From Arthrobacter sp. UM1 (GTDB taxonomy: Bacteria > Actinomycetota > Actinomycetes > Actinomycetales > Micrococcaceae), in the NCBI RefSeq assembly GCF_020483305.1, contig NZ_JACWAB010000001.1, forward strand, positions 62,001 to 126,000: 64,000 nt of DNA. The letters run 5' to 3'. A program made the translations under genes and the position numbers. Within the stretch, counting starts at the first letter, position 1, and every line of letters begins with the position of its first letter. The notes under the pieces are model-generated. The model was not told where the DNA came from. It worked only from the letters and a program-made list of their open reading frames with translations, and did not search any database. Shown one piece after another: positions 1 to 64,000 of the stretch.

Positions 1-197
1 TCGGTGCCGCGCTCGGAGAGGCGCTCGCGCCGTGCCTCGGCGACGGCGGACGCGGGGCGCGTCCCCGAGTCCACGATGGAGATCCGGGCGATCGGATGGG
101 ACTGGGCTGCGAGCGCGTCGAGGAGGGCTCCGACCTCCTTCGGGCGGTCGAAGGTCACGGCGGCCACGGAGACCCGTGCCTCCCGGGTGAGTGCCAT
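1..197 (-). CDS. Family 2 glycosyltransferase, N-terminal fragment (gene runs off the window)
   Basis: Reading the minus strand from the ATG at 197-195 gives about 65 residues before the window ends. The start MALTREARVSVAAVTF, followed by DRPKEV, a helix (LLDALAAQS) and SIVDSGT, is the typical first beta-alpha-beta unit of a GT-A family 2 glycosyltransferase. The family transfers a sugar from a nucleotide-sugar donor to a growing glycan, usually at the inner face of the membrane. The DXD donor site and the acceptor region lie outside the window. The gene is divergent from the CapD-like gene at 376, which fits a capsule or cell-wall polysaccharide locus. The fold call rests on the N-terminal pattern only, and the sugar substrate cannot be told. 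Confidence 0.7.
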   Translation of the reverse strand, partial: MALTREARVSVAAVTFDRPKEVGALLDALAAQSHPIARISIVDSGTRPASAVAEARRERLSERGT

Positions 198-287
198 GGG
201 GCTCGCTTTCGTCAGGGGCCGGACGCCGAATCGCGTCTACGGGCGCGTCGTGCAGGGGACCGTGCGGAATTCAACGGACTGCTTGTC

Positions 288-293
288 TAATAT
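288..293 (+). promoter_or_regulatory. Candidate -10 element for the polysaccharide gene at 376
   Basis: TAATAT lies in a short AT-richer patch (about 265-295) of the 178-base divergent intergenic region. It is preceded by TGTC, giving an extended -10 look. No good -35 is seen at 16-18 bases. A transcript from about position 300 would have a leader of roughly 75 bases carrying the GAGGAGAG ribosome site. This is inference from sequence alone. Confidence 0.35.
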
Positions 294-375
294 TGGCGGG
301 GTGGCACACCAGTCTCAAGTGGCCGCAGAGAGTGTGGGCGCTGGGACGCCCGACGTCGAGGAGAGAAGCACCGCC

Positions 376-2202
376 ATGAGCCCTCTGACCCGTTCGTTCG
401 CACCCGGGGAACGGCCGGTCCGGTGGCTTGTCTACCAGCGGATCATCGACGCCCTCTGCTGGGCCGTGGCCGTCATCCTCGGCCTCGTCCTGCGCTACGA
501 GCTCACCGTGGACACGATCGACTGGGCAGGCTACGCCGTCTTCACGGGGATCGCCGTCCTCGCCCAGCTCGTCGTGGGCCATCTGGCGGGCCTGTACCGG
601 GGCAAGTACCCCTTCGGCAGCTTCGACGAGCTGCGGCTGCTCATCGTCGTCATCGGCACGGTGGCGGCCGTCCTCGTCGTCACGAGCATCTTCTTCGGTC
701 TCGCGCTCGACATCCCCCGCTCGTCCGGGATCATCGCCTTCCCGTTCGCGTGCCTCTTCATGGGCGCGGCCCGCTACCTCAAGCGGATGTACGTGGAGGG
801 GCGGGCCCGTCCGGCGGCGGCCGCCCAGCGCGTGCTCGTCTTCGGCGCGGGATTCCTCGGCAGCGGCCTCGTCAACCAGATGATGAAGGACCCCTCGGGC
901 CAGTTCCAGGTGGTCGGGCTCGTCGACGACGACCCCCACAAGAAGTACCTCCGCGTCGCCTCCGTGCCGGTCGTCGGCACCCGGAAGTCCCTGAGAGAGC
1001 TCGTCGAGCGGCACAGGGCGGACGCCGTCGTCGTCGCCGTCGCCCACGCCGACCCGTCTCTCCTGCGCTCGCTGACCGAGAGCATCGCGGGCACGGGCGC
1101 CCGCCTCATGCAGATGCCCCGCCTCGCCGAGATCCTCGATCCGGGCGAGGAGGACCTCTCGCGGCAGCTCACCGAGGTGCGGATGGAGGACCTGCTCGGA
1201 CGCACGCCCGTGGACCTCGACGTGCCGAGCCTGCGCTCCTACATCGAGGGGCGGCGCGTCCTCGTCACGGGCGCCGGCGGCTCGATCGGCTCGGAGATCT
1301 GCCGGCACGTCGCCGAGCTCGGCCCGTCCGAGCTCATCCTCCTCGAGCGGGACGAGTCCGCGATGCAGGCCACCGCCATCTCGCTGACCGGCTCCGGCCT
1401 GCTCACCGGCTCGGAGACCGTCCTGGCGGACATCCGGGACTCGCGGGCCCTCGAGGAGGTCTTCACGTCCCGGCGCCCGGACGTGGTCTTCCACGCGGCG
1501 GCCCTCAAGCACGTGCCCCTGCTGGAGCAGTACCCGCTCGAGGCGTGGAAGACCAACGTGCTCGGCACCGCCAACGTCCTCATCGCGGCGATGAACGCCG
1601 GAACGGGCACGTTCGTCAACATCTCCACGGACAAGGCCGCGGACCCCTCGACGGCCCTGGGCCACGCCAAGCGCCTCGGCGAGCGCCTCACGGCCTGGGC
1701 GGCGCAGGTGAGCGGGGGCCGCTACGTCTCGGTCCGCTTCGGCAACGTCCTCGGCTCGCGGGGCTCGGTGCTGCCGCTCTTCGCCCAGCAGATCGAGCGC
1801 GGCGGTCCGGTCACCGTGACCGACGAGCGCGTCGAGCGCTTCTTCATGACCATCCCCGAGGCCACGAGCCTGGTGCTCCAGGCCGGCGCGGTGGGCCGCG
1901 GTGGAGAGGTCCTCATCCTCAACATGGGCCAGCCGGTCAAGATCATCGACGTCGCCCGCCAGCTCATCGCACTCTCCGGCCGCGAGATCGAGATCGAGCT
2001 GACCGGCCTCCGCCCCGGCGAGAAGCTCACCGAGGTGCTCGTGCGGGAGGATGAGACGACGACGACGCCGTTCCACCCCCTCATCTCGCACGCCGCGGTC
2101 AGCCCCCTGTCCCCGGACGAGCTGGACCTCGACCTCTTCCGGCAGGGCCGCGCTTCCCAGCCCGCCACGGAGACCCTTCGCGTGGCCCGGCGGGACCGCT
2201 AA
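376..2202 (+). CDS. Membrane-anchored nucleotide-sugar 4,6-dehydratase, CapD/WbpM/FlaA1 type
   Basis: 608 residues from the ATG at 376, which follows GAGGAGAG. An upstream extension exists but overlaps the divergent gene's promoter region and is not protein-like. Four membrane helices sit at about residues 22-39, 51-69, 88-110 and 115-131. A first Rossmann domain follows (GAGFLG, 157-162), then the catalytic SDR-type domain with NAD motif GAGGSIG (299-305) and STDK (417-420). This is the layout of the large WbpM/PglF/CapD dehydratases, which make UDP-4-keto-6-deoxy sugars for surface glycans at the cytoplasmic face. The position that is Tyr or Met in the family (YxxxK/MxxxK) is Leu428, with Lys432 kept. 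The Asp-Lys pair of STDK remains, so activity is plausible. It lies 7 bases upstream of the phosphosugar transferase, suggesting one operon. Confidence 0.85.
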   Translation: MSPLTRSFAPGERPVRWLVYQRIIDALCWAVAVILGLVLRYELTVDTIDWAGYAVFTGIAVLAQLVVGHLAGLYRGKYPFGSFDELRLLIVVIGTVAAVLVVTSIFFGLALDIPRSSGIIAFPFACLFMGAARYLKRMYVEGRARPAAAAQRVLVFGAGFLGSGLVNQMMKDPSGQFQVVGLVDDDPHKKYLRVASVPVVGTRKSLRELVERHRADAVVVAVAHADPSLLRSLTESIAGTGARLMQMPRLAEILDPGEEDLSRQLTEVRMEDLLGRTPVDLDVPSLRSYIEGRRVLVTGAGGSIGSEICRHVAELGPSELILLERDESAMQATAISLTGSGLLTGSETVLADIRDSRALEEVFTSRRPDVVFHAAALKHVPLLEQYPLEAWKTNVLGTANVLIAAMNAGTGTFVNISTDKAADPSTALGHAKRLGERLTAWAAQVSGGRYVSVRFGNVLGSRGSVLPLFAQQIERGGPVTVTDERVERFFMTIPEATSLVLQAGAVGRGGEVLILNMGQPVKIIDVARQLIALSGREIEIELTGLRPGEKLTEVLVREDETTTTPFHPLISHAAVSPLSPDELDLDLFRQGRASQPATETLRVARRDR

Positions 2203-2209
2203 GTCCGCG

Positions 2210-3241
2210 ATGACCTCAGACGCCGTCCTCGCCCTCGCCGCCGTCGCGGCCCTCGGGATCTCCGTGCTCTCGCCGACCCTCCTGCGCCCCTGGCTCGAGT
2301 CGATGGGCGTGGTCGACGTCGCGAGCGCGCGCTCGTCCCATGTGGGGACCGTGGTCCGCGGCCTGGGGATCGCGTGCGCGGCGGCGTTCGTCCTCGTCTT
2401 CGCCCTCGTCCTGGCGCTCTCCCCGTCGGTGCGCGAGCAGCCACTCGCCTGGGCTGTGCTCGTCTCGGGAACGGTGTGCGGCGGTCTCGGGTGGGCCGAG
2501 GACCTCTGGGGGGTGGGGGTCGGCCCGCGCTTCCTCGTGCAGGTCCTGCTCGGCGTGGGCGTCACGGCGTGGATGGCGGACGCCGCGGGCGTCTCGCCCT
2601 GGTTCGCTGCCGTGGGGGCCGTGGGCGTGCCCGCACTCGTCAACGCCGTGAACTTCATGGACGGAGTCAACGGGATCTCCGGCCTGTACGGTCTCGTGGC
2701 GGGAGGCTGGTTCGCCCTGCTCGGGGCGGAGTCGGGCCTCACGTGGCTCACCGTCGGAGGCCTCGTCGTCGCCGCCGCCTACGTGGGCTTCCTCCCGTGG
2801 AACTTCGGCTGGTTCCGGTGGCCGGCCTCCTTCATGGGGGACGCGGGCTCCTACCTGCTCGGGGGAGCGCTGGCCGCGATGGCCTTCGGGGCTTTCTTCG
2901 CCGGGGTGCACGTCGAGTCCGTGGTGGCGCCCTTCCTCGTGTACCTCGCGGACACCGGCTTCACCCTGGCGCGGCGCATCCTCGAGGGGAAGCCGTGGAC
3001 GCAGCCCCACCGGGAGCACGTCTACCAGCGCCTGACGGATGTCGGGATGAGCCATGTCGGCTCCGCCCTCACCGTGGTGGGGTGCACCGCGCTCGCCTGC
3101 TGGTTCGGCTCGCTCGGCGCGGCGGCGGGCGACCAGCCGGTCAACCCGGCGGCCTTCGCCACCGTCCTGCTCGTCCTCGTCTACCTCAGCCTGCCGTGGG
3201 CCCTCGGCCGCTTCGCAGGCCGGAAAGGAAGCGCCTCATGA
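2210..3241 (+). CDS. Undecaprenyl-phosphate sugar-1-phosphate transferase, WecA/WbpL-like (glycosyltransferase family 4)
   Basis: 343 residues. The ATG at 2210 comes 7 bases after the CapD-like stop. A longer frame starting inside that gene is rejected. It is a polytopic membrane protein with about 10-11 hydrophobic segments. Family motifs are NFMDGVNG (148-155), FMGDAGS (208-214) and PHREHVYQRL (from 266), whose HxxH resembles the HR.H.YQR loop of WbpL/WecA. The usual Asp-Asp pair is Glu97-Asp98. Known members move a GlcNAc-1-P or amino-sugar-1-P from UDP to undecaprenyl phosphate, starting lipid-linked glycan synthesis. With the upstream dehydratase, the pair likely makes and attaches the first sugar of a surface polysaccharide. 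The exact sugar is unknown. Confidence 0.82.
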   Translation: MTSDAVLALAAVAALGISVLSPTLLRPWLESMGVVDVASARSSHVGTVVRGLGIACAAAFVLVFALVLALSPSVREQPLAWAVLVSGTVCGGLGWAEDLWGVGVGPRFLVQVLLGVGVTAWMADAAGVSPWFAAVGAVGVPALVNAVNFMDGVNGISGLYGLVAGGWFALLGAESGLTWLTVGGLVVAAAYVGFLPWNFGWFRWPASFMGDAGSYLLGGALAAMAFGAFFAGVHVESVVAPFLVYLADTGFTLARRILEGKPWTQPHREHVYQRLTDVGMSHVGSALTVVGCTALACWFGSLGAAAGDQPVNPAAFATVLLVLVYLSLPWALGRFAGRKGSAS

Positions 3242-3696
3242 CCGGAGCCGCACAGCGCGGTCTCTCTGACGGCCGCAGGGATGCGGCGCTCGCCCTCTCT
3301 CGCCAGCACTGGGGCCAGCTGAGGGACGGCACGGCCGCATCTCTGGCTCTCGCCGTGCTGGCCTGCTCCCTCTGGCTGACGCCGGACCGGGCGGCGGCTC
3401 CGTCCGCGATGCTCGGGATCGGGATCGTCTGGGCCTCTTTCGCCGTCTCGGCCGTGATCCTGGCGCTCGCCGCCCGACGCGCTCCGGACTCGCTCGTGCT
3501 GCTCGGGATGGGGCTGTACGTGCTCAAGTTCTTCGTGGTGGCCGTCCTCTTCCTCATGGTCGGCATCCCTTCCTGGGCCTCCGGGATCTGGGTGGGAGCC
3601 GGGGCTCTCGCGGCGGTGGCGGCGTGGCAGCTGGTGCAGTTCCGCTCCGTCGGCGCCTCCCGGGTGCCGCTCTACTCGAGCGATGAAGACGCGTAG
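3238..3696 (+). CDS. Four-helix membrane protein upstream of atp operon, AtpI/Rv1303-like
   Basis: 152 residues. The start ATG overlaps the previous stop (ATGA at 3238-3241), so translation is coupled to the phosphosugar transferase. The protein has a charged, soluble N-terminus (about 30 residues), then four hydrophobic segments at roughly 37-51, 58-76, 86-103 and 106-122, and a short polar tail. Small polytopic proteins at this place before atpB are common in actinobacteria (the Rv1303 position in mycobacteria). Some AtpI-type proteins assist c-ring assembly or Mg2+ supply, but that role is not shown here. The call rests on position and topology, not on a catalytic motif. Confidence 0.55.
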   Translation: MTGAAQRGLSDGRRDAALALSRQHWGQLRDGTAASLALAVLACSLWLTPDRAAAPSAMLGIGIVWASFAVSAVILALAARRAPDSLVLLGMGLYVLKFFVVAVLFLMVGIPSWASGIWVGAGALAAVAAWQLVQFRSVGASRVPLYSSDEDA

Positions 3697-3721
3697 GGCG
3701 CGGATCGGGGAGAATCAGGGT

Positions 3722-3949
3722 ATGGCAAAGTACCTCCTTCAGTACGTTCTTGGCGGTGTCCTCGCATGGTTTTTGATAGGCTGGGGGCTGGATGCGTTGT
3801 TCGGGATGAACTTCCTGAAGTTCGTTGGCCTGGCGGTTGGAATCGCAGGCGGAATCTACATGGCCAAGCTTCGTCAGCAGCTTGACGAGCGTGAAGCCGG
3901 TCCCTCGGCTGCGGAGAAGCAGTCGTCCGCGGAACCGGATGCGCGCTGA
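3722..3949 (+). CDS. Two-helix AtpZ/AtpI-family protein
   Basis: 75 residues. The start MAKYLLQYVLGG at 3722 is preferred over an in-frame upstream ATG at 3683 that falls inside the previous gene. Two hydrophobic helices (about 5-21 and 27-46) are joined by a short loop, followed by a charged tail (KLRQQLDERE). This is the shape of the small F0F1-associated AtpZ-type proteins encoded just before the ATP synthase genes. It is 25 bases after the AtpI-like gene and 170 bases before atpB. Codons here use more T at third positions than the atp genes. Its molecular role is unproven in the family. Confidence 0.6.
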   Translation: MAKYLLQYVLGGVLAWFLIGWGLDALFGMNFLKFVGLAVGIAGGIYMAKLRQQLDEREAGPSAAEKQSSAEPDAR

Positions 3950-4119
3950 ACGTCAGGATGGGTGACACCGAGGCGCTGGTCGGCCCGCTCGAAGGCGAGC
4001 GGATCGGCAGGCCGAGTGGAGCCGCGCGGATGACGTTCGCAGCGCTCCTTCGACCACATGCTGGCGCCCTGCGGCGCTCGGATGTTGCCCGATGATGGAC
4101 ACAGCAGAGAGGAAACGCG
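3950..4119. other. Gap before atpB
   Basis: 170 bases with no convincing ORF, hairpin or promoter hexamer. The last 15 bases hold the ribosome site AGAGAGGAAA for the TTG start of atpB. Confidence 0.5.
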
Positions 4120-4914
4120 TTGCTCGCGCTTGCACTCCCGGCCGAGGGGGAGAAGTTCACGCCTCCCACCTTGGATGACATGCACCTGCCCCCGCTCTTC
4201 CACATCGGGGACTTCGCGTTCTCGAAGCAGATGCTGCTGATGATCCTCTCGGTGGTCCTCATCGTGGCGTTCTTCCGGCTCGCCATCCGCAAGGGCTCCA
4301 TGGTCCCCGGCAAGCTCCAGTTCATCGGAGAGTCCGGCTACGAGTTCGTCCGCAACAGCCTCGGACGCGAGATCATCGGCCAGGGCTTCCTCAAGTGGGT
4401 TCCCCTGCTGTTCGCGATCTTCTTCTTCGTCCTCGTGAACAACCTCTTCGGGCTCATCCCGGTCCTCCAGCTCCCCACCTTCTCCCACGCGGGCAGCGCC
4501 TACGCTCTGGCGGCTGTGGTGTACCTGACCTGGATCGGCGTCGGCATCAAGAAGCACGGCCTCGGCTTCTTCAAGCTCATGGTCGTTCCCTCCGGCGTTC
4601 CGTTCGCCCTCCTCTTCATCCTGGTGCCCATCGAGATCCTCTCCAACTTCGTGGTGCGCCCGCTGACCCACTCGCTGCGACTCATGGCCACCATGCTCGC
4701 CGGCCACATGATCGTGACGCTCGCCGGCACCGGCGCCCACTACCTCATCGCCGTCCAGGAGAACCTCTTCCTCAAGGGCACGGGCATCCTCGTCATCGGC
4801 GGATCCGTCGCCATGGGCCTGCTCGAGGCCCTCATCATGGTCCTCCAGGCGTTCGTGTTCACTCTGCTCACGGCCATCTACATCCAGGGCGCGGAGCACG
4901 CGGACAACCACTGA
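4120..4914 (+). CDS. atpB: F-type ATP synthase subunit a
   Basis: 264 residues, starting at TTG 4120 with AGAGAGGAAA a few bases upstream. No in-frame ATG gives the full N-terminus. The protein is hydrophobic with five to six membrane helices. The conserved helix carries the essential Arg in SLRLMATMLAGH (Arg187), which faces the c-ring carboxylate and separates the two proton half-channels. Most homologs have Phe-Gly/Ala-Asn after SLRL, while this one has Met-Ala-Thr. The protein sits in the F0 membrane sector and translocates protons with the c-ring. It is the first structural gene of the atpBEFHAGDC operon. Confidence 0.95.
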   Translation: MLALALPAEGEKFTPPTLDDMHLPPLFHIGDFAFSKQMLLMILSVVLIVAFFRLAIRKGSMVPGKLQFIGESGYEFVRNSLGREIIGQGFLKWVPLLFAIFFFVLVNNLFGLIPVLQLPTFSHAGSAYALAAVVYLTWIGVGIKKHGLGFFKLMVVPSGVPFALLFILVPIEILSNFVVRPLTHSLRLMATMLAGHMIVTLAGTGAHYLIAVQENLFLKGTGILVIGGSVAMGLLEALIMVLQAFVFTLLTAIYIQGAEHADNH

Positions 4915-4957
4915 CCCGCTCGCCTGACCCGGCGAACGCTTCTCAAGTTTCATAGTT

Positions 4958-4976
4958 TTCCCCCACCATGGGGGAA
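4958..4976 (+). other. Hairpin between atpB and atpE
   Basis: A 7-bp inverted repeat (TTCCCCC / GGGGGAA) with a 5-base loop lies in the 112-base atpB-atpE gap. There is no T-run after it. It may be an RNA stability or processing element that helps raise c-subunit expression, as intergenic elements before atpE do in other bacteria. That role is inferred. Confidence 0.4.
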
Positions 4977-5026
4977 GGACCTCCCTACACCTCCAGGGAA
5001 ATCCCTTGGTACCGAAAGGAAAATCA

Positions 5027-5233
5027 ATGACTGGCTCCCTCAACCTCGTCGGTTACGGTCTCGCCGCCATCGGTTCGGCCATCGGCGTCGGCCTCATCTT
5101 CGCCGCGTACATCAACGGCGTCGCCCGCCAGCCGGAGTCCCGCCCGGTCCTCAACCAGATCGCCCTCCTCGGCTTCGCCCTCGTTGAGGCCCTTGCCATC
5201 CTCGGCCTCGTCTTCGCCTTCATCATCAAGTAA
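5027..5233 (+). CDS. atpE: F-type ATP synthase subunit c
   Basis: 68 residues. The ATG at 5027 follows a strong GAAAGGA site; an in-frame start at 5006 would add seven polar residues and is less likely. It is a two-helix hairpin: helix 1 contains the Gly-rich packing motif GSAIGVG, then the ARQPE polar loop (33-37), and helix 2 carries the proton-binding carboxylate Glu54 in [11 protein letters not shown]. The subunit oligomerises into the rotor ring of F0. Length and motifs are normal for actinobacteria. It is the target class of diarylquinolines in mycobacteria, but susceptibility cannot be judged here. Confidence 0.96.
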
Positions 5234-5286
5234 GCCCCGAGGAACCCCAGAGCTCCCCGGAGCTCGTTGACCCTAAGGAAGGGTGA

Positions 5287-6650
<1,364 letters not shown>

Positions 6651-6759
6651 TCACCACCTGGCGTCGGCGGACCGCCGGCGCCCAAGCTACACACGTCGAT
6701 CCGATCCGCTCTCCCCAGAGCGGCGCAGGATCCCTAGATACGGAGAGCAGGGAGCACAG

Positions 6760-8319
6760 ATGGCCGAATTGACCATCAATGCCGATGACGTCCGCAATGC
6801 GTTGAACGAGTTCGCGGCGTCCTACGAGCCCGGCACGGCAGACCGCGTCGAGGTCGGCCGCGTCATCACCGCGAGCGACGGAATCGTTCGCGTCGAGGGA
6901 CTTCCGTCCGTCATGGCGAACGAGCTCGTTCGCTTCGAGGACGGCACGCTGGGCCTCGCCCAGAACCTCGACACCCGCGAGATCGGCGTCGTCGTCCTCG
7001 GCGACTACACGAACATCGAGGAGGGCCAGGAGGTCCAGCGCACCGGAGAGATCCTCTCGATCCCGGTGGGCGACAACTTCCTCGGCCGCGTCGTGGACCC
7101 CCTCGGCCAGCCGATCGACGACCTGGGCGAGATCGTGCCCGAGGGCCGCCGCGCCCTCGAGCTCCAGGCCCCGGGCGTCACCGAGCGCAAGTCGGTGCAC
7201 GAGCCGCTGCAGACCGGCATCAAGGCGATCGACGCCATGATCCCGATCGGCCGCGGACAGCGCCAGCTCATCATCGGCGACCGCCAGACGGGCAAGACCG
7301 CCATCGCGGTGGACGCCATCATCAACCAGCGCGCCAACTGGGAGTCGGGCGACGTCAACAAGCAGGTCCGCTGCATCTACGTCGCCATCGGCCAGAAAGC
7401 CTCGACCATCGCGGCCGTGCGCCAGACCCTCGAGGAGAACGGCGCGCTCGAGTACACCACGATCGTCGCCTCCCCGGCGTCCGATCCGGCCGGCTTCAAG
7501 TACCTCGCCCCCTACGCGGGCTCGGCGATCGGCCAGCACTGGATGTACGGCGGCAAGCACGTCCTCATCGTCTTCGACGACCTCTCGAAGCAGGCCGAGG
7601 CCTACCGCGCCGTCTCCCTCCTCCTCCGCCGTCCGCCGGGACGCGAGGCCTACCCGGGCGACGTCTTCTACCTGCACTCCCGCCTCCTCGAGCGCTGCGC
7701 GAAGCTCTCGGACGAGCTGGGCGCGGGCTCGATGACGGGTCTGCCGATCATCGAGACGAAGGCCAACGACGTCTCGGCGTTCATCCCGACCAACGTCATC
7801 TCCATCACCGACGGCCAGATCTTCCTGCAGTCGGACCTCTTCAACGCCAACCAGCGCCCGGCCGTGGACGTCGGCGTCTCGGTCTCCCGCGTCGGCGGCG
7901 CCGCACAGGTCAAGGCCATGAAGAAGGTCTCCGGCACGCTGAAGCTCTCGCTGGCGCAGTACCGCGACATGCAGGCGTTCGCGATGTTCGCGTCGGACCT
8001 CGACGCGGCCTCCCGCCAGCAGCTGACCCGTGGCGCCCGCCTCATGGAGCTGCTCAAGCAGGGCCAGTACAAGCCGTACCCGGTCGCCGAGCAGGTCGTC
8101 TCCGTGTGGGCCGGCACGAACGGCCACCTGGACGAGGTCCCGGTCTCCGAGGTCGGCCGCTTCGAGGCGGAGCTCCTCGAGCACCTGCGCCACCGCAGCC
8201 AGGTGCTCACCACGATCGAGCAGACCGGCAAGCTGGAGGACTCCACGCTGGACGAGCTCAAGTCCCAGATGGACGAGTTCAAGCGCGGCTTCCAGCCGAG
8301 CGAGTCGTCCTCCAAGTAG
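6760..8319 (+). CDS. atpA: F-type ATP synthase subunit alpha
   Basis: 519 residues from the ATG at 6760, with GGGAG upstream. An N-terminal beta-barrel (about 25-95) is followed by a nucleotide-binding domain with P-loop GDRQTGKT (173-180), the non-catalytic site, and a helical C-terminal domain. The conserved run around SKQAEAYR and the family sequence [19 protein letters not shown] are present. Alpha alternates with beta in the F1 hexamer in the cytoplasm. Length and motifs are normal. Confidence 0.97.
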
Positions 8320-8384
8320 GCCGCTGACACGGCCGTCCGCGGCGCCTTCGGGCGCCGCGGGCAGCCCGTCGAGAAAGGAACAGC

Positions 8385-9281
8385 ATGGGAGCCCAGATCC
8401 GGGTCTACCGCGAGAAGATCAAGTCGACCCAGTCGATGGCCAAGATCTTCAAGGCCATGGAGCTGATCGCGACGTCCCGCATCGGCAAGGCGCGCCAGCG
8501 CGTCTCGGCCAGCGGTCCGTACGCGGACGCGATTTCCCGCGCCGTGGCCGCCGTGTCGGCGCAGACCGACATCGACCACACGCTGACGACGCAGCGCGCT
8601 GACGTCAAGCGCTCGGCCGTCCTGATCATGACGAGCGACCGCGGCCTCGCCGGCTCGTACTCCTCGTCCGTCATCAAGGAGGCCGAGGCCCTCATCGAGG
8701 ATCTGCGCTCCCGCGGCCAGGAGGTCGACGTCTACCTCTACGGCCGCAAGGGGCAGGCCTACTTCGACTTCCGCCAGCGGGAGTACAAGGGCTTCTGGAG
8801 CGGACACACGGACGCTCCGGTGCACGAGACCGCCGTCGAGATCGGGGAGAAGCTCCTCGAGGAGTTCGTCAAGGGCGCGGAGGAGGGCGGCGTCGACGAC
8901 GTCCACCTCGTCTACACCCGATTCGACTCGATGGTCACGCAGGAGCCGACCTCCGGGAAGCTCCTTCCGATGACCAAGGAGCAGCAGGAGGAGGCCGAGG
9001 CAGGCTCCAAGGGCCCGCTCCCGCTCTTCGAGTTCGAGCCGGACGCGTACAGCGTCCTCGACGAGCTCATGCCCCGCTACATCGAGTCGAAGGTCTATGT
9101 GGCCATGCTTCTCGCAGCGGCCAGCGAGCTGGCGGCCCGCCAGCGCGCCATGAAGGCTGCAGGCGACAACGCCGGCGAGCTCATCAAGAAGTTCACGCGA
9201 CTGCGCAACAACGCCCGCCAGGCGGAGATCACGCAGGAGCTGTCCGAGATCGTCGCCGGCGCAGACGCGCTCAGCGCCTAG
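8385..9281 (+). CDS. atpG: F-type ATP synthase subunit gamma
   Basis: 298 residues from the ATG at 8385, preceded by GAAAGGA. The N-terminal helix ([20 protein letters not shown]) and the C-terminal helix ([19 protein letters not shown]) form the coiled-coil rotor shaft. Between them is the Rossmann-like globular region ([15 protein letters not shown]). Gamma turns inside the alpha3-beta3 head and connects to the c-ring through epsilon. It is 65 bases after atpA. Confidence 0.96.
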
Positions 9282-10814
<1,533 letters not shown>

Positions 10815-10816
10815 TC

Positions 10817-11113
10817 ATGGCTGCGAAGGAACTCCACGTAGACATCGTCGCGCCGGACTCCTCCGTCTGGTCCGGCCCGGCCTCGATGGTGCGCGTGCGC
10901 ACCAGCGAGGGCGAGGTCGGCATCCTCCCGGGGCACCAGCCCATGCTGGCCGTCCTCGGCGAGGGCGAGCTGATGGTGGCCGGTGCCAACGGCCAGCGCG
11001 AGTTCTTCCACGCCAACGGCGGGTTCATGTCCGTCGAGGGCGAGGACGGCCGAGTCATCGTGGTGGCAGACGACTGCAAGCCGGTGGATGCGCCGGCCGC
11101 CAGCAGCCTCTGA
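10817..11113 (+). CDS. atpC: F-type ATP synthase subunit epsilon, short form
   Basis: 98 residues from the ATG at 10817, 2 bases after atpD. The protein is the N-terminal beta-sandwich (LHVDIVAPDSSVWSGPA, GEVGILPGHQPMLAVL) that sits on gamma and the c-ring. The usual C-terminal two-helix arm (about 40 residues in E. coli) is absent: the frame ends shortly after the last beta strands (VVADDCKPVD). Since that arm gives the ATP-hydrolysis brake in other bacteria, inhibition must differ here. Short epsilon subunits are known in some actinobacteria, so this is probably natural rather than a frameshift. Confidence 0.93.
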   Translation: MAAKELHVDIVAPDSSVWSGPASMVRVRTSEGEVGILPGHQPMLAVLGEGELMVAGANGQREFFHANGGFMSVEGEDGRVIVVADDCKPVDAPAASSL

Positions 11114-11155
11114 CGCCGGGACGCGGTGAAACGCTGACCCGAACAACACAGAATC

Positions 11156-11620
11156 ATGGGCTTTCCGCACCTCGTCATCCTGCTCAGCGTCATTGCGGGG
11201 CTGGTGGTCGGCGGGGTTCTCGGACGGCGAATGGCGATGAGGGTGCGCCGCAGGCAGCTGCGGGGCACCCTCGCCGCGTTCCCGGCCCTTCTGTCCACGC
11301 CGTCGGGATGGGTTGAGGGGACGCTGCGGTACCGTGCCGAGGAGCTCCAGTGGTTCAGGGACTCCTCGGTCACGCCGATTCCGGAGGTGCGCCTGGAGCG
11401 CCATCTCCTCGAGATGGACCGCCTCAGGCCAGAGGACGAGCTCGTGCGCAGCCTGGAGAAGGCCCACCCGAATGAGGTCGACAGCGGGTGGGTCGTGGCC
11501 CGCTTCAGCTCGCCGTCCCGAGAGACTCCAGTGCATCTGGCCCTGGGGTTCGACGAGTCCGCGGGGATCTGCGCATGGCTCGAGGCATGGGGGACGGTCG
11601 GCCGCGGCCACTGGCGCTGA
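11156..11620 (+). CDS. DUF2550 membrane-anchored protein
   Basis: 154 residues. One N-terminal membrane helix (about 5-22, VILLSVIAGLVVGGVLG) is followed by a basic stretch (RRMAMRVRRRQLRG) and a cytoplasmic beta-rich domain with W, Y and E conserved-looking positions (WVEGTLRYRAEELQWFR). Proteins of this shape sit directly behind atpC in many actinobacteria and belong to DUF2550, with no known function. It starts 42 bases after atpC and is likely co-transcribed. The hairpin at 11810 would end the unit. Confidence 0.75.
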   Translation: MGFPHLVILLSVIAGLVVGGVLGRRMAMRVRRRQLRGTLAAFPALLSTPSGWVEGTLRYRAEELQWFRDSSVTPIPEVRLERHLLEMDRLRPEDELVRSLEKAHPNEVDSGWVVARFSSPSRETPVHLALGFDESAGICAWLEAWGTVGRGHWR

Positions 11621-11983
11621 CCCTCGCGGAACTGGCGTTCTCCGCTCGGTCGCCCCGTCGAAGGAGCGCACTGTCGAGAGAGCAGACTGCCCGGCTGACA
11701 GCGCGGACCGCACAGTCGACTCGGCACGCAGTCGACGCGGCGCTAGCCTGAGACAGCATGCAGTTGAGACACCTCGGCGGACGCAGCACGGGCCTGGGAC
11801 AGCACAGCGAAGCCCCGGCCTCCATCGGGAGGCCGGGGCTTCACTGTGTATCGGTGCTCTGTGTCCGGCTCGCTGTCCTCTTCCGCTTTCAGCCGAGCAT
11901 CGTCGCTTGGCGCAGAACTCGGACGCGGATCAGAGAGAAGAGCCCTGAGGGGCCCGCCTCACGGCCGGGGGAGAGGGCTCAGA
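11621..11983. other. Gap between DUF2550 gene and cspA
   Basis: About 360 bases without a credible gene. It holds the terminator hairpin at 11810-11841. The short frames in it lack family features. Confidence 0.5.
11810..11841 (+). terminator. Strong hairpin terminator at end of atp-DUF2550 unit
   Basis: A perfect 14-bp stem (AAGCCCCGGCCTCC with its complement) closes on the 4-base loop ATCG. The run after it is TCACTGTGT, so the U-tract is poor. It lies 190 bases after the DUF2550 stop. It could also stop cspA read-through from the other side. Confidence 0.7.
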
Positions 11984-12187
11984 TCAGAGGGGCGTGACAC
12001 CCATGGCCTGCGGGCCCTTGGTGCCCTCGCCGATCTCGAAGCTGACGCGCTGCTCCGGGTCGAGGGTGCGGAAACCGTTGGTGGCGATCTCGGAGTAGTG
12101 GACGAACACGTCGTCGTTCGAGCCGTCCGGCGTGATGAAGCCGAAGCCCTTCTCCGGGTTGAACCACTTGACTGTGCCTTCAGCCAT
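11984..12187 (-). CDS. cspA: Cold-shock protein, CspA family
   Basis: 67 residues, a single cold-shock domain. RNA-binding motif RNP1 is KGFGFI (13-18) and RNP2 is VFVHY (27-31). The aromatic residues Trp8, Phe15, Phe17, Phe28 and His30 are in place. Such proteins bind single-stranded RNA and DNA and melt RNA structure, in the cold or constitutively. The ATG at 12187 has an AAGGAG site at good spacing. The region upstream is long and AT-richer, which fits a long regulatory 5' leader. Which paralog it is cannot be told. Confidence 0.95.
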
Positions 12188-12409
12188 GATGCTCCTTCAA
12201 GCATGGGCCGCCTCAGGGAGACGGCGGGGTGGGGATGCAAAGCGAGAAGGAATGCTGGTATTGCTTTCGTGCCTCACGCTTCAGAACCGGCTCAGATCGT
12301 GCCCGTTCCTCGTCAACACTTTCACGGAGAAGGGAAGATTGTCAAAATTCTTGCCTCCGTATCGTGGCCTGCGCAATACATAGAGAATTCAAAATGAATA
12401 ACGGAGCAA
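12188..12409 (-). promoter_or_regulatory. Upstream region and probable long leader of cspA
   Basis: 222 bases between nucS and cspA, clearly AT-richer than its surroundings. On the minus strand there are -35-like hexamers TTGACA (plus-strand 12340-12345) and TTGACG (12311-12316). No clean -10 follows at 17 bases. A start near here would give a 100-150-base 5' leader, as cold-shock mRNAs often have. Confidence 0.4.
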
Positions 12410-13105
12410 TTAGAAAAGTCGGCTGTCGGAATCGTCCACGCCGCGCATTTCGTCGTAGTCGAGCGAGAGGCACTCGATGCCCCGGTCTTCGGCGAGGACG
12501 CGGGCCTGCGGCTTGATCAGCTGGGCGGCGAAAACTCCCCGCACCGGGGCGAGCCGAGGGTCCCGATTGAGGAGGGCGAGATAGCGGGTCAGCTGCTCGA
12601 CGCCGTCGATATCACCGCGCCGTTTCAGTTCCACGGCAACGGTGGAGCCCTCTCGGTCTCGGGCGAGGATATCCACGGGGCCGATCGCCGTGGGATATTC
12701 CCGTCGGATGAGGGAGAAACCGTCTCCGAGCCGGTGGATCTGCTCGGCGAGCAGCCGCTGGAGGTCTGCCTCGACGCCGTCCTTGATGAGCCCCGGATCG
12801 AGCCCGAGCTCGTGCTCCGAGTCATGGTGCATCGCGTGGATGTGGATGATGAGCTTGTCGTCGCTCTTGCCGTGCTGGACGATCCAGGACTCGACCGAGT
12901 CCTCGCCCACGCCCGTCTCCTCCGGGGAGGCGATGCGCGTCGTCGCCGGCGGGGACATCCAGTTGAGGGGCTTGTAGGAGCCGCCGTCGGAGTGGATGAG
13001 CACCGAGCCGTCGGCCTTGACCATGATGAGGCGCTTGGCGCGGGGGAGGTGGGCCTTGAGGCGGCCGACGTAGTCCACGGAGCATTCAGCAATGACGAGT
13101 CGCAC
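12410..13105 (-). CDS. nucS: Mismatch-specific endonuclease NucS
   Basis: 231 residues from the GTG at 13105 ([16 protein letters not shown]). This matches the usual NucS length, whereas the longer open frame upstream is antisense to the hydrolase. An N-terminal DNA-binding half is followed by a C-terminal RecB-like nuclease domain with Asp145, Glu159 and Lys161 (VDIL...VAVELKR), the D-ExK active site. NucS cuts both strands at G-T, G-G and T-T mismatches and serves actinobacterial mismatch repair, where MutS and MutL are missing. The last residues, SDSRLF, resemble a beta-clamp binding tail, consistent with known clamp dependence of the family. A -10-like hexamer lies 8 bases before the GTG. 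Confidence 0.93.
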
Positions 13106-13113
13106 GGTCCACC

Positions 13114-13119
13114 ACTCTA
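13114..13119 (-). promoter_or_regulatory. -10 element of nucS
   Basis: TAGAGT on the minus strand, 8 bases before the GTG start. It fits TANNNT with a leaderless or near-leaderless mRNA. Confidence 0.5.
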
Positions 13120-13228
13120 CTGAACGGCGGAGGGCCTGACGCCTGAGGGGCAGGCGGCGGGCCTGCCTGCGCGGGACCTGTGACCTCCGGACGCCTCCGC
13201 GCGGGACTGGCTCGGGCTGGCGCTCGCC

Positions 13229-13234
13229 TAGCAT
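13229..13234 (+). promoter_or_regulatory. -10 element of hydrolase at 13241, leaderless
   Basis: TAGCAT followed by GGAGGG (6 bases) and the ATG. The purine-rich spacer is too close to the start codon to act as a normal ribosome site. Confidence 0.6.
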
Positions 13235-13240
13235 GGAGGG

Positions 13241-14017
13241 ATGAGCGAGAACGAGACGGAGACCGGCGCCGCGCCGGGCGAGGAGATCAGGTCCAACACC
13301 GTGCTGGCGGCCCGCCGCGAGGACATCGAGCTGACCACGGAGGACGGGCTGACCCTCGTGGGAGAGCTCGCCCTGCCCGCGGACTCCGATCCGGTGGCCA
13401 CGCTCGTCATGTTCCACCCCCTGCCCACGCACGGCGGCTTCATGGACTCCCACGTCTACCGGAAGGCGGCGCTGCGCCTGCCCGCGCTGGCGGACCTGGC
13501 CGTTCTGCGCTTCAACACCCGCGGGACGAGCTCGCCCCGGGGCACGAGCGAGGGCTCCTTCGACGAGGGCGTCGGCGAGCGGTACGACGTCGAGGCGGCC
13601 CTGCGGTTCGCCGTCGAGCGCGGGCTCCCGGAGATCTGGGCGGTGGGATGGTCCTTCGGGACGGAGCTGACGCTCAAATACGTCTCGCAGCCGGAGAACG
13701 CGAAGCTCGTGCGCGGCGCGGTGCTCATCTCGCCTCCGCTGCACCGGGCGGAGGACGCCGATCTGCGGCGCTGGGCGGAGACGGGGCTGCCGCTCGTCGT
13801 GATCGTCCCGGAGCACGACGACTACCTCCAGCCGCCCGAGGCCCGTGAGCGCTTCGCGCTCGTGCCGCAGGCGCAGGTCATCGAGTTCGAGGGCTCCAAG
13901 CACCTGCTCGTCGGGGAGAAGCACGTCAAGCGGGCCCTGGAGACGATGGCGGCCGCGGCGCTCGGCCTCGAGTCCGTGGACCTTCCGACCGAAGTCCCGG
14001 CCGGGCTGGAGGGCTAG
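13241..14017 (+). CDS. Alpha/beta hydrolase, dienelactone-hydrolase/YdeN-like
   Basis: 258 residues. The nucleophile elbow is GWSFG with Ser138, the likely acid is Asp193 or Asp194 in EHDDYLQP, and the base is His221 in SKHLLV. This is a complete catalytic triad. The core [13 protein letters not shown] and [10 protein letters not shown] is typical of small cytoplasmic hydrolases that lack a lid. Substrate is unknown. It is divergent from nucS and convergent with the AI-2E-type permease, whose stop lies 8 bases away on the other strand. Confidence 0.82.
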
Positions 14018-14024
14018 AGGCCGC

Positions 14025-15092
14025 TCACTTGCGGTCCTGCCGCGGCACCACGACCTCGCGGAGCAGGTGCATGACCGCCGCCGCCGTCGGGATCGCGATG
14101 AGGGCTCCGAGGACGCCGAGGAGCGAGCCGCCTCCGATGACCGCGATGACGGCCACCGGTCCCGGCACCTTGACCGCCCGCTGCATGATGCGCGGGGAGA
14201 TGAAGTACGCCTCCACCTGGAGGTAAATGAAGTACGCGATGGCGAACGCGAGCGCCGTTCCCCAGCCCTTGGTGAGCGCCACGAGGGAGACGACGACGAG
14301 CGCCGTCGGCGGACCGACGAGGGGCACGACGGCGAGCAGGACCACGATGCAGAAGAACAGCCACGGATACGGGACGCCCACGATCGCCATGACGATGAGC
14401 GCGTAGACGCCGTTGAGCAGGGCGACCGTGGACTGGCCGAGCACGTAGGAGCCGACAGAGGCCGTGATGTCCTCGGTGAGCTCCGTGACCCGCTCGCGCC
14501 GGGACGCCGGCACCAGGCTGTAGAACGCGGCCTTCATGGACGGGAGCATGACGAGGAAGTAGAGGGTCAGCACGAGGACGATCAGCGTGCCGAACAGGCC
14601 GTTGACCACGGCCGTGCCGGCGGCGATGACCTTGTCCAGAATGCCGCCTGCGCCCGTTGCGTTGGACGTGAGGTGGCTGACGCCCGCGTTCAGCTGCTCC
14701 TTGATCCCGTACGACTTGTCCAGCTGCTGGAACGTGGGGGAGTGGGACATCTGGTCCACCGTGGCCGGCAGCGACTGGAAGAAGAGGGTGAGCTGCTGGA
14801 CCGTGATCGGCGCGACGAGGCTGATGAAGGCGGCGACGAGCCCCGCGACGGCCAGGAAGACGATGAGCACGCCTGCGCCGCGCGGGACCCCGCGGCGCAC
14901 GAGGAAGCGCACCACGGGATCCAGTCCCAGGGCGATGAAGAGGGCGGCGGTGATCCAGAGCGGCAGCGGGCCGGTGTGGATGACGATGTAGTACAGGCCG
15001 AGGGCCAGGCCGACGCCGAGCGTGCCGAGGAAGCCCATGGCGACGGGGCTGAGGCGGTGCCGCCCAGGCCTGTCCACTGAGTATGAAGTCAC
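14025..15092 (-). CDS. AI-2E family transporter (PF01594-type permease)
   Basis: 355 residues from the GTG at 15092. There are about eight membrane helices, with the family's central soluble segment ([17 protein letters not shown], about 90-160) and the conserved C-terminal helices ([42 protein letters not shown]). Members export or take up varied small molecules. The name comes from the E. coli TqsA quorum-signal exporter, and Na+/H+ antiport is reported for others, so the substrate here is open. A TACCGT hexamer 6 bases upstream supports the chosen GTG as a leaderless start. Confidence 0.85.
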
Positions 15093-15098
15093 GGTCCC

Positions 15099-15104
15099 AC
15101 GGTA
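15099..15104 (-). promoter_or_regulatory. -10 element of AI-2E transporter gene, leaderless
   Basis: TACCGT on the minus strand, 6 bases before the GTG at 15092. Confidence 0.55.
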
Positions 15105-15140
15105 GTCGACCGTCCTGGGACACGGCCCCGGGCTCCGCGA

Positions 15141-15146
15141 TAGATT
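15141..15146 (+). promoter_or_regulatory. -10 element of YbbN-like gene, leaderless
   Basis: TAGATT, then GTCAGC (6 bases), then the ATG at 15153. Confidence 0.6.
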
Positions 15147-15152
15147 GTCAGC

Positions 15153-16187
15153 ATGTCCATGAACCACGGTGCAGTCCCCTCGTCCTCGTCCCGCCGCCCC
15201 GCGGCCTCCGGCCAGGCGTCCGGCGCCCCGGCAGACCCCGGGCTGAGCAGCGCGGCCCTGCGCGGCGCTGTGGACCTCTCCGCCCTGGCGAACCGCTCGG
15301 CGGCGCAGCAGGCGTCCGGGCAGCAGCCGGGTGCCGCCGGCGGGGGAGAGGGCGGGCGCAAGCCGCGCTTCGTGGTGGACGTCAATGACGCGAGCTTCGA
15401 GCAGCTCATGCAGCTCTCGGGGCAGGTCATCTGCCTCGTGGGCCTGTACGCGGACCAGGTGCCCGGATCCCAGGAGGCCATCGACGCGCTCGTGCCGCTC
15501 GTGGCCAAGCAGAACGGCCGGATCGCGCTCGGCCGCGTCCGGGGCGAGGACGCCCCGAGCGTCTTCCAGGCCTTTCAGCTTCAGGCCGTGCCGGCCGCCG
15601 TCGCGCTCATCAAGGGCCAGCCGGTGCCGATCTTCCAGGGCAACCCGCCCCAGGACTGGGACTCGATCTTCGCGCAGCTCATCCAGCTCGGCGACGAGCA
15701 CGGGGTGACCGAATCCATCCCGGACAGCGGAGACGGCGGAGAGGACGGGGACGAGGACGCTCCGGAGCCCCAGCTCTCGGCGGAGGAGCAGGCGGCCCTG
15801 GACGCCATCGGGCGCGAGGACTACGCCGAGGCGGAGCGCCTGTACGACTCGATCCTGGCGAACTCGCCGGCCGACGAGGCCGCCAAGCAGGGACGCCTCA
15901 ACGCGCAGCTGCTCGGGCGCCTGCACGGCGCCGACGTCTCCGCGGCACGGGGGCGGGCCGCGGCGGACCAGGACGACCTCGAGGCCCAGCTTCTCGTGGC
16001 GGACGCGGACGTGACCAACGGCCACGTGGAGGACGCCCTGACCCGCCTCATCCGCTTCATCGCCTCGCACGGCGGAGAGGATCGCGAGGCGGCGCGCGCC
16101 AGGATCGTGGACCTCTTCACGCTGATCGGCGGGGACCACCCCGCCGTCGGCGAGGCCCGGCGGAAGCTCGCCGCCGCGCTGTTCTGA
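15153..16187 (+). CDS. YbbN/CnoX-like co-chaperone: redox-dead thioredoxin domain plus TPR
   Basis: 344 residues. A low-complexity Ser/Ala/Gly N-terminus (1-70) is followed by a thioredoxin fold (about 72-180; FVVDVNDASFEQLM, VPAAVALIKGQPV). The CxxC site is replaced by DQVPGS at 101-106. Next come an acidic linker (190-212) and tetratricopeptide-type helices (215-344; AEEQAALDAIGREDYAEAERLYDSIL is one). This is the YbbN layout: a holdase/co-chaperone without disulfide chemistry in most species. It would act in the cytoplasm. Actinobacterial members are poorly studied. Confidence 0.83.
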   Translation: MSMNHGAVPSSSSRRPAASGQASGAPADPGLSSAALRGAVDLSALANRSAAQQASGQQPGAAGGGEGGRKPRFVVDVNDASFEQLMQLSGQVICLVGLYADQVPGSQEAIDALVPLVAKQNGRIALGRVRGEDAPSVFQAFQLQAVPAAVALIKGQPVPIFQGNPPQDWDSIFAQLIQLGDEHGVTESIPDSGDGGEDGDEDAPEPQLSAEEQAALDAIGREDYAEAERLYDSILANSPADEAAKQGRLNAQLLGRLHGADVSAARGRAAADQDDLEAQLLVADADVTNGHVEDALTRLIRFIASHGGEDREAARARIVDLFTLIGGDHPAVGEARRKLAAALF

Positions 16188-16291
16188 GCCGCACCAAGGG
16201 ACGCGCAGGTCATCCGTTCGGATGACGGTCGGGCGGAGATCTCCGCGCGAGATCCGACTTCCGGGCGACGACGCCGCACTCAGCTGATTCA

Positions 16292-16297
16292 TAGACT
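16292..16297 (+). promoter_or_regulatory. -10 element of ABC ATPase gene, leaderless
   Basis: TAGACT, then GGGGGC (6 bases), then the ATG at 16304. Confidence 0.6.
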
Positions 16298-16303
16298 GGG
16301 GGC

Positions 16304-17071
16304 ATGATGCAGACCGCTGCCCTCCCGGCCCTCCAGATCCAGGGGATGACGCGCGCCTTCGGCCAGCAGCTCGCCGTGGACTCCGTCTCCCTCGACGTGC
16401 CCTCAGGCTCCTTCTACGCCCTCGTGGGGCCCAACGGAGCGGGCAAGACCACCCTGCTCTCGATGGCCACGGGACTGATCCGTCCGAGCGCCGGCACGGC
16501 CGCGGTGTACGGGCAGGACGTGTGGGCCTCCCCGATGGAGGCGAAGCGTCTGCTCGGCATCATGCCGGACGGCCTGCGCCTCTTCGACCGTCTGACGGGG
16601 CGGCAGCTCCTCGAGTTCACGGGCCGCCTCCGCGGCCTGGACAAGGCCACCGCGGCGGAGCGGACCTCTGAGCTTCTGGCCCTCATGGACCTGGAGCCCG
16701 CCGCGGCGAAGCTCGTCACGGACTACTCGGCCGGCATGACCAAGAAGGTCACGCTCGCCTCGGCGCTCATCCACGGGCCGCGGCTGCTCGTGCTCGACGA
16801 GCCCTTCGAGGCGGTGGACCCCGTTTCCGCCGCGAACATCCGGGACGTCCTGGCGCGGTTCGTGTCCGACGGCGGAACGGTCATCGTCTCGAGCCACGTC
16901 ATGGACCTCGTCCAGCGCATGTGCGACCACGTGGCGATCATGTCCGCCGGCCGCGTCCTGACCGCCGGCACGGTGGACGAGGTGCGCGCCGGGCGGGACC
17001 TCGAGTCCACGTTCATCGACCTCGTCGGCGGACGGCACGAGGGAGGGAGCCTCTCGTGGTTGGGACGCTGA
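16304..17071 (+). CDS. ABC transporter ATP-binding protein
   Basis: 255 residues. Walker A is GPNGAGKTT (42-50), Walker B LLVLDEP (161-167), and the switch His is His198 (SSHVMD). The signature is YSAGMTKK (141-148), with SAGM in place of the usual SGGQ, a change seen in several exporter-type ATPases. It energises the permease encoded by the overlapping next gene. The pair resembles two-component ABC-2-type exporters with one ATPase and one large membrane subunit. The substrate is unknown. Confidence 0.9.
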   Translation: MMQTAALPALQIQGMTRAFGQQLAVDSVSLDVPSGSFYALVGPNGAGKTTLLSMATGLIRPSAGTAAVYGQDVWASPMEAKRLLGIMPDGLRLFDRLTGRQLLEFTGRLRGLDKATAAERTSELLALMDLEPAAAKLVTDYSAGMTKKVTLASALIHGPRLLVLDEPFEAVDPVSAANIRDVLARFVSDGGTVIVSSHVMDLVQRMCDHVAIMSAGRVLTAGTVDEVRAGRDLESTFIDLVGGRHEGGSLSWLGR

Positions 17072-18636
17072 TCCGCCTCTCGCTCCAGCTGCAGAAGAAC
17101 CAGCTGACGCGGAGCGTCTCGGCCGTCATCGCTCTCGTGCTCTTGGGGCTGTACGCCCTGGGCGCGCTCGTCTTCGCGATCGGGGCCCTCTTCGGCCTCG
17201 GGTTCGTCGAGGACCCCGAGCTGCGGTTCTCGATCCTCGCCCTGCTCGGCTCGGCTCTCGTGTTGCTTTGGGCGCTCGTGACGCCGTTGTTCGTGGGTGT
17301 GGACCAGACGCTCGACCCTCGCCGCTTCGCCACCTTGCTCGTTCCTCGGCGGGAGCTCGTGACGGGCCTGCTGCTCGCCGGGGCCATCAACCCGCTCGGC
17401 ATCGCCACCCTGCTTGTCGGCCTCCTCTGGGGCGCGGCCTCGGCCCGGAGCTTCGCCGGCCTCCTGCTCGGCAGCGTCGGCGGGCTGCTCGGCGCCCTCC
17501 TCTCCCTCGCCCTCGCTCGGCTGACCTCGACGGCGCTCTCGGCCCTCCTGCAGAGCCGCCTGTTCCGCGAGTCCTCCATGCTGGCCGGATTCCTTGGTCT
17601 CATGTTCCTCGGGCCCGTCATCGGCGTCGGGGGCTTCGTGGCGCAGAGCCCCGAGCTGCGCTCCGGCATCGGCGGGGTCCTTGCCTGGACGCCGATCGGA
17701 GCGCCGTGGGTCGTCGGCGCGGACGCGCTCGCCGGCAGCTGGGGCGCCGCTCTGGCCCGCCTCGGCATCGCGCTGGCCTCGCTCCTCATCGTCCTCTGGG
17801 TGTGGGGCCGCGCCCTCGAGCGCGAGCTCGCCGAGGCGGGAGCCCCGGCCAAGGAGAGCAGGACCCGGTCGTCGTCGAGCACCTCGGGAGTCATCGGGCG
17901 CCTCGGCCGCGGTCCGCTCGGGGCCATGACGGCCCGGAGCCTCGTCTACTGGGTCAAGGACCCCCGCTACTCGTTCTCCCTCGTGGCCATCCCGCTCGTC
18001 ATCGGCATGATGGTCTTCCAGTCGGCCACCGTGGGCGGGCCGGCCGGGCTGTTCATGATGTTCCTCCTCGGGTTCCTCACCGCGTGGGGACTCGCCATGG
18101 ACACCTCCTATGACTCCACGGCGCATTGGATCTTCGTGGCCGCGGGCGTTCGCGGGCGGGACGAGCGCCTGGCCCGGGTGCTCTCCTATGCGGTGATCGG
18201 CGGAGCCACGATGCTCCTGGCCGGTGTTGTCCAGGGGGTTGCGCGGCACAGCGCCGCCGAGGGCGCCCTCACGGCTCTCTTCGGCGTCGGGGTCTGGTGC
18301 ATCGCCGCCGGGGCCGGAGTGCTCCTCTCGAGCTTCTTCGTCCAGGAGACGGTGCGCCCCAACGAGTCCGTCTTCACCACGCGCAGCGGCGGTCCGGTGG
18401 CCGTGGCCATCCAGTTCGGCGGCCTGGCCGGGATCGCCCTCCTCTCCCTGGCCCCGGGGCTGCTCATCGGAATCGGGCTGGGCACGGACCGGCCGCTCAT
18501 GGCGTGGGGCGGAGCCGGGCTCGGGCTGCTCATCGGCGGGATCGTCCTCGCCGTCGGGCTGAATCGGGCCGGGGTCCTCTACGACCGGCGGCAGGCGTAC
18601 CTGCTGGAACAGCTCGTGCGCTTCGACCACAGCTGA
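17056..18636 (+). CDS. ABC-2-type exporter permease
   Basis: 526 residues from the GTG at 17056, which overlaps the ATPase gene by 16 bases and has GAGGGAGCC upstream. A longer frame reaching back into the ATPase gene is a shadow. It is very hydrophobic, with about 12-14 predicted helices in two halves separated by a Ser-rich cytoplasmic linker near residues 265-280 (ESRTRSSSSTSG). No solute-binding protein is encoded nearby, which points to export rather than import. Function is otherwise unknown. Confidence 0.8.
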   Translation: MVGTLIRLSLQLQKNQLTRSVSAVIALVLLGLYALGALVFAIGALFGLGFVEDPELRFSILALLGSALVLLWALVTPLFVGVDQTLDPRRFATLLVPRRELVTGLLLAGAINPLGIATLLVGLLWGAASARSFAGLLLGSVGGLLGALLSLALARLTSTALSALLQSRLFRESSMLAGFLGLMFLGPVIGVGGFVAQSPELRSGIGGVLAWTPIGAPWVVGADALAGSWGAALARLGIALASLLIVLWVWGRALERELAEAGAPAKESRTRSSSSTSGVIGRLGRGPLGAMTARSLVYWVKDPRYSFSLVAIPLVIGMMVFQSATVGGPAGLFMMFLLGFLTAWGLAMDTSYDSTAHWIFVAAGVRGRDERLARVLSYAVIGGATMLLAGVVQGVARHSAAEGALTALFGVGVWCIAAGAGVLLSSFFVQETVRPNESVFTTRSGGPVAVAIQFGGLAGIALLSLAPGLLIGIGLGTDRPLMAWGGAGLGLLIGGIVLAVGLNRAGVLYDRRQAYLLEQLVRFDHS

Positions 18637-18727
18637 GCCGGACCGCGGCCAGGACGGGCAGCGGGGCAGCAGCCGAGACGGCGCAGCGGGGCCGCGGGCT
18701 GAGGGTGAGCGGCCGGGCCCCGAGCGG

Positions 18728-18733
18728 TAGAAT
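18728..18733 (+). promoter_or_regulatory. -10 element of DUF3039 gene, leaderless
   Basis: TAGAAT, then GGAGCGC (7 bases), then the ATG at 18741. This favours 18741 over the in-frame ATG at 18732, which overlaps the hexamer. Confidence 0.55.
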
Positions 18734-18740
18734 GGAGCGC

Positions 18741-19034
18741 ATGAGCCTGCCTCCCGATCCCTTCGAGTCCTCGCCTCTCTCCGAGCCCTCGCACGGCGGG
18801 GGAACCGCTACGCTCGAGCGCGAGGAGCAGCGGCAGTCGGCGGAGCCGGGGGACCATGAGCGCTACGCGCACTATGTCCAGAAGGACAAGATCATGGAGT
18901 CCGCGCTGACGGGCAACCCGGTCATCGCGCTCTGCGGCAAGGTCTGGATCCCGGGCCGGGACCCGGAGAAGTTCCCCATCTGCCCGGACTGCAAGAAGAT
19001 CTATGACCAGATGCAGGGCGGGGACGATTCCTAG
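18741..19034 (+). CDS. DUF3039 small putative zinc-binding protein
   Basis: 97 residues. A disordered acidic N-terminus is followed by a conserved-looking core GDHERYAHYV, ESALTGNPVIALCGKVW and CPDCKKIYD. His39, His44, Cys65, Cys81 and Cys84 are arranged so that a single zinc could be bound. The family is widespread in actinobacteria and has no known function. The next gene, a helicase, starts inside its last 32 bases, so the two are translationally linked. That suggests a shared nucleic-acid role, but this is inference. Confidence 0.8.
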   Translation: MSLPPDPFESSPLSEPSHGGGTATLEREEQRQSAEPGDHERYAHYVQKDKIMESALTGNPVIALCGKVWIPGRDPEKFPICPDCKKIYDQMQGGDDS

Positions 19035-20790
19035 CGAGGCGGCCTCGGCTCCCTCTCATCCCGTCCCTCCGGTCCCGGAGGGGCTGCGCCAATGGCAGGC
19101 CGAGGCCTTCACGCGCTATTTCCAGCTGCGCCGTCGGGACTTCCTGACGGTCGCCACGCCCGGAGCGGGCAAGACCACCTTCGCCCTGACCGTGGCCCGC
19201 ACCCTCTTCGACCTGCGGATCGTGGATCGCCTCTACGTCGTGGCGCCCACGGACCATCTCAAGCGCCAGTGGGCGGACAACGCGGCCCGCTTCGGCCTGC
19301 CCATCGACCCGAACTTCAAGAACTCGGACGGCCAGCACGGAAAGGGGTACCAGGGCGTGGCCGTGACCTACGCCCAGGTGGCGAGCAAGCCGATGCTGCA
19401 CCGGGCCAAGACCGAGGCGGCCAAGACGCTCGTCATCCTGGACGAGGTGCACCACGGCGGAGACGCGCTCAGCTGGGGAGACGGCATCCGGGAGGCCTTC
19501 ACGCCGGCCACGTGCCGCCTCAGCCTGACGGGCACTCCGTTCCGCTCGGACACCGCCGCCATCCCCTTCGTTGAGTACGAGCCGGACGCGGAGGGGATCC
19601 GCCGCTCCAAGGCGGACTACACCTACGGATACGGGCACGCGCTCAAGGACGGGGTGGTCCGCCCCGTCATGTTCATGGCGTACGCCGGGTCCATGCGGTG
19701 GAAGACGAGCACGGGGGACGAGATGTCCGCGGGGCTCGCGGACGAGGTGACCAAGGACGTCGCCGCCCAGGCCTGGCGCACGGCGCTCAACCCCCACGGC
19801 GAGTGGATGCCGGCTGTGCTCGCGGCCGCGGACAAGCGGCTGACCGAGGTCCGCCGCACGGTGCCGGACGCCGGCGGGCTCGTCATCGCCACAGACCATG
19901 AGACCGCGCGCGCCTACGCCGGGATCCTCAAGGGGGTCACGGGGGAGTCCGCCACGGTGGTCCTCTCGGACGACAAACAGGCCTCGCGCTCCATCGAGGA
20001 GTTCGCGGAGGGGACGAGTCGCTGGATGGTCGCGGTCCGCATGGTCTCCGAGGGCGTGGACGTTCCGCGCCTCTCGGTGGGCGTCTACGCGACGAGCACG
20101 TCCACGCCCCTCTTCTTCGCCCAGGCCGTGGGCCGCTACGTGCGCATGCGCCGCCGCGGAGAGACGGCCTCGGTCTTCCTCCCCTCCGTGCCCATCCTCA
20201 TGGCGCTCGCGAACGAGCTCGAGGCGGAGCGGGACCACGCGCTGGACCGCCCCACGGACCCGACGGACCCGGACTTCATTTCGGAGGAGGACCTCCTCGA
20301 CGAGGCCAACCGGGAGGAGAAGGCCTCGGACACCCTCGAGCGCCAGAAGTTCGAGGCGCTCGACTCCCAGGCGTCGTTCGACAAAGTGCTCTTCGACGGC
20401 ACGGAGTTCGGCCTCGGCGGAGACGTGGGCAGCGACGAGGAGATGGACTTCCTCGGGATTCCCGGGCTGCTCGACGCCGAGCAGGTCAACATCCTGCTGC
20501 GGGAGCGGCAGCACGAGCAGATCCGCCGTCAGAAGAGGAGACCCGCCGCGGAGGCGGAGCCCCAGGGCGCTGTGGACCACCGCCAGCTCAAGGAGCTGCG
20601 GAACCAGCTCGCCAAGAGCGTCTCGGCCTGGGCCGCGCGCTCGGGCATGGCCCACGGCGTCATCCACTCGGAGCTGCGGCGGCTGACGGGCGGACCGCCT
20701 GTGGCGCAGGCCAACGCCGAGCAGATCCAGGCGAGGATCGAGCGGCTTCAGGACTGGTTCGTGGGCCGGAAGAGGCCGGGCCAGGCCTGA
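19003..20790 (+). CDS. DEAD/DEAH-type superfamily 2 helicase
   Basis: 595 residues from the ATG at 19003, which overlaps DUF3039 by 32 bases; there is no better start downstream. Motif I is ATPGAGKTT (51-59), motif II DEVH (147-150), motif III LTGTPFRSD, and the C-terminal RecA domain carries MVSEGVDVPRLS and QAVGRYVRMRR (motifs V and VI). The last 100 residues (REL.NQLAKSVSAWAARSGMAHGVIHSELRR) form a helical, possibly nucleic-acid-binding tail. It resembles the ERCC3/SSL2-like and restriction-type helicase group but has no nuclease domain. The role is likely DNA or RNA remodelling. It ends 22 bases before convergent pncA. Confidence 0.85.
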   Translation: MTRCRAGTIPSEAASAPSHPVPPVPEGLRQWQAEAFTRYFQLRRRDFLTVATPGAGKTTFALTVARTLFDLRIVDRLYVVAPTDHLKRQWADNAARFGLPIDPNFKNSDGQHGKGYQGVAVTYAQVASKPMLHRAKTEAAKTLVILDEVHHGGDALSWGDGIREAFTPATCRLSLTGTPFRSDTAAIPFVEYEPDAEGIRRSKADYTYGYGHALKDGVVRPVMFMAYAGSMRWKTSTGDEMSAGLADEVTKDVAAQAWRTALNPHGEWMPAVLAAADKRLTEVRRTVPDAGGLVIATDHETARAYAGILKGVTGESATVVLSDDKQASRSIEEFAEGTSRWMVAVRMVSEGVDVPRLSVGVYATSTSTPLFFAQAVGRYVRMRRRGETASVFLPSVPILMALANELEAERDHALDRPTDPTDPDFISEEDLLDEANREEKASDTLERQKFEALDSQASFDKVLFDGTEFGLGGDVGSDEEMDFLGIPGLLDAEQVNILLRERQHEQIRRQKRRPAAEAEPQGAVDHRQLKELRNQLAKSVSAWAARSGMAHGVIHSELRRLTGGPPVAQANAEQIQARIERLQDWFVGRKRPGQA

Positions 20791-20812
20791 GGGCCGCTCG
20801 GCTCGATCGGGC

Positions 20813-21460
20813 TCAGAGGATGCGCACGCCCGCGTCGGCGAGCTCGGCCTCGGCCGTCCGCGCGGTCTCCTCGGAGATCGCCGCCGTGAGCGGCCCGAGG
20901 ACCACGGTCTCGAAGCCGAGCCGCCGGGCGTCGAGCGCGGTCTGCGTCACGCAGTAGTCGAAGGCGAGCCCGCAGATGAGAACCGTGTCCACGCCGTGGT
21001 CCAGCAGCCACGTGTTGAGGCGGGGACGGTCCTCCGGGCGCTGCCGTGGATCGTCGAGCCGCCCTTCGAACCCGGAGTACGCGGCCTCGAACTCGCCCTT
21101 CTTGAACGCCGCGTCCAGCCGCGGCAGAGAGAGCTCGGGGCACAGCTGGGCTCCGGGCGTTCCGACTACGCAGTGAGGCGGCCAGCTGTCCCGGAAGTCG
21201 GGCGTCTCGGAGAAGTGGGAGCCCGGGTCGATGTGCCAGTCCTGGGTGGTCACGACGAGCCCGAACGAGCGCGGCGCGGCCAGACACTCGGTGATCCGGC
21301 GCGCCGTCTCGCGTCCGCCTTCGACGGCGAGGGCGCCGGACTCGCAGAAGTCGTTCTGGACGTCCACGACGAGCGTCGCGGTCCTCTGCGGGTCCACGGT
21401 CATCTCGCTGAGCGAGAGCAGCTCGGTCAGCTCGGCCACGGGTCCGGGGCGCAGAATCAT
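20813..21460 (-). CDS. pncA: Nicotinamidase
   Basis: 215 residues from the ATG at 21460, with GAGGA 8 bases upstream inside the end of pncB. A start at 21403 (MTVDPQRTATLVVDVQNDF) is also possible and would give 196 residues. The isochorismatase-like fold is clear: Asp33 in VDVQNDF, Lys121 in FKKGE and nucleophile Cys170 in FDYCVTQT form the triad. Asp74, His76, His82 and His96 match the metal site. It hydrolyses nicotinamide to nicotinate, feeding PncB, and lies 4 bases behind pncB, giving a two-gene NAD salvage operon. Pyrazinamide activation is a family property. Confidence 0.92.
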   Translation of the reverse strand: MILRPGPVAELTELLSLSEMTVDPQRTATLVVDVQNDFCESGALAVEGGRETARRITECLAAPRSFGLVVTTQDWHIDPGSHFSETPDFRDSWPPHCVVGTPGAQLCPELSLPRLDAAFKKGEFEAAYSGFEGRLDDPRQRPEDRPRLNTWLLDHGVDTVLICGLAFDYCVTQTALDARRLGFETVVLGPLTAAISEETARTAEAELADAGVRIL

Positions 21461-21464
21461 GGGA

Positions 21465-22790
21465 TCAGTCCTCGTAGAGGGTCGGGATGACGGGGTCTCC
21501 GGCGGCGAGCCGGGTGTGGGCCGCGGGCAGCTCGGCGAGGGAGGCGCGGTGGCGCTCCGCGGCGCGCACGACGGCGTCGGGGCCCGTGTGCGCGTCGTCG
21601 ATCTCTCCGCGGTCCACGAGCTGGGTGAGGAGCGGGCGGTCGTCGAAGTCGCTCGCCGGCGGGTGGCCCACGCCGATGACCTCGGCCGTGGCCACGCCCT
21701 GCTCGTTCTTGCGGCGCAGCGCGTACTTGCGCCCGCCCACGGAGGCCTTGTCCTTGGCCTTCTTGGCCACGGAGACCCACTCGCCGCTCTCGTCCTGGCG
21801 GGCGACGAGCTTGTAGACCATCGAGGCCGTGGGCGCGCCCGATCCGGTGACGAGCTGCGTGCCCACCCCGTAGGCGTTGACGGGGGCGGAGGCGAGCGCC
21901 GCGATCGCGTACTCGTCGAGATCGCTCGTCACGACGATGCCGGTCTCGGTGTTGCCGAGCGAGTCGAGCAGGCGCCGCGCCCAGCCGGCCTGGGTGACGA
22001 GGTCGCCCGAGTCGAGCCGGATCGCGCCGAGCTCCGGCCCGGCGACCTCGACGGCGGTGCGGATGCCCTGCTCGACGTCGTACGTGTCCACGAGCAGCGA
22101 CGTGCCCGGGCCGAGCGAGGCCACCTGCGCCTCGAACGCGGCCTTCTCGGAGTCGTGGAGCAGCGTGAACGAGTGCGCCGCCGTGCCCGCCGTCGAGAGC
22201 CCGTAGCGGCGGCCGGCCTCGAGGTTCGACGTCGTCGCGAATCCCGCGATGGCAGCGGCGCGCGCGGAGGCGACGGCCGCGTCCTCGTGGGTGCGCCGGG
22301 ACCCCATCTCGATGCAGGGGCGGCCGCCGGCCGCCACGGTCATGCGGGAGGCGGCGGAGGCGATGGCGGAGTCGTGGTTCATGATCGAGAGCAGAAGCGT
22401 CTCGAGGACGCACGCCTCGGCGAACGTGGACTCGACGATGAGCAGGGGAGAGTTCGGGAAGTAGGCCTCGCCCTCGGCGTAGCCGAAGACGTCTCCGGTG
22501 AAGCGGAAGCCCTCGAGGTAGGCGACGGTCTCCTTGTCGAAGACGCCGGAGTCGGAGAGGTAGCGCAGCTCGTCCTCGCCGAAGCGGAAGTCCCGCAGCG
22601 CCTCGAGGAAGCGGCCCGTGCCGCCCACCACGCCGTACCGGCGCCCGTTGGGCAGGCGCCGGGCGAAGGTCTCGAAGACGCTCCTGCGGTGCGCCGCGCC
22701 GGAGCGGAGGGCGGCCTGGAGCATCGTGAGCTCGTAGTGGTCTGTCTTGAGCGCGGTGGAGGCGAACGCCTCGCCGGGGGACGGCGCCAT
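21465..22790 (-). CDS. pncB: Nicotinate phosphoribosyltransferase
   Basis: 441 residues from the ATG at 22790 (MAPSPGEAFASTALKTDHYELTM), with AGAGG upstream. Conserved blocks are TDHYELTM (16-23), ARRLPNGRRYGVVGG, EMGSRRTHEDAAVASARAA, DTYDVEQGI, RLDSGDL and YGVGTQLVTGSGAP, which bind PRPP and nicotinate. It makes nicotinate mononucleotide with ATP hydrolysis in the Preiss-Handler pathway. Placed before pncA and read the same way. No NrtR-type operator was recognised in the 118-base divergent gap to clpS. Confidence 0.95.
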   Translation of the reverse strand: MAPSPGEAFASTALKTDHYELTMLQAALRSGAAHRRSVFETFARRLPNGRRYGVVGGTGRFLEALRDFRFGEDELRYLSDSGVFDKETVAYLEGFRFTGDVFGYAEGEAYFPNSPLLIVESTFAEACVLETLLLSIMNHDSAIASAASRMTVAAGGRPCIEMGSRRTHEDAAVASARAAAIAGFATTSNLEAGRRYGLSTAGTAAHSFTLLHDSEKAAFEAQVASLGPGTSLLVDTYDVEQGIRTAVEVAGPELGAIRLDSGDLVTQAGWARRLLDSLGNTETGIVVTSDLDEYAIAALASAPVNAYGVGTQLVTGSGAPTASMVYKLVARQDESGEWVSVAKKAKDKASVGGRKYALRRKNEQGVATAEVIGVGHPPASDFDDRPLLTQLVDRGEIDDAHTGPDAVVRAAERHRASLAELPAAHTRLAAGDPVIPTLYED

Positions 22791-22895
22791 GGTGGAACCT
22801 CTTCTGCGTGGACGGCTGAGCGGCCCCGGGGCACGGCCTCCGGCGCGGATGACGCGGGGAGCGAAAAGCCGGTGACCATCGGGGCGGGCATTCCC

Positions 22896-22901
22896 TAGCA
22901 T
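22896..22901 (+). promoter_or_regulatory. -10 element of clpS, leaderless
   Basis: TAGCAT, then AGAGACT (7 bases), then the ATG at 22909. Confidence 0.6.
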
Positions 22902-22908
22902 AGAGACT

Positions 22909-23220
22909 ATGACGGACGGAGAGCGGGAGACATCCGGCGGCCTCGGCACGCTGAGCCGGGAGGACGCGGACCTGGGGCTGGACTCGCCCTGGCAGGTGGT
23001 CGTGTGGAACGACCCGGTCAACCTCATGGACTACGTGGCCTTCGTCTTCCGCTCCTACTTCCACTACAGCGCGGCGGAGGCGGACCGCCTCATGCTCGCG
23101 GTGCACGAGGAGGGGCGCGCCGTCGTCGCCTCCGGCACTCGGGAGTCCTGCGAGCGGGACACCCAGGCGATGCACCGCTACGGCCTCCAGGCCACCTATG
23201 AGAGGGCCGACCGTGGCTGA
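22909..23220 (+). CDS. clpS: ATP-dependent Clp protease adaptor ClpS
   Basis: 103 residues. The core is PWQVVVWNDPVNLMDYVAFV, then FRSYFHYSAAEADRLMLAVHEEGRAVVASGTRE. Asn34, Asp35 and the hydrophobic Met40 region form the pocket that binds bulky N-terminal residues of N-end-rule substrates, which are then handed to ClpA or ClpC. The last 8 bases overlap the DUF2017 gene (GTGGCTGA). It begins the conserved clpS-DUF2017-murI group. Confidence 0.95.
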   Translation: MTDGERETSGGLGTLSREDADLGLDSPWQVVVWNDPVNLMDYVAFVFRSYFHYSAAEADRLMLAVHEEGRAVVASGTRESCERDTQAMHRYGLQATYERADRG

Positions 23221-23767
23221 GCGGTTCCGCTACCGCCCGGGCGCGGACGGCGGGAGCGTCGTCGGGCGCCTCGAGCCGGAGGAGATCGCGATCCTCGAGC
23301 GGGTGCTCGCGGACGTCGAGGAGCTGCTCGCGCCCGAGGGCGGGGAGGACCAGGACCCCCTCGTCGAGCTGACGGGGTATTCGCCGGCCGCCGAGACGCC
23401 CCAGGACGGCGCCCTGCGGGCCCTGCTGCCGGACGCCGCGGAGGACGACGAATCCGCGGGCGAGTTCCGCCGGCTCACCGAGTACTCCCTGCGGACGGAC
23501 AAGATCGCGGACCTTCGCGCCGCGCGGATGCTCATCGCGGCCGAGTCCCTGCGCCTCAGCCTCGAGGACGCGGAGACGCTCGCGCGCGCGTTCAACTCCG
23601 TGGCGATCGTGCTCGCCGAGCGGCTCGCGATCCGATCGGACGAGGACGCTGCCGCGGTCTCCGAGATCGAGGACCCGCAGGACGACGACGAGTTCATGGC
23701 CGTCCTCTACAACTTCGTGGGATGGATCCGGGGCGGCCTCTCCGCCGCTCTCATCGACGCCTTGTGA
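23213..23767 (+). CDS. DUF2017 protein
   Basis: 184 residues from the GTG at 23213, chosen because GAGAGGG lies 5 bases upstream and the start overlaps the clpS stop. An ATG at 23198 is in frame but sits inside that ribosome site. The protein is acidic and mostly helical (EEIAILERVLADVEELL, MLIAAESLRLSLEDAETLARAFN, EFMAVLYNFVGWIRG). DUF2017 has no known activity, yet its coupling to clpS across actinobacteria suggests a link with N-end-rule proteolysis. That link is inferred from position only. Confidence 0.85.
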   Translation: MAERFRYRPGADGGSVVGRLEPEEIAILERVLADVEELLAPEGGEDQDPLVELTGYSPAAETPQDGALRALLPDAAEDDESAGEFRRLTEYSLRTDKIADLRAARMLIAAESLRLSLEDAETLARAFNSVAIVLAERLAIRSDEDAAAVSEIEDPQDDDEFMAVLYNFVGWIRGGLSAALIDAL

Positions 23768-23812
23768 CAAACTCAACAGGGGCTCGGGGAGTCCCGTGAG
23801 CGGGCCTGCGCC

Positions 23813-23818
23813 TACGCT
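23813..23818 (+). promoter_or_regulatory. -10 element of murI
   Basis: TACGCT, 9 bases before the ATG at 23828. This would leave a leader of at most a few bases. Confidence 0.45.
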
Positions 23819-23827
23819 GGAACACTA

Positions 23828-24793
23828 ATGAACTCTCGCAGCCTCCCGGACGCGCCGAGCGCTCGTCCGGCCGTCTCCGCAGCGGCCCCCATCGGGATCT
23901 TCGACTCCGGTGTGGGCGGGCTGACCGTGGCCAGGTCGCTCATCGACCTCATGCCCCATGAGTCCGTCCTCTACGTCGGGGACACCCAGAACAGCCCGTA
24001 CGGGCCGCTGCCCATCGCGGAGGTCCGGGCCAACGCGCTCGGCATCATGGACCAGCTCGTCTCCAGCGGGGTCAAGGCGCTGGTCATCGCCTGCAACACC
24101 GCCTCGGCCGCCGTGCTCGGGGACGCGCGGGAGCGCTACACGGGCCGGTACGGGATCCCCGTCGTCGAGGTCATCCGCCCGGCGGTCCGGCGCGCGGCCG
24201 CGGCGACGAGGAACGGCCGGATCGGCGTCGTCGCCACCGCCGGCACCGTGCGCTCGCGGGCCTACGAGGACACGTTCGCCGCCGCCCCGCACCTCGAGGT
24301 CTTCTCCGCGGCGTGCCCGCGGTTCGTCGAGTTCGTCGAGGCGGGCGTGACGAGCGGGCCGGAGCTCATCCGCACGGCTGAGGAGTACGTCGCGCCGCTC
24401 AAGGAGGCCGGTGTGGACACCCTCATCCTCGGCTGCACGCACTATCCGCTGCTGACGGGCGTGCTCTCGCTCGTCATGGGGGAGGACGTCACCCTCATCT
24501 CCTCGGCGGAGGAGACGGCCAAGGACGTCTACCGCTCGCTCGTGCGGGAGGGCATCCAGGCCCCGGACACCGCCGAGGCCGCGCGGGAGTTCATGGCGAC
24601 CGGTTCGGCCGCCGAGTTCGAGGTCCTCGCCCGCCGCTTCCTGGGGCCCGAGGTGGCCTCGGTGACGCGCGTCGAGGACGTGCACGCGATCTATCCGACT
24701 GCGAGCATCGCGCGGATCACGCCCGCGATGCTCGAGGCCGCCGCCCGCCTCAAGGGCGGCGAGTCAGGCCAGGGCAAGGGGGCCCGAGCATGA
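23828..24793 (+). CDS. murI: Glutamate racemase
   Basis: 321 residues, slightly longer than usual (about 270-290) because of a 20-residue variable N-terminus and a Gly-rich tail. Catalytic Cys89 (IACNTASA) and Cys203 (LGCTHYPLL) act as the two-base pair; Asp26 lies in [11 protein letters not shown], and [10 protein letters not shown] is intact. It converts L- to D-glutamate for peptidoglycan in the cytoplasm. Its stop overlaps the next start by 4 bases (ATGA at 24790). Confidence 0.95.
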
Positions 24794-25575
24794 GACTGAC
24801 CGTCGTCGGCTGCCAGGGGAGCTTCCCCGGCCCGGAGTCACCGGCGTCCTGCTATCTGCTCCAGGCGGAGGAGGGGGAGAGGACGTGGAACCTCCTCTTC
24901 GACCTCGGCTCCGGGGCGCTCGGCCACGTGCAGAGGCACCTGGACCTGGCCGACATCGACGCGATCTTCCTGAGCCACCTCCACCCGGACCACTGCATGG
25001 ACGTCTGCGGACTGCACGTGGCGGTCCACTGGAACCCGGACGGGCAGCCGGAGCGGAGGATCCAGATCCACGGGCCCGCCGAGACCGCGGACCGCCTGGC
25101 GACCGCCTACGGGATGCCGCTCGATCCCGGCATGCACGAGGACTTCCGGTTCGTGCCCCTCGCGGCCGGCCGGCCCGTCCGGCTGGGCCCGCTCACCGTG
25201 GAGCCCTTCGCCGTCCGCCACCCCGTGGAGGAGGCCTACGCCTTCCGCGTCACCGAGACGCAGCCGGACGGCACCCAGACCGTCTTCACCTACTCCGGGG
25301 ACACGGACTCCTGCGAGGGGCTCGTCGAGGCCGCGCGAGACGCGGACTGCTTCCTCTGCGAGGCCGCCTTCCACGAGGGCCGCGACGACGCGATCACGGG
25401 CGTCCACCTCACCGGCCGGCGTGCCGGGCAGGCCGCTGCGGACGCCGGGGCCCGGCGCCTGCTCCTCACCCACCTGCCGGTGTGGAACAGCCCCGTGCGC
25501 TCCCTGGAAGAGGCGCGCGAGGCGTACGACGGCGAGACGGCCGTCGTCGCCGCCGGGGTCTCCTACCGGATCTGA
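24790..25575 (+). CDS. MBL-fold metallohydrolase, RNase Z/PDE-like
   Basis: 261 residues. The metal motif is HLHPDH (63-68), with further ligands in [11 protein letters not shown], the Asp of SGDTDSCEG and [11 protein letters not shown] near the C-terminus. The fold is close to RNase Z/ElaC and cyclic-nucleotide phosphodiesterases, but the tRNase Z exosite arm is not seen. It is always found beside murI and rph in actinobacteria, and its substrate is undefined. Four-base overlap with murI indicates coupling; rph follows 24 bases later. Confidence 0.85.
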
Positions 25576-25587
25576 GGAGCGCCTCCC

Positions 25588-25593
25588 TAGGAT
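25588..25593 (+). promoter_or_regulatory. -10 element of rph, leaderless
   Basis: TAGGAT, then GGAGGC (6 bases), then the ATG at 25600. It suggests an internal promoter in the murI group. Confidence 0.55.
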
Positions 25594-25599
25594 GGAGGC

Positions 25600-26388
25600 A
25601 TGACTGAATCCACCACTGCCCCCGCACCCCGAGCCGACGGCCGCGCCCACGACGAGCTGCGGCCCGTGACCATCGAGACCGGCTGGTCCAAGAACGCCGA
25701 GGGCTCTGCTCTCGTCAGCTTCGGGGACACGCGGGTGCTCTGCACCGCGTCCCTCACGGAGGGCGTGCCCCGGTGGCTCAAGGGCCAGGGCACCGGCTGG
25801 CTCACGGCGGAGTACGCGATGCTCCCGCGCTCCACGAACACCCGCAGCGCCCGCGAGTCCGTCAAGGGCAAGCTCGGCGGCCGCACCCATGAGATCTCGC
25901 GGCTCATCGGGCGCTCCCTCCGCGCCGTCGTGGACCTCGCCGAGCTCGGCGAGAACACGATCGTCCTGGACTGCGACGTGCTCCAGGCCGACGGCGGCAC
26001 CCGCACCGCCGCGATCACCGGCGCGTACGCGGCCCTCGTCGAGGCCGTCCGGTTCGGACAGTCCAACGGCATGATCCCCGCCCGGGCCGAGGTCCTCACG
26101 GACTCGGTCTCCGCGGTCAGCGTGGGCATCGTGGACGGCCGCCCCGTCCTCGACCTCCCGTATGTGGAGGACGTCGCGGCCGAGACGGACATGAACGTCG
26201 TCGTCACCGGCGGCGGGTCCTTCGTGGAGGTCCAGGGGACCGCCGAGGGCGCGCCGTTCGACCGAGACGAGCTCAACTCCCTCCTCGACTTGGCGCTCAC
26301 CGGAACCGAGCAGCTCGCTCGCATCCAGGCGGAGGCGCTCGGCGCCCAGGTCGTCGTGGGCGCGCCAGCGCGCGAGGAGGACGCGTGA
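25600..26388 (+). CDS. rph: Ribonuclease PH
   Basis: 262 residues. Family blocks are [34 protein letters not shown]-type (here [12 protein letters not shown]) and [25 protein letters not shown], which together contain the phosphate- and RNA-binding residues. It trims tRNA 3' ends with phosphate as co-substrate. The 15-residue N-terminal extension is variable. The stop overlaps the GTG of the next gene by 4 bases, as is common for rph-rdgB pairs. Confidence 0.95.
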
Positions 26389-27005
26389 GCGGCGCGCGGC
26401 TCGTCCTCGCCTCCCACAACAAGGGGAAGCTGCGGGAGCTGCGGGCGATGATCGCCGAGCAGGCCCCCGAGCTGGACGTGGACTCCCTCGTGGTGGACGC
26501 CGCGGCGGCCGGCGCCCCGGACGTGGCCGAGACCGGCGTGACGTTCGAGGAGAACGCGCGGCTCAAGGCGGAGGCCATCGCACAGGAGACGGGGCTCGCC
26601 GCGCTCGCGGACGACTCCGGGCTCTGCGTGGACGTGCTCGGCGGGGCCCCGGGCTTCCTCTCGGCCCGCTGGTCCGGCCGCCACGGCGACGACGAGGCCA
26701 ACCTGCGCCTGCTCCTCGCCCAGCTCGCGGACGTCCCGGACGGACACCGGGCCGGGGGCTTCGAGTGCCGCGCCGCGCTCGCGGTGCCGGGCGCCGAGAC
26801 GGCGGTGACGCAGGGCAGCTTCCGCGGCGTCATCCTGCGCGAGCCCCGGGGAGAGGGCGGATTCGGCTACGATCCGATCCTCCAGCCGGACGGCCGCGAG
26901 GAGAGCGCCGCCGAGCTCGATCCGGCCGAGAAGAACCGGCTCAGCCACCGCGGCGCGGCCATGCGGGCCATGATGCCGAGGATCCTCGAGGTCCTGAAGG
27001 CGTGA
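26385..27005 (+). CDS. rdgB: dITP/XTP pyrophosphatase (non-canonical purine NTP hydrolase)
   Basis: 206 residues from the GTG at 26385. Conserved motifs are [62 protein letters not shown]-type (here [12 protein letters not shown]) and [10 protein letters not shown]. The enzyme removes ITP, dITP and XTP from the nucleotide pool. It is the last gene of the clpS-to-rdgB run and is followed at once by a hairpin. Confidence 0.95.
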
Positions 27006-27013
27006 AGACAGAG

Positions 27014-27045
27014 CGAGGCCCCTTCCCGCGCGGGAAGGGGCCTCG
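27014..27045. terminator. Perfect palindromic terminator between rdgB and dedA
   Basis: A 32-base perfect palindrome (core GGCCCCTTCCCG and its complement) starts 9 bases after the rdgB stop. It lies between two convergent genes and can work in both directions. No U-tract beyond GCGTTCTC. Confidence 0.7.
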
Positions 27046-27081
27046 GCGTTCTCAGCGGCAGGCCGGGAGCCAGACGGGGAG

Positions 27082-27825
27082 TCAGTCCCGGGCGCGCTCC
27101 GAGCCTGCGGTGTGGGAGCCGTCCTCGCGCTCAGCGGCCGAGTCGGCCGGGTAGGCGGAACGGCCCTGGCGGCGGGCCTTGACGATCTCGAAGACGATGG
27201 GCAGCACGGAGACGAGGACGATGAGGATGAAGATCCCGTCCAGGTGGTCCCGGACGAACGGGACGCGGTCTCCGAGGATGAAGCCGAGCATCGTCACGCC
27301 CACGCCCCAGAGGGCTGCGCCGATCACGTTGTAGCGGATGAAGGTGCTGTAGTGCATTTTGGCCACGCCCGCGATGACCGGCGTGAACGTGCGGACGATC
27401 GGCACGAAGCGTGCCAGGATGACGGACTTGCCGCCGTGCTTCTCGAAGAAGGCGTGCGCCTGCTCCACGTGCTCGTGGCGGAAGAGCCTCGACTCCGGCT
27501 TGTTGAAGACGGCCGGCCCGGCCTTGCGGCCGATCGCGTACCCCACCTGGTCTCCCGCGAAGGCCGCGATGAAGACGAGCAGGGCCAGCAGCACGATGTT
27601 CACCTTGATGGTGCCGGTGGCCACGAGCAGGCCCGCCGTGAAGAGCAGCGAGTCTCCGGGCAGGAAGAAGCCGACGAGGAGACCCGTCTCGGCGAACACG
27701 ATGCCGAGGATGAGGAGGATGACCCACGGGCCCACCCGGGGGTCCGCGAGGAAGACCTGGGGATCGAGCCAGCTCGGGAGGAAGCCGGCGAGGGGGAGGG
27801 ACGTGTCTGAGATCAGGGAAGTCAT
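27082..27825 (-). CDS. DedA family membrane protein
   Basis: 247 residues from the ATG at 27825. Family marks are FAETGLLVGFFLPGDSLLF (TM region 1), GDQVGYAIGRKAG, FEKHGGKSVILARFVPIVRTFTPVIAGVAKM and ALWGVG. The Arg residues in the ARFVPIVRTF block and the Glu in FAET are needed in characterised members. DedA proteins help recycle undecaprenyl phosphate or scramble phospholipids and keep the proton motive force. About five membrane segments, with a polar C-terminal tail of about 35 residues. Transcribed toward rdgB; the 126-base gap upstream is shared with the exonuclease gene. Confidence 0.92.
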   Translation of the reverse strand: MTSLISDTSLPLAGFLPSWLDPQVFLADPRVGPWVILLILGIVFAETGLLVGFFLPGDSLLFTAGLLVATGTIKVNIVLLALLVFIAAFAGDQVGYAIGRKAGPAVFNKPESRLFRHEHVEQAHAFFEKHGGKSVILARFVPIVRTFTPVIAGVAKMHYSTFIRYNVIGAALWGVGVTMLGFILGDRVPFVRDHLDGIFILIVLVSVLPIVFEIVKARRQGRSAYPADSAAEREDGSHTAGSERARD

Positions 27826-27938
27826 GGGCACCGAGTCAGGATACCGGCCCAGCCTGACAAGAGCCCGAGCGGCGCGGCGCACGGCCGGACATGGGCGGAC
27901 GGGGCGCTCGGCGCACCGGCTCGGCAGCGAACCGGGCA

Positions 27939-27944
27939 TAGGGT
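27939..27944 (+). promoter_or_regulatory. -10 element of DnaQ-BRCT exonuclease gene, leaderless
   Basis: TAGGGT, then GGATCGG (7 bases), then the GTG at 27952. This supports 27952 over the GTG at 27943. Confidence 0.55.
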
Positions 27945-27951
27945 GGATCGG

Positions 27952-28968
27952 GTGAGCGTGGACTTCGTCGCCGTCGACTTCGAGACGGCCAACGGCTTCA
28001 GGGGCTCTCCGTGCGCCGTCGGGCTCGTCAGAGTGGCGGGAGGCCGCCCGGAGGCCGAGTGGGAGAGTCTCATCGCGCCGCCGGCGCCGGCCGACGTGTT
28101 CGACCCTCGCAACGTCCGCATCCACGGGATCCTCCCCGAGGACGTGCGGGACGCGCCCGCCTTCCCCGAGGTGCTCGAGCGGATCCTCGCGTTCTCGGAG
28201 GGCCTGCCCCTCGTGGCCCACAACGCGGCGTTCGACCTGGGCGTGCTCCGCGGTGCGGCCGAGCTCACCTCCTCGCGGCTGCCGAGCCGCCGCTCCGCCT
28301 GCACGGTGCAGATGTCCCGGGCGTCCTTCTCTCTGCCCTCACACTCGCTGCCCTTCTCCGCCGAGGCCGCCGGGCATCCGATGACCCACCACCACAACGC
28401 TCTCGCCGACGCGCGGGCGTGCGCCGCCGTCGCCCTCGAGGCTGTCCGGCGCACCGGGGAGGGGACGCTCGAGGCGGCGCTCCGCCGCCTGGGCGTTCCG
28501 ATGTCGCAGCTCGCTCCCTACGATCCCGCCGAGGGGCTCTCCTCCGCGACTGAGCGGGCGCTGCGCTCCGTTCCCGGCCCGTCGGGGGAGGAGGGCGCGC
28601 CGGCCGAGTCCTTCGAGCTGCCGTCCCGCCTCGATCCGGTCTCCCCGAATCCCGACGCCGACCCGGCCAATCCGCTCTTCGGCCAGCGGGTCCTCTTCAC
28701 GGGGCCGCTCGGCCTGTCCCGGGCCGAGGCCTGGCGGCGGGCGGCCGAGTGCGGCGCGGAGCCTGTGGGGGTGCTCTCCCTGTCCACGGACGTCCTCGTC
28801 GTCGGCGGGGGATTCGCGAGCGACGACGTCCGGGGCGGCGGGCGTTTCACCTCCTCCACGCTGGAGAAGGCGCTCAAGCTGCAGGCGAGGGGGTTCCGGC
28901 TCGAGATCGTGACCGAGGGCGAGTTCATGCAGCGGGTCGGCGGAGCCTGGCCGCCCCATGGCGCGTAG
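27952..28968 (+). CDS. DEDDh 3'-5' exonuclease with C-terminal BRCT domain
   Basis: 338 residues from the GTG at 27952. The N-terminal DnaQ fold (1-170) has Asp9 and Glu11 in VDFETAN, AHNAAFDLG (second Asp) and HNALADARA (His and third Asp), so the DEDDh site is complete. A Pro/Glu-rich linker leads to a BRCT-like domain (about 240-330; FGQRVLFTGPLGLSRAEAWRRAAECG, STDVLVVGGG). Stand-alone DnaQ-BRCT proteins are found in actinobacteria and are thought to act in DNA repair. The BRCT part may bind a phospho-protein, DNA end or partner. The gene stands alone. Confidence 0.88.
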   Translation: MSVDFVAVDFETANGFRGSPCAVGLVRVAGGRPEAEWESLIAPPAPADVFDPRNVRIHGILPEDVRDAPAFPEVLERILAFSEGLPLVAHNAAFDLGVLRGAAELTSSRLPSRRSACTVQMSRASFSLPSHSLPFSAEAAGHPMTHHHNALADARACAAVALEAVRRTGEGTLEAALRRLGVPMSQLAPYDPAEGLSSATERALRSVPGPSGEEGAPAESFELPSRLDPVSPNPDADPANPLFGQRVLFTGPLGLSRAEAWRRAAECGAEPVGVLSLSTDVLVVGGGFASDDVRGGGRFTSSTLEKALKLQARGFRLEIVTEGEFMQRVGGAWPPHGA

Positions 28969-29087
28969 GCGCCCTCGCCAGGAACAGTGATCGACGGGAC
29001 CGCACGTCTGGGCGCTCCGTGCGGCGCTCGCCGTTCGACGGGGAAGTTGTGAGCGCCCGCTCAAGGTGGGCCCGCTCGCGGTGTCGG

Positions 29088-29891
29088 CTACTGCTGCAGG
29101 AAGTCGATCAGGGCCTCGTTGGCTGCGGCGGGATCATCCATATTGGAGTTGTGCGCGGCGTTGAGAAGGGTAACCAGGATGGTTTCAGCGTTCCGGTCCG
29201 TGAGTCGCTGCATGGCTTTCCTGATGTTGCCCGAGCGATCCTGCTCGCCCACGAGTGCCAGAGTCGGGACGCTGAGCCGATATGCGGGGTCGGGCGCCAG
29301 GCAATCCGCCCAGAAGCCCATGATCTCGATGAACCGGCGCTTCCCCACCTGGCGCAGACAGGATTCGGCGTAGTCGACAGTTGCGGCCGACCGGCCGCAG
29401 ACACGAGCGGATTGCCGGACGAGAGCGTTCCAGGGGCAGACGGACAGGACCGCCTTGGTGCAGCGCAGCGCGAGCTTCTCACGAAGGGTCAGAGGGCCGT
29501 GATTGTCGGTGCAGTCAATCAGAACCAAGCGGGCGACACGGTCAGGGTGACGGTCAAGGTAGGACTGGGCGAGGTTGCCTCCCATTGACTGACCGACCAG
29601 CGTGACTGCGTTCGGCCCAAGAGTGCTGATGAGAGCATGGAGGTCCTCGCACATGTCCGGGTAGCGGAACTCGTCGTTCAGCTTTGACTGACCATGGCCG
29701 CGCGCATCCCAACAGACCGCCCCGACGTCGCTTGGCAGCGCCGCGAGCTGCGCGTCGAACATGTGTCCGTCCATGCCCGCGCCATGCAGAAAGACGACCC
29801 AGCGGCCGTGCTGAGCTTCTCGACGCCGGTAGTGCACGACGCATCCGGGGCGGTCGAGCACCATTTCTCGAAGGTCCGACATGTCTGACAT
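29088..29891 (-). CDS. Alpha/beta hydrolase with atypical codon use
   Basis: 267 residues from the ATG at 29891; a second ATG lies 9 bases on. Oxyanion HGAGMDG (36-42), nucleophile GQSMGG with Ser102, an Asp in GEQDRSG and the base His in NAAHNSN form the triad. It resembles small cytoplasmic esterases or C-C hydrolases. The codons are clearly less biased than the neighbours (CTT, CGA, GAA, GCT and TCA occur early), and Cys is unusually frequent. With an AT-richer 5' flank, this suggests recent acquisition. There is no operon partner; substrate is unknown. Confidence 0.82.
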   Translation of the reverse strand: MSDMSDLREMVLDRPGCVVHYRRREAQHGRWVVFLHGAGMDGHMFDAQLAALPSDVGAVCWDARGHGQSKLNDEFRYPDMCEDLHALISTLGPNAVTLVGQSMGGNLAQSYLDRHPDRVARLVLIDCTDNHGPLTLREKLALRCTKAVLSVCPWNALVRQSARVCGRSAATVDYAESCLRQVGKRRFIEIMGFWADCLAPDPAYRLSVPTLALVGEQDRSGNIRKAMQRLTDRNAETILVTLLNAAHNSNMDDPAAANEALIDFLQQ

Positions 29892-30098
29892 ACTCCCGCC
29901 TCAGGCATGGCTTCTTCCTTGTCCGTCATTCCACCACATGCCCACGTCGGCGATTCGTCGCCCTGTGCTGGACACAGTCCGGTGACAACTCGCCCCTGAC
30001 CGACACGACCGGGATGACGTCGGTCTGAGTCGACTCCCTCCCATCATGTGGGCCCTGAGTCGGGCCGGAATGGTTCGCTCTGGCCGCGGCCGGCGAGG
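29892..30098. other. Gap between two minus-strand genes
   Basis: About 207 bases of lower GC than the flanks with no credible gene. It must hold the promoter of the 29088-29891 hydrolase, but no clear hexamers stand out. TGTGCTGGACACA (29968-29980) is a small imperfect inverted repeat of uncertain value. Confidence 0.4.
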
Positions 30099-30896
30099 TC
30101 AGCCCGCCACGCCGTAGGCGGCGTCGATGCGCGCCGCGGCCGGGGCCAGGACGGCGTCGCGGAAGGAGAGGGCCTCGGGGGCCTCGCTCAGGTGGCGGCC
30201 GATCACGGAGCTCGCGGCCGTCCAGGGATTCGGCCGGCACGTGCTGGCGTCGGCTTTCGAAGCGGCCTGGACTTCCGAGCCCCCGCTGGGCGCCGTGCCG
30301 CGGAGGGCCCGGGCCAGCCGGAGGACGGAGTCGGCCGCGGACTCGAGCGTCTGCTCGCCGGACTCCGAGATCGCGGCGACGTCCCGGCCCACGCGGGCGA
30401 GCGTGTCCTCGTCGAGGTGCGCCATGAGGGCCACGGGGAGCAGGCGCAGAAGAGCGGAGTCGTCGCGGAGCTGCGGATCGAGCTCGGCCGGCGTCAGGGG
30501 GTGGGACCGGGTTCCCATCCGCTCGACTCTCATGGCGGCGGCGAAGCGCGGGAACCGCCGCTGCACGCTCTCAGCGGGGATCGCGCGGGCGAGGGAGCCG
30601 TCCGAGGCGGAGGCGGCCCAGTGCTCGAGGTCGTCGTCGAGCCCGCGCCGCAGCTGCGGGGGAGCCGAAGGGTCCAAGGGGAGGCCGAGGAGGCGGGAGA
30701 CGCGCAGGGAGGCGAGCCACGCGCACGCGGCGGGGTCGGCTCCGACGCCGTCTCGCGCCCACTCGAGGACCTCGGCGACGGCGTCCATGCCGACGGCGAG
30801 GAGGACGCCCGCCGCGGGGTCGAGCGCAGGAGGAACCGCAGCCGGGCCCAGGGCGGACAGATCGGCGGAGGGCGACTCGCTCGGCTCGTTCAGCAT
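30099..30896 (-). CDS. Degenerate ADP-ribosylglycohydrolase-like protein, probably inactive
   Basis: 265 residues from the ATG at 30896. The pattern AVAEVLEWARDGVGADPAACAWLASLR, MGTRSHPLTP and DDSALLRLLPVALM looks like the middle of actinobacterial ADP-ribosylglycohydrolases. The expected metal-site parts are missing: no N-terminal GDA.G or TDDT, ESGEQ where TH is usual, and no C-terminal DTD. The protein also lacks the first 40-60 residues of the family. If the kinship is right, it is a pseudoenzyme. It is divergent from sbcD with only 44 bases between, so the two may share control. The assignment is from recalled family patterns, not a search. Confidence 0.55.
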   Translation of the reverse strand: MLNEPSESPSADLSALGPAAVPPALDPAAGVLLAVGMDAVAEVLEWARDGVGADPAACAWLASLRVSRLLGLPLDPSAPPQLRRGLDDDLEHWAASASDGSLARAIPAESVQRRFPRFAAAMRVERMGTRSHPLTPAELDPQLRDDSALLRLLPVALMAHLDEDTLARVGRDVAAISESGEQTLESAADSVLRLARALRGTAPSGGSEVQAASKADASTCRPNPWTAASSVIGRHLSEAPEALSFRDAVLAPAAARIDAAYGVAG

Positions 30897-30903
30897 GCGT
30901 GCA

Positions 30904-30909
30904 ACCTTA
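30904..30909 (-). promoter_or_regulatory. -10 element of ADP-ribosylglycohydrolase-like gene, leaderless
   Basis: TAAGGT on the minus strand, 7 bases before the ATG at 30896. Confidence 0.55.
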
Positions 30910-30940
30910 TCGTGTCCACCCCTCGTGAAATTCTTGGATC

Positions 30941-32194
30941 ATGCGGATCTTGCACACGTCTGACTGGCACCTCGGGCGCCGTTTTCACGAGGTGGACCTC
31001 GAGGAGTCCTTCCGGGCCTGGGTGGACTGGGTGGTCGCCACGGTGGAGGAGGAGAGCGTGGACGTCCTCGTCATCGCGGGGGACGTCTATGACCGTGCGC
31101 TTCCGCCCGTCTGGGCGGTGGAGCTGTTCAGCGCAGCCTTGTCCCGCGTCCGGGCTCTTGGGGCCCAGGTGGTGCTCACGGCCGGAAACCATGACTCGGC
31201 CTCCCGGCTCGGCTTCGGCGCCGGGATCCTGGGGCGCGGAGGCGTGCACATCGGCGCGGACGTGGAGGCGCTGGACCGGCCGGTCACGCTGACGGGGGCG
31301 GACGGGGCCTCCGTGGACTTCTTCCTCATCCCGTACCTGGACACCATGGCCCTGAGGACGGCGCGGCCCTCGTGGCTGCCGGAATCGGAGGGACGCCCGG
31401 ATGATGCGGACATCCACGCCGCGGCGCTGGAGCGGGTGCGGGCGGCGTTCAGCCCGGAGCGGCCCGCCGTCGTGCTGGCCCACGCGTTCGTCCGCGGCGG
31501 TGAGGCGAGTGAGAGCGAGCGGGAGATCCGCACGGCGGCTCTCGGGCTGCGGACCACGCCGCAGCCTGCGGAGCGGGCTGAGGAGACGCCCGGCGGTCAG
31601 GCCGAGGAGAGGCGGGCGGAGCGCCAGGGCGGTCTCGGCGAGATTCCGGGCGCGCTGTTCCAGGGCGCCGCGTACACCGCCCTCGGCCACCTGCACCGCC
31701 GCCAGACCCTGGGCGAGCGCCTGAGGTACTCGGGCTCACCGCTGCCGTTCTCGATGAGCGAGGAAGGCTATGCCAAGGGCGGGTGGATCGTCGACCTGTC
31801 CGCTGACGGGGCGGTGGACGTCCGGCCGGCGGACTTCAGCGGCTTCCGCCCCGTCAAGCGGATCACGGGAACGCTGGAGGAGCTCCTCGCGGATCCCGCG
31901 CTCTCGCAGTGGGAGGACGCGTTCGTTGCTGCGGTGCTGACAGACGCGGAGCGTCCGCGCGAGCCCATGCGGGCGCTGCAGACGCGCTTCCCGCACGCGG
32001 TGGAGCTCTCCTTCTCCTCGCTCACGCCCGTGGAGACGCGGGAGTACACGGAACGGGTCCGGACGGCGCGCTCACGGGGGGACGTGGTCTCGGCGTTCTA
32101 CGAGTTCGTCCGCTCCCGCCCTCTCAACGAGTCCGAGTCGGAGGTTCTGGCCGAGGCTCTCCGCCACGCCGCAGCGAAGGAGGCGTCGGCATGA
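30941..32194 (+). CDS. sbcD: SbcCD nuclease subunit D (Mre11 homolog)
   Basis: 417 residues. Metallophosphatase motifs are present in order: DWH (8-10), GDVYD (47-51), GNHDS, and the later H residues in LAHAFVRG and ALGHLHRRQ. It binds two Mn2+ and gives 3'-5' exonuclease and hairpin-opening endonuclease activity when joined with SbcC. The C-terminal half (from about 280) is the cap and SbcC-binding region. A 30-residue charged insert near 205-225 (QPAERAEETPGGQAEERRAERQ would be its centre) looks lineage-specific. The stop overlaps the sbcC ATG by 4 bases. Confidence 0.95.
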   Translation: MRILHTSDWHLGRRFHEVDLEESFRAWVDWVVATVEEESVDVLVIAGDVYDRALPPVWAVELFSAALSRVRALGAQVVLTAGNHDSASRLGFGAGILGRGGVHIGADVEALDRPVTLTGADGASVDFFLIPYLDTMALRTARPSWLPESEGRPDDADIHAAALERVRAAFSPERPAVVLAHAFVRGGEASESEREIRTAALGLRTTPQPAERAEETPGGQAEERRAERQGGLGEIPGALFQGAAYTALGHLHRRQTLGERLRYSGSPLPFSMSEEGYAKGGWIVDLSADGAVDVRPADFSGFRPVKRITGTLEELLADPALSQWEDAFVAAVLTDAERPREPMRALQTRFPHAVELSFSSLTPVETREYTERVRTARSRGDVVSAFYEFVRSRPLNESESEVLAEALRHAAAKEASA

Positions 32195-35100
32195 GGATCC
32201 ACCGGCTGGCCATGACCGGCATCGGCCCTTTCGCGGGCCGCGAGGAGATCGAGTTCGAGCAGTTCGCGCAGGACGGGCTCTTCCTGCTGCGGGGAGAGAC
32301 CGGCGCGGGCAAGTCCACGGTGCTCAACGCGCTGGTCTATGCGCTCTACGGTTCCACGGGGTCGGGCTCCGGCCGCCTCGTCTCGGACCACAAATCGGTG
32401 GAGACAGAGCCGTCGGTGGAGCTGGAGTTCTCCATCGGGGGTCACCGGTTCCTCATTGAGCGCACTCCGGAATGGTCCCGTCCCAGCAAGCGCGGCTCCG
32501 GGATGGTCCGCCAGCGCAGCAAGGGGGCCCTCTTCAGCTGGGAGAGCGGCCAGTGGGCCTCCACGAGCACGTCCCAGCAGGAGATCGGGGCCATCGTCCT
32601 GGAGACGGTGGGGCTCACGCGGGAGCAGTTCACGCAGGTCATGCTCCTGCAGCAGGGGCAGTTCCAGGCATTCCTCTTCGCCACGGCGGAGCAGAGGAAG
32701 ACCGTCTTGGAGAAGATCTTCGGCGCCGAGCCGTACGCCTGGATCGCAGAGTGGCTCAAGGAGAAGGCGGCGTCAGCCCAGGCGGGTCTCCGCGAGGAGC
32801 GGGTCGCCCTGGAGAACAGGCTCGAGGCCCTCGAGGAGCTGGCCGAGCGGCTGGGCTGGGAGCAGCCCGTGGACACCGCCGAACACCGTCAGCGCCTCGT
32901 GGAGGAGGCGCGGCAGCGGCGGGAGGACGCCGCTCTGACGGCCTCCGGTCTGCGTGCCAAGGCAGAGGCCGCTGACGCAGAGGACCGCCGGCACCGGACG
33001 CGTCTCGAAGACGCGGCGCGCTGGGACGCGGCGCTGACGGCTGCGTCAGAGCTCATTCAGCAGGCTGAAGAGGCCGTTGACGCCGAGCACAGGCTCGCAG
33101 AGCACGCGCGGGCCCTGCGAGCCGTCGAGGCCGAACGAGCCGCATCTCGCGCTGCCGCGGCGTCTGAAAAGGCTGCCGCATCGGTGCGGGAGGCCCTGCA
33201 AGCTCGTGCTGAGGTCATCCGGGATGCCCCTGCCTGGGCCCAGGGGCGGGAATGGACGGACCCGGGCGTGCGGGACAAGTGGGCTGAGGCCGAGCGCGCT
33301 GCGCGGAGGGACGCCGAATCGCTTCCACCGCTCATGGCGGACGTGCGGGCTGCCGAGGAGCGCTGCCGGCTGAGCCGAACGGCCATGGAGGACGCCGAAC
33401 GCGAGCGAGCCTCCGCCGCGGAGAGCGCGGAGCAGGCCCGGAAGAAGGCCGAGGAGCTCGGTACCGGCGCCGCAGAGCTCGAACCGGCTCAGAAGGCCGT
33501 GGAGCAGGCGAGGAAGACGCTGGACACCGTCCGGAGGCGGGAGCGGGCCCAGGAGGAGGCGGCTCAGGCCGAGACGGAGAAGACCGAGGCCTTGAACGCC
33601 TCCACGGCCGCGGCTCAGGCCGTTGCCGAAGGGCGTGCTGCCTACGCCCGGCACGCGGCGGGGAGACTCGCGGCCAAGCTGGAGGAGAACGCGCCGTGCC
33701 CCGTGTGCGGCTCGGCAGAGCACCCGGACCCCGCAACGGCTCCGAGCGGCGCTGGCGCTTTGACGGCAGAGGACCTGGACCGGCTCGAGGAGGAGAGCGC
33801 CTCTGCCCTGACCGCGGCACGGGAGGCGGAGACCGCAGCCGCGCTGGCCCGGCAGTCCTACGAGCATCTCCGCGAGTCGGCCGGGGAGCAGAGCGTGACG
33901 GAGGCCGAGGCAGAGGTGGACGCTGCCGTCGAAGCCGAGAAGAAGGCACGGTCGGACCTCGCTCGCGCCGCCGAAGGAGAGAACGCTGCGCGGAAGGCCG
34001 AGGAGACGCTCAAGAAGGCCGAAGTCCGAGTCCAGAAGGCCGCAGCCGAACTCGCGGCCGCCGAGGAGAACGCATCCCTGAGACACGCGTCCCTCGGAGA
34101 GGCCCGAGAGAAGGTCGACGGGCATGCCCGCGCCTTCGGGCGCGAAGACGGAGCTTCGGAGCAGCCCGAGCACCTGCTGCCCTTGCTAGACCGGGCTCGT
34201 GCGTTCTGCCGCTCCGTCGGGGACGCCGTGGCGGAGGGCGAGCGCGCCACGGCGCTCGCGGACGCCGCGGCGGAGAGAGCCGCGGAGGCGAGCGCCCATG
34301 CGGAGTCGCTGAGGGTCTCGGCCGGATTCCATGAAGAGGGACAAGCGGAGCAGGCTCTGCTGGAGGACTCGGCGTCAGAGGAGCTTCGCGCGGTCCTCCG
34401 CACTCGTGAGCGTCGGCTCGATCTCCTGAGCGGTGAGGCCGCCCGGCCGGCTGAGGCCGCGTGGGAGGGAAGCCAGACGCCGCACGACCTCCGACGCCTC
34501 CTCGACCAGATTCTGGCCCGCTGCGGCGGAACAGCCTCGAACGCGTCCCAGGAAGGAAGCGGCGCGGACGCGGGAAGCGCTCGAGAGGCGCTCCTCAGGC
34601 GTCTCCAGGAGTTCGTCATCCAGGTGTCGGCCGAGGCCGGCCGTTCCACGGCTCACCGGGTCGGCGCCGCCCATGCTCGGCTCGTTCTGCGGGGCCTCAG
34701 TGAAGAGGCCATCCGCCGCGAGGCCAGGGCCTCGGAGATCGCGGACCAGGCCTCCCGCGGCGCGGCCGCCGTCGCAGAGATCGAGGCTCGCCTCGGGGAG
34801 TCCCTGGCCGAGGCAGACCTGCTCCAAGGCCTCGCCGACACCGCCAACGGTCTCGGCCAGGACAACCCCCGCCGCATGAGCCTGCAGATGTTCGTGCTCG
34901 CGTCCCGTCTGGAGGAGATCGCGAACGCTGCGAGCCGCATCCTCCAGCCGATGACGAGCGGCCGCTATGTGGTCCGTCTCGACGACGACCGCGTGGGAAA
35001 CCAGAAGTCCGGCCTGGGGCTCAAGATCCTGGACGACTGGACGGGACAGGAGCGCTCTCCGTCCAGCCTGTCCGGGGGAGAGGTGTTCATGACGTCCCTC

Positions 35101-35373
35101 GCGTTGGCGCTGGGACTGGCCGACGTCGTACAAAGGGAGTCCGGGGGAATCTCCCTGGAGACGCTCTTCATCGACGAGGGGTTCGGCTCCCTGGACGCGC
35201 GGACGCTGGACGTCGTCATGGAGCAGCTGGACGAGCTCAAGAAGAACGGCGGACGCCGGATCGGCGTCGTCTCCCACGTCGCGGACATGCACGAAAGGAT
35301 CGGCAACCAGGTGGTCGTCACCAAGACCAAGACGGGCTCATCGCTCTCCACTCGCGTGGGAGGAGCGGAGTGA
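32191..35373 (+). CDS. sbcC: SbcCD nuclease subunit C (Rad50 homolog)
   Basis: 1060 residues from the ATG at 32191. Walker A is GETGAGKST near residues 34-42. Two long Glu/Ala/Arg-rich coiled coils flank the zinc hook CPVC (Cys503 and Cys506). The C-terminal lobe has SSLSGGEVFMTSLALALG (signature), LFIDEGFGSLDART (Walker B and D-loop) and the switch His in VVSHVADMHERIG. It is an ATP-driven DNA tether and gate for SbcD, acting on hairpins and replication-blocked ends. The coiled coils are rich in small residues. Its stop overlaps the MFS start by 4 bases (GTGA). Confidence 0.95.
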   Translation: MRIHRLAMTGIGPFAGREEIEFEQFAQDGLFLLRGETGAGKSTVLNALVYALYGSTGSGSGRLVSDHKSVETEPSVELEFSIGGHRFLIERTPEWSRPSKRGSGMVRQRSKGALFSWESGQWASTSTSQQEIGAIVLETVGLTREQFTQVMLLQQGQFQAFLFATAEQRKTVLEKIFGAEPYAWIAEWLKEKAASAQAGLREERVALENRLEALEELAERLGWEQPVDTAEHRQRLVEEARQRREDAALTASGLRAKAEAADAEDRRHRTRLEDAARWDAALTAASELIQQAEEAVDAEHRLAEHARALRAVEAERAASRAAAASEKAAASVREALQARAEVIRDAPAWAQGREWTDPGVRDKWAEAERAARRDAESLPPLMADVRAAEERCRLSRTAMEDAERERASAAESAEQARKKAEELGTGAAELEPAQKAVEQARKTLDTVRRRERAQEEAAQAETEKTEALNASTAAAQAVAEGRAAYARHAAGRLAAKLEENAPCPVCGSAEHPDPATAPSGAGALTAEDLDRLEEESASALTAAREAETAAALARQSYEHLRESAGEQSVTEAEAEVDAAVEAEKKARSDLARAAEGENAARKAEETLKKAEVRVQKAAAELAAAEENASLRHASLGEAREKVDGHARAFGREDGASEQPEHLLPLLDRARAFCRSVGDAVAEGERATALADAAAERAAEASAHAESLRVSAGFHEEGQAEQALLEDSASEELRAVLRTRERRLDLLSGEAARPAEAAWEGSQTPHDLRRLLDQILARCGGTASNASQEGSGADAGSAREALLRRLQEFVIQVSAEAGRSTAHRVGAAHARLVLRGLSEEAIRREARASEIADQASRGAAAVAEIEARLGESLAEADLLQGLADTANGLGQDNPRRMSLQMFVLASRLEEIANAASRILQPMTSGRYVVRLDDDRVGNQKSGLGLKILDDWTGQERSPSSLSGGEVFMTSLALALGLADVVQRESGGISLETLFIDEGFGSLDARTLDVVMEQLDELKKNGGRRIGVVSHVADMHERIGNQVVVTKTKTGSSLSTRVGGAE

Positions 35374-36587
35374 CCGCATCCGCCGGCATCCGAGGGGTGC
35401 TGCGGGCCGCGGCCCCGGCATTCCTTCTGAGCGCATCGCTCGGGCGCGTTCCCCAGGCCATGATGGCCGTCTGCGTGCTCACCTTCCTTCCCTCCGTAGG
35501 GGCCGACTTCGCGCTTGCGGGCCTGGCGGCGGGCGCCGTGGGCATCGGCTCGGCCCTCGGGGCCCCGGTCTTCGGGATGCTCGTGGACAAGACGGGGCCC
35601 AAACGGGTCCTCGTCGCCTTCGCCGCCCTCCAGGCTGCGGCGTTCCTGGGATTCATCGCCTCGGCGCCGGCGCTCGCGGGTCAGGGCGGAGGCTGGGCCA
35701 CCGCGCTGCTTCTGCTCCATGCAGGCCTCATCGGGGCGGCGTGTCCTCAGATCGGTGCCGTGGCCCGCGTCGTCTGGCGGCAGAAGTTCGGCACCGGCCC
35801 CCAGATGGGTGCGGCGATGTCCTACGAGAGCACCGTGGACGAGCTTTCGTTCGCACTGGGACCCGTCCTGGTGGGACTCTGCGCGAGCTTCGTCAGCCCG
35901 TTCGCGCCGCTCGTGCTCTCGGCAGTCCTCGTCATCTCCATGGTCCTCGTCCTCGTCGGACGGATCCCGGCAGTGCAGATGGACCACGGCAGCGCCGGAC
36001 CGCGCAGGCTGACGGGCGCGCCCGCAGCAGTCGTGGCCCTCTGCGCCCTGGCCATGGTCTCGATGGGCACTGTCTTCGGCGGCACGCTCACCTCGCTCCT
36101 GCCGTTCGCCACGGCGCGGGGGATTCCCGACGCCACGGGTCTCCTGTACGGCGGCATGTCCCTGGCCTCCGCGATCTTCGCCCTCTCCATGCCGCTCTGG
36201 TCTCAGAAGGTCCCGCCGATACCCCGGTGGATCGGCCTCGGCGCTGCCCTCCTGGTCACCGCGTTCGCCGTGGGCCGCGTGGACGGAGTCGTGGCAATGG
36301 TGGTGGCGCTCTTCATCCTCGGCATTCCCGTTGGGCCCACCATGGTCACGGTTTTCGAGACAGCCGGGCTCGTGGCGCCCTCCGGCATACTCGCCACGGT
36401 CATGACGCTGCTCGGCAGCGGAATCGTCGTGGGAACCGCCCTGTCCTCGGCGGCAGCGGGTGCGCTGGCCTCAGCGGGAGGAAGCGCGGCCGCATTCATC
36501 GTGCCCTTGGTCGGTGCGGCGGGAATCCTCGTGACGGGGGTTCTTCTTGCGCTGTTCGGGAGGAGAGCTCTCACCGAGCAACGTTGA
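35370..36587 (+). CDS. Major facilitator superfamily exporter
   Basis: 405 residues from the GTG at 35370, in a 4-base overlap with the sbcC stop. Twelve hydrophobic segments, with the inter-helix 2-3 loop GMLVDKTGPKR matching motif A of drug/proton antiporters (G.L.D..G.KR). No specific substrate motif. Co-translation with SbcCD is odd functionally and may be only an operon accident, but it could export a DNA-damaging compound. The stop lies inside an inverted repeat with the convergent hydrolase stop. Confidence 0.85.
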   Translation: MTASAGIRGVLRAAAPAFLLSASLGRVPQAMMAVCVLTFLPSVGADFALAGLAAGAVGIGSALGAPVFGMLVDKTGPKRVLVAFAALQAAAFLGFIASAPALAGQGGGWATALLLLHAGLIGAACPQIGAVARVVWRQKFGTGPQMGAAMSYESTVDELSFALGPVLVGLCASFVSPFAPLVLSAVLVISMVLVLVGRIPAVQMDHGSAGPRRLTGAPAAVVALCALAMVSMGTVFGGTLTSLLPFATARGIPDATGLLYGGMSLASAIFALSMPLWSQKVPPIPRWIGLGAALLVTAFAVGRVDGVVAMVVALFILGIPVGPTMVTVFETAGLVAPSGILATVMTLLGSGIVVGTALSSAAAGALASAGGSAAAFIVPLVGAAGILVTGVLLALFGRRALTEQR

Positions 36588-36624
36588 CCCCGGGCAGGGC
36601 AACGCCCTGAGAACGGTGGGGTCA
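36585..36624. terminator. Inverted repeat holding both convergent stop codons
   Basis: Outer arms TGACCCC (36585-36591) and GGGGTCA (36618-36624) each begin with the stop codon of the gene that ends there. An inner hairpin is CAGGGC-AAC-GCCCTG (36595-36609). There is no U-tract. It likely acts as a bidirectional terminator or anti-read-through fold. Confidence 0.5.
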
Positions 36625-37443
36625 GCTGTGGTCAGCCGCAGCCACCCGCTCCAGTGCAGACGTGAGCCCGCGGCGGACCTCCCCGCTCGGCAGGAGGCTC
36701 ACGTGATCGCGTCCCTCCACGGTGAGGGAGACGGGCGTCCAGGCGGGCGTCGGTGCCGCCGTGCCAGACACGGCAGCGGCATCCACGAGCACCTGCGGGT
36801 CGAGGGCCAAGGAATCGTCAGACCCGCGGGCGGCGAACACGAGGCCAGCGGGTGCGCCGTGCTTCTCGAGCACCTGGCGAACCTCGAACGGGGTCGCTCC
36901 TGCGGCGCGGATCAGCGGCGCGAGACGCTCGGCAGCGCCCTGGGCCTCGAGCAGCCCCTCGAGAAAGCGCGTCTCCGGAGTGTTCTCGCCGCGGGCGAGA
37001 GCAGCCAGGTGATCCTCCGCCGGGACTCCGGCAGCTGAGACAGACCTCACCAGGCTCGGCTCGGCGAGGGCCAGCGTCCACGCCACAGTGGAACCGAGCG
37101 AGTAGCCCACGAGGTCAACGGGCCCGCCGTGGTGCTCCGCCGTGCGTCGCAGCTGCTGCAGCGCCCACTCGTCCAACTCCGCACGGGACTCGGACGCGGG
37201 GAGAGCGCTCGAGCCGTGGCCGGGCAGATCCGGTGCTGTGGGCGTCCAGCCGGCGCGTTCAAGCGAGCGGATCCACCCGGGCCGGCCGAAGGTCTGCTCC
37301 GCGTCTGAGGCGAAGCCGTGGAAGAGGAGAGCACGGCCCCGAGTCTGGTCTGAGCCGCCCACGCCACGAGCTCCAGCTGAGCCGCCCATGCCACGCGCTC
37401 CAGCCGAGCCGCTCATGCCACGAGCTCCAGCCGCCCCGCTCAT
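36622..37443 (-). CDS. Alpha/beta hydrolase with repeated N-terminus
   Basis: 273 residues from the ATG at 37443, which overlaps the IclR stop (ATGA). The first 30 residues are a tandem repeat of a 9-residue unit (M/V-S/G-G-S/A-AGARG). In-frame ATGs at 37416 and 37389 inside the repeat are alternative starts. The hydrolase proper begins near residue 36: LLFHGFAS oxyanion region, PDLPGHG, nucleophile GYSLGS with Ser115, an Asp in RGSDDS, and base His in GRDHVSLLPSGEV. It resembles small lactone or ester hydrolases. Co-transcribed with the IclR regulator, it is probably a catabolic step for the compound moved by the divergent symporter. Confidence 0.8.
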   Translation of the reverse strand: MSGAAGARGMSGSAGARGMGGSAGARGVGGSDQTRGRALLFHGFASDAEQTFGRPGWIRSLERAGWTPTAPDLPGHGSSALPASESRAELDEWALQQLRRTAEHHGGPVDLVGYSLGSTVAWTLALAEPSLVRSVSAAGVPAEDHLAALARGENTPETRFLEGLLEAQGAAERLAPLIRAAGATPFEVRQVLEKHGAPAGLVFAARGSDDSLALDPQVLVDAAAVSGTAAPTPAWTPVSLTVEGRDHVSLLPSGEVRRGLTSALERVAAADHS

Positions 37444-37446
37444 GCG
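37352..37446 (-). repeat. 27-bp tandem repeat, about 3.5 copies, in a coding start
   Basis: Units lie at 37352-37378, 37379-37405 and 37406-37432, plus a partial unit at 37433-37446, differing at only a few bases. The copies read in frame in the hydrolase gene, so gain or loss of a copy changes length by 9 residues without a frameshift. Three of the units carry an ATG. Confidence 0.85.
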
Positions 37447-38165
37447 TCGGCCTCCAGCCGACGGGCGACGTCCCGAGCGGCGTCCCGGACGGCCGACGCA
37501 TGCTGTTCCGTGAGGTCCCGGGTGGACAGGTAGACGGTGGCGATCGCGGCCGGAAGCCCCTGGCCCAGCGGGATCGGCGCGGCACAGGAGCCGAGGCCGT
37601 CGATCACCTCGTCGTGGGAGACGGCGTAGCCGCGGCGGCGCGCCTCGTCCGCCTCGGGGCGGTAGGGCGTCTCCGGCCGGAACTCGGCCCATTCGGCGGG
37701 GGAGAGGCCGGACATGATCGCGAGACCGGGTGCGCCGTGGTCCAGTCCGTGGCGGGTGCCCGGGCGCTGGGCCAGTGCCGCTCCGGCGGCCACCGCCTCG
37801 ACGGACTCCAGGGTGATGCACTCGGATCCTTCTGCGACCACGAGGAACGCCGTCGCCCCCGTCTCCGCGCTGAGGCGGTGCAGAGCCGGCACGGCGAAGC
37901 GCCGCAGCCCGGACTCCACGCCCTGCGCCAGTGCGGCCAGCCCGTGGTCGGCCCGATACCGGCCTTCCTCGTCGGCCCGGACCAGCCCGTGGGCCTCCAG
38001 GGTCTTGACCATGCGGTAGACCACCGAGCGGTGGACGCCGAGGCGCGAGACCACCTCGTTGACGGTGGCGCCGCGCGGGGAAAGCGCGATGACCTCGAGG
38101 ACGCGCAGGCCGCGGCTCAGGGTCTGCGAGGGCACAGAGGGGGTCTCGTCGGCTGGGGTGTGCAC
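37440..38165 (-). CDS. IclR family transcriptional regulator
   Basis: 241 residues from the GTG at 38165 with GAGAGGATCGGAG upstream. An N-terminal winged HTH (about 15-75; LSRGLRVLEVIALSPRGATVNEVVSRLGVHRSVVYRMVKTLEAHG) is followed by a GAF-like effector domain (about 80-240; PALHRLSAETGATAFLVVAEGSECITLESV, HDEVIDGLGSCAAPIPL). IclR proteins sense small aromatic or organic acids and usually control adjacent catabolic genes. The gene is divergent from the MHS symporter and overlaps the hydrolase, making a classic local regulator. Confidence 0.92.
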   Translation of the reverse strand: MHTPADETPSVPSQTLSRGLRVLEVIALSPRGATVNEVVSRLGVHRSVVYRMVKTLEAHGLVRADEEGRYRADHGLAALAQGVESGLRRFAVPALHRLSAETGATAFLVVAEGSECITLESVEAVAAGAALAQRPGTRHGLDHGAPGLAIMSGLSPAEWAEFRPETPYRPEADEARRRGYAVSHDEVIDGLGSCAAPIPLGQGLPAAIATVYLSTRDLTEQHASAVRDAARDVARRLEADA

Positions 38166-38282
38166 GCTCCGATCCTCTCAGACACCTGCCCGTTCCGCCC
38201 GCGTTGCGCCCCCGCCCCGTCCCTGCCCAGCCCGCGTCCCGCTCCTCGGACACGGAGGAGTCGCACTCTGTGCGGAGTCTCA

Positions 38283-38300
38283 CACTTCGTATACGATGTG
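38283..38300. promoter_or_regulatory. Palindromic operator candidate for the IclR regulator
   Basis: CACTTCGTATACGATGTG is a near-perfect 18-base palindrome (two mismatched positions) in the 265-base divergent gap. Its core TTCGTATACGA has the shape of IclR-family sites. It contains TACGAT, which may be the symporter's -10. Position and symmetry favour autoregulation plus symporter control. Confidence 0.6.
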
Positions 38301-38430
38301 GGGAACCTCACTTCCGATTTCAGAAAATATCCGTCATCACCGCCGGCCGGCGAGTGGGACAGTCCCTTCTGAAGCCGGACCGGCCCGCAGACCCCATGGG
38401 CCGTGACCCCACAACCCCGGGAAGGCCGTC

Positions 38431-39783
38431 ATGACCTCCACCACCGCACCCGTCTCCCGCGAAGAGCGCAAGGTCCTCGCGGGAACGCTCGTCGGCACCA
38501 CGATCGAGTGGTACGACTTCTTCATCTTCGCTCAGCTCTCCGCAACACTCCTCGCGGCGCTCTTCCTCAAGCCGCTCGAGGCGAGCAACCCGGCCCTCGC
38601 GGGCATCCTGGCGTTCGCACTGGTGGGCATCAGCTTCCTGTTCCGCCCGCTCGGCGCCATCATCGCCGGCCGTGTCGGCGACCGGATCGGCCGCAAGCCC
38701 ACGCTCGTCGCCACCCTCATCCTCATGGGCGTGGCGACGGCGGGCATCGGCTTCCTGCCCACCTACGCCCAGGCCGGGGTGATCGCTCCCGTGCTGCTCA
38801 TCCTCCTGCGGATCGTCCAGGGCTTCTCCGCCGGCGGCGAGTGGGGTGGCGCGGCGCTCATGGCCGTGGAGCACGCCCCCACGGGCAAGCGCGGCCTGTT
38901 CGGCGCCTACCCGCAGATCGGCGTCCCGCTCGGCATGATCCTCGCCACGGGCCTTCTCTTCGGCCTGCGCACCTCGATCTCCCCGGCGGACTTCGCGAGC
39001 TGGGGCTGGAGGATCCCGTTCGTTCTCTCGATCCTGCTCATCCTCGTGGGATACCTCATCCGCCGCCGTGTGGAGGATTCCCCGGTCTTCAAGGAGCTCT
39101 CCGAGCGCCGGGCCGAGTCCAGCGCCCCGCTCACCGAGCTGCTCAAGCACCACTTCAAGCCGGTGGCGCAGTCCGCTCTCATCTTCATCGCCAACAACGC
39201 CGCCGGGTACCTCGTCATCGCGTACTTCATCAGCTACGCCACCAAGGTCCTCAAGATGGAGCCCTCGCCCGTCATCGGGATGACGGCGCTCGCCTCGTTC
39301 TCCTGGCTCGTCTTCACGCTCGTGGGCGGCAGCCTCTCGGACCGCCTGGGCCGTGTGAGGACGTTCCTCCTCGGCTACGCCATCGTGGCGGTCTGGATCA
39401 TCCCGTGCTTCCTCCTCGTGGAGACGAAGAGCCTAGGGCTCTACCTCCTGGCCCTCGTGGTGCTCTCCGCGGGACTCGGCCTCTCCTACGGCCCGCAGTC
39501 GGCGATGTACGCGGAGATGTTCCCCGCGCGCATCCGCTACTCGGGCATCTCGATCGGCTACGCCATCGGCGCGATCTTCGGCGGCGCTTTCGCCCCGATG
39601 ATCTCCGAGGCGCTGTTCGTCGGCACGCACTCGTCCGTGTCCATCGGCGTCTACATCATCGTCCTCTGCGTCATCTCCGTGCTCGGCCTCCTCTGGGCCG
39701 GCGAGACGAAGGGGCGGGATCTCTCGATCGACGCCGCCGATCACCACTACGTCAAGGGAGCCTCGGGGGAGCAGGTCCGCTGA
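38431..39783 (+). CDS. MHS-family metabolite:H+ symporter
   Basis: 450 residues from the ATG at 38431 with GGGAAGG upstream. Twelve membrane helices. MFS motifs are GDRIGRKPTLV (loop 2-3) and the second-half copy LSDRLGRVRTF. The N-terminal GTTIEWYDFFIFA and the block RIVQGFSAGGEWGGAALMAVEHAP are signatures of the metabolite:H+ symporter (MHS) group, which takes up shikimate, alpha-ketoglutarate, citrate, proline betaine or aromatic acids. The substrate is unknown here. The paired IclR regulator hints at an aromatic or dicarboxylic acid. Confidence 0.9.
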   Translation: MTSTTAPVSREERKVLAGTLVGTTIEWYDFFIFAQLSATLLAALFLKPLEASNPALAGILAFALVGISFLFRPLGAIIAGRVGDRIGRKPTLVATLILMGVATAGIGFLPTYAQAGVIAPVLLILLRIVQGFSAGGEWGGAALMAVEHAPTGKRGLFGAYPQIGVPLGMILATGLLFGLRTSISPADFASWGWRIPFVLSILLILVGYLIRRRVEDSPVFKELSERRAESSAPLTELLKHHFKPVAQSALIFIANNAAGYLVIAYFISYATKVLKMEPSPVIGMTALASFSWLVFTLVGGSLSDRLGRVRTFLLGYAIVAVWIIPCFLLVETKSLGLYLLALVVLSAGLGLSYGPQSAMYAEMFPARIRYSGISIGYAIGAIFGGAFAPMISEALFVGTHSSVSIGVYIIVLCVISVLGLLWAGETKGRDLSIDAADHHYVKGASGEQVR

Positions 39784-39849
39784 GCGGCACCTCGCACCCT
39801 GAGCGCGTGAGCGTCCCGCCGCGCTGAGCGCGGGCCGCGGGCAAGCGGG

Positions 39850-39884
39850 AAGGGCCCCGCCGGATCGGTTCCGGCGGGGCCCTT
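39850..39884. terminator. Terminator after MHS symporter
   Basis: A 14-bp perfect stem (AAGGGCCCCGCCGG and complement) with a 7-base loop, then TCGCG. It lies between convergent genes and can serve both. Confidence 0.75.
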
Positions 39885-39901
39885 TCGCGTGCTCGGGGGA
39901 C

Positions 39902-40633
39902 TCAGCTCTCCAGCAGTGCGAGCGCCGCGTCCTTGAACTTCCGCGAGGACACGGCGTTCATGTGGTTCCGCCCCGGGATGACGAGCTCCTCGGCGCCCGG
40001 CACGAGCTCGACGAGCGCGTGGGCGTCCTGCGCGATCTCGTCCTTCTCGCCGTACGCGATGAGCGTCGGCATCCTGGGCGGGTTGGCCCCGGCGAAAGGG
40101 CGGGCCGTGATCGCGTCGAGCAGCGCGGCGAGGCGCGGGTTCTCGGCGGGGTTGAGGCCCGCGGCCGCGAGGACCTGGTGCCGCTCGTCGTGCGCAGGGT
40201 CGGTGCGCGGCAGGCCGCCGATGACCACGCGGTCGACGACGTCGGCCGCCTCCCACGCCAGCCGTCCGCCGAAGGAGTAGCCGATGACGGCGCGCCGCCA
40301 GGGCTCGTCCGCCGAGGCGGCGCGGGGCGCGGAGTGCTCTTCGATGAGCTCGCGCAGCGCGTCCCCGATCCAGGGCGCCGTGGCCGTGACGGCGTCGGGA
40401 TCGGCGGCGGCCTCCTCGGCGTCGGGATGCCCCGGGAGCTCGACGAGCCACACGCGTGCCGGCGCGTCGCCGCTGTTGACGAAGGGCTCGAGGGCGCGGA
40501 GCCAGCCGCTGCCGTCGAAGGTCCCCCGCCCGGTGGACCCGAGGCCGTGGACGAGCCAGACGTCCCGCCCGGGGTCGCCCTCCGGCGAGGGGCGCCGGCC
40601 GGCGACGAGGCGGGCTGCTGCGGTGAGCGCCAT
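39902..40633 (-). CDS. Alpha/beta hydrolase in the oxoacid dehydrogenase operon, AcoC C-domain-like
   Basis: 243 residues from the ATG at 40633, 2 bases after the lipoyl-protein stop. Oxyanion LVHGLGSTG (27-35), ELPGHPDA, nucleophile GYSFGG with Ser120, acid Asp in GEKDEI and base His in GRNHMN make a full triad. Position and fold match the C-terminal hydrolase domain of AcoC, the E2 of acetoin cleavage, where the lipoyl and hydrolase domains are one chain. Here they are two chains from neighbouring genes. If it works with the lipoyl protein, it would release the acyl group to CoA or water. Its true reaction is unproven. Confidence 0.75.
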   Translation of the reverse strand: MALTAAARLVAGRRPSPEGDPGRDVWLVHGLGSTGRGTFDGSGWLRALEPFVNSGDAPARVWLVELPGHPDAEEAAADPDAVTATAPWIGDALRELIEEHSAPRAASADEPWRRAVIGYSFGGRLAWEAADVVDRVVIGGLPRTDPAHDERHQVLAAAGLNPAENPRLAALLDAITARPFAGANPPRMPTLIAYGEKDEIAQDAHALVELVPGAEELVIPGRNHMNAVSSRKFKDAALALLES

Positions 40634-40635
40634 CG

Positions 40636-40968
40636 TCAGTCCTCGTCCAGGTTCGCGTTGAGGCGCACGCGGCGCTTCTTCTTCTTCTTCTCCTCAGGGA
40701 CGACGCCGATGATCCCGGCCTGCTCGTCCGCGACGGTGAAGGCGATGAGCTCCTCGCCGACCTTGATGACGTCCCCGTCCTCGCCGCCGAGGCGCGCGAC
40801 GACGCCGGCCTGCGGGGAGGGCAGCTCAAGGGCGGACTTCGTCGTCTCGACCTCGACGATCGGCTGGTTGCGCTCGACCTGGTCGCCCACGGAGACGAGC
40901 CATTCGAGGATCGTCGCCTCGATGAGGCCTTCGCCCAGGTCGGGGAGGGGGAAAGAGAGTTCAGCCAC
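40636..40968 (-). CDS. Stand-alone lipoyl domain protein (E2-like, no catalytic domain)
   Basis: 110 residues from the GTG at 40968, which overlaps the E1 beta stop by 8 bases (GTGGCTGA). A single lipoyl domain (1-80) reads FPLPDLGEGLIEATILEWLV with the lipoylated Lys44 in VETTKSALELPSP. It then ends in a Lys-rich tail (PEEKKKKKRRVRLNANLDED). The peripheral-subunit-binding domain and the roughly 230-residue acyltransferase of a normal E2 are missing, and no such sequence follows in any frame. The (CTT)n run behind the Lys tract is trinucleotide, so slippage would not shift the frame. It probably carries acyl groups made by the E1 encoded upstream. Confidence 0.85.
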   Translation of the reverse strand: MAELSFPLPDLGEGLIEATILEWLVSVGDQVERNQPIVEVETTKSALELPSPQAGVVARLGGEDGDVIKVGEELIAFTVADEQAGIIGVVPEEKKKKKRRVRLNANLDED

Positions 40969-41950
40969 GGCGGTACTCCAATGTTCGCTGGATTCCAAAG
41001 AGGATGCGGTCGATGTTGGGCAGGTACTCCTCCTCGAGGTCGCCTGCCGGGTAGGGGACGTCGAACCCTGTGACGCGCTCGACGGGCGCCTTGAGGGTGT
41101 CGAAGCAGGACTGCGAGGCGAGCGCCGCGATCTCCGCGCCGAGGCCCGCGGTCTGCGGGGCCTCGTGCACGACGACGGCGCGCCGCGTCTTGCCGACCGA
41201 GCGGGCGATCGCGTCCGCGTCGATGGGCTTGAGCCACCGGAGGTCGAGCACCTCGGCCTCGATCCCGTCCTCGGCGGCGAGCTCCGCCACCTCGAGGCAG
41301 GTGGAGACCTGCGCGCCCCAGGAGATGAGCGTGACGTGCCGTCCCTCGCGGGCCACGCGGGCGCCGGTCAGGTCGCCGGGGTTCTCGAGGTCCACCTCGC
41401 CCTTGTTCCAGTAGCGGGACTTGGGCTCCATGAAGACCACGGGGTCCTTGGCGTTCGCGCCGGTCACGGCCTTGAGAAGGTGGTAGGCCTCGTGGGGCGT
41501 CGAGGGGGAGACCACCTTGAGGCCCGGCGTGTGCGCGAAGAGCGCCTCGAGGGACTCGGAGTGCATCTCCGGCGCGTTGATCCCGCCGAAGCTCGGGATG
41601 CGGAGCGTTACCGGCATGGGGAACGCTCCGCGGGAGCGGTAGTTCATGCGGGCGAGCTGAGTGACGATCTGGTTGACGGCGGGGTAGCTGAAGCCGTCGA
41701 ACTGGATCTCGGGAATGGGGTGCCAGCCGGCCATCGCGAGGCCCACGGAGAGTCCCACGATCCCGGACTCGGCGAGCGGGGTGTCCCGCACTCGCTCCTC
41801 GCCGAACTCGGCTGCGAGCCCGTCGGTCACGCGGAAGACGCCGCCGAGCACGCCGACGTCCTCGCCGAGGACGATCGACCTCGGGTCCTCCGCCATCGTC
41901 TCGTGGAGCGCGCGGTTGACGGCCTTCTGGAGGGAGAGGGTCTCAGTCAC
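40961..41950 (-). CDS. 2-oxoacid dehydrogenase E1 component, beta subunit
   Basis: 329 residues from the GTG at 41950, overlapping E1 alpha by 8 bases (GTGACTGA). Conserved blocks are VLGEDVGVLGGVFRVTDGL, DTPLAESGIVGLSVGLAMAG, EIQFDGFSYPAVNQI, HSESLEALFAHTPGLKVVSPSTP and DPVVFMEPKS, which build half of the thiamine diphosphate site. This is the branched-chain/pyruvate E1 beta type. The substrate cannot be told from sequence alone (branched-chain, pyruvate or acetoin). Confidence 0.93.
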   Translation of the reverse strand: MTETLSLQKAVNRALHETMAEDPRSIVLGEDVGVLGGVFRVTDGLAAEFGEERVRDTPLAESGIVGLSVGLAMAGWHPIPEIQFDGFSYPAVNQIVTQLARMNYRSRGAFPMPVTLRIPSFGGINAPEMHSESLEALFAHTPGLKVVSPSTPHEAYHLLKAVTGANAKDPVVFMEPKSRYWNKGEVDLENPGDLTGARVAREGRHVTLISWGAQVSTCLEVAELAAEDGIEAEVLDLRWLKPIDADAIARSVGKTRRAVVVHEAPQTAGLGAEIAALASQSCFDTLKAPVERVTGFDVPYPAGDLEEEYLPNIDRILFGIQRTLEYRRG

Positions 41951-42959
41951 GGTCGGTCTCCTCCTGCCATGCGGCCTTCTGGGCCGTGAGGGTCTCGGTG
42001 GGCTCCTGGAAGACGAAGTCGAAGATCTCGTCCCCGGGGCGGTGGGGCGCGTTGACGGTCTTCTCCCGCAGGTCCTCGACCCACGCGCGGGCCTCCTCGG
42101 CGAGCCGGTCCGCCTCGGCCTGCTCCACGCCGGCGGCGAGCGCCTGCTGCGTCGCGACGTCCACGGGGTCCACCGCGCCCTGCTCGTACTCCTGCTGGAG
42201 CGAGCGGTACCGTCCGGGATCGTCCGAGGTCGAGTGCGGTCCGCGCCGGTAGGTCATGACCTCGACGACGACGGGCCGCTGCGACTCACGCGCCTCGTCG
42301 AGCGCCGCCCGGGAGGCGGTGATGACGGCCTCGACGTCGTTCCCGTCCGCCCGGTATGCGCTCATCCCGTAGCCGGCCGCGCGCTCGCTCACGAACCCGC
42401 CGGCCACCTGCTTCGCCGTCGGCGTCGAGATGGCCCAGCCGTTGTTCTGGACGTAGAAGACCACGGGCGCGCCCATCGTGGCCGCGAAGTTCATGGCCTC
42501 GTGGACGTCGCCCTGGGAGGACGCGCCGTCCCCGAGGAAGGCGACGGCCACGGAGTCCTCGCCGTTCATCCGCTGGCCGAGCGCCCAGCCGACGGCGTGG
42601 AGGCAGGAGCCGGCGACGACGGCCTGGAAGGGGGCCAGCCGAGTCCTCCCGGAGTCGTAGAGGCCGCCGTGCCAGAGCCCCTGGTGGGTGGCCATGTAGG
42701 CGGGCATGTCGACGCCGAGGGCGAGCGCCACCCCAGCCTCGCGGTAGGTGGGGAACGCCCGGTCCTGCGGGCCCATGGACCAGCCGATGCCGATCTGGGC
42801 GGCCTCCTGGCCGAGACACGGGGCGTAGCCGGGGATGAGCCCCTGCCGCTGCCACCGGATGGCGCCCTCCTCGAGGGCCCGGGACTTCAGGATGAGGCCC
42901 AGCACCTCGAGCGCGCTCTCGCGGTCGAGGTGCTGTGTGCTCGGAGTCACAACTGTCAT
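41943..42959 (-). CDS. 2-oxoacid dehydrogenase E1 component, alpha subunit
   Basis: 338 residues from the ATG at 42959; the open frame runs further up but has no good start there. The thiamine diphosphate motif is GDGASSQG (143-150) through QNN (171-173). The family segment YAPCLGQEAAQIGIG and the phosphorylation-loop-like YRRGPHSTSDDPGRYR are typical of branched-chain E1 alpha. With E1 beta it decarboxylates a 2-oxoacid and transfers the acyl unit to lipoate. It begins the four-gene operon and is divergent from an Lrp/AsnC gene. No E3 (dihydrolipoamide dehydrogenase) is nearby. Confidence 0.92.
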   Translation of the reverse strand: MTVVTPSTQHLDRESALEVLGLILKSRALEEGAIRWQRQGLIPGYAPCLGQEAAQIGIGWSMGPQDRAFPTYREAGVALALGVDMPAYMATHQGLWHGGLYDSGRTRLAPFQAVVAGSCLHAVGWALGQRMNGEDSVAVAFLGDGASSQGDVHEAMNFAATMGAPVVFYVQNNGWAISTPTAKQVAGGFVSERAAGYGMSAYRADGNDVEAVITASRAALDEARESQRPVVVEVMTYRRGPHSTSDDPGRYRSLQQEYEQGAVDPVDVATQQALAAGVEQAEADRLAEEARAWVEDLREKTVNAPHRPGDEIFDFVFQEPTETLTAQKAAWQEETDRD

Positions 42960-42966
42960 GGAGGTC

Positions 42967-42972
42967 ACCGTA
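42967..42972 (-). promoter_or_regulatory. -10 element of E1 alpha, leaderless
   Basis: TACGGT on the minus strand, 7 bases before the ATG at 42959. Confidence 0.55.
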
Positions 42973-43045
42973 GTGATCCTCCGAGCGCGTATGCAAAGTG
43001 GTGAGTCAATCCCGGTCAGATTGTCATGAATGCCCTGTTTTATCC

Positions 43046-43077
43046 TGAAAAGAGTGTGCAGAATGCTCACTTTTTCA
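43046..43077. promoter_or_regulatory. Imperfect inverted repeat, candidate Lrp/AsnC operator
   Basis: TGAAAAGAGTGTGC (43046-43059) and GCTCACTTTTTCA (43065-43077) form inverted arms of 13-14 bases with a 5-base centre. They lie in the AT-rich 142-base gap between E1 alpha and the regulator gene. A second weaker pair (TGAGTCAAT ... ATTGTCA) is near 43000-43026. Such AT-rich dyads are usual Lrp sites. Confidence 0.5.
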
Positions 43078-43089
43078 GCTCTCAGGGGC

Positions 43090-43095
43090 TAGACT
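43090..43095 (+). promoter_or_regulatory. -10 element of Lrp/AsnC gene, leaderless
   Basis: TAGACT, then TGCCGC (6 bases), then the ATG at 43102. It lies just downstream of the inverted repeat. Confidence 0.6.
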
Positions 43096-43101
43096 TGCCG
43101 C

Positions 43102-43590
43102 ATGGCACGCACTGTGGACCACCTCGACGACCGTCTCATCCGCCTCTTCACCGAGAACCCCCGCCAGAGCGTCCTCGAGGCCTCCCGGCTCCTCAAGGTC
43201 GCCCGGGGAACGGTCCAGGCACGCCTGGACCGGCTCTCCCGCAACGGCGTCATCGCCGGCTGGGGGCCGCGCATCGACCCTGCGGCGCTCGGCTACGGGG
43301 TCAAGGCCTTCGTCTCCCTCACCATCAACCAGAAGCGGGGGCACAGCGCCGTGGCCCGCGAGCTCCACGCCGTCCCCGAGATCCTCGAGCTGCACACGGT
43401 GACGGGGGACGCGGACCTGCTCGCCGTCGTCGTCGCCCGGAGCAACCCGGACCTCCAGCGCGTCCTGGACCGGCTGGCGGAGTCGGGGGACGTGCAGCGC
43501 GCCTCGAGCGTCATCGTGCTCGAGTCGCTCTTCGAGCAGCGGGCCGAGGGGCTCATCGGGACGGGCGGCGCCGAGGCCGCCGAATCGTGA
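43102..43590 (+). CDS. Lrp/AsnC family transcriptional regulator
   Basis: 162 residues. N-terminal HTH (about 7-55; LDDRLIRLFTENPRQSVLEASRLLKVARGTVQARLDRLSRNGVI) and C-terminal RAM effector domain (about 68-145; AFVSLTINQKRGHS, LHTVTGDADLLAVVVAR). Members form octamers or dimers and bind amino acids. The divergent placement beside the 2-oxoacid dehydrogenase operon mirrors bkdR of other bacteria, where branched-chain amino acids induce bkd genes. That role is inferred. Confidence 0.9.
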   Translation: MARTVDHLDDRLIRLFTENPRQSVLEASRLLKVARGTVQARLDRLSRNGVIAGWGPRIDPAALGYGVKAFVSLTINQKRGHSAVARELHAVPEILELHTVTGDADLLAVVVARSNPDLQRVLDRLAESGDVQRASSVIVLESLFEQRAEGLIGTGGAEAAES

Positions 43591-43602
43591 GACCGTATGT
43601 AG

Positions 43603-44496
43603 GTGACTGAATCACCGAAGGACACGACAGCAGCTCAGGACGCCCCCGCGCCCGCCGTCGCCTCCGTCTCAGCGCGGATGGAGTGCGAGCTGGCCCCCGG
43701 CACGGTCACCGTGGCCTCCGTCGCCTTGGCGCGCGGGCACGCCCGGATCCTCGAGGAGAGCCTCGCCGTCACCCTCGACGGCGAGCCGCTCGAGCCCCTC
43801 GAGGTCCGCGCCGAGAACGGCGGCCTCCTCCACCGCATCGAGACCGAGCAGGGCGGAACGCTCAGCCTCACGTACTCGGCCCGCGCCGAGCACGGCTTCC
43901 TCTTCCGCGACGGCGACCCGCGCGTGGACCCCGAGGAGGAGATCCGCGCCGTGCGCCCCAGCCGGTACGCCCCCTCGGACGTCCTCCTGCCCTCGAGCTT
44001 CGCGGAGCTCCCGGCCTCCGACTACCCGGCCGACGACCCGCAGAAGCTCGTCGACGCCGTCGGCGAGTGGGTCAACCGACAGATCGCCTACGTCTCCGGC
44101 AGCTCGCGCTTCACCGACGACGCCCGCGACACCTACCTCGCCCGCCGGGGCGTCTGCCGGGACTTCGCCCACCTCGTCGTCTCGTTCCTGCGCTCGCGGA
44201 ACATCCCGGCCCGCGTGGCGAGCGTGTACGCGCCGGGCCTGCGCCCCATGGACTTCCACCTCGTCGCCGAGGCGCTCGTGGACGGCCGCTGGCGCGTGGT
44301 GGACGCCACGCGCCTCGCGGACTCCGACACCCTCCTGCGCATCGCCACCGGCCGGGACGCCGCGGACACCGCGTTCCTCTCCACGATCGGCGGCTCCCTC
44401 ACCCTGAAGTCCCTCACCGTGAGCGCGGAGCTCGAGGGGGAGGGCGACGGCGACGGCGCGGCGGCCGACGCCGGAGAGTCCGGGGCGGACGCCTAG
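43603..44496 (+). CDS. Transglutaminase-like (TgpA/YebA-type) cysteine peptidase-fold protein
   Basis: 297 residues from the GTG at 43603. An N-terminal beta domain (25-120) precedes a transglutaminase-like core with Cys185 (RRGVCRDFAHL), His219 (MDFHLVAEA) and Asp234 (RVVDATRLA), a full catalytic triad. No signal peptide or membrane helix, so it is likely cytoplasmic. Similar short proteins are widespread in bacteria and their substrate is not known. It starts 12 bases after the Lrp/AsnC stop and may be co-transcribed. The tail is acidic and Gly/Ala-rich. Confidence 0.85.
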   Translation: MTESPKDTTAAQDAPAPAVASVSARMECELAPGTVTVASVALARGHARILEESLAVTLDGEPLEPLEVRAENGGLLHRIETEQGGTLSLTYSARAEHGFLFRDGDPRVDPEEEIRAVRPSRYAPSDVLLPSSFAELPASDYPADDPQKLVDAVGEWVNRQIAYVSGSSRFTDDARDTYLARRGVCRDFAHLVVSFLRSRNIPARVASVYAPGLRPMDFHLVAEALVDGRWRVVDATRLADSDTLLRIATGRDAADTAFLSTIGGSLTLKSLTVSAELEGEGDGDGAAADAGESGADA

Positions 44497-44523
44497 GAGG
44501 CGAGGGCCCGCGCAGCACGCGAG

Positions 44524-44565
44524 AAGGCCCCGCCCGCGTTCCGTGGAGGACGCGGGCGGGGCCTT
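44524..44565. terminator. Terminator between transglutaminase-like gene and mqo
   Basis: A perfect 16-bp stem (AAGGCCCCGCCCGCGT and complement) with a 10-base loop, followed by CGCTG. It lies between convergent genes. Confidence 0.75.
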
Positions 44566-44585
44566 CGCTGTGCGGGGAGGCTGAG

Positions 44586-46073
44586 TCAGCCCAGGTTGAG
44601 GGCCTTCGAGGTCTGCTCCTCGACCTCCGCGAGCAGGCGCGGATCGCTGTTGAGGTCCCGGCCGAGGCTCGGGATCATCTCGCGGAGCTTCGGCTCGTAG
44701 TCCTCGTACTTGGCGGCGAACGCCCGCTTGAGGAGCTCCACCATGATGGGAGCCGCAGTGGACGCGCCCGGCGAGGCGCCGAGCAGGGCGCCGAGCGAGC
44801 CGTCCGCGGACGTGATGAGCTCGGTGCCGAACTGCAGGATGCCGCGCTTCTTCGGGTCCTTCTTGATGACCTGGACGCGCTGGCCGGCGGTGATGAGCTC
44901 CCACTGGTCGCCGCGCGCACTCGGCGCGAAGTCCCGGAGGGAGGCGTTCTTGGACTCGCGGGACTTGGCCAGCTCCGTCACGAGGTACTTGGTCAGGTCC
45001 ATGTTGTCCTTGGCCACGGCGAGCATCGGGACGATGTTGTTCGGGCGCAGCGAGAGGGGCAGGTCGAAGTACGTGCCCTTCTTGAGGAACTTCGTGGAGA
45101 AGCCGGCGTACGGCCCGAACATGAGGGCGCGCTTGCCGTTGACGAAGCGCGTGTCGAGGTGCGGGACGGACATGGGCGGGGCGCCCACCTGGGCCTGGCC
45201 GTAGACCTTGGCGCGGTGCTGGCTGATGACGGACTCGTCCGTGCAGCGGAGGAACTTGCCGGAGATCGGGAAGCCGGCGAAGCCCTTGCCCTCCGGGATG
45301 CCGGACTTCTGCAGCAGGTGCAGGGCGCCGCCGCCGGCGCCGACGAACACGAACCGCGTGCGCACCCGGGACTTCTCCCCGGAGGAGCGGTCCTTGAGAT
45401 CCGCGGTCCAGGTGCCGTCCGAGTTCTTCGTGAGGTCGGTGACCTCCGTGCCGTAAGCGATGTCCGCTCCGGCGCGGTCCAGGGTGGCGACGAGCTTGCG
45501 GGTCAGCGAGCCGAAGTCCACGTCCGTGCCGTGGGGGAAGCGGGAGGCGGCGAGGCGCTGCCCCGGTTCGCGTCCCTCGATGAGCAGCGGGGCCCACTCG
45601 CGGATGACCTCCGGGTCCTCCGTGTGCTCCATCTCGTGGAAGAGCGGCTGCGTCCGGAACGCCTCGTAGCGGGCGCGCAGGTAGTCCGCGTGGGCGTCTC
45701 CCCAGACGAAGCTCATGTGGGGGAGCGCGTTGATGAAGGAGTTCGGATCCGTGAGCCGGCCCGAGTTGACGAGGTACGTCCAGAACTGACGCGAGACGTG
45801 GAACTGCTCGTTGATCTTGATCGCCTTGGAGGGGTCCACCGTGCCGTCCGCGTTCTGCGGGGCGTAGTTCAGCTCGCAGAGGGCGGCGTGGCCGGTGCCG
45901 GCGTTGTTCCAGGGATCGGAGGACTCCGTGCCTGCGGAGGACTCGCGCTCCACGAGGGCGATCGAGAGCGAGGGGTCCACCTCCTGGAGCATCGTGCCGA
46001 GCGTGGCGCTCATGATGCCGGCCCCGATCAGGAGGACGTCTACGTTCTTTTCCGTGGAGTGGTCAGCGCTCAA
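44586..46073 (-). CDS. mqo: Malate:quinone oxidoreductase
   Basis: 495 residues from TTG 46073, with AAGGA 6 bases upstream. The FAD site is [12 protein letters not shown] (15-26). Characteristic blocks are [53 protein letters not shown] and [15 protein letters not shown]. Mqo is a peripheral membrane FAD enzyme that passes electrons from malate to menaquinone, replacing or backing up malate dehydrogenase. It is monocistronic by position, with a terminator on its downstream side. Confidence 0.95.
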
Positions 46074-46192
46074 CTCAAATCCTTACCAGGGGGTGATTCG
46101 TCTTCGATTCACGCCTCAGCCTACTCGCGAGGCGGCGGGCAGGTGAAACGCCGCGAGGCGCTCGGAGCGGGCGAGGCGCAGGCGCCCGCGGG

Positions 46193-47872
46193 TCAGGAGA
46201 ACCGGACGCCGCTGAAGACCTCGTCCAGCACCGGAGAGGCGGGCAGCCCGTTGACGTCCGGCGCCGAGGCCAGCGCGGAGACGGGGACGACGAGCGGCAC
46301 AGCGGGGACCGCGTGCGCGATGAGGTTCCCGATCTTCTCGTAGGCCGCCAGGCGGTCGTCAGGGTCCGCGATGGCCAGTGCGGCGGAGAGCCTCGAGGTG
46401 AGCTCGGGGCTGTCGAGGCCGAACTCCTCCCGGGCGTTCATGAAGAGCGCGTTGACGAAGTACCCGGGGTCGAGGAACCCGCCGTTCAGCCCCATGAGAT
46501 GGAATCCGCGCGAGCGCCGGCGGAGCATCTGCGTCGTGAAGCCCTCGGACCAGGGGATGGGCACCGGCTTGATGTTGATGCCGGCGGCCTGCAGCTGCCG
46601 GGCCACGATGGCGTAGGCCTTCTCCGGGTAGGGAAGGTAGATGCGGGGCGAGCCCGTCGGGTAGACGAACTCCACCTCCTCGCCCCGGTAGCCCGCCTTG
46701 TGCAGGGCGTCCTGGGCGTCGGACTGCGTGAGAGGGACTTCGGGATCGGTGAAGAGCTTGTTGTTCACCCCGAGGCGGGGAGGGAAGAAGCTCTCCGCGA
46801 TCTTGGTGCCGCTGAGGAACTGAGAGGAGACGAGCTGCTGCTTGGTGACGATCTGCGCCACGAGCTGCCGCACCTGCCTGCTCTTGAGGGCCGGGTGCGC
46901 GGCGTTCATGCCGAGGTAGAGGAGCGAGTAGGGGTCCCGGGTCTGCAGGTGCTGGGCGTTGCGGGCGAGCGTCGCGGCCATCCGCGGGGTGACGAGGTCG
47001 AACGCGTCGATCTTTCCCGACATGAGGGCCGAGAGCCGCTCCCACTCGTCCGGGTGCACCGAGAAGTCGATCCCGGTGGCGGCGATCGGCGTGCTCTGGT
47101 TCTTCTGGAAACGGGTCAGCGAGACGCCCTTCTCCGAGACACGGGACACGGCGAACGGTCCGGTGCCGGAGGGGGTGAAGTCCTGCGGCGCGGTCTTGAG
47201 TCCGGCGCCCTCCGCGCGCCTCGCCTTGGTCTGGGCGGGGGAGAGGATCCCGAACCCGATCTGCGAGAGCGCGGGGACCAGTCCCGCGATTCGCTCCGTC
47301 GTCTTGAGGACGACGACGTCCTCCGCGAGGATGTCGCATCCCACATACAGGGAGCTGCGCGCCTCGCCGGCGTGGGCCCGGAAGAGGGAGCGGAAGTCGT
47401 TGGACGGGTGCGCCGTGTAGACCTCCCGCGGCAGGTGGTACAGGCGCTCGAAGGTGTCCCGGACGGCGGCGGCCGTGAGCCTGCTGCCGTCGTGGAACTC
47501 GACGCCGGAGCGCAGCCGGAGCTCCACGGACGTGCCGCCGTCGAGCAGGCGGTAGGAGGTGGCGAGCCGGGGCGCCGAGGCGCCCGTGGCCGGGTCCGTC
47601 CCGATGAGCGTCTGCACGCACTGGCGGATGACGCGCTGCGACTCGATGTCGTCCGCCACCGCCGGGTCCAGCGTGAAGACGGGGGCGGGAAGGCCGAAGC
47701 GGAGGCGCCGCTCCACGAGGCGCGCGCCGCTCGAGGGCGGCTCCACCTTGGGTGCGCATCCCGCGAGGGCGGGGGCCGAGGCGGCCAGCGCGGCGAGACC
47801 GAGGGCCCTTCGGCGGGAGACGGGGCTCCCGGCGCGCTCCGTCGAACGGCGCGGCGCGGGGGTCTCGGTCAC
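46193..47872 (-). CDS. Extracellular solute-binding lipoprotein, family 5 (peptide/nickel type)
   Basis: 559 residues from the GTG at 47872 with GAGGAG 5 bases upstream. The open frame further up runs into tRNA-Leu and is not coding. The signal region has a twin-arginine SRRRAL (19-24), a hydrophobic core and the lipobox LAGC with Cys39. A Tat-exported lipoprotein is possible. The rest is a family 5 periplasmic-binding fold (FTLDPAVADDIESQRVIRQCVQTL, YRLLDGGTSVELRLRSGVEFHDG, FTPSGTGPFAV). No permease or ATPase genes lie beside it. The ligand, perhaps an oligopeptide, is unknown. Confidence 0.85.
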   Translation of the reverse strand: MTETPAPRRSTERAGSPVSRRRALGLAALAASAPALAGCAPKVEPPSSGARLVERRLRFGLPAPVFTLDPAVADDIESQRVIRQCVQTLIGTDPATGASAPRLATSYRLLDGGTSVELRLRSGVEFHDGSRLTAAAVRDTFERLYHLPREVYTAHPSNDFRSLFRAHAGEARSSLYVGCDILAEDVVVLKTTERIAGLVPALSQIGFGILSPAQTKARRAEGAGLKTAPQDFTPSGTGPFAVSRVSEKGVSLTRFQKNQSTPIAATGIDFSVHPDEWERLSALMSGKIDAFDLVTPRMAATLARNAQHLQTRDPYSLLYLGMNAAHPALKSRQVRQLVAQIVTKQQLVSSQFLSGTKIAESFFPPRLGVNNKLFTDPEVPLTQSDAQDALHKAGYRGEEVEFVYPTGSPRIYLPYPEKAYAIVARQLQAAGINIKPVPIPWSEGFTTQMLRRRSRGFHLMGLNGGFLDPGYFVNALFMNAREEFGLDSPELTSRLSAALAIADPDDRLAAYEKIGNLIAHAVPAVPLVVPVSALASAPDVNGLPASPVLDEVFSGVRFS

Positions 47873-47941
47873 AGTGTCTCCTCGTTCCGACGACGACGGC
47901 AGCGCGGGCCGCCCGTCAGGCGCCGGGGCGGCGGCGCAGGG

Positions 47942-48023
47942 TGCGCGAGGGGGGACTTGAACCCCCACGCCCGAAGGCACTGGAACCTAAATCCAGCGCG
48001 TCTGCCTGTTCCGCCACTCGCGC
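47942..48023 (-). tRNA. tRNA-Leu (UAG anticodon)
   Basis: 82 bases on the minus strand. Acceptor arms GCGCGAG and CTCGCGC pair fully. The anticodon stem CTGGA/TCCAG encloses the loop TTTAGGT with anticodon TAG. There is a long variable arm (GTGCCTTCGGGCGTG), and GTTCAAGTC in the T arm. CCA is not encoded. All are typical for class II tRNA-Leu. Confidence 0.95.
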
Positions 48024-48043
48024 GCGAGCAATCAGAATACATG

Positions 48044-48069
48044 ACAGCCCGCGGCACTCCGCGGGCTGT
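48044..48069 (-). terminator. Terminator of bcp
   Basis: ACAGCCCGCGG pairs with CCGCGGGCTGT (11 bp) around the 4-base loop CACT as read on the plus strand. It lies 10 bases after the bcp stop and ends with CATGTATTC on the minus strand. Confidence 0.7.
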
Positions 48070-48078
48070 AGAGAGGGA

Positions 48079-48558
48079 TTACGAGTCGATCCCGAGCTCT
48101 CGGCGCAGCCGGGCGACGTGTCCCGTGGCCTTGACGTTGTAGAGCGCCTTCTCGATGCGGCCCTCGGCGTCGATGACGAACGTGGAGCGGATGAGCCCCT
48201 CGTAGGTCTTCCCGTAGTTCTTCTTCTCGCCCCACGCGCCGTAGGACTCGGCGACGCTGTGGTCCTCGTCGGAGAGGAGCGGGAACGTGAGCCCCTCCTT
48301 CTCCGCGAAGGCCTTGTTCTTGGCGGGCGCGTCCGGAGACATGCCGAGGACCGTGATCCCTGCGGAGGCGAAGGAGCGGAGGTCGTCCCGGAAGTCGCAC
48401 GCCTGCGTGGTGCACCCGGGGGTGGCCGCCTGCGGGTAGAAGTAGAGGAGGACCCGCTGGCCCCGGAGGCCGGAGAGGGAGACGGACGAGCCGTCCTGGT
48501 CCGTGGCCGTGAAGTCGGGGGCGGTCTGTCCGGGCTCGAGTCGTGCTGCAGTGCTCAT
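48079..48558 (-). CDS. bcp: Thiol peroxidase Bcp (peroxiredoxin Q)
   Basis: 159 residues from the ATG at 48558. The peroxidatic Cys49 and resolving Cys54 are in TPGCTTQACDFRDDL. The PAAT..GCT..ACDF form marks the atypical 2-Cys BCP group, which reduces hydrogen and lipid peroxides with thioredoxin. YPQAATPGC precedes, and DEDHSVAESYGAWGEKKNYGKTYEGLIRSTFVID follows. The longer N-terminal frame (about 12 residues) is unlikely because TACAGT lies 6 bases before this ATG. Confidence 0.95.
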   Translation of the reverse strand: MSTAARLEPGQTAPDFTATDQDGSSVSLSGLRGQRVLLYFYPQAATPGCTTQACDFRDDLRSFASAGITVLGMSPDAPAKNKAFAEKEGLTFPLLSDEDHSVAESYGAWGEKKNYGKTYEGLIRSTFVIDAEGRIEKALYNVKATGHVARLRRELGIDS

Positions 48559-48564
48559 GGTGCC

Positions 48565-48570
48565 ACTGTA
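48565..48570 (-). promoter_or_regulatory. -10 element of bcp, leaderless
   Basis: TACAGT on the minus strand, 6 bases before the ATG at 48558. Confidence 0.55.
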
Positions 48571-48625
48571 CTGGCGCAGGGCGGCGCGAGGCACGGGATC
48601 CGTGCCGAGGAGAAGGGCATGAGAA

Positions 48626-48653
48626 AAGGGCCCCGCCTTCTCGCGGAGCCCTT
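48626..48653 (-). terminator. Terminator of tRNA-Lys
   Basis: An 11-bp stem with one mismatch (AAGGGCTCCGC / GCGGGGCCCTT) with loop GAGAAG, followed on the minus strand by TTCTC. It begins 14 bases after the tRNA end and could partly block read-through into bcp. Confidence 0.7.
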
Positions 48654-48666
48654 GTTCTGCTGGCCG

Positions 48667-48739
48667 TGCGCCCCCCGGGACTCGAACCCGGAACCCATTG
48701 ATTAAGAGTCAATTGCTCTGCCAGTTGAGCTAGAGGCGC
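48667..48739 (-). tRNA. tRNA-Lys (CUU anticodon)
   Basis: 73 bases on the minus strand. Acceptor GCGCCTC pairs with GGGGCGC (one T-G pair), then TA, D arm GCTCAACTGGCAGAGC, anticodon stem ATTGA/TCAAT with loop CTCTTAA (anticodon CTT), and T arm GGTTCGAGTCC. Discriminator A; CCA is not encoded. Confidence 0.95.
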
Positions 48740-48862
48740 ATTCGCTGTGAGGCTCGAACCCTTCGGTCCATTGCCCTCGCAACGAAGAACTACTCTACGC
48801 GAGTTCAGCGGCAACGCCAAATCGGGAGGCTGAGCGCCGTGTCCTCGCAGGGCGGGATGGCG

Positions 48863-49327
48863 TCAGAGCGCGGGGTCCAGCTGGGCCTGGCGCACGTCTG
48901 CCTCGAAGATCCGCATGAAATCAAGGAAGTCGGCCACGTCGTCGGACTGCTGGAGGGCGAGCTCGGGGCCGTCGTCGTGCACCGGGACCACGTCGTCGAC
49001 CCGGAACTCCACCGTCTCGCCCCGTGTTGTGATGATCCCCACAGAGGCTCCGGCGACATCCGCGACGACATGGGTCACGTCCGTCTCGGCGATCTGAAGG
49101 ATCGCCGGCTGCTCCTCGTCCTCGGAGAGGCCGGGGACGTACGGGCAGACGAGGATCTCGCGGGGGACGGGGCGGTAGCCGATGAGGTAGTCGCGCCCGT
49201 CGCACGCGCCGAGGCCTCGGCCGACCAGGATGTTGTAGTCGCCGAAGTTGAAGACGCGGGCGTCGAAGTTGCTCCGGAGCAGGGCCTTGGCGCGCGCGTC
49301 CGGGGAGACTGACAGTTCTGGAGACAT
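48863..49327 (-). CDS. Conserved actinobacterial hypothetical protein
   Basis: 154 residues from the ATG at 49327. The N-terminus is variable (MSPELSVSPDARAKALLRSNFDARVFNFGDYNILVGRG), then come several beta strands (YRPVPREILVCPYVP, AILQIAETDVTHVVADVAGASVGIITTRGETVEFRVDDVV) and a helical C-terminus. It contains no catalytic motif I recognise. Related-looking proteins lie alone in actinobacterial genomes. A -10-like TAGTGT about 40 bases upstream gives a short leader. Confidence 0.65.
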   Translation of the reverse strand: MSPELSVSPDARAKALLRSNFDARVFNFGDYNILVGRGLGACDGRDYLIGYRPVPREILVCPYVPGLSEDEEQPAILQIAETDVTHVVADVAGASVGIITTRGETVEFRVDDVVPVHDDGPELALQQSDDVADFLDFMRIFEADVRQAQLDPAL

Positions 49328-49624
49328 GGGACTCTCGGTGTGGGAATGAGACTCCGCTCACACTACGGGGGCAACCTGGGGGTTGGCCCGAACCGAGGTG
49401 ACAATCCGGTCACGAATGAGACGGGTGCAACCGGCGCGGAACTGGACAGCCTACGCGACGGAGCCTGTCCTGGCCAGGGGTGCTCCCAGGGCGCATCCGG
49501 AGGCCGCGTCCCCTCGCTCCCTTCTCACGCCCGGCTCGCGCCAGGTTGGCGAGCGGTCTCGCCATGTGGTCCCGCGGTCCGGGTCGCGGCGCGCCCCGGC
49601 GGGCGCCGGTTCTAGACTGGCCGC
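49328..49624. other. Divergent gap upstream of ilvD
   Basis: About 297 bases with no gene of its own. It carries the -10 of the ilvD gene at its end and a -10-like TAGTGT (minus strand, about 49361-49366) for the unknown gene. No leader peptide or riboswitch was seen. Confidence 0.5.
49613..49618 (+). promoter_or_regulatory. -10 element of ilvD, leaderless
   Basis: TAGACT, then GGCCGC (6 bases), then the ATG at 49625. Confidence 0.6.
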
Positions 49625-51364
49625 ATGAGTGCACCGAACCCGAGCCAGAACAGCTCCGGGGCCGCGGCCCCGGAGGAGTCAGACATCAAGCCCCGCTCCC
49701 GCGCGGTGACCGACGGCGTCGACTCGGCGCCCTCGCGCGGCATGCTCCGCGCCGTCGGCATGGGGGACGACGACTGGGTGAAGCCCCAGATCGGCATCGC
49801 GAGCTCGTGGAACGAGATCACTCCGTGCAACCTCTCGCTCAACCGGCTGGCCCAGGGCGCCAAGGAGGGCGTCCATGCGAGCGGCGGATACCCGTTGCAG
49901 TTCGGGACCATCTCCGTCTCGGACGGCATCTCCATGGGCCACGAGGGCATGCACTTCTCCCTCGTCTCCCGCGAGGTCATCGCGGACTCGGTGGAGACGG
50001 TCATGGAGGCCGAGCGCCTCGACGGCTCGGTGCTCCTCGCGGGCTGCGACAAGTCCCTCCCCGGCATGCTCATGGCCGCGGCGCGCCTCAACCTCGCCTC
50101 GGTCTTCCTCTACGCCGGCTCGATCATGCCCGGCTGGGTCAAGCTCGAGGACGGCAGCGAGAAGCAGGTGACGCTCATCGACGCCTTCGAGGCCGTGGGC
50201 GCCTGCAAGACGGGGCGCATGAGCGAGGGGGACCTCGGCCGCATCGAGCGCGCCATCTGCCCGGGCGAGGGCGCCTGCGGCGGCATGTACACCGCGAACA
50301 CCATGGCGGCCATCGGCGAGGCCCTCGGCATGTCCCTGCCGGGCTCCGCCGCGCCCCCCTCGGCGGACCGCCGCCGCGACGTCTTCGCCCACAAGTCGGG
50401 CGAGGCCGTGGTCAACCTCCTGCGCAAGGGCATCCGCGCCCGGGACATCCTGACCAAGAAGGCCTTCGAGAACGCGATCGCCGTGACCATGGCGTTCGGC
50501 GGCTCGACGAACGCCGTGCTCCACCTCCTCGCGATCGCCCGCGAGGCCGGGGTGGACCTCCAGCTGGAGGACTTCAACCGGATCGGGGACAAGGTCCCGC
50601 ACCTCGGCGACCTCAAGCCGTTCGGCCAGTACGTCATGACGGACGTGGACCAGGTGGGCGGCGTCCCGGTGGTCATGCGCGCCCTCCTCGACGCGGGCCT
50701 CGTCCACGGGGACGCGCTCACCGTGACGGGCAAGACGGTGGCCGAGAACCTCGAGGCCATCAACCCGCCGGACGTGGACGGCAAGATCCTCCGGGCCATG
50801 GACAACCCGATCCACGCCACGGGCGGCATCACCGTCCTCACGGGGTCCCTCGCGCCCGAGGGCGCCGTGGTGAAGTCGGCGGGCTTCGACGCGGAGTCCT
50901 TCGAGGGCCGCGCCCGCGTCTTCGAGCGCGAGCAGGGGGCGCTCGACGCCCTCGGCAGCGGCGGCATCGAGCCGGGGGACGTCGTCGTCATCCGCTACGA
51001 GGGCCCCAAGGGCGGGCCGGGCATGCGCGAGATGCTCGCGATCACCGGCGCCATCAAGGGCGCCGGGCTCGGCAAGGACGTCCTGCTCCTCACGGACGGC
51101 CGCTTCTCCGGCGGCACCACGGGCCTCTGCATCGGGCACATCGCGCCGGAGGCGTCCGACGGCGGCCCCATCGGCCTCGTCGAGGACGGGGACCGGATCC
51201 GCGTGGACATCGCCGCGCGCACGCTGGACCTCCTCGTGGACGAGGACGAGCTCCAGCGCCGCCGCGAGCGCTTCGAGCCGCTCCCCGCCCGGTACACCTC
51301 GGGCGTGCTGGCCAAGTACGCCAAGCTGGTCCACTCCGCGAGCGACGGCGCGTACTGCGGCTGA
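49625..51364 (+). CDS. ilvD: Dihydroxy-acid dehydratase
   Basis: 579 residues. Three conserved Cys bind the Fe-S cluster: Cys68 (TPCNLSLN), Cys141 ([10 protein letters not shown]) and Cys218 ([12 protein letters not shown]). A C-terminal GGPGMREML and the [11 protein letters not shown] run are typical. It dehydrates 2,3-dihydroxy-isovalerate and -methylvalerate in valine and isoleucine synthesis. It sits upstream of the ilvBNC operon but has its own promoter and terminator. Confidence 0.95.
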
Positions 51365-51398
51365 CCTTCCAGAGGGCCCGTCTCGCCAGGCGGTCCCG

Positions 51399-51444
51399 CG
51401 GGGCCCCCATGTGCTCACCATGTGAGACGTGGGGGCCCCGTTTT
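51399..51444 (+). terminator. Strong terminator of ilvD
   Basis: A 14-bp stem with one G-U pair (51399-51412 with 51427-51440), capped by a second 5-bp stem (CTCAC-CAT-GTGAG) and followed by TTTT. It separates ilvD from the ilvB leader promoter, whose -35 overlaps its T-run. Confidence 0.85.
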
Positions 51445-51471
51445 GGTGATTCACCTCGCATCGAGCACTAT
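51443..51471 (+). promoter_or_regulatory. Promoter of the ilvBNC leader
   Basis: TTGGTG (51443-51448) and CACTAT (51466-51471) are separated by 17 bases. The CACTAT lies 7 bases before the leader-peptide ATG, so the leader mRNA is probably leaderless. Confidence 0.6.
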
Positions 51472-51478
51472 TGAAGCC

Positions 51479-51514
51479 ATGAGACCGAACAGCATTCTCG
51501 TCTCCGTCATTTAG
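51479..51514 (+). CDS. ilvBNC attenuator leader peptide
   Basis: An 11-residue open frame, MRPNSILVSVI then TAG, starts with ATG at 51479. Five of the last six residues are Ile, Leu or Val, the end products of the pathway. It lies directly before a terminator and 190 bases before ilvB. This is the hallmark of transcription attenuation by branched-chain aminoacyl-tRNA levels, as known for ilv operons in corynebacteria and enterobacteria. It is too short for usual gene finding. Confidence 0.8.
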   Translation: MRPNSILVSVI

Positions 51515-51624
51515 ACGGTCGCGCACGAGCCCGGGAGAACAGGATCCGCCCAGAGCGGTCCTCCGGACACGTGGAGCGACCGTCAAAGCCCGCTACGCCG
51601 CAATGAGGTGTGAGGGCTTTTTTT
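51515..51624 (+). promoter_or_regulatory. ilvBNC attenuator: pairing segments and terminator
   Basis: GACGGTCGC (51514-51522, overlapping the leader stop) pairs with GCGACCGTC (51576-51584), a 9-bp long-range stem. Immediately after, AAAGCCC (51585-51591) pairs with GGGCTTT (51614-51620), followed by TTTT, giving an intrinsic terminator. Stalling at the leader's Ile/Leu/Val codons would change which pairing forms. The exact antiterminator is inferred. Confidence 0.65.
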
Positions 51625-51703
51625 GTTAGGCCGGCGTCTCGCTTCATGCGGGGCCGGCGGAGCAGCCGACACAGACACGTCGAACCGAGGAAAGCGACAG
51701 CAC

Positions 51704-55122
<3,419 letters not shown>

Positions 55123-55166
55123 CGTCCGGGCCGCGTCCCGGCCCGACGACTTAGCGACAACGGGGT

Positions 55167-55196
55167 CGCCGCAGCCTCCTGCCGAGCGCTGCGGCG
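55167..55196 (+). terminator. Hairpin between ilvC and serA
   Basis: CGCCGCAGC (55167-55175) pairs with GCTGCGGCG (55188-55196), with a 12-base loop. It has no U-tract and lies 45 bases after ilvC, so it is a possible but weak terminator. Confidence 0.4.
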
Positions 55197-55304
55197 GCCC
55201 CTGCCGCTTCAGAGCCTTCCCGCCATCGCCCGCCCGGTCTCCCGGGCCGCGCCTTCCGAGACCCCGACGCACCGCTGACGACCACGCACCGAAGGAACAC
55301 CGCT

Positions 55305-56900
55305 GTGACAGACCCCAAGCCCACCGTCCTCCTCGCCGAGGAGCTCAGCCCCGCCACCGTCGAGGCCCTCGGCCCCGACTTCGAGATCCGTTCGACGAAC
55401 GGCGCGGACCGCGAGGCCCTGCTCCGCGACATCGCCGACGTCGACGCGGTGCTCATCCGCTCCGCCACCCAGATCGACGCAGAGGCCCTCGAAGCGGCCT
55501 CCCGCCTCAAGATCGTGGCCCGCGCGGGCGTGGGGCTCGACAACGTGGACGTCAAGGCGGCCACCGAGCACGGCGTCATGGTGGTCAACGCCCCCACGTC
55601 CAACATCGTCTCCGCCGCGGAGCTCACCTGCGGCCACATCCTCAGCCTGGCCCGCCGCATCCCCGCCGCCCACCGCTCGCTCACGGGCGGCGAGTGGAAG
55701 CGCTCGGCGTACACCGGAACCGAGCTGTACGAGAAGACGCTCGGCGTCATCGGCCTCGGCCGCATCGGCGCGCTCGTGGCGGCGCGCATGCAGGCCTTCG
55801 GCATGAAGGTGGTGGCCTACGACCCGTATGTGACGGCGGCGCGCGCCGGCCAGCTCGACGTGCAGCTGGCCGAGCTGGACGAGCTGCTGGAGCAGGCGGA
55901 CTTCGTCACCATCCACATGCCGAAGACTCCGGAGACCGTGGGCATGCTGGGCGCCGAGCAGTTCAAGCGCATGAAGCCGAGCGCGTTCGTCGTCAACGTC
56001 GCGCGCGGCGGCCTCGTGGACGAGTCCGCCCTGGCCGAGGCCCTCGAGGCCGGCGAGATCGCGGGCGCGGGCATCGACGTCTTCGCCCAGGAGCCGAGCA
56101 CCGACCTCCCGTTCTTCTCGCACCCGCGCGTCGTCGTCACCCCGCACCTCGGCGCCTCCACGGCGGAGGCGCAGGAGAAGGCGGGCGTCGCCGTCGCGAA
56201 GTCGGTGCGCCTCGCGCTCGCGGGCGAGCTCGTCCCGGACGCGGTCAACGTGGCCGGCGGCGTCATCCACGAGGACGTGCGACCGGGGATCGACCTGGCC
56301 GAGCGCCTCGGCCGCCTCTTCACGGCGCTCGCGAGCGGGCAGGTGGCGCAGATCGACGTCGAGGTGGCCGGCGAGCTGCACGACAAGGACGTCAAGGTCC
56401 TCGAGCTCTCCGCGCTCAAGGGCATCTTCCGGGACGTCGTCTCGGAGCACGTCAGCTACGTCAACGCCCCGGTCATCGCCGAGGGCCGCGGCATCGACGT
56501 CCGCCTGACGACGACGGCGCAGAGCGAGGACTACCGCAACACGATCACGGTCCGCGGAACCCTCCAGGACGGGACGCGCTGCTCCGTGCGCGGCACGCTC
56601 ACGGGGCCGAAGCAGCTCCAGAAGCTCGTCGGCGTCAACGGCCACGATCTCGAGATCGGGCTGAGCGAGCACCTCCTCGTCATGCAGTACGAGGACCGTC
56701 CGGGCGTCATCGGGGCCTTCGGCCGCATCCTCGGGGAGAACGGCATCAACATCGACGGCATGCAGGTGGGCCGCAGCCGGGAGGGGGACCGGGCCCTCGC
56801 GGTGCTCGCGGTGAGCTCCGCCGTGCCGGAGCCCCTGCACGAGGAGCTGCGCAGCGCCGTCGAGATGGACCTCTTCCGCGAGGCGAACCTCGAGGACTGA
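55305..56900 (+). CDS. serA: D-3-phosphoglycerate dehydrogenase, long ACT form
   Basis: 531 residues from the GTG at 55305 with GAAGGAA 8 bases upstream. The catalytic domain has [14 protein letters not shown] motif GLGRIG (150-155), [14 protein letters not shown] and the catalytic His-Glu region [15 protein letters not shown] long intervening domain (about 320-455) and a C-terminal ACT domain (about 455-531; [32 protein letters not shown]) bind serine for feedback inhibition. It starts serine synthesis. The type matches actinobacterial SerA with the extra ASB domain. Confidence 0.96.
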
Positions 56901-56926
56901 CCGGGGAGGGGGCGGCCCTGCGCCGC

Positions 56927-56932
56927 TACGAT
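56927..56932 (+). promoter_or_regulatory. -10 element of metG, leaderless
   Basis: TACGAT, then GGAGGG (6 bases), then the GTG at 56939. Confidence 0.6.
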
Positions 56933-56938
56933 GGAGGG

Positions 56939-58501
56939 GTGACTGACCCAGTGAAGCCTGCCTACTACCTGACCACGGCCATCGCGTACCCCAACGGGGA
57001 CCCGCACATCGGCCACGCGTACGAGTACATCTCGGCGGACGCGATGGCCCGGTTCAAGCGGCTCGACGGCTACGACGTCTTCTTCATGACCGGCACGGAC
57101 GAGCACGGCCAGAAGATGGAGCAGACCGCGCAGAAGCTCGGGCTCACGGCCCGGGAGCTCGCGGACCGCAACTCGGCCGTGTTCAAGACGATGCATGACG
57201 AGACTCTGGCGACGTCCTACGACCGCTTCATCCGCACCACGGACGAGGACCACTACCGGGCCGCCCAGGAGATCTGGCGCCGGATGGACGAGGCCGGGGA
57301 CATCTACCTCGACTCGTACGCCGGCTGGTACTCGGTGCGGGACGAGCAGTACTGGGCGGAGGACGAGACGGAGGTCCGCGAGGACGGCGTCCGCTACGCC
57401 ACCGCCACGGACACGCCCGTGACGTGGACGGAGGAGGAGAGCTACTTCTTCCGCCTCTCGAAGTACGCGGAGCCGCTGCTCGAGTTCTACAAGGCCAACC
57501 CGGACTTCGGCGGCCCGCGCTCGCGCTTCAACGAGGTCATCCGCTTCGTGGAGGGCGGTCTCAACGACCTCTCCATCTCCCGCACGTCCTTCGACTGGGG
57601 CGTCCCCGTGCCGGGCGATCCGAAGCACGTCATGTACGTGTGGGTGGACGCGCTGACCAACTACATGACGAGCGTCGGCTTCCCGGACGTCGAGTCCGAG
57701 TCCTTCCGGAAGTACTGGCCGGCTGACCTGCACGTCATCGGCAAGGACATCTCCCGCTTCCACTGCATCTTCTGGCCGGCGTTCCTCATGAGCGCGGGGA
57801 TCGAGCTGCCCAAGCGGGTCGTCATCCACGGCTTCCTGCACAACAACGGCGTCAAGATGTCCAAGTCGCTCGGCAACACGGTGGCCCCGGACGAGTGGGT
57901 CGCGCGGTACGGACTCGACGCCGTGCGCTACTTCCTCCTGCGCGAGGTGCCGTACGGCTCGGACGGCAGCTACAGCCACGAGGCGCTCGTGGCCCGCAAG
58001 AACTCGGACCTCGCGAACAACCTGGGCAACCTCGCACAGCGCTCGCTCTCGATGGTCGCCAAGAACTGCGGGGCGGCCGTGCCGACGCCGGGGGAGCTGA
58101 CCCCCGAGGACCAGCGCATCCTCGCCGCGGCGGACTCGCTCCTCGAGACGAGCCGCGCCGCCTATGACCGGCAGGAGTTCCACCGCGCGCTCGAGGCGAC
58201 GTGGACCGTGCTCGGGGACGCCAACGCCTACTTCGCCGAGCAGGCCCCCTGGGTCCTGCGCAAGACGGACCCCGCCCGCATGGAGACGGTCCTCTACGTG
58301 ACGCTCGAGGTGCTCCGGAAGGTCGCGCTCCTCGCGCAGGCCGTCATGCCGGTCTCCGCGGGCCGCCTCCTCGACGCCCTCGGCCAGGAGTCCGAGGACG
58401 CCCGTCTGCTCGAGGCGTGGAGCCGGGAGATCGCCCCCGGCCATCCGCTGCCGAAGCCGCAGCCGATCTTCCCCCGCCACGAGGAGCCGGAGGAGGCATA
58501 G
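56939..58501 (+). CDS. metG: Methionyl-tRNA synthetase
   Basis: 520 residues from the GTG at 56939. The class I HIGH motif is HIGH at 23-26 ([14 protein letters not shown]), and KMSKS is 306-310. The Met pocket TGTDEHGQ and WVDALTNY are present. The four-Cys zinc insert and the C-terminal dimerisation domain are absent, giving the short monomeric form. The C-terminal helical anticodon domain (about 350-520) is complete. It is followed by a hairpin terminator. Confidence 0.96.
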
Positions 58502-58535
58502 CCTCCGCGGCGCCGCCGCCCGTGCACGCACGGCG

Positions 58536-58569
58536 AAGGGCGCCCCGCTCGCTCGAGCGGGGCGCCCTT
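58536..58569. terminator. Bidirectional terminator between metG and FtsX-type permease
   Basis: A perfect 15-bp stem (AAGGGCGCCCCGCTC and complement) with the 4-base loop GCTC. It lies between convergent genes, and the sides carry CTCGC and TTCGCC. Confidence 0.8.
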
Positions 58570-58601
58570 CTCGCTGTCGGCTGCAGGCCGCCAGCCGAGG
58601 G

Positions 58602-61076
58602 TCATGCGGCGGCGAGTCCCTGCGTCGGGGTGACCCGCCCGGCCCGGGCGGCCGGGACGAGGCTCGCGAGGAGCGCGACGGCGAAGGCGAGCCCCACGGT
58701 GGCGCCCAGGGCTCCCCAGTCGAGGACCGGAGCGGACGGACCGGCAGAGCGGGCCGCCGGAATCGCGGCCTCGGCTCCGGCCCACCCGTAGACCACGCCC
58801 AGGGGGAGGGCCACGGCCAGGGCGGCGGCGGTGAGACCGAGCGACTCCCAGGTCACGATCCGCGCCACCCCGGAGCGCCGCATGCCGAGCGCCCGGAGCA
58901 GCGAGCTCTCCCGGGTCCGCTCCCGCTGCGACATGCCCAGGGTGTTGCTCACGCCGATGAGGGCGATGAGGATCGACATGCCGAGCAGGGCGAGGGCCAC
59001 CGTCACGAGGACGCTGATGCCCTTCTCCATCGTCGTGCGGAGGGCGAAGCCCCCGTCCACCGCGACGCGCGGCACGCCGAGAGCGGTGGCCGTCTTCGCC
59101 CGGATGGCGTCCACCTCGTCGTCCTGGACGGAGTCCTTGAGACGGATGGCGAGAACCGGCTGTGCGGCGGCAGGCCGGCCCGCCGCGGCGGAGATCCGCT
59201 CGCCCGTGCGGTGGTTGACGACGAGGAGCCGCGTGTTGCTCACCGTGACCGGCTCCCCGAGGCGGACTGCGGACGGCCCCGAGCCGATCGTCGTCGGGAG
59301 ATCGCGTCCCGTCCCGCTCACGGAGGAGACGCCGTAGACGCGGTTGTCCTCGAGCCCTGCGATGTCGCCGCGGGCGACCTGCCCGGGGTCCCCGGCGGGG
59401 AGGGCGTAGAGGACCGAGCCCTGCGGGTCGGCCGGCCGCCCCGCGCCGTCACCGGCCGTGGCGTTCCCCTGGCCCGTGGGACGCTCCCACACGGGCAGGA
59501 GCCAGCCGGCGCTCTGGACGCCGTCGATCGCGCGAACGCGGGCGAGGGCGTCCGGACGGGCGGAGCGCACGCTCACGGCGAGGTCGAAGGGCTCGTCGTG
59601 CGCGAGCCCCGCCATCGTGGTGCTCCGCGCCGTGGAGACGCCGGTGAACAGCATCGTGACGAGCGTGACTCCGATGAGCAGCGCCGCCGCGGTGGAGGCG
59701 GAGCGGCTCGGGTTCGCTACGATGTTCCCGCGGGCCATCCTGGCGCTCGGCGAGCGCCGGACGGCGGCGGGCACGAGGGCGGCGAGCCGCGCGGCGACGC
59801 CTCGGAACGCGACGAGCAGCGCGACGGCGGAGAGCACGCCGAGAAGAAGGCCGAACACGAGGGAGTGGCGGAGAGAGAAGAAGACCATGGCCGCCGTGGA
59901 GAGAGCGAACACGGCCGTGCTCACCGCGGGGAATCGCGTCCGCCCGAGCGGGGCGGTCACGGAGGACTCGTCTGCGGTGACCGCCTGGAGGGGGCGCACG
60001 CGGCGGACCAGGCGAGCCGCGGGGAGCGCGCCGAGCACAGCGGCGCCGATCCCGATCGCCCAGGGGGCTAGGACCGTGACGGCCGTCGGCTCGAAAGGCA
60101 CGCCCGCGAGGGGAGGAACGGCGAGAGGCACGAGGCGGACGGCGCCGAGCCCCAGCAGCACGCCGACGGAGCCCGAGACCGCGCCGAGCAGAACGGCCTC
60201 GGCGAGCAGAGCCCGGACGGACGCGCCCTGCGTGGCGCCGACGAGACGCAGGAGAGCGAGCTCCCGCGTGCGGCGGGCCGTGAGGACGGACATGCTCGTC
60301 GCGATGACCATGACCGCCACGAGGAGCGCGATGACGGCGAAGAGGAGGAACGGAAGCGTGCTCGAGCGCCCCTTCTGGCTGGCCCGCTGGGCGTCGAGGT
60401 AGTCGGAGCGCGACTCGGCCGTCAGGCCGGCCGGGACGTCCGCCTCCCCGAGCCCCGCGCCTCGGACGAGCACGAGCGTGCTCGGCCAGAGCGGCTGCGA
60501 GGCGGGGACGGACCCCTCGGCCACGACGCCCGTCCCGAAGACCCCCTCGGAGGCGGTCGAACCCACGACCCGGAGCGAGCGGGGCGCCGGCTCCGGCCCC
60601 TCGCGGCCGTCCGCGGACGGATCCGCGACGTGAGCCTGGACCGAGTCGCCGACCCGCAGGCCGAGCGCGGACAGGGAGTCCTCGTCGAGGGCGATCTCCC
60701 GAGGGCCCTCGGGGAGGCGGCCCGACGAGACGCTCTGGCGACCGAAGGCCTCCGGCCGTGCCTCGGCGGCCGTCACGGTGCGGTCCGCCTTCTCGGTCTG
60801 CAGCGTGAGCTGCTCAGAGCGGAGCACGAGCGCCTGGCCGCCCGCGGCGGCGGCCTTCTTCTCGAGGGCCGCGGCCGCCTCGTCCGTCATGTGCCCGCTC
60901 ACCACCGTGTCGGCCCCTCGGGTCTCCTCGGCGCTCTTGACGACGCCGCTGCTCACGATCAGATCGCCGACGCCGAACGAGACGGTGAAGAACGCCACCG
61001 AGAGGGCGATGACGACGGCGAGCGGCCCCCAGCGCCGGGCGTTGGCGCGGACGCTCGCGCGCAGCAGCGGCCTCAC
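58602..61076 (-). CDS. FtsX/MacB-type ABC exporter permease
   Basis: 824 residues from the GTG at 61076, overlapping the ATPase stop by 4 bases. An N-terminal helix (about 15-40) is followed by a large extracytoplasmic domain, then a first FtsX cassette of three helices (about 250-350). After a linker and second helix group come another large domain and a C-terminal FtsX cassette (about 690-815; LVTVALALLGMSILIALIGVSNTLGMS). This double-FtsX type exports lipids, peptides or drugs by a mechanical pull on the periplasmic or wall side. The substrate is unknown. Confidence 0.88.
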   Translation of the reverse strand: MRPLLRASVRANARRWGPLAVVIALSVAFFTVSFGVGDLIVSSGVVKSAEETRGADTVVSGHMTDEAAAALEKKAAAAGGQALVLRSEQLTLQTEKADRTVTAAEARPEAFGRQSVSSGRLPEGPREIALDEDSLSALGLRVGDSVQAHVADPSADGREGPEPAPRSLRVVGSTASEGVFGTGVVAEGSVPASQPLWPSTLVLVRGAGLGEADVPAGLTAESRSDYLDAQRASQKGRSSTLPFLLFAVIALLVAVMVIATSMSVLTARRTRELALLRLVGATQGASVRALLAEAVLLGAVSGSVGVLLGLGAVRLVPLAVPPLAGVPFEPTAVTVLAPWAIGIGAAVLGALPAARLVRRVRPLQAVTADESSVTAPLGRTRFPAVSTAVFALSTAAMVFFSLRHSLVFGLLLGVLSAVALLVAFRGVAARLAALVPAAVRRSPSARMARGNIVANPSRSASTAAALLIGVTLVTMLFTGVSTARSTTMAGLAHDEPFDLAVSVRSARPDALARVRAIDGVQSAGWLLPVWERPTGQGNATAGDGAGRPADPQGSVLYALPAGDPGQVARGDIAGLEDNRVYGVSSVSGTGRDLPTTIGSGPSAVRLGEPVTVSNTRLLVVNHRTGERISAAAGRPAAAQPVLAIRLKDSVQDDEVDAIRAKTATALGVPRVAVDGGFALRTTMEKGISVLVTVALALLGMSILIALIGVSNTLGMSQRERTRESSLLRALGMRRSGVARIVTWESLGLTAAALAVALPLGVVYGWAGAEAAIPAARSAGPSAPVLDWGALGATVGLAFAVALLASLVPAARAGRVTPTQGLAAA

Positions 61077-61819
61077 AGCTCGATCCTTCCGTCCCGCATC
61101 CGGATGACGCGGTCCGCGACCGAGGCGGCGGCGTCGTCGTGGGTGACCATGACGAGGGTCCGGCCGTCCTCGTCCACGATCTGGCGCAAGAGCCCGAGCA
61201 CGGCACGGCTGGAGGCCGAGTCGAGTGCCCCTGTGGGCTCGTCGGCGAAGACGACGTCCGGGGAGCCGAGGAGGGCCCGGGCGATGGCCGCGCGCTGCTG
61301 CTGGCCTCCGGAGAGCTCGCCCGGGCGGTGGCCGAGCCGCTCCGCGATGCCGAGGCGCTCGGCGAGGGCCTCGAGGCGGCCCCGCGGCACGGCGCGGCCG
61401 GCGAGGCTGAAGGGGAGGGCGATGTTCTCCGCGGCGGTCAGCGTGGGCACGAGGTTGAAGGACTGGAAGACGAACCCGAGCCGGTCCCGGCGCAGGGCCG
61501 TGAGGGCGTCGTCCGAGAGGCCGACGATCTCGGTTCCGGCCACGAGGATCGAGCCGCTGTCCGCGGCGTCCAGCCCTGCGAGGCAGTGCAGGAGGGTCGA
61601 CTTGCCGGAGCCCGAGGGGCCCATGACCGCCGTGAACGTCCCCGAGGGGATCTCGAGGCTGACGCGGTCGAGCGCGGTGACGCGCGCCTCGCCCCGGCCG
61701 TAGGCCTTGGTCAGATCGCGCGCTGCGAGCGCGGGGCCGGTCCAGGGCGGTGAGGCCGGAGAGTGCTGCGGGGAGCCGCCGCGGCGGGGCGCTCGCGGAG
61801 CGGCGGGAGAGGCGGGCAT
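61073..61819 (-). CDS. ABC transporter ATP-binding protein, MacB/LolD type
   Basis: 248 residues from the ATG at 61819 with AAGGA 6 bases upstream; 38 extra upstream residues in the open frame are rejected. Walker A is GPSGSGKST (67-75), signature LSGGQ (169-173), Walker B VFADEP (190-195), and the switch His in THDDA. A Pro/Ala-rich 30-residue N-terminus precedes the core. Together with the overlapping permease it forms a complete exporter. Confidence 0.92.
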   Translation of the reverse strand: MPASPAAPRAPRRGGSPQHSPASPPWTGPALAARDLTKAYGRGEARVTALDRVSLEIPSGTFTAVMGPSGSGKSTLLHCLAGLDAADSGSILVAGTEIVGLSDDALTALRRDRLGFVFQSFNLVPTLTAAENIALPFSLAGRAVPRGRLEALAERLGIAERLGHRPGELSGGQQQRAAIARALLGSPDVVFADEPTGALDSASSRAVLGLLRQIVDEDGRTLVMVTHDDAAASVADRVIRMRDGRIEL

Positions 61820-61917
61820 GCTGTTCCTTCCGGAGGGGATCCGCGGGGCTTTCCTCCGCGGCTCTTCGAGCCTATGGATCCCCGGGCTGCCGCACATCGG
61901 GCCCCGGAATGAACGCG

Positions 61918-61957
61918 GACGAGGGGCGGTCATCCCGGAGGATGACCGCCCCTCGTC
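61918..61957. terminator. Terminator between two-component and ABC operons
   Basis: An 18-bp perfect stem (GACGAGGGGCGGTCATCC and complement) with the 4-base loop CGGA. It lies 53 bases after the LuxR gene stop. There is no U-tract. It should make the ABC exporter a separate unit. Confidence 0.75.
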
Positions 61958-62010
61958 TCGGAGACGGAGGCCTCTGCGCTCCGTCGGGAACGCCGCCGGC
62001 CTGCTCGGGG

Positions 62011-62682
62011 TCAGGCGGTGACGACCCCGGCCTTGTAGCCGAGCACCACGAGGTGGACGCGGTCCCTCGCCTCGAGCTTCTGCAGGATGCGGCTGACGTG
62101 CGTCTTGACGGTCGGCTCGCTCACGAACAGCCGCTCCATGATCTCCCGGTTGGAGAGGCCTTCGGCCACGAGCTCGAACACCTCCCGCTCCCGCGGGGAG
62201 AGGCGCTCCAGCAGGGCCGCCTCGCCGGGAGCCGGGGAGGGCGGCGCGGGCTCGGCCATCCGGGTGAGGAGGCGCTTCGTCGTCGTCGGCGAGATGACCG
62301 CGTTGCCCGCGTGCACGGTGCGGATGCCCGCGAGCAGCTCCTCCGGGGGAACGTCCTTGAGGAGGAAGCCGGAGGCGCCGGCGCGGATCGCGTCGAGCGC
62401 GTACTCGTCGAGGTCGTAGGTGGTGAGGATGAGCACGCGCGGCGTGGTGGTGCCGCGGGCGGCGGCTGCGGCGACGACGTCCCGCGTGGCCTCGATCCCG
62501 TTGCGGCGGCGCATCCGCACGTCCATGAGGACCACGTCGGCCTCGACCCGCTCGAGCAGGGGCCCGATCTCGTCGCCGTCGGAGGCCTCGGCCGCCACCT
62601 CGAGGTCCGGCTGGGATCCGATGAGCATGGCGAGGCCTGAGCGGATGAGCGGCTGGTCGTCGACGATGATGCAGCGGATCAC
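62011..62682 (-). CDS. NarL/LuxR-family response regulator
   Basis: 223 residues from the GTG at 62682, overlapping the histidine kinase stop by 4 bases. The receiver domain has Asp54 (LMDVRM) as phospho-acceptor, an acidic pair in IIVDDQ, Thr in LILTTYD and Lys in FLLKD. The C-terminal LuxR HTH (about 158-206; LSPREREVFELVAEGLSNREIMERLFVSEPTVKTHVSRILQKL) binds DNA. The linker is Pro-rich. Likely targets are itself and possibly the downstream exporter, as in many such pairs. Confidence 0.93.
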   Translation of the reverse strand: MIRCIIVDDQPLIRSGLAMLIGSQPDLEVAAEASDGDEIGPLLERVEADVVLMDVRMRRRNGIEATRDVVAAAAARGTTTPRVLILTTYDLDEYALDAIRAGASGFLLKDVPPEELLAGIRTVHAGNAVISPTTTKRLLTRMAEPAPPSPAPGEAALLERLSPREREVFELVAEGLSNREIMERLFVSEPTVKTHVSRILQKLEARDRVHLVVLGYKAGVVTA

Positions 62683-63929
62683 AGGGAGGCCTTTCTCGAG
62701 GCGGTGTCAGGGGTGCAGGGGAGGACGGCGTCCACGCGGAAGCCGGTGGAGGTGGGGCCGGCGCGCAGGCGGCCGCCGTAGAGGGAGACGCGCTCGGCCA
62801 TGCCGCGCAGGCCGAGGCGGGAGCCCTCGCCGATGGGCGCGGCGGCGGGCGTCCCGTGCTCCCCGAGGGAGCGGCTGCGTCCGGTGAGCCTCGCCTCCGT
62901 CCGCTCCCAGGCGAGTTCCAGCAGCACGGCCGGGCGGGGCCCGGCGTGGCGGACGGCGTTGGTGATGATCTCCTGCGCGGCCCGGTAGAGGACGAGCTCG
63001 GCGCCGGGCGGAAGCTCCTCCCGCCGCGGCGTTCCGGTGACCGTGAGCGCGGCCTCCACGCCCTGCTGGCGGCTTGAGCGGACGAGCTCCTCGAGCGAGT
63101 CGAGGTCGGGCGCCGCCGAGTGCTCCGCCTCCCCGTCCGAGCGCAGCACGCCGAGCAGCGAGCGCATCTGGGCGAGGGATTCGCGGGCCGTCCCCGCGAT
63201 GACCCCGAGCGTCCGCGGGCCGGCGGCGGGATCCGCCTGGGCGGCGTAGCGTCCGCCGTCCGCCTGCGTCACGATGACGGCGAGGGAGTGCGCCACGATG
63301 TCGTGCATCTCCCGCGCGATCCTCGCCCGTTCGTCCTGCGCGGCGAGCCTCCGCTCCTGCGCGGCCTCCCGCTCGAGCCGCAGGGCCCGGTCCTCGGCGG
63401 ACCGGAGGGCGAGGCGCCGCGAGCGGGCCACGTCCCCGAGCGCCCAGCCCGAGAGGCCGACGGCGAGCGTCGAGAAACCGAGCACGACGACGGCGACAGG
63501 GGGAGTCTCGGTCCAGATCGCGAAGCGGAGGACGCTGAGGACGACAGCCCCGGCGACGATCCCGGCGAAGGCCGCCCGGCGCACCCGCTGAGACCCCAGG
63601 GAGGCCGCCGAGTGGGCCACGAGCACCACGAAGGGCGCCGCGGCGAGGGTGTAGACCGCGTCGATGCCGATGGGGACGATGAAGACGGCGCCGAGCAGGC
63701 CGGTCCACACGGCGGCGTCGGTGCGGCGGCGGCGCACGACGCTCGCGCCGACGAGCAGGAGCAGACCGAGGAACCCGAGGTCGAACAGTGCGCTCCGGCC
63801 TCCGCCCCCGAACGTGCTCTGCGCGATGAACACGGGAACCATGAGCAGGCTGAGCAGTCCGGCGGCCACGGCGTCCACAGTGAGCGCACGGCGCTCCAGG
63901 ACATGGGAGATGCGGTGGGTCAGGGACAC
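62679..63929 (-). CDS. Sensor histidine kinase, DesK/NarX-type (HisKA_3), with altered G1 box
   Basis: 416 residues from the GTG at 63929, chosen because TACCCT lies 6 bases upstream; a GTG at 63950 would add seven residues. About five to six membrane helices span 15-165 with short loops, so the ligand is probably sensed in the membrane or envelope. HisKA_3 has phospho-His209 (REMHDIVAHSL), and the N box has Asn324 (EIITNAVRHAG). The usual VxDxGxG G1 box is replaced by LTGRSRSLGEH (348-358). The later GLRGM (373-377) is normal. ATP binding may be weakened. It pairs with the following LuxR regulator. Confidence 0.88.
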   Translation of the reverse strand: MSLTHRISHVLERRALTVDAVAAGLLSLLMVPVFIAQSTFGGGGRSALFDLGFLGLLLLVGASVVRRRRTDAAVWTGLLGAVFIVPIGIDAVYTLAAAPFVVLVAHSAASLGSQRVRRAAFAGIVAGAVVLSVLRFAIWTETPPVAVVVLGFSTLAVGLSGWALGDVARSRRLALRSAEDRALRLEREAAQERRLAAQDERARIAREMHDIVAHSLAVIVTQADGGRYAAQADPAAGPRTLGVIAGTARESLAQMRSLLGVLRSDGEAEHSAAPDLDSLEELVRSSRQQGVEAALTVTGTPRREELPPGAELVLYRAAQEIITNAVRHAGPRPAVLLELAWERTEARLTGRSRSLGEHGTPAAAPIGEGSRLGLRGMAERVSLYGGRLRAGPTSTGFRVDAVLPCTPDTASRKASL

Positions 63930-63935
63930 CCTTCG

Positions 63936-63941
63936 AGGGTA
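63936..63941 (-). promoter_or_regulatory. -10 element of histidine kinase gene, leaderless
   Basis: TACCCT on the minus strand, 6 bases before the GTG at 63929. Confidence 0.55.
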
Positions 63942-64000
63942 TCCGCGCACGGGCCGGCGCGCGTCAGTCCGGGGAATGACTCTGCTCGCTGAGGCGACGG

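Follow-up and report, generated by a model that had tools for sequence, protein, structure and literature searches.

A tight operon in the genome of Arthrobacter sp. UM1 encodes the two E1 chains of a 2-oxoacid dehydrogenase, a stand-alone lipoyl carrier protein (lip) and an alpha/beta hydrolase (hyd), and across related genomes this split architecture is linked to genes for the degradation of 4-hydroxyphenylacetate (hpa genes). We put at about one half the probability that the operon is an arylpyruvate dehydrogenase with a dismantled E2, in which hyd cleaves the acyl–lipoyl bond and a shared E3 completes the cycle. The substrate predicted as most likely is 4-hydroxyphenylpyruvate, and hydrolysis is the most likely mode of product release.

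Organization of the operon

The window, meaning the whole stretch of 64,000 nucleotides that was analysed, carries the operon on its minus strand in the order E1-alpha, E1-beta, lip, hyd. The features of the region, in positions of the window, are the following.

37440..38165, minus strand: IclR-type regulator (Pfam HTH_IclR and IclR_C), found beside mfs or hpaC in relatives
38431..39783, plus strand: MFS metabolite:H+ symporter, converging on the operon (TIGR00883, 377 bits, under the cut-off of 443)
39850..39884, minus strand: strong hairpin (-34.5 kcal/mol, z -4.75) between hyd and the converging transporter gene
39902..40633, minus strand: hyd, alpha/beta hydrolase of 243 residues with an ATG start (Pfam Abhydrolase_6, 4.9e-09, and Abhydrolase_1)
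40636..40968, minus strand: lip, stand-alone lipoyl carrier protein of 110 residues with a GTG start (Biotin_lipoyl, 1.3e-18)
40639..40716, minus strand: conserved C-terminal tail of lip, residues 85-110, GIIGVVP...RRVRL...DED, a candidate docking peptide
40837..40839, minus strand: codon of the putative lipoylation lysine Lys44 (ETTKS), invariant in 32 aligned sequences
40961..41950, minus strand: E1-beta (Pfam Transket_pyr and Transketolase_C), overlapping E1-alpha by 8 bases
41943..42968, minus strand: E1-alpha of a 2-oxoacid dehydrogenase, starting at GTG 42968 or ATG 42959 (Pfam E1_dh, 1.4e-66)
43102..43590, plus strand: Lrp/AsnC-type regulator, divergent from the operon (Pfam AsnC_trans_reg and HTH_AsnC-type)

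The initial annotation of this DNA had described an overlap of the two E1 genes and a hydrolase with a full triad beginning two bases after lip, and both observations are borne out: the overlap is 8 bases long, hyd starts 2 bases past the end of the lip gene and its triad is Ser120, Asp198 and His224. The GTG start of lip overlaps the stop of E1-beta, again by 8 bases. The MFS symporter adjoins hpaB, hpaC and iclR in loci L134, L135, L139 and L142.

The E1 belongs to the alpha/beta heterotetramer type, with E1_dh on one chain and Transket_pyr and Transketolase_C on the other, and alignments to solved E1 structures of the pyruvate and branched-chain types (1w85_A, 1um9_B) cover most of each chain. 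Closest to E1-alpha is 1w85, a pyruvate E1 alpha, followed by 1dtw, a branched-chain E1 alpha; closest to E1-beta are 1um9_B and 3duf_B. Such likeness would not by itself decide against acetoin as the substrate.

Conservation of the four genes

A search with lip found the full-length protein in 65 of 197 Micrococcaceae genomes, at E values from 1.8e-66 to 2.8e-42, after which comes a gap until 2.2e-24, where mostly long-frame matches begin. At E <= 1e-25, lip occurs in 13 of 297 genomes of the order, 12 of these in the family and one outside it (G698), and among 396 genomes of the phylum nothing beyond the window's own match scored better than 8.5e-27, a hit in a frame of 447 residues. The lipoyl–hydrolase pair that the initial annotation had singled out is present in 65 of 197 Micrococcaceae genomes and stands behind its own E1 in every genome that has it (66 of 66, with G698). 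In all 66 genomes (the 65 Micrococcaceae and G698) E1-alpha, E1-beta, lip and hyd follow one another in the same order and on the same strand, an arrangement far beyond chance. The same order holds in 80 of 80 named loci, these 80 having been kept out of 289 relatives scanned; they come from Arthrobacter, Sinomonas, Pseudarthrobacter, Paenarthrobacter, Zhihengliuella, unclassified Micrococcaceae, seven Cryobacterium and one record labelled Acidobacteria. The genome and locus sets overlap, and their counts are not additive. The title of the last record, an Acidobacteria MAG (L223), is probably a mislabel or the result of mis-binning.

In a quick tree, the E1-beta chains of split operons form a clade of their own (SH-aLRT 100), apart from 31 E1-beta rows of loci with longer lipoyl frames; the tree used 18 split rows chosen from the 66, and all 18 fall in the clade.

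The lipoyl carrier protein

Biotin_lipoyl is the sole Pfam domain of lip (120-residue frame, E <= 0.001), and a peripheral subunit-binding domain, sought by Pfam at the same threshold, was not found; the tail is without predicted fold. In the predicted structure the strands of the lipoyl domain occupy residues 1-80, and the tail, with pLDDT of about 40-48, does not fold on its own. Pfam and the alignment confirm the earlier description of a 110-residue protein with a single lipoyl domain and Lys44 and with neither a subunit-binding nor an acyltransferase domain; Lys44 would be the residue that is lipoylated. The tail had been called Lys-rich. A long Lys run is indeed present in the window, but it is peculiar to this sequence, and a different motif is conserved: the usual form of the tail in the 66 genomes is AGIVGTVP...RRVRL...DED, and residues R99, R100, V101, R102 and L103 are invariant in 32 aligned sequences. 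A tail that is conserved and modelled as unfolded is what a docking peptide could be expected to look like, and docking is the role suggested for it.

In none of the 66 genomes is lip shorter than 108 or longer than 110 residues. That lip might be the pseudogene of a truncated E2 was considered and rejected, because its length and tail are kept in all of them. The lipoyl domain is 60% identical over 77 residues to that of the E2 encoded on contig 11 of the same genome, and lip also matches the AcoC model NF011457 at 53.1 bits, over model positions 8-81.

The alpha/beta hydrolase

The triad of hyd is invariant in 77 of 77 aligned relatives, 66 of them linked to lip and 11 without it. The structure model is good (pLDDT 93.4) and the fold is a generic one: all 1000 chains compared gave Z >= 8, the top Z was 19.4, and the fold lists contain only generic alpha/beta hydrolases with near-tied scores, indicating no function. 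YbfF (3bf8, Z 17.8) and 7c4d (Z 17.7) sit among these many near-tied enzymes.

Profile models are similarly undecided, the MenH and PcaD models being about as close to the hydrolases as AcoC is. NF011457 matches 30 of 31 hydrolases (best E 5.2e-15), and the next NCBIfam models match one fewer; the MenH model matches 29 of 31 with a better best E of 8e-17. Against NF011457 the hyd of the window scores 20.8 bits, the cut-off being 307, a full-length value that split halves cannot easily reach. These matches, together with that of lip to positions 8-81 and the description of AcoC in the model as an acetyltransferase subunit, raise the possibility of a two-chain AcoC acting on the same substrate class, with hyd as an acyltransferase that loads CoA with the acyl group carried on the lipoyl arm. 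We regard this as unlikely, if the most serious of the alternatives. The score of the window's hyd is far under the cut-off, the MenH model reaches the better best E, and the hydroxylase family HpaB-1 is named for the free acid. A two-chain AcoC that makes acyl-CoA would call for an extra thioesterase ahead of the hpa pathway. A fused lipoyl–hydrolase relative, sought with NF011457, was found over the cut-off in 0 of the 296 class genomes sampled; 43 of the 296 have matches under the cut-off at E <= 1e-40, and those listed cover the hydrolase part only. This absence is weak evidence, because the model matched 2 of 14 control genomes, neither of them over the cut-off.

The hyd of the window and that of L168 (G043) are without some 20-25 residues of the cap region, near residues 145-155, which the other 29 aligned hydrolases have. 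A second alpha/beta hydrolase is encoded beside IclR at 36622-37439 on the minus strand and outscores hyd, with 48.7 bits for AcoC and 39.4 bits for MenH. SGAAGARGM-like units are imperfectly repeated at its start, and it has relatives in G043 and G013, the latter a genome without a full-length match to lip.

The partnership of hyd and lip can also be judged from loci in which it is broken. In 11 of 29 fetched non-self relative loci there is no E1 or lip beside the hydrolase, and full-length lip is absent from all 11 genomes concerned; where these loci were read, the hydrolases share the same neighbourhood. A hydrolase tree of 66 linked and 11 unlinked sequences and one outgroup, which carries several flagged long branches, shows six changes of label, at least two of them forced by well-supported branches. 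The unlinked hydrolase of G134, for instance, groups tightly with those of lip-bearing relatives, and its locus keeps the permease, hydrolase and hpa genes without E1 and lip. Since hydrolases without E1 and lip are interspersed in this way, hyd either has a further partner or substrate or is capable of having one. Conversely, lip without hyd was found in 0 of 66 genomes and 0 of 80 named loci. The dependency therefore looks one-sided, hyd occurring without lip and lip never being seen without hyd, which fits a thioesterase that can also serve another acyl donor and fits an independent hydrolase of the pathway as well. In five lip-less loci that were read, no clear candidate for a replacement of E1 and lip was seen. 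Loci L049, L050, L051, L052, L053 and L076 have the permease and the hydrolase in the same place, lack E1-alpha, E1-beta and lip there, and provide natural comparison strains.

E2 cores and E3 elsewhere in the genome

The genome from which the window comes (2.39 Mb in 17 contigs, 99.2% complete) contains four 2-oxoacid_dh matches, all outside the window. Two belong to operons of the form E1-alpha/E1-beta/E2 (contigs 1 and 11), a third is an E2 that has two lipoyl domains and follows a lipoamide dehydrogenase, and the fourth is in a frame of 1308 residues that also holds an E1_dh domain. A dihydrolipoyl dehydrogenase is found over its cut-off elsewhere in the genome, so that E3 is available in trans; full E2s are present but unlinked. 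The initial annotation had reported neither an E3 nor a classic E2 core here; the window indeed has no E2 core, and both kinds of gene exist elsewhere in the genome.

As a control, 20 classic E1–E2 loci were taken from 20 lip-bearing genomes and read for up to 8 kb on each side. An E2 core is present in 19 of these operons, the one exception ending at a contig end, and in 0 of the 80 split loci within the same 8 kb. A full E2 elsewhere, co-regulated with and required by this E1, had been named beforehand as a counter-example; it was sought by linkage, and none of the 80 loci has an E2 core within 8 kb.

The full E2s elsewhere do leave room for another arrangement, in which lip would be an N-terminal piece of E2 working in trans with the E2 core of the genome's own branched-chain-type complex to give 4-hydroxyphenylacetyl-CoA, and hyd would act on its own in the 4-hydroxyphenylacetate pathway, as an acyl-CoA thioesterase or an esterase. 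The 60% identity of lip to the contig-11 lipoyl domain agrees with this, as do the 11 of 29 fetched loci that have hyd without lip in what, where read, is the same neighbourhood. The arrangement is nonetheless quite doubtful: a remnant in decay would not be expected to hold a constant length and tail, as lip does in all 66 genomes, lip was not found without hyd, and the split E1-beta chains form their own clade.

The 4-hydroxyphenylacetate neighbourhood

Genes for 4-hydroxyphenylacetate degradation lie within 8 kb in 45 of the 80 split loci, against 0 of the 20 classic controls, and the hydrolase too is found in 0 of the 20 controls. Around the operon, in varying subsets, are genes for an APC amino-acid permease, HpaG, GntR, HpaE, HpaD, HpaH, HpaI, MFS, HpaB, HpaC and IclR, and an lrp match is present in 79 of the 80 named loci. 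At least one hpa gene occurs in 40 of the 66 fetched genome stretches, which are of unequal length (HpaG in 33, HpaD in 22, HpaB in 8). Family calls over the cut-off were obtained for HpaD and HpaE in the window's genome and for HpaB-1 in a relative. The HpaG-, HpaH-, HpaI- and HpaC-like calls are under their cut-offs, and of the several amino-acid permease models that match the permease, none does so above cut-off. HpaB-1 is the hydroxylase family of these clusters, and it is after the free acid 4-hydroxyphenylacetate that it is named.

No hpa gene is near the operon in the window itself, nor within 8 kb in 35 of the 80 named loci. The window keeps the Lrp, MFS and IclR genes of the neighbourhood, and HpaG-GntR-HpaE-HpaD-HpaH-HpaI-like genes are on another contig of the genome. 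HpaB gave no match in this genome, in a search that included no HpaB-positive control genome. On contig 10 (L166: 4749-6317), a flavoprotein gene resembling MerA and lipoamide dehydrogenase, under all cut-offs, adjoins the hpaG-E-D-H-I-like cluster; it could encode a second E3-like enzyme.

It is this neighbourhood that makes 4-hydroxyphenylpyruvate, which is transaminated tyrosine, the likely substrate rather than acetoin. The initial annotation had offered a two-chain AcoC, as known from acetoin dehydrogenases, as the first of two options, and this option is only partly supported: the resemblance of the hydrolases to the AcoC model (30 of 31) is real but no stronger than that to MenH. The better MenH match, a score of 20.8 bits where the cut-off is 307, and the hpa neighbourhood all count against the assignment. 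A true acetoin dehydrogenase in two chains would have the AcoC-like layout of lipoyl domain and alpha/beta hydrolase, but its neighbours here are hpa genes and an amino-acid permease, and no acetoin-specific E1 match appears in the Pfam, NCBIfam and PDB listings, which may not include an acetoin E1. We have set it aside as highly improbable, mainly on the neighbourhood.

The same machinery might serve a branched-chain or another 2-oxoacid, the hpa genes being mere neighbours. The closest solved relatives of the E1 are pyruvate and branched-chain enzymes, an Lrp-type regulator also flanks the classic contig-11 operon of the genome (L069), and the 35 of 80 loci without a nearby hpa gene point the same way. 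The contrast between 45 of 80 split loci and 0 of 20 classic E1–E2 operons of lip-bearing genomes makes such a coincidence improbable, as does the fact that those 20 genomes already own a classic E1–E2 operon.

Co-occurrence across whole genomes is uninformative, because HpaD is found in 180 of 197 genomes: at E <= 1e-60 it is present in 61 of 65 genomes with lip and in 119 of 132 without, and is therefore not enriched with lip. Since HpaD is about as common without lip, other routes to 4-hydroxyphenylacetate probably exist, or the hpa genes serve an external substrate. The lip-bearing genomes missed at this threshold are G076, G104, G150 and G175; HpaD matches are present in the fetched stretches of G104 and G175, so the misses stem in part from the threshold or from broken contigs. 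The HpaD gene of L059 (G143) has one TGA inside the match and may be a pseudogene or contain a sequencing error.

Proposed mechanism

In the preferred reading, an arylpyruvate dehydrogenase with hydrolytic release, E1-alpha/beta would decarboxylate the 2-oxoacid with thiamine diphosphate and then reductively acylate the lipoyl group on Lys44. Water, with hyd as the catalyst, would cleave the acyl-S-lipoyl thioester to give 4-hydroxyphenylacetate as the free acid, with which the hpa pathway begins, and the shared E3, a lipoamide dehydrogenase encoded elsewhere, would reoxidize the carrier with NAD+. With hydrolytic release, neither CoA nor a subunit-binding domain nor an acyltransferase core would be needed, which would explain their absence. 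We infer lipoylation itself, the substrate, hydrolysis in place of CoA transfer, the use of a shared E3 and docking by the tail from genomic context. The second option of the initial annotation, a dehydrogenase in which the hydrolase takes over acyl release, fits best with the conserved pair behind its own E1 (66 of 66) and with the E1-beta clade; the chemistry that it supposes is still a prediction.

In its fullest form, held a little less firmly and hence tentatively, the proposal is of a CoA-independent 2-oxoacid dehydrogenase composed of E1, a free lipoyl carrier and a dedicated acyl-lipoyl hydrolase, without a multimeric E2 core, which would produce free 4-hydroxyphenylacetate and NADH and fill the vacant slot for 4-hydroxyphenylpyruvate oxidation in Arthrobacter.

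Relevance to tyrosine catabolism

The conversion of 4-hydroxyphenylpyruvate to 4-hydroxyphenylacetate in Gram-positive bacteria was reportedly described by Sparnins and Chapman in 1976 and by Blakley in 1977. In its genome paper, strain Re117 is said to use tyrosine, and its HPP-oxidase gene is given as 'not located' (PMC2991359). Too little was known of the route through 4-hydroxyphenylpyruvate oxidase for GapMind, a pathway-annotation effort of 2022, to include it in tyrosine degradation (PMC9007349). Both tyrosine and 4-hydroxyphenylacetate, but not phenylacetate, support growth of Arthrobacter sp. Rue61a, which among sequenced strains is closest to A. aurescens TC-1 (PMC3534580). The record of strain TC1 (L243) contains the split operon with mfs and iclR and has no hpa gene within 8 kb; a record of Arthrobacter citreus DSM 20133 (L199) contains the operon too. 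Among the open-licence papers that the literature searches listed, no title or opening of an abstract names an E1/lipoyl/hydrolase operon in 4-hydroxyphenylacetate degradation.

The split operon is a concrete, conserved and testable candidate for the missing gene of this step. If free-acid release is correct, neither CoA nor an E2 core is indispensable to a 2-oxoacid dehydrogenase, and hydrolysis of the acyl-lipoyl bond would be a main reaction and not a repair. At 110 residues and paired with its own E1, the carrier would moreover offer a simple, modular way of turning 2-oxoacids into aryl acids.

Comparison with known systems

The nearest known layout is that of AcoC (NF011457/PRK14875), the lipoyl and alpha/beta hydrolase halves of which are matched here weakly to moderately; an E1 alpha/beta pair serves both systems, the pair for AcoC being AcoA/AcoB. 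AcoC, however, is one chain, whereas the split operon encodes the two parts separately in all 66 genomes and has a 4-hydroxyphenylacetate neighbourhood.

The E1–E2 operons of branched-chain and pyruvate dehydrogenases, BkdABC and PdhABC, have the same order of E1-alpha and E1-beta, and the classic contig-11 operon of this genome has in addition an Lrp-type regulator alongside and an E2 with a lipoyl domain 60% identical to lip. The split operon differs from them in having neither a subunit-binding domain nor an acyltransferase core, and a hydrolase instead. Compared with a classical E2, lip has the lipoyl domain with its lysine, and a core is absent both in the gene and beside it.

A known activity of like outcome is that of 4-hydroxyphenylpyruvate oxidase (EC 1.2.3.13) of tyrosine-degrading Arthrobacter. 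The product of the operon would be the same, 4-hydroxyphenylacetate, in a similar organism and pathway (PMC2991359, PMC3534580), but the known enzyme is named an oxidase and its gene was reported as not located.

For the chemistry of release there is a precedent in human ABHD11, which as a lipoyl deglutarylase of the alpha/beta serine hydrolase kind breaks an acyl-S-lipoyl thioester and for which no specificity was seen against glutaryl-CoA (PMC12643935). By analogy, hyd, with its alpha/beta fold and Ser-Asp-His triad, may be suited to the role proposed here. ABHD11 is mitochondrial and strips glutaryl adducts from an E2, whereas hyd would carry out the normal product-releasing step.
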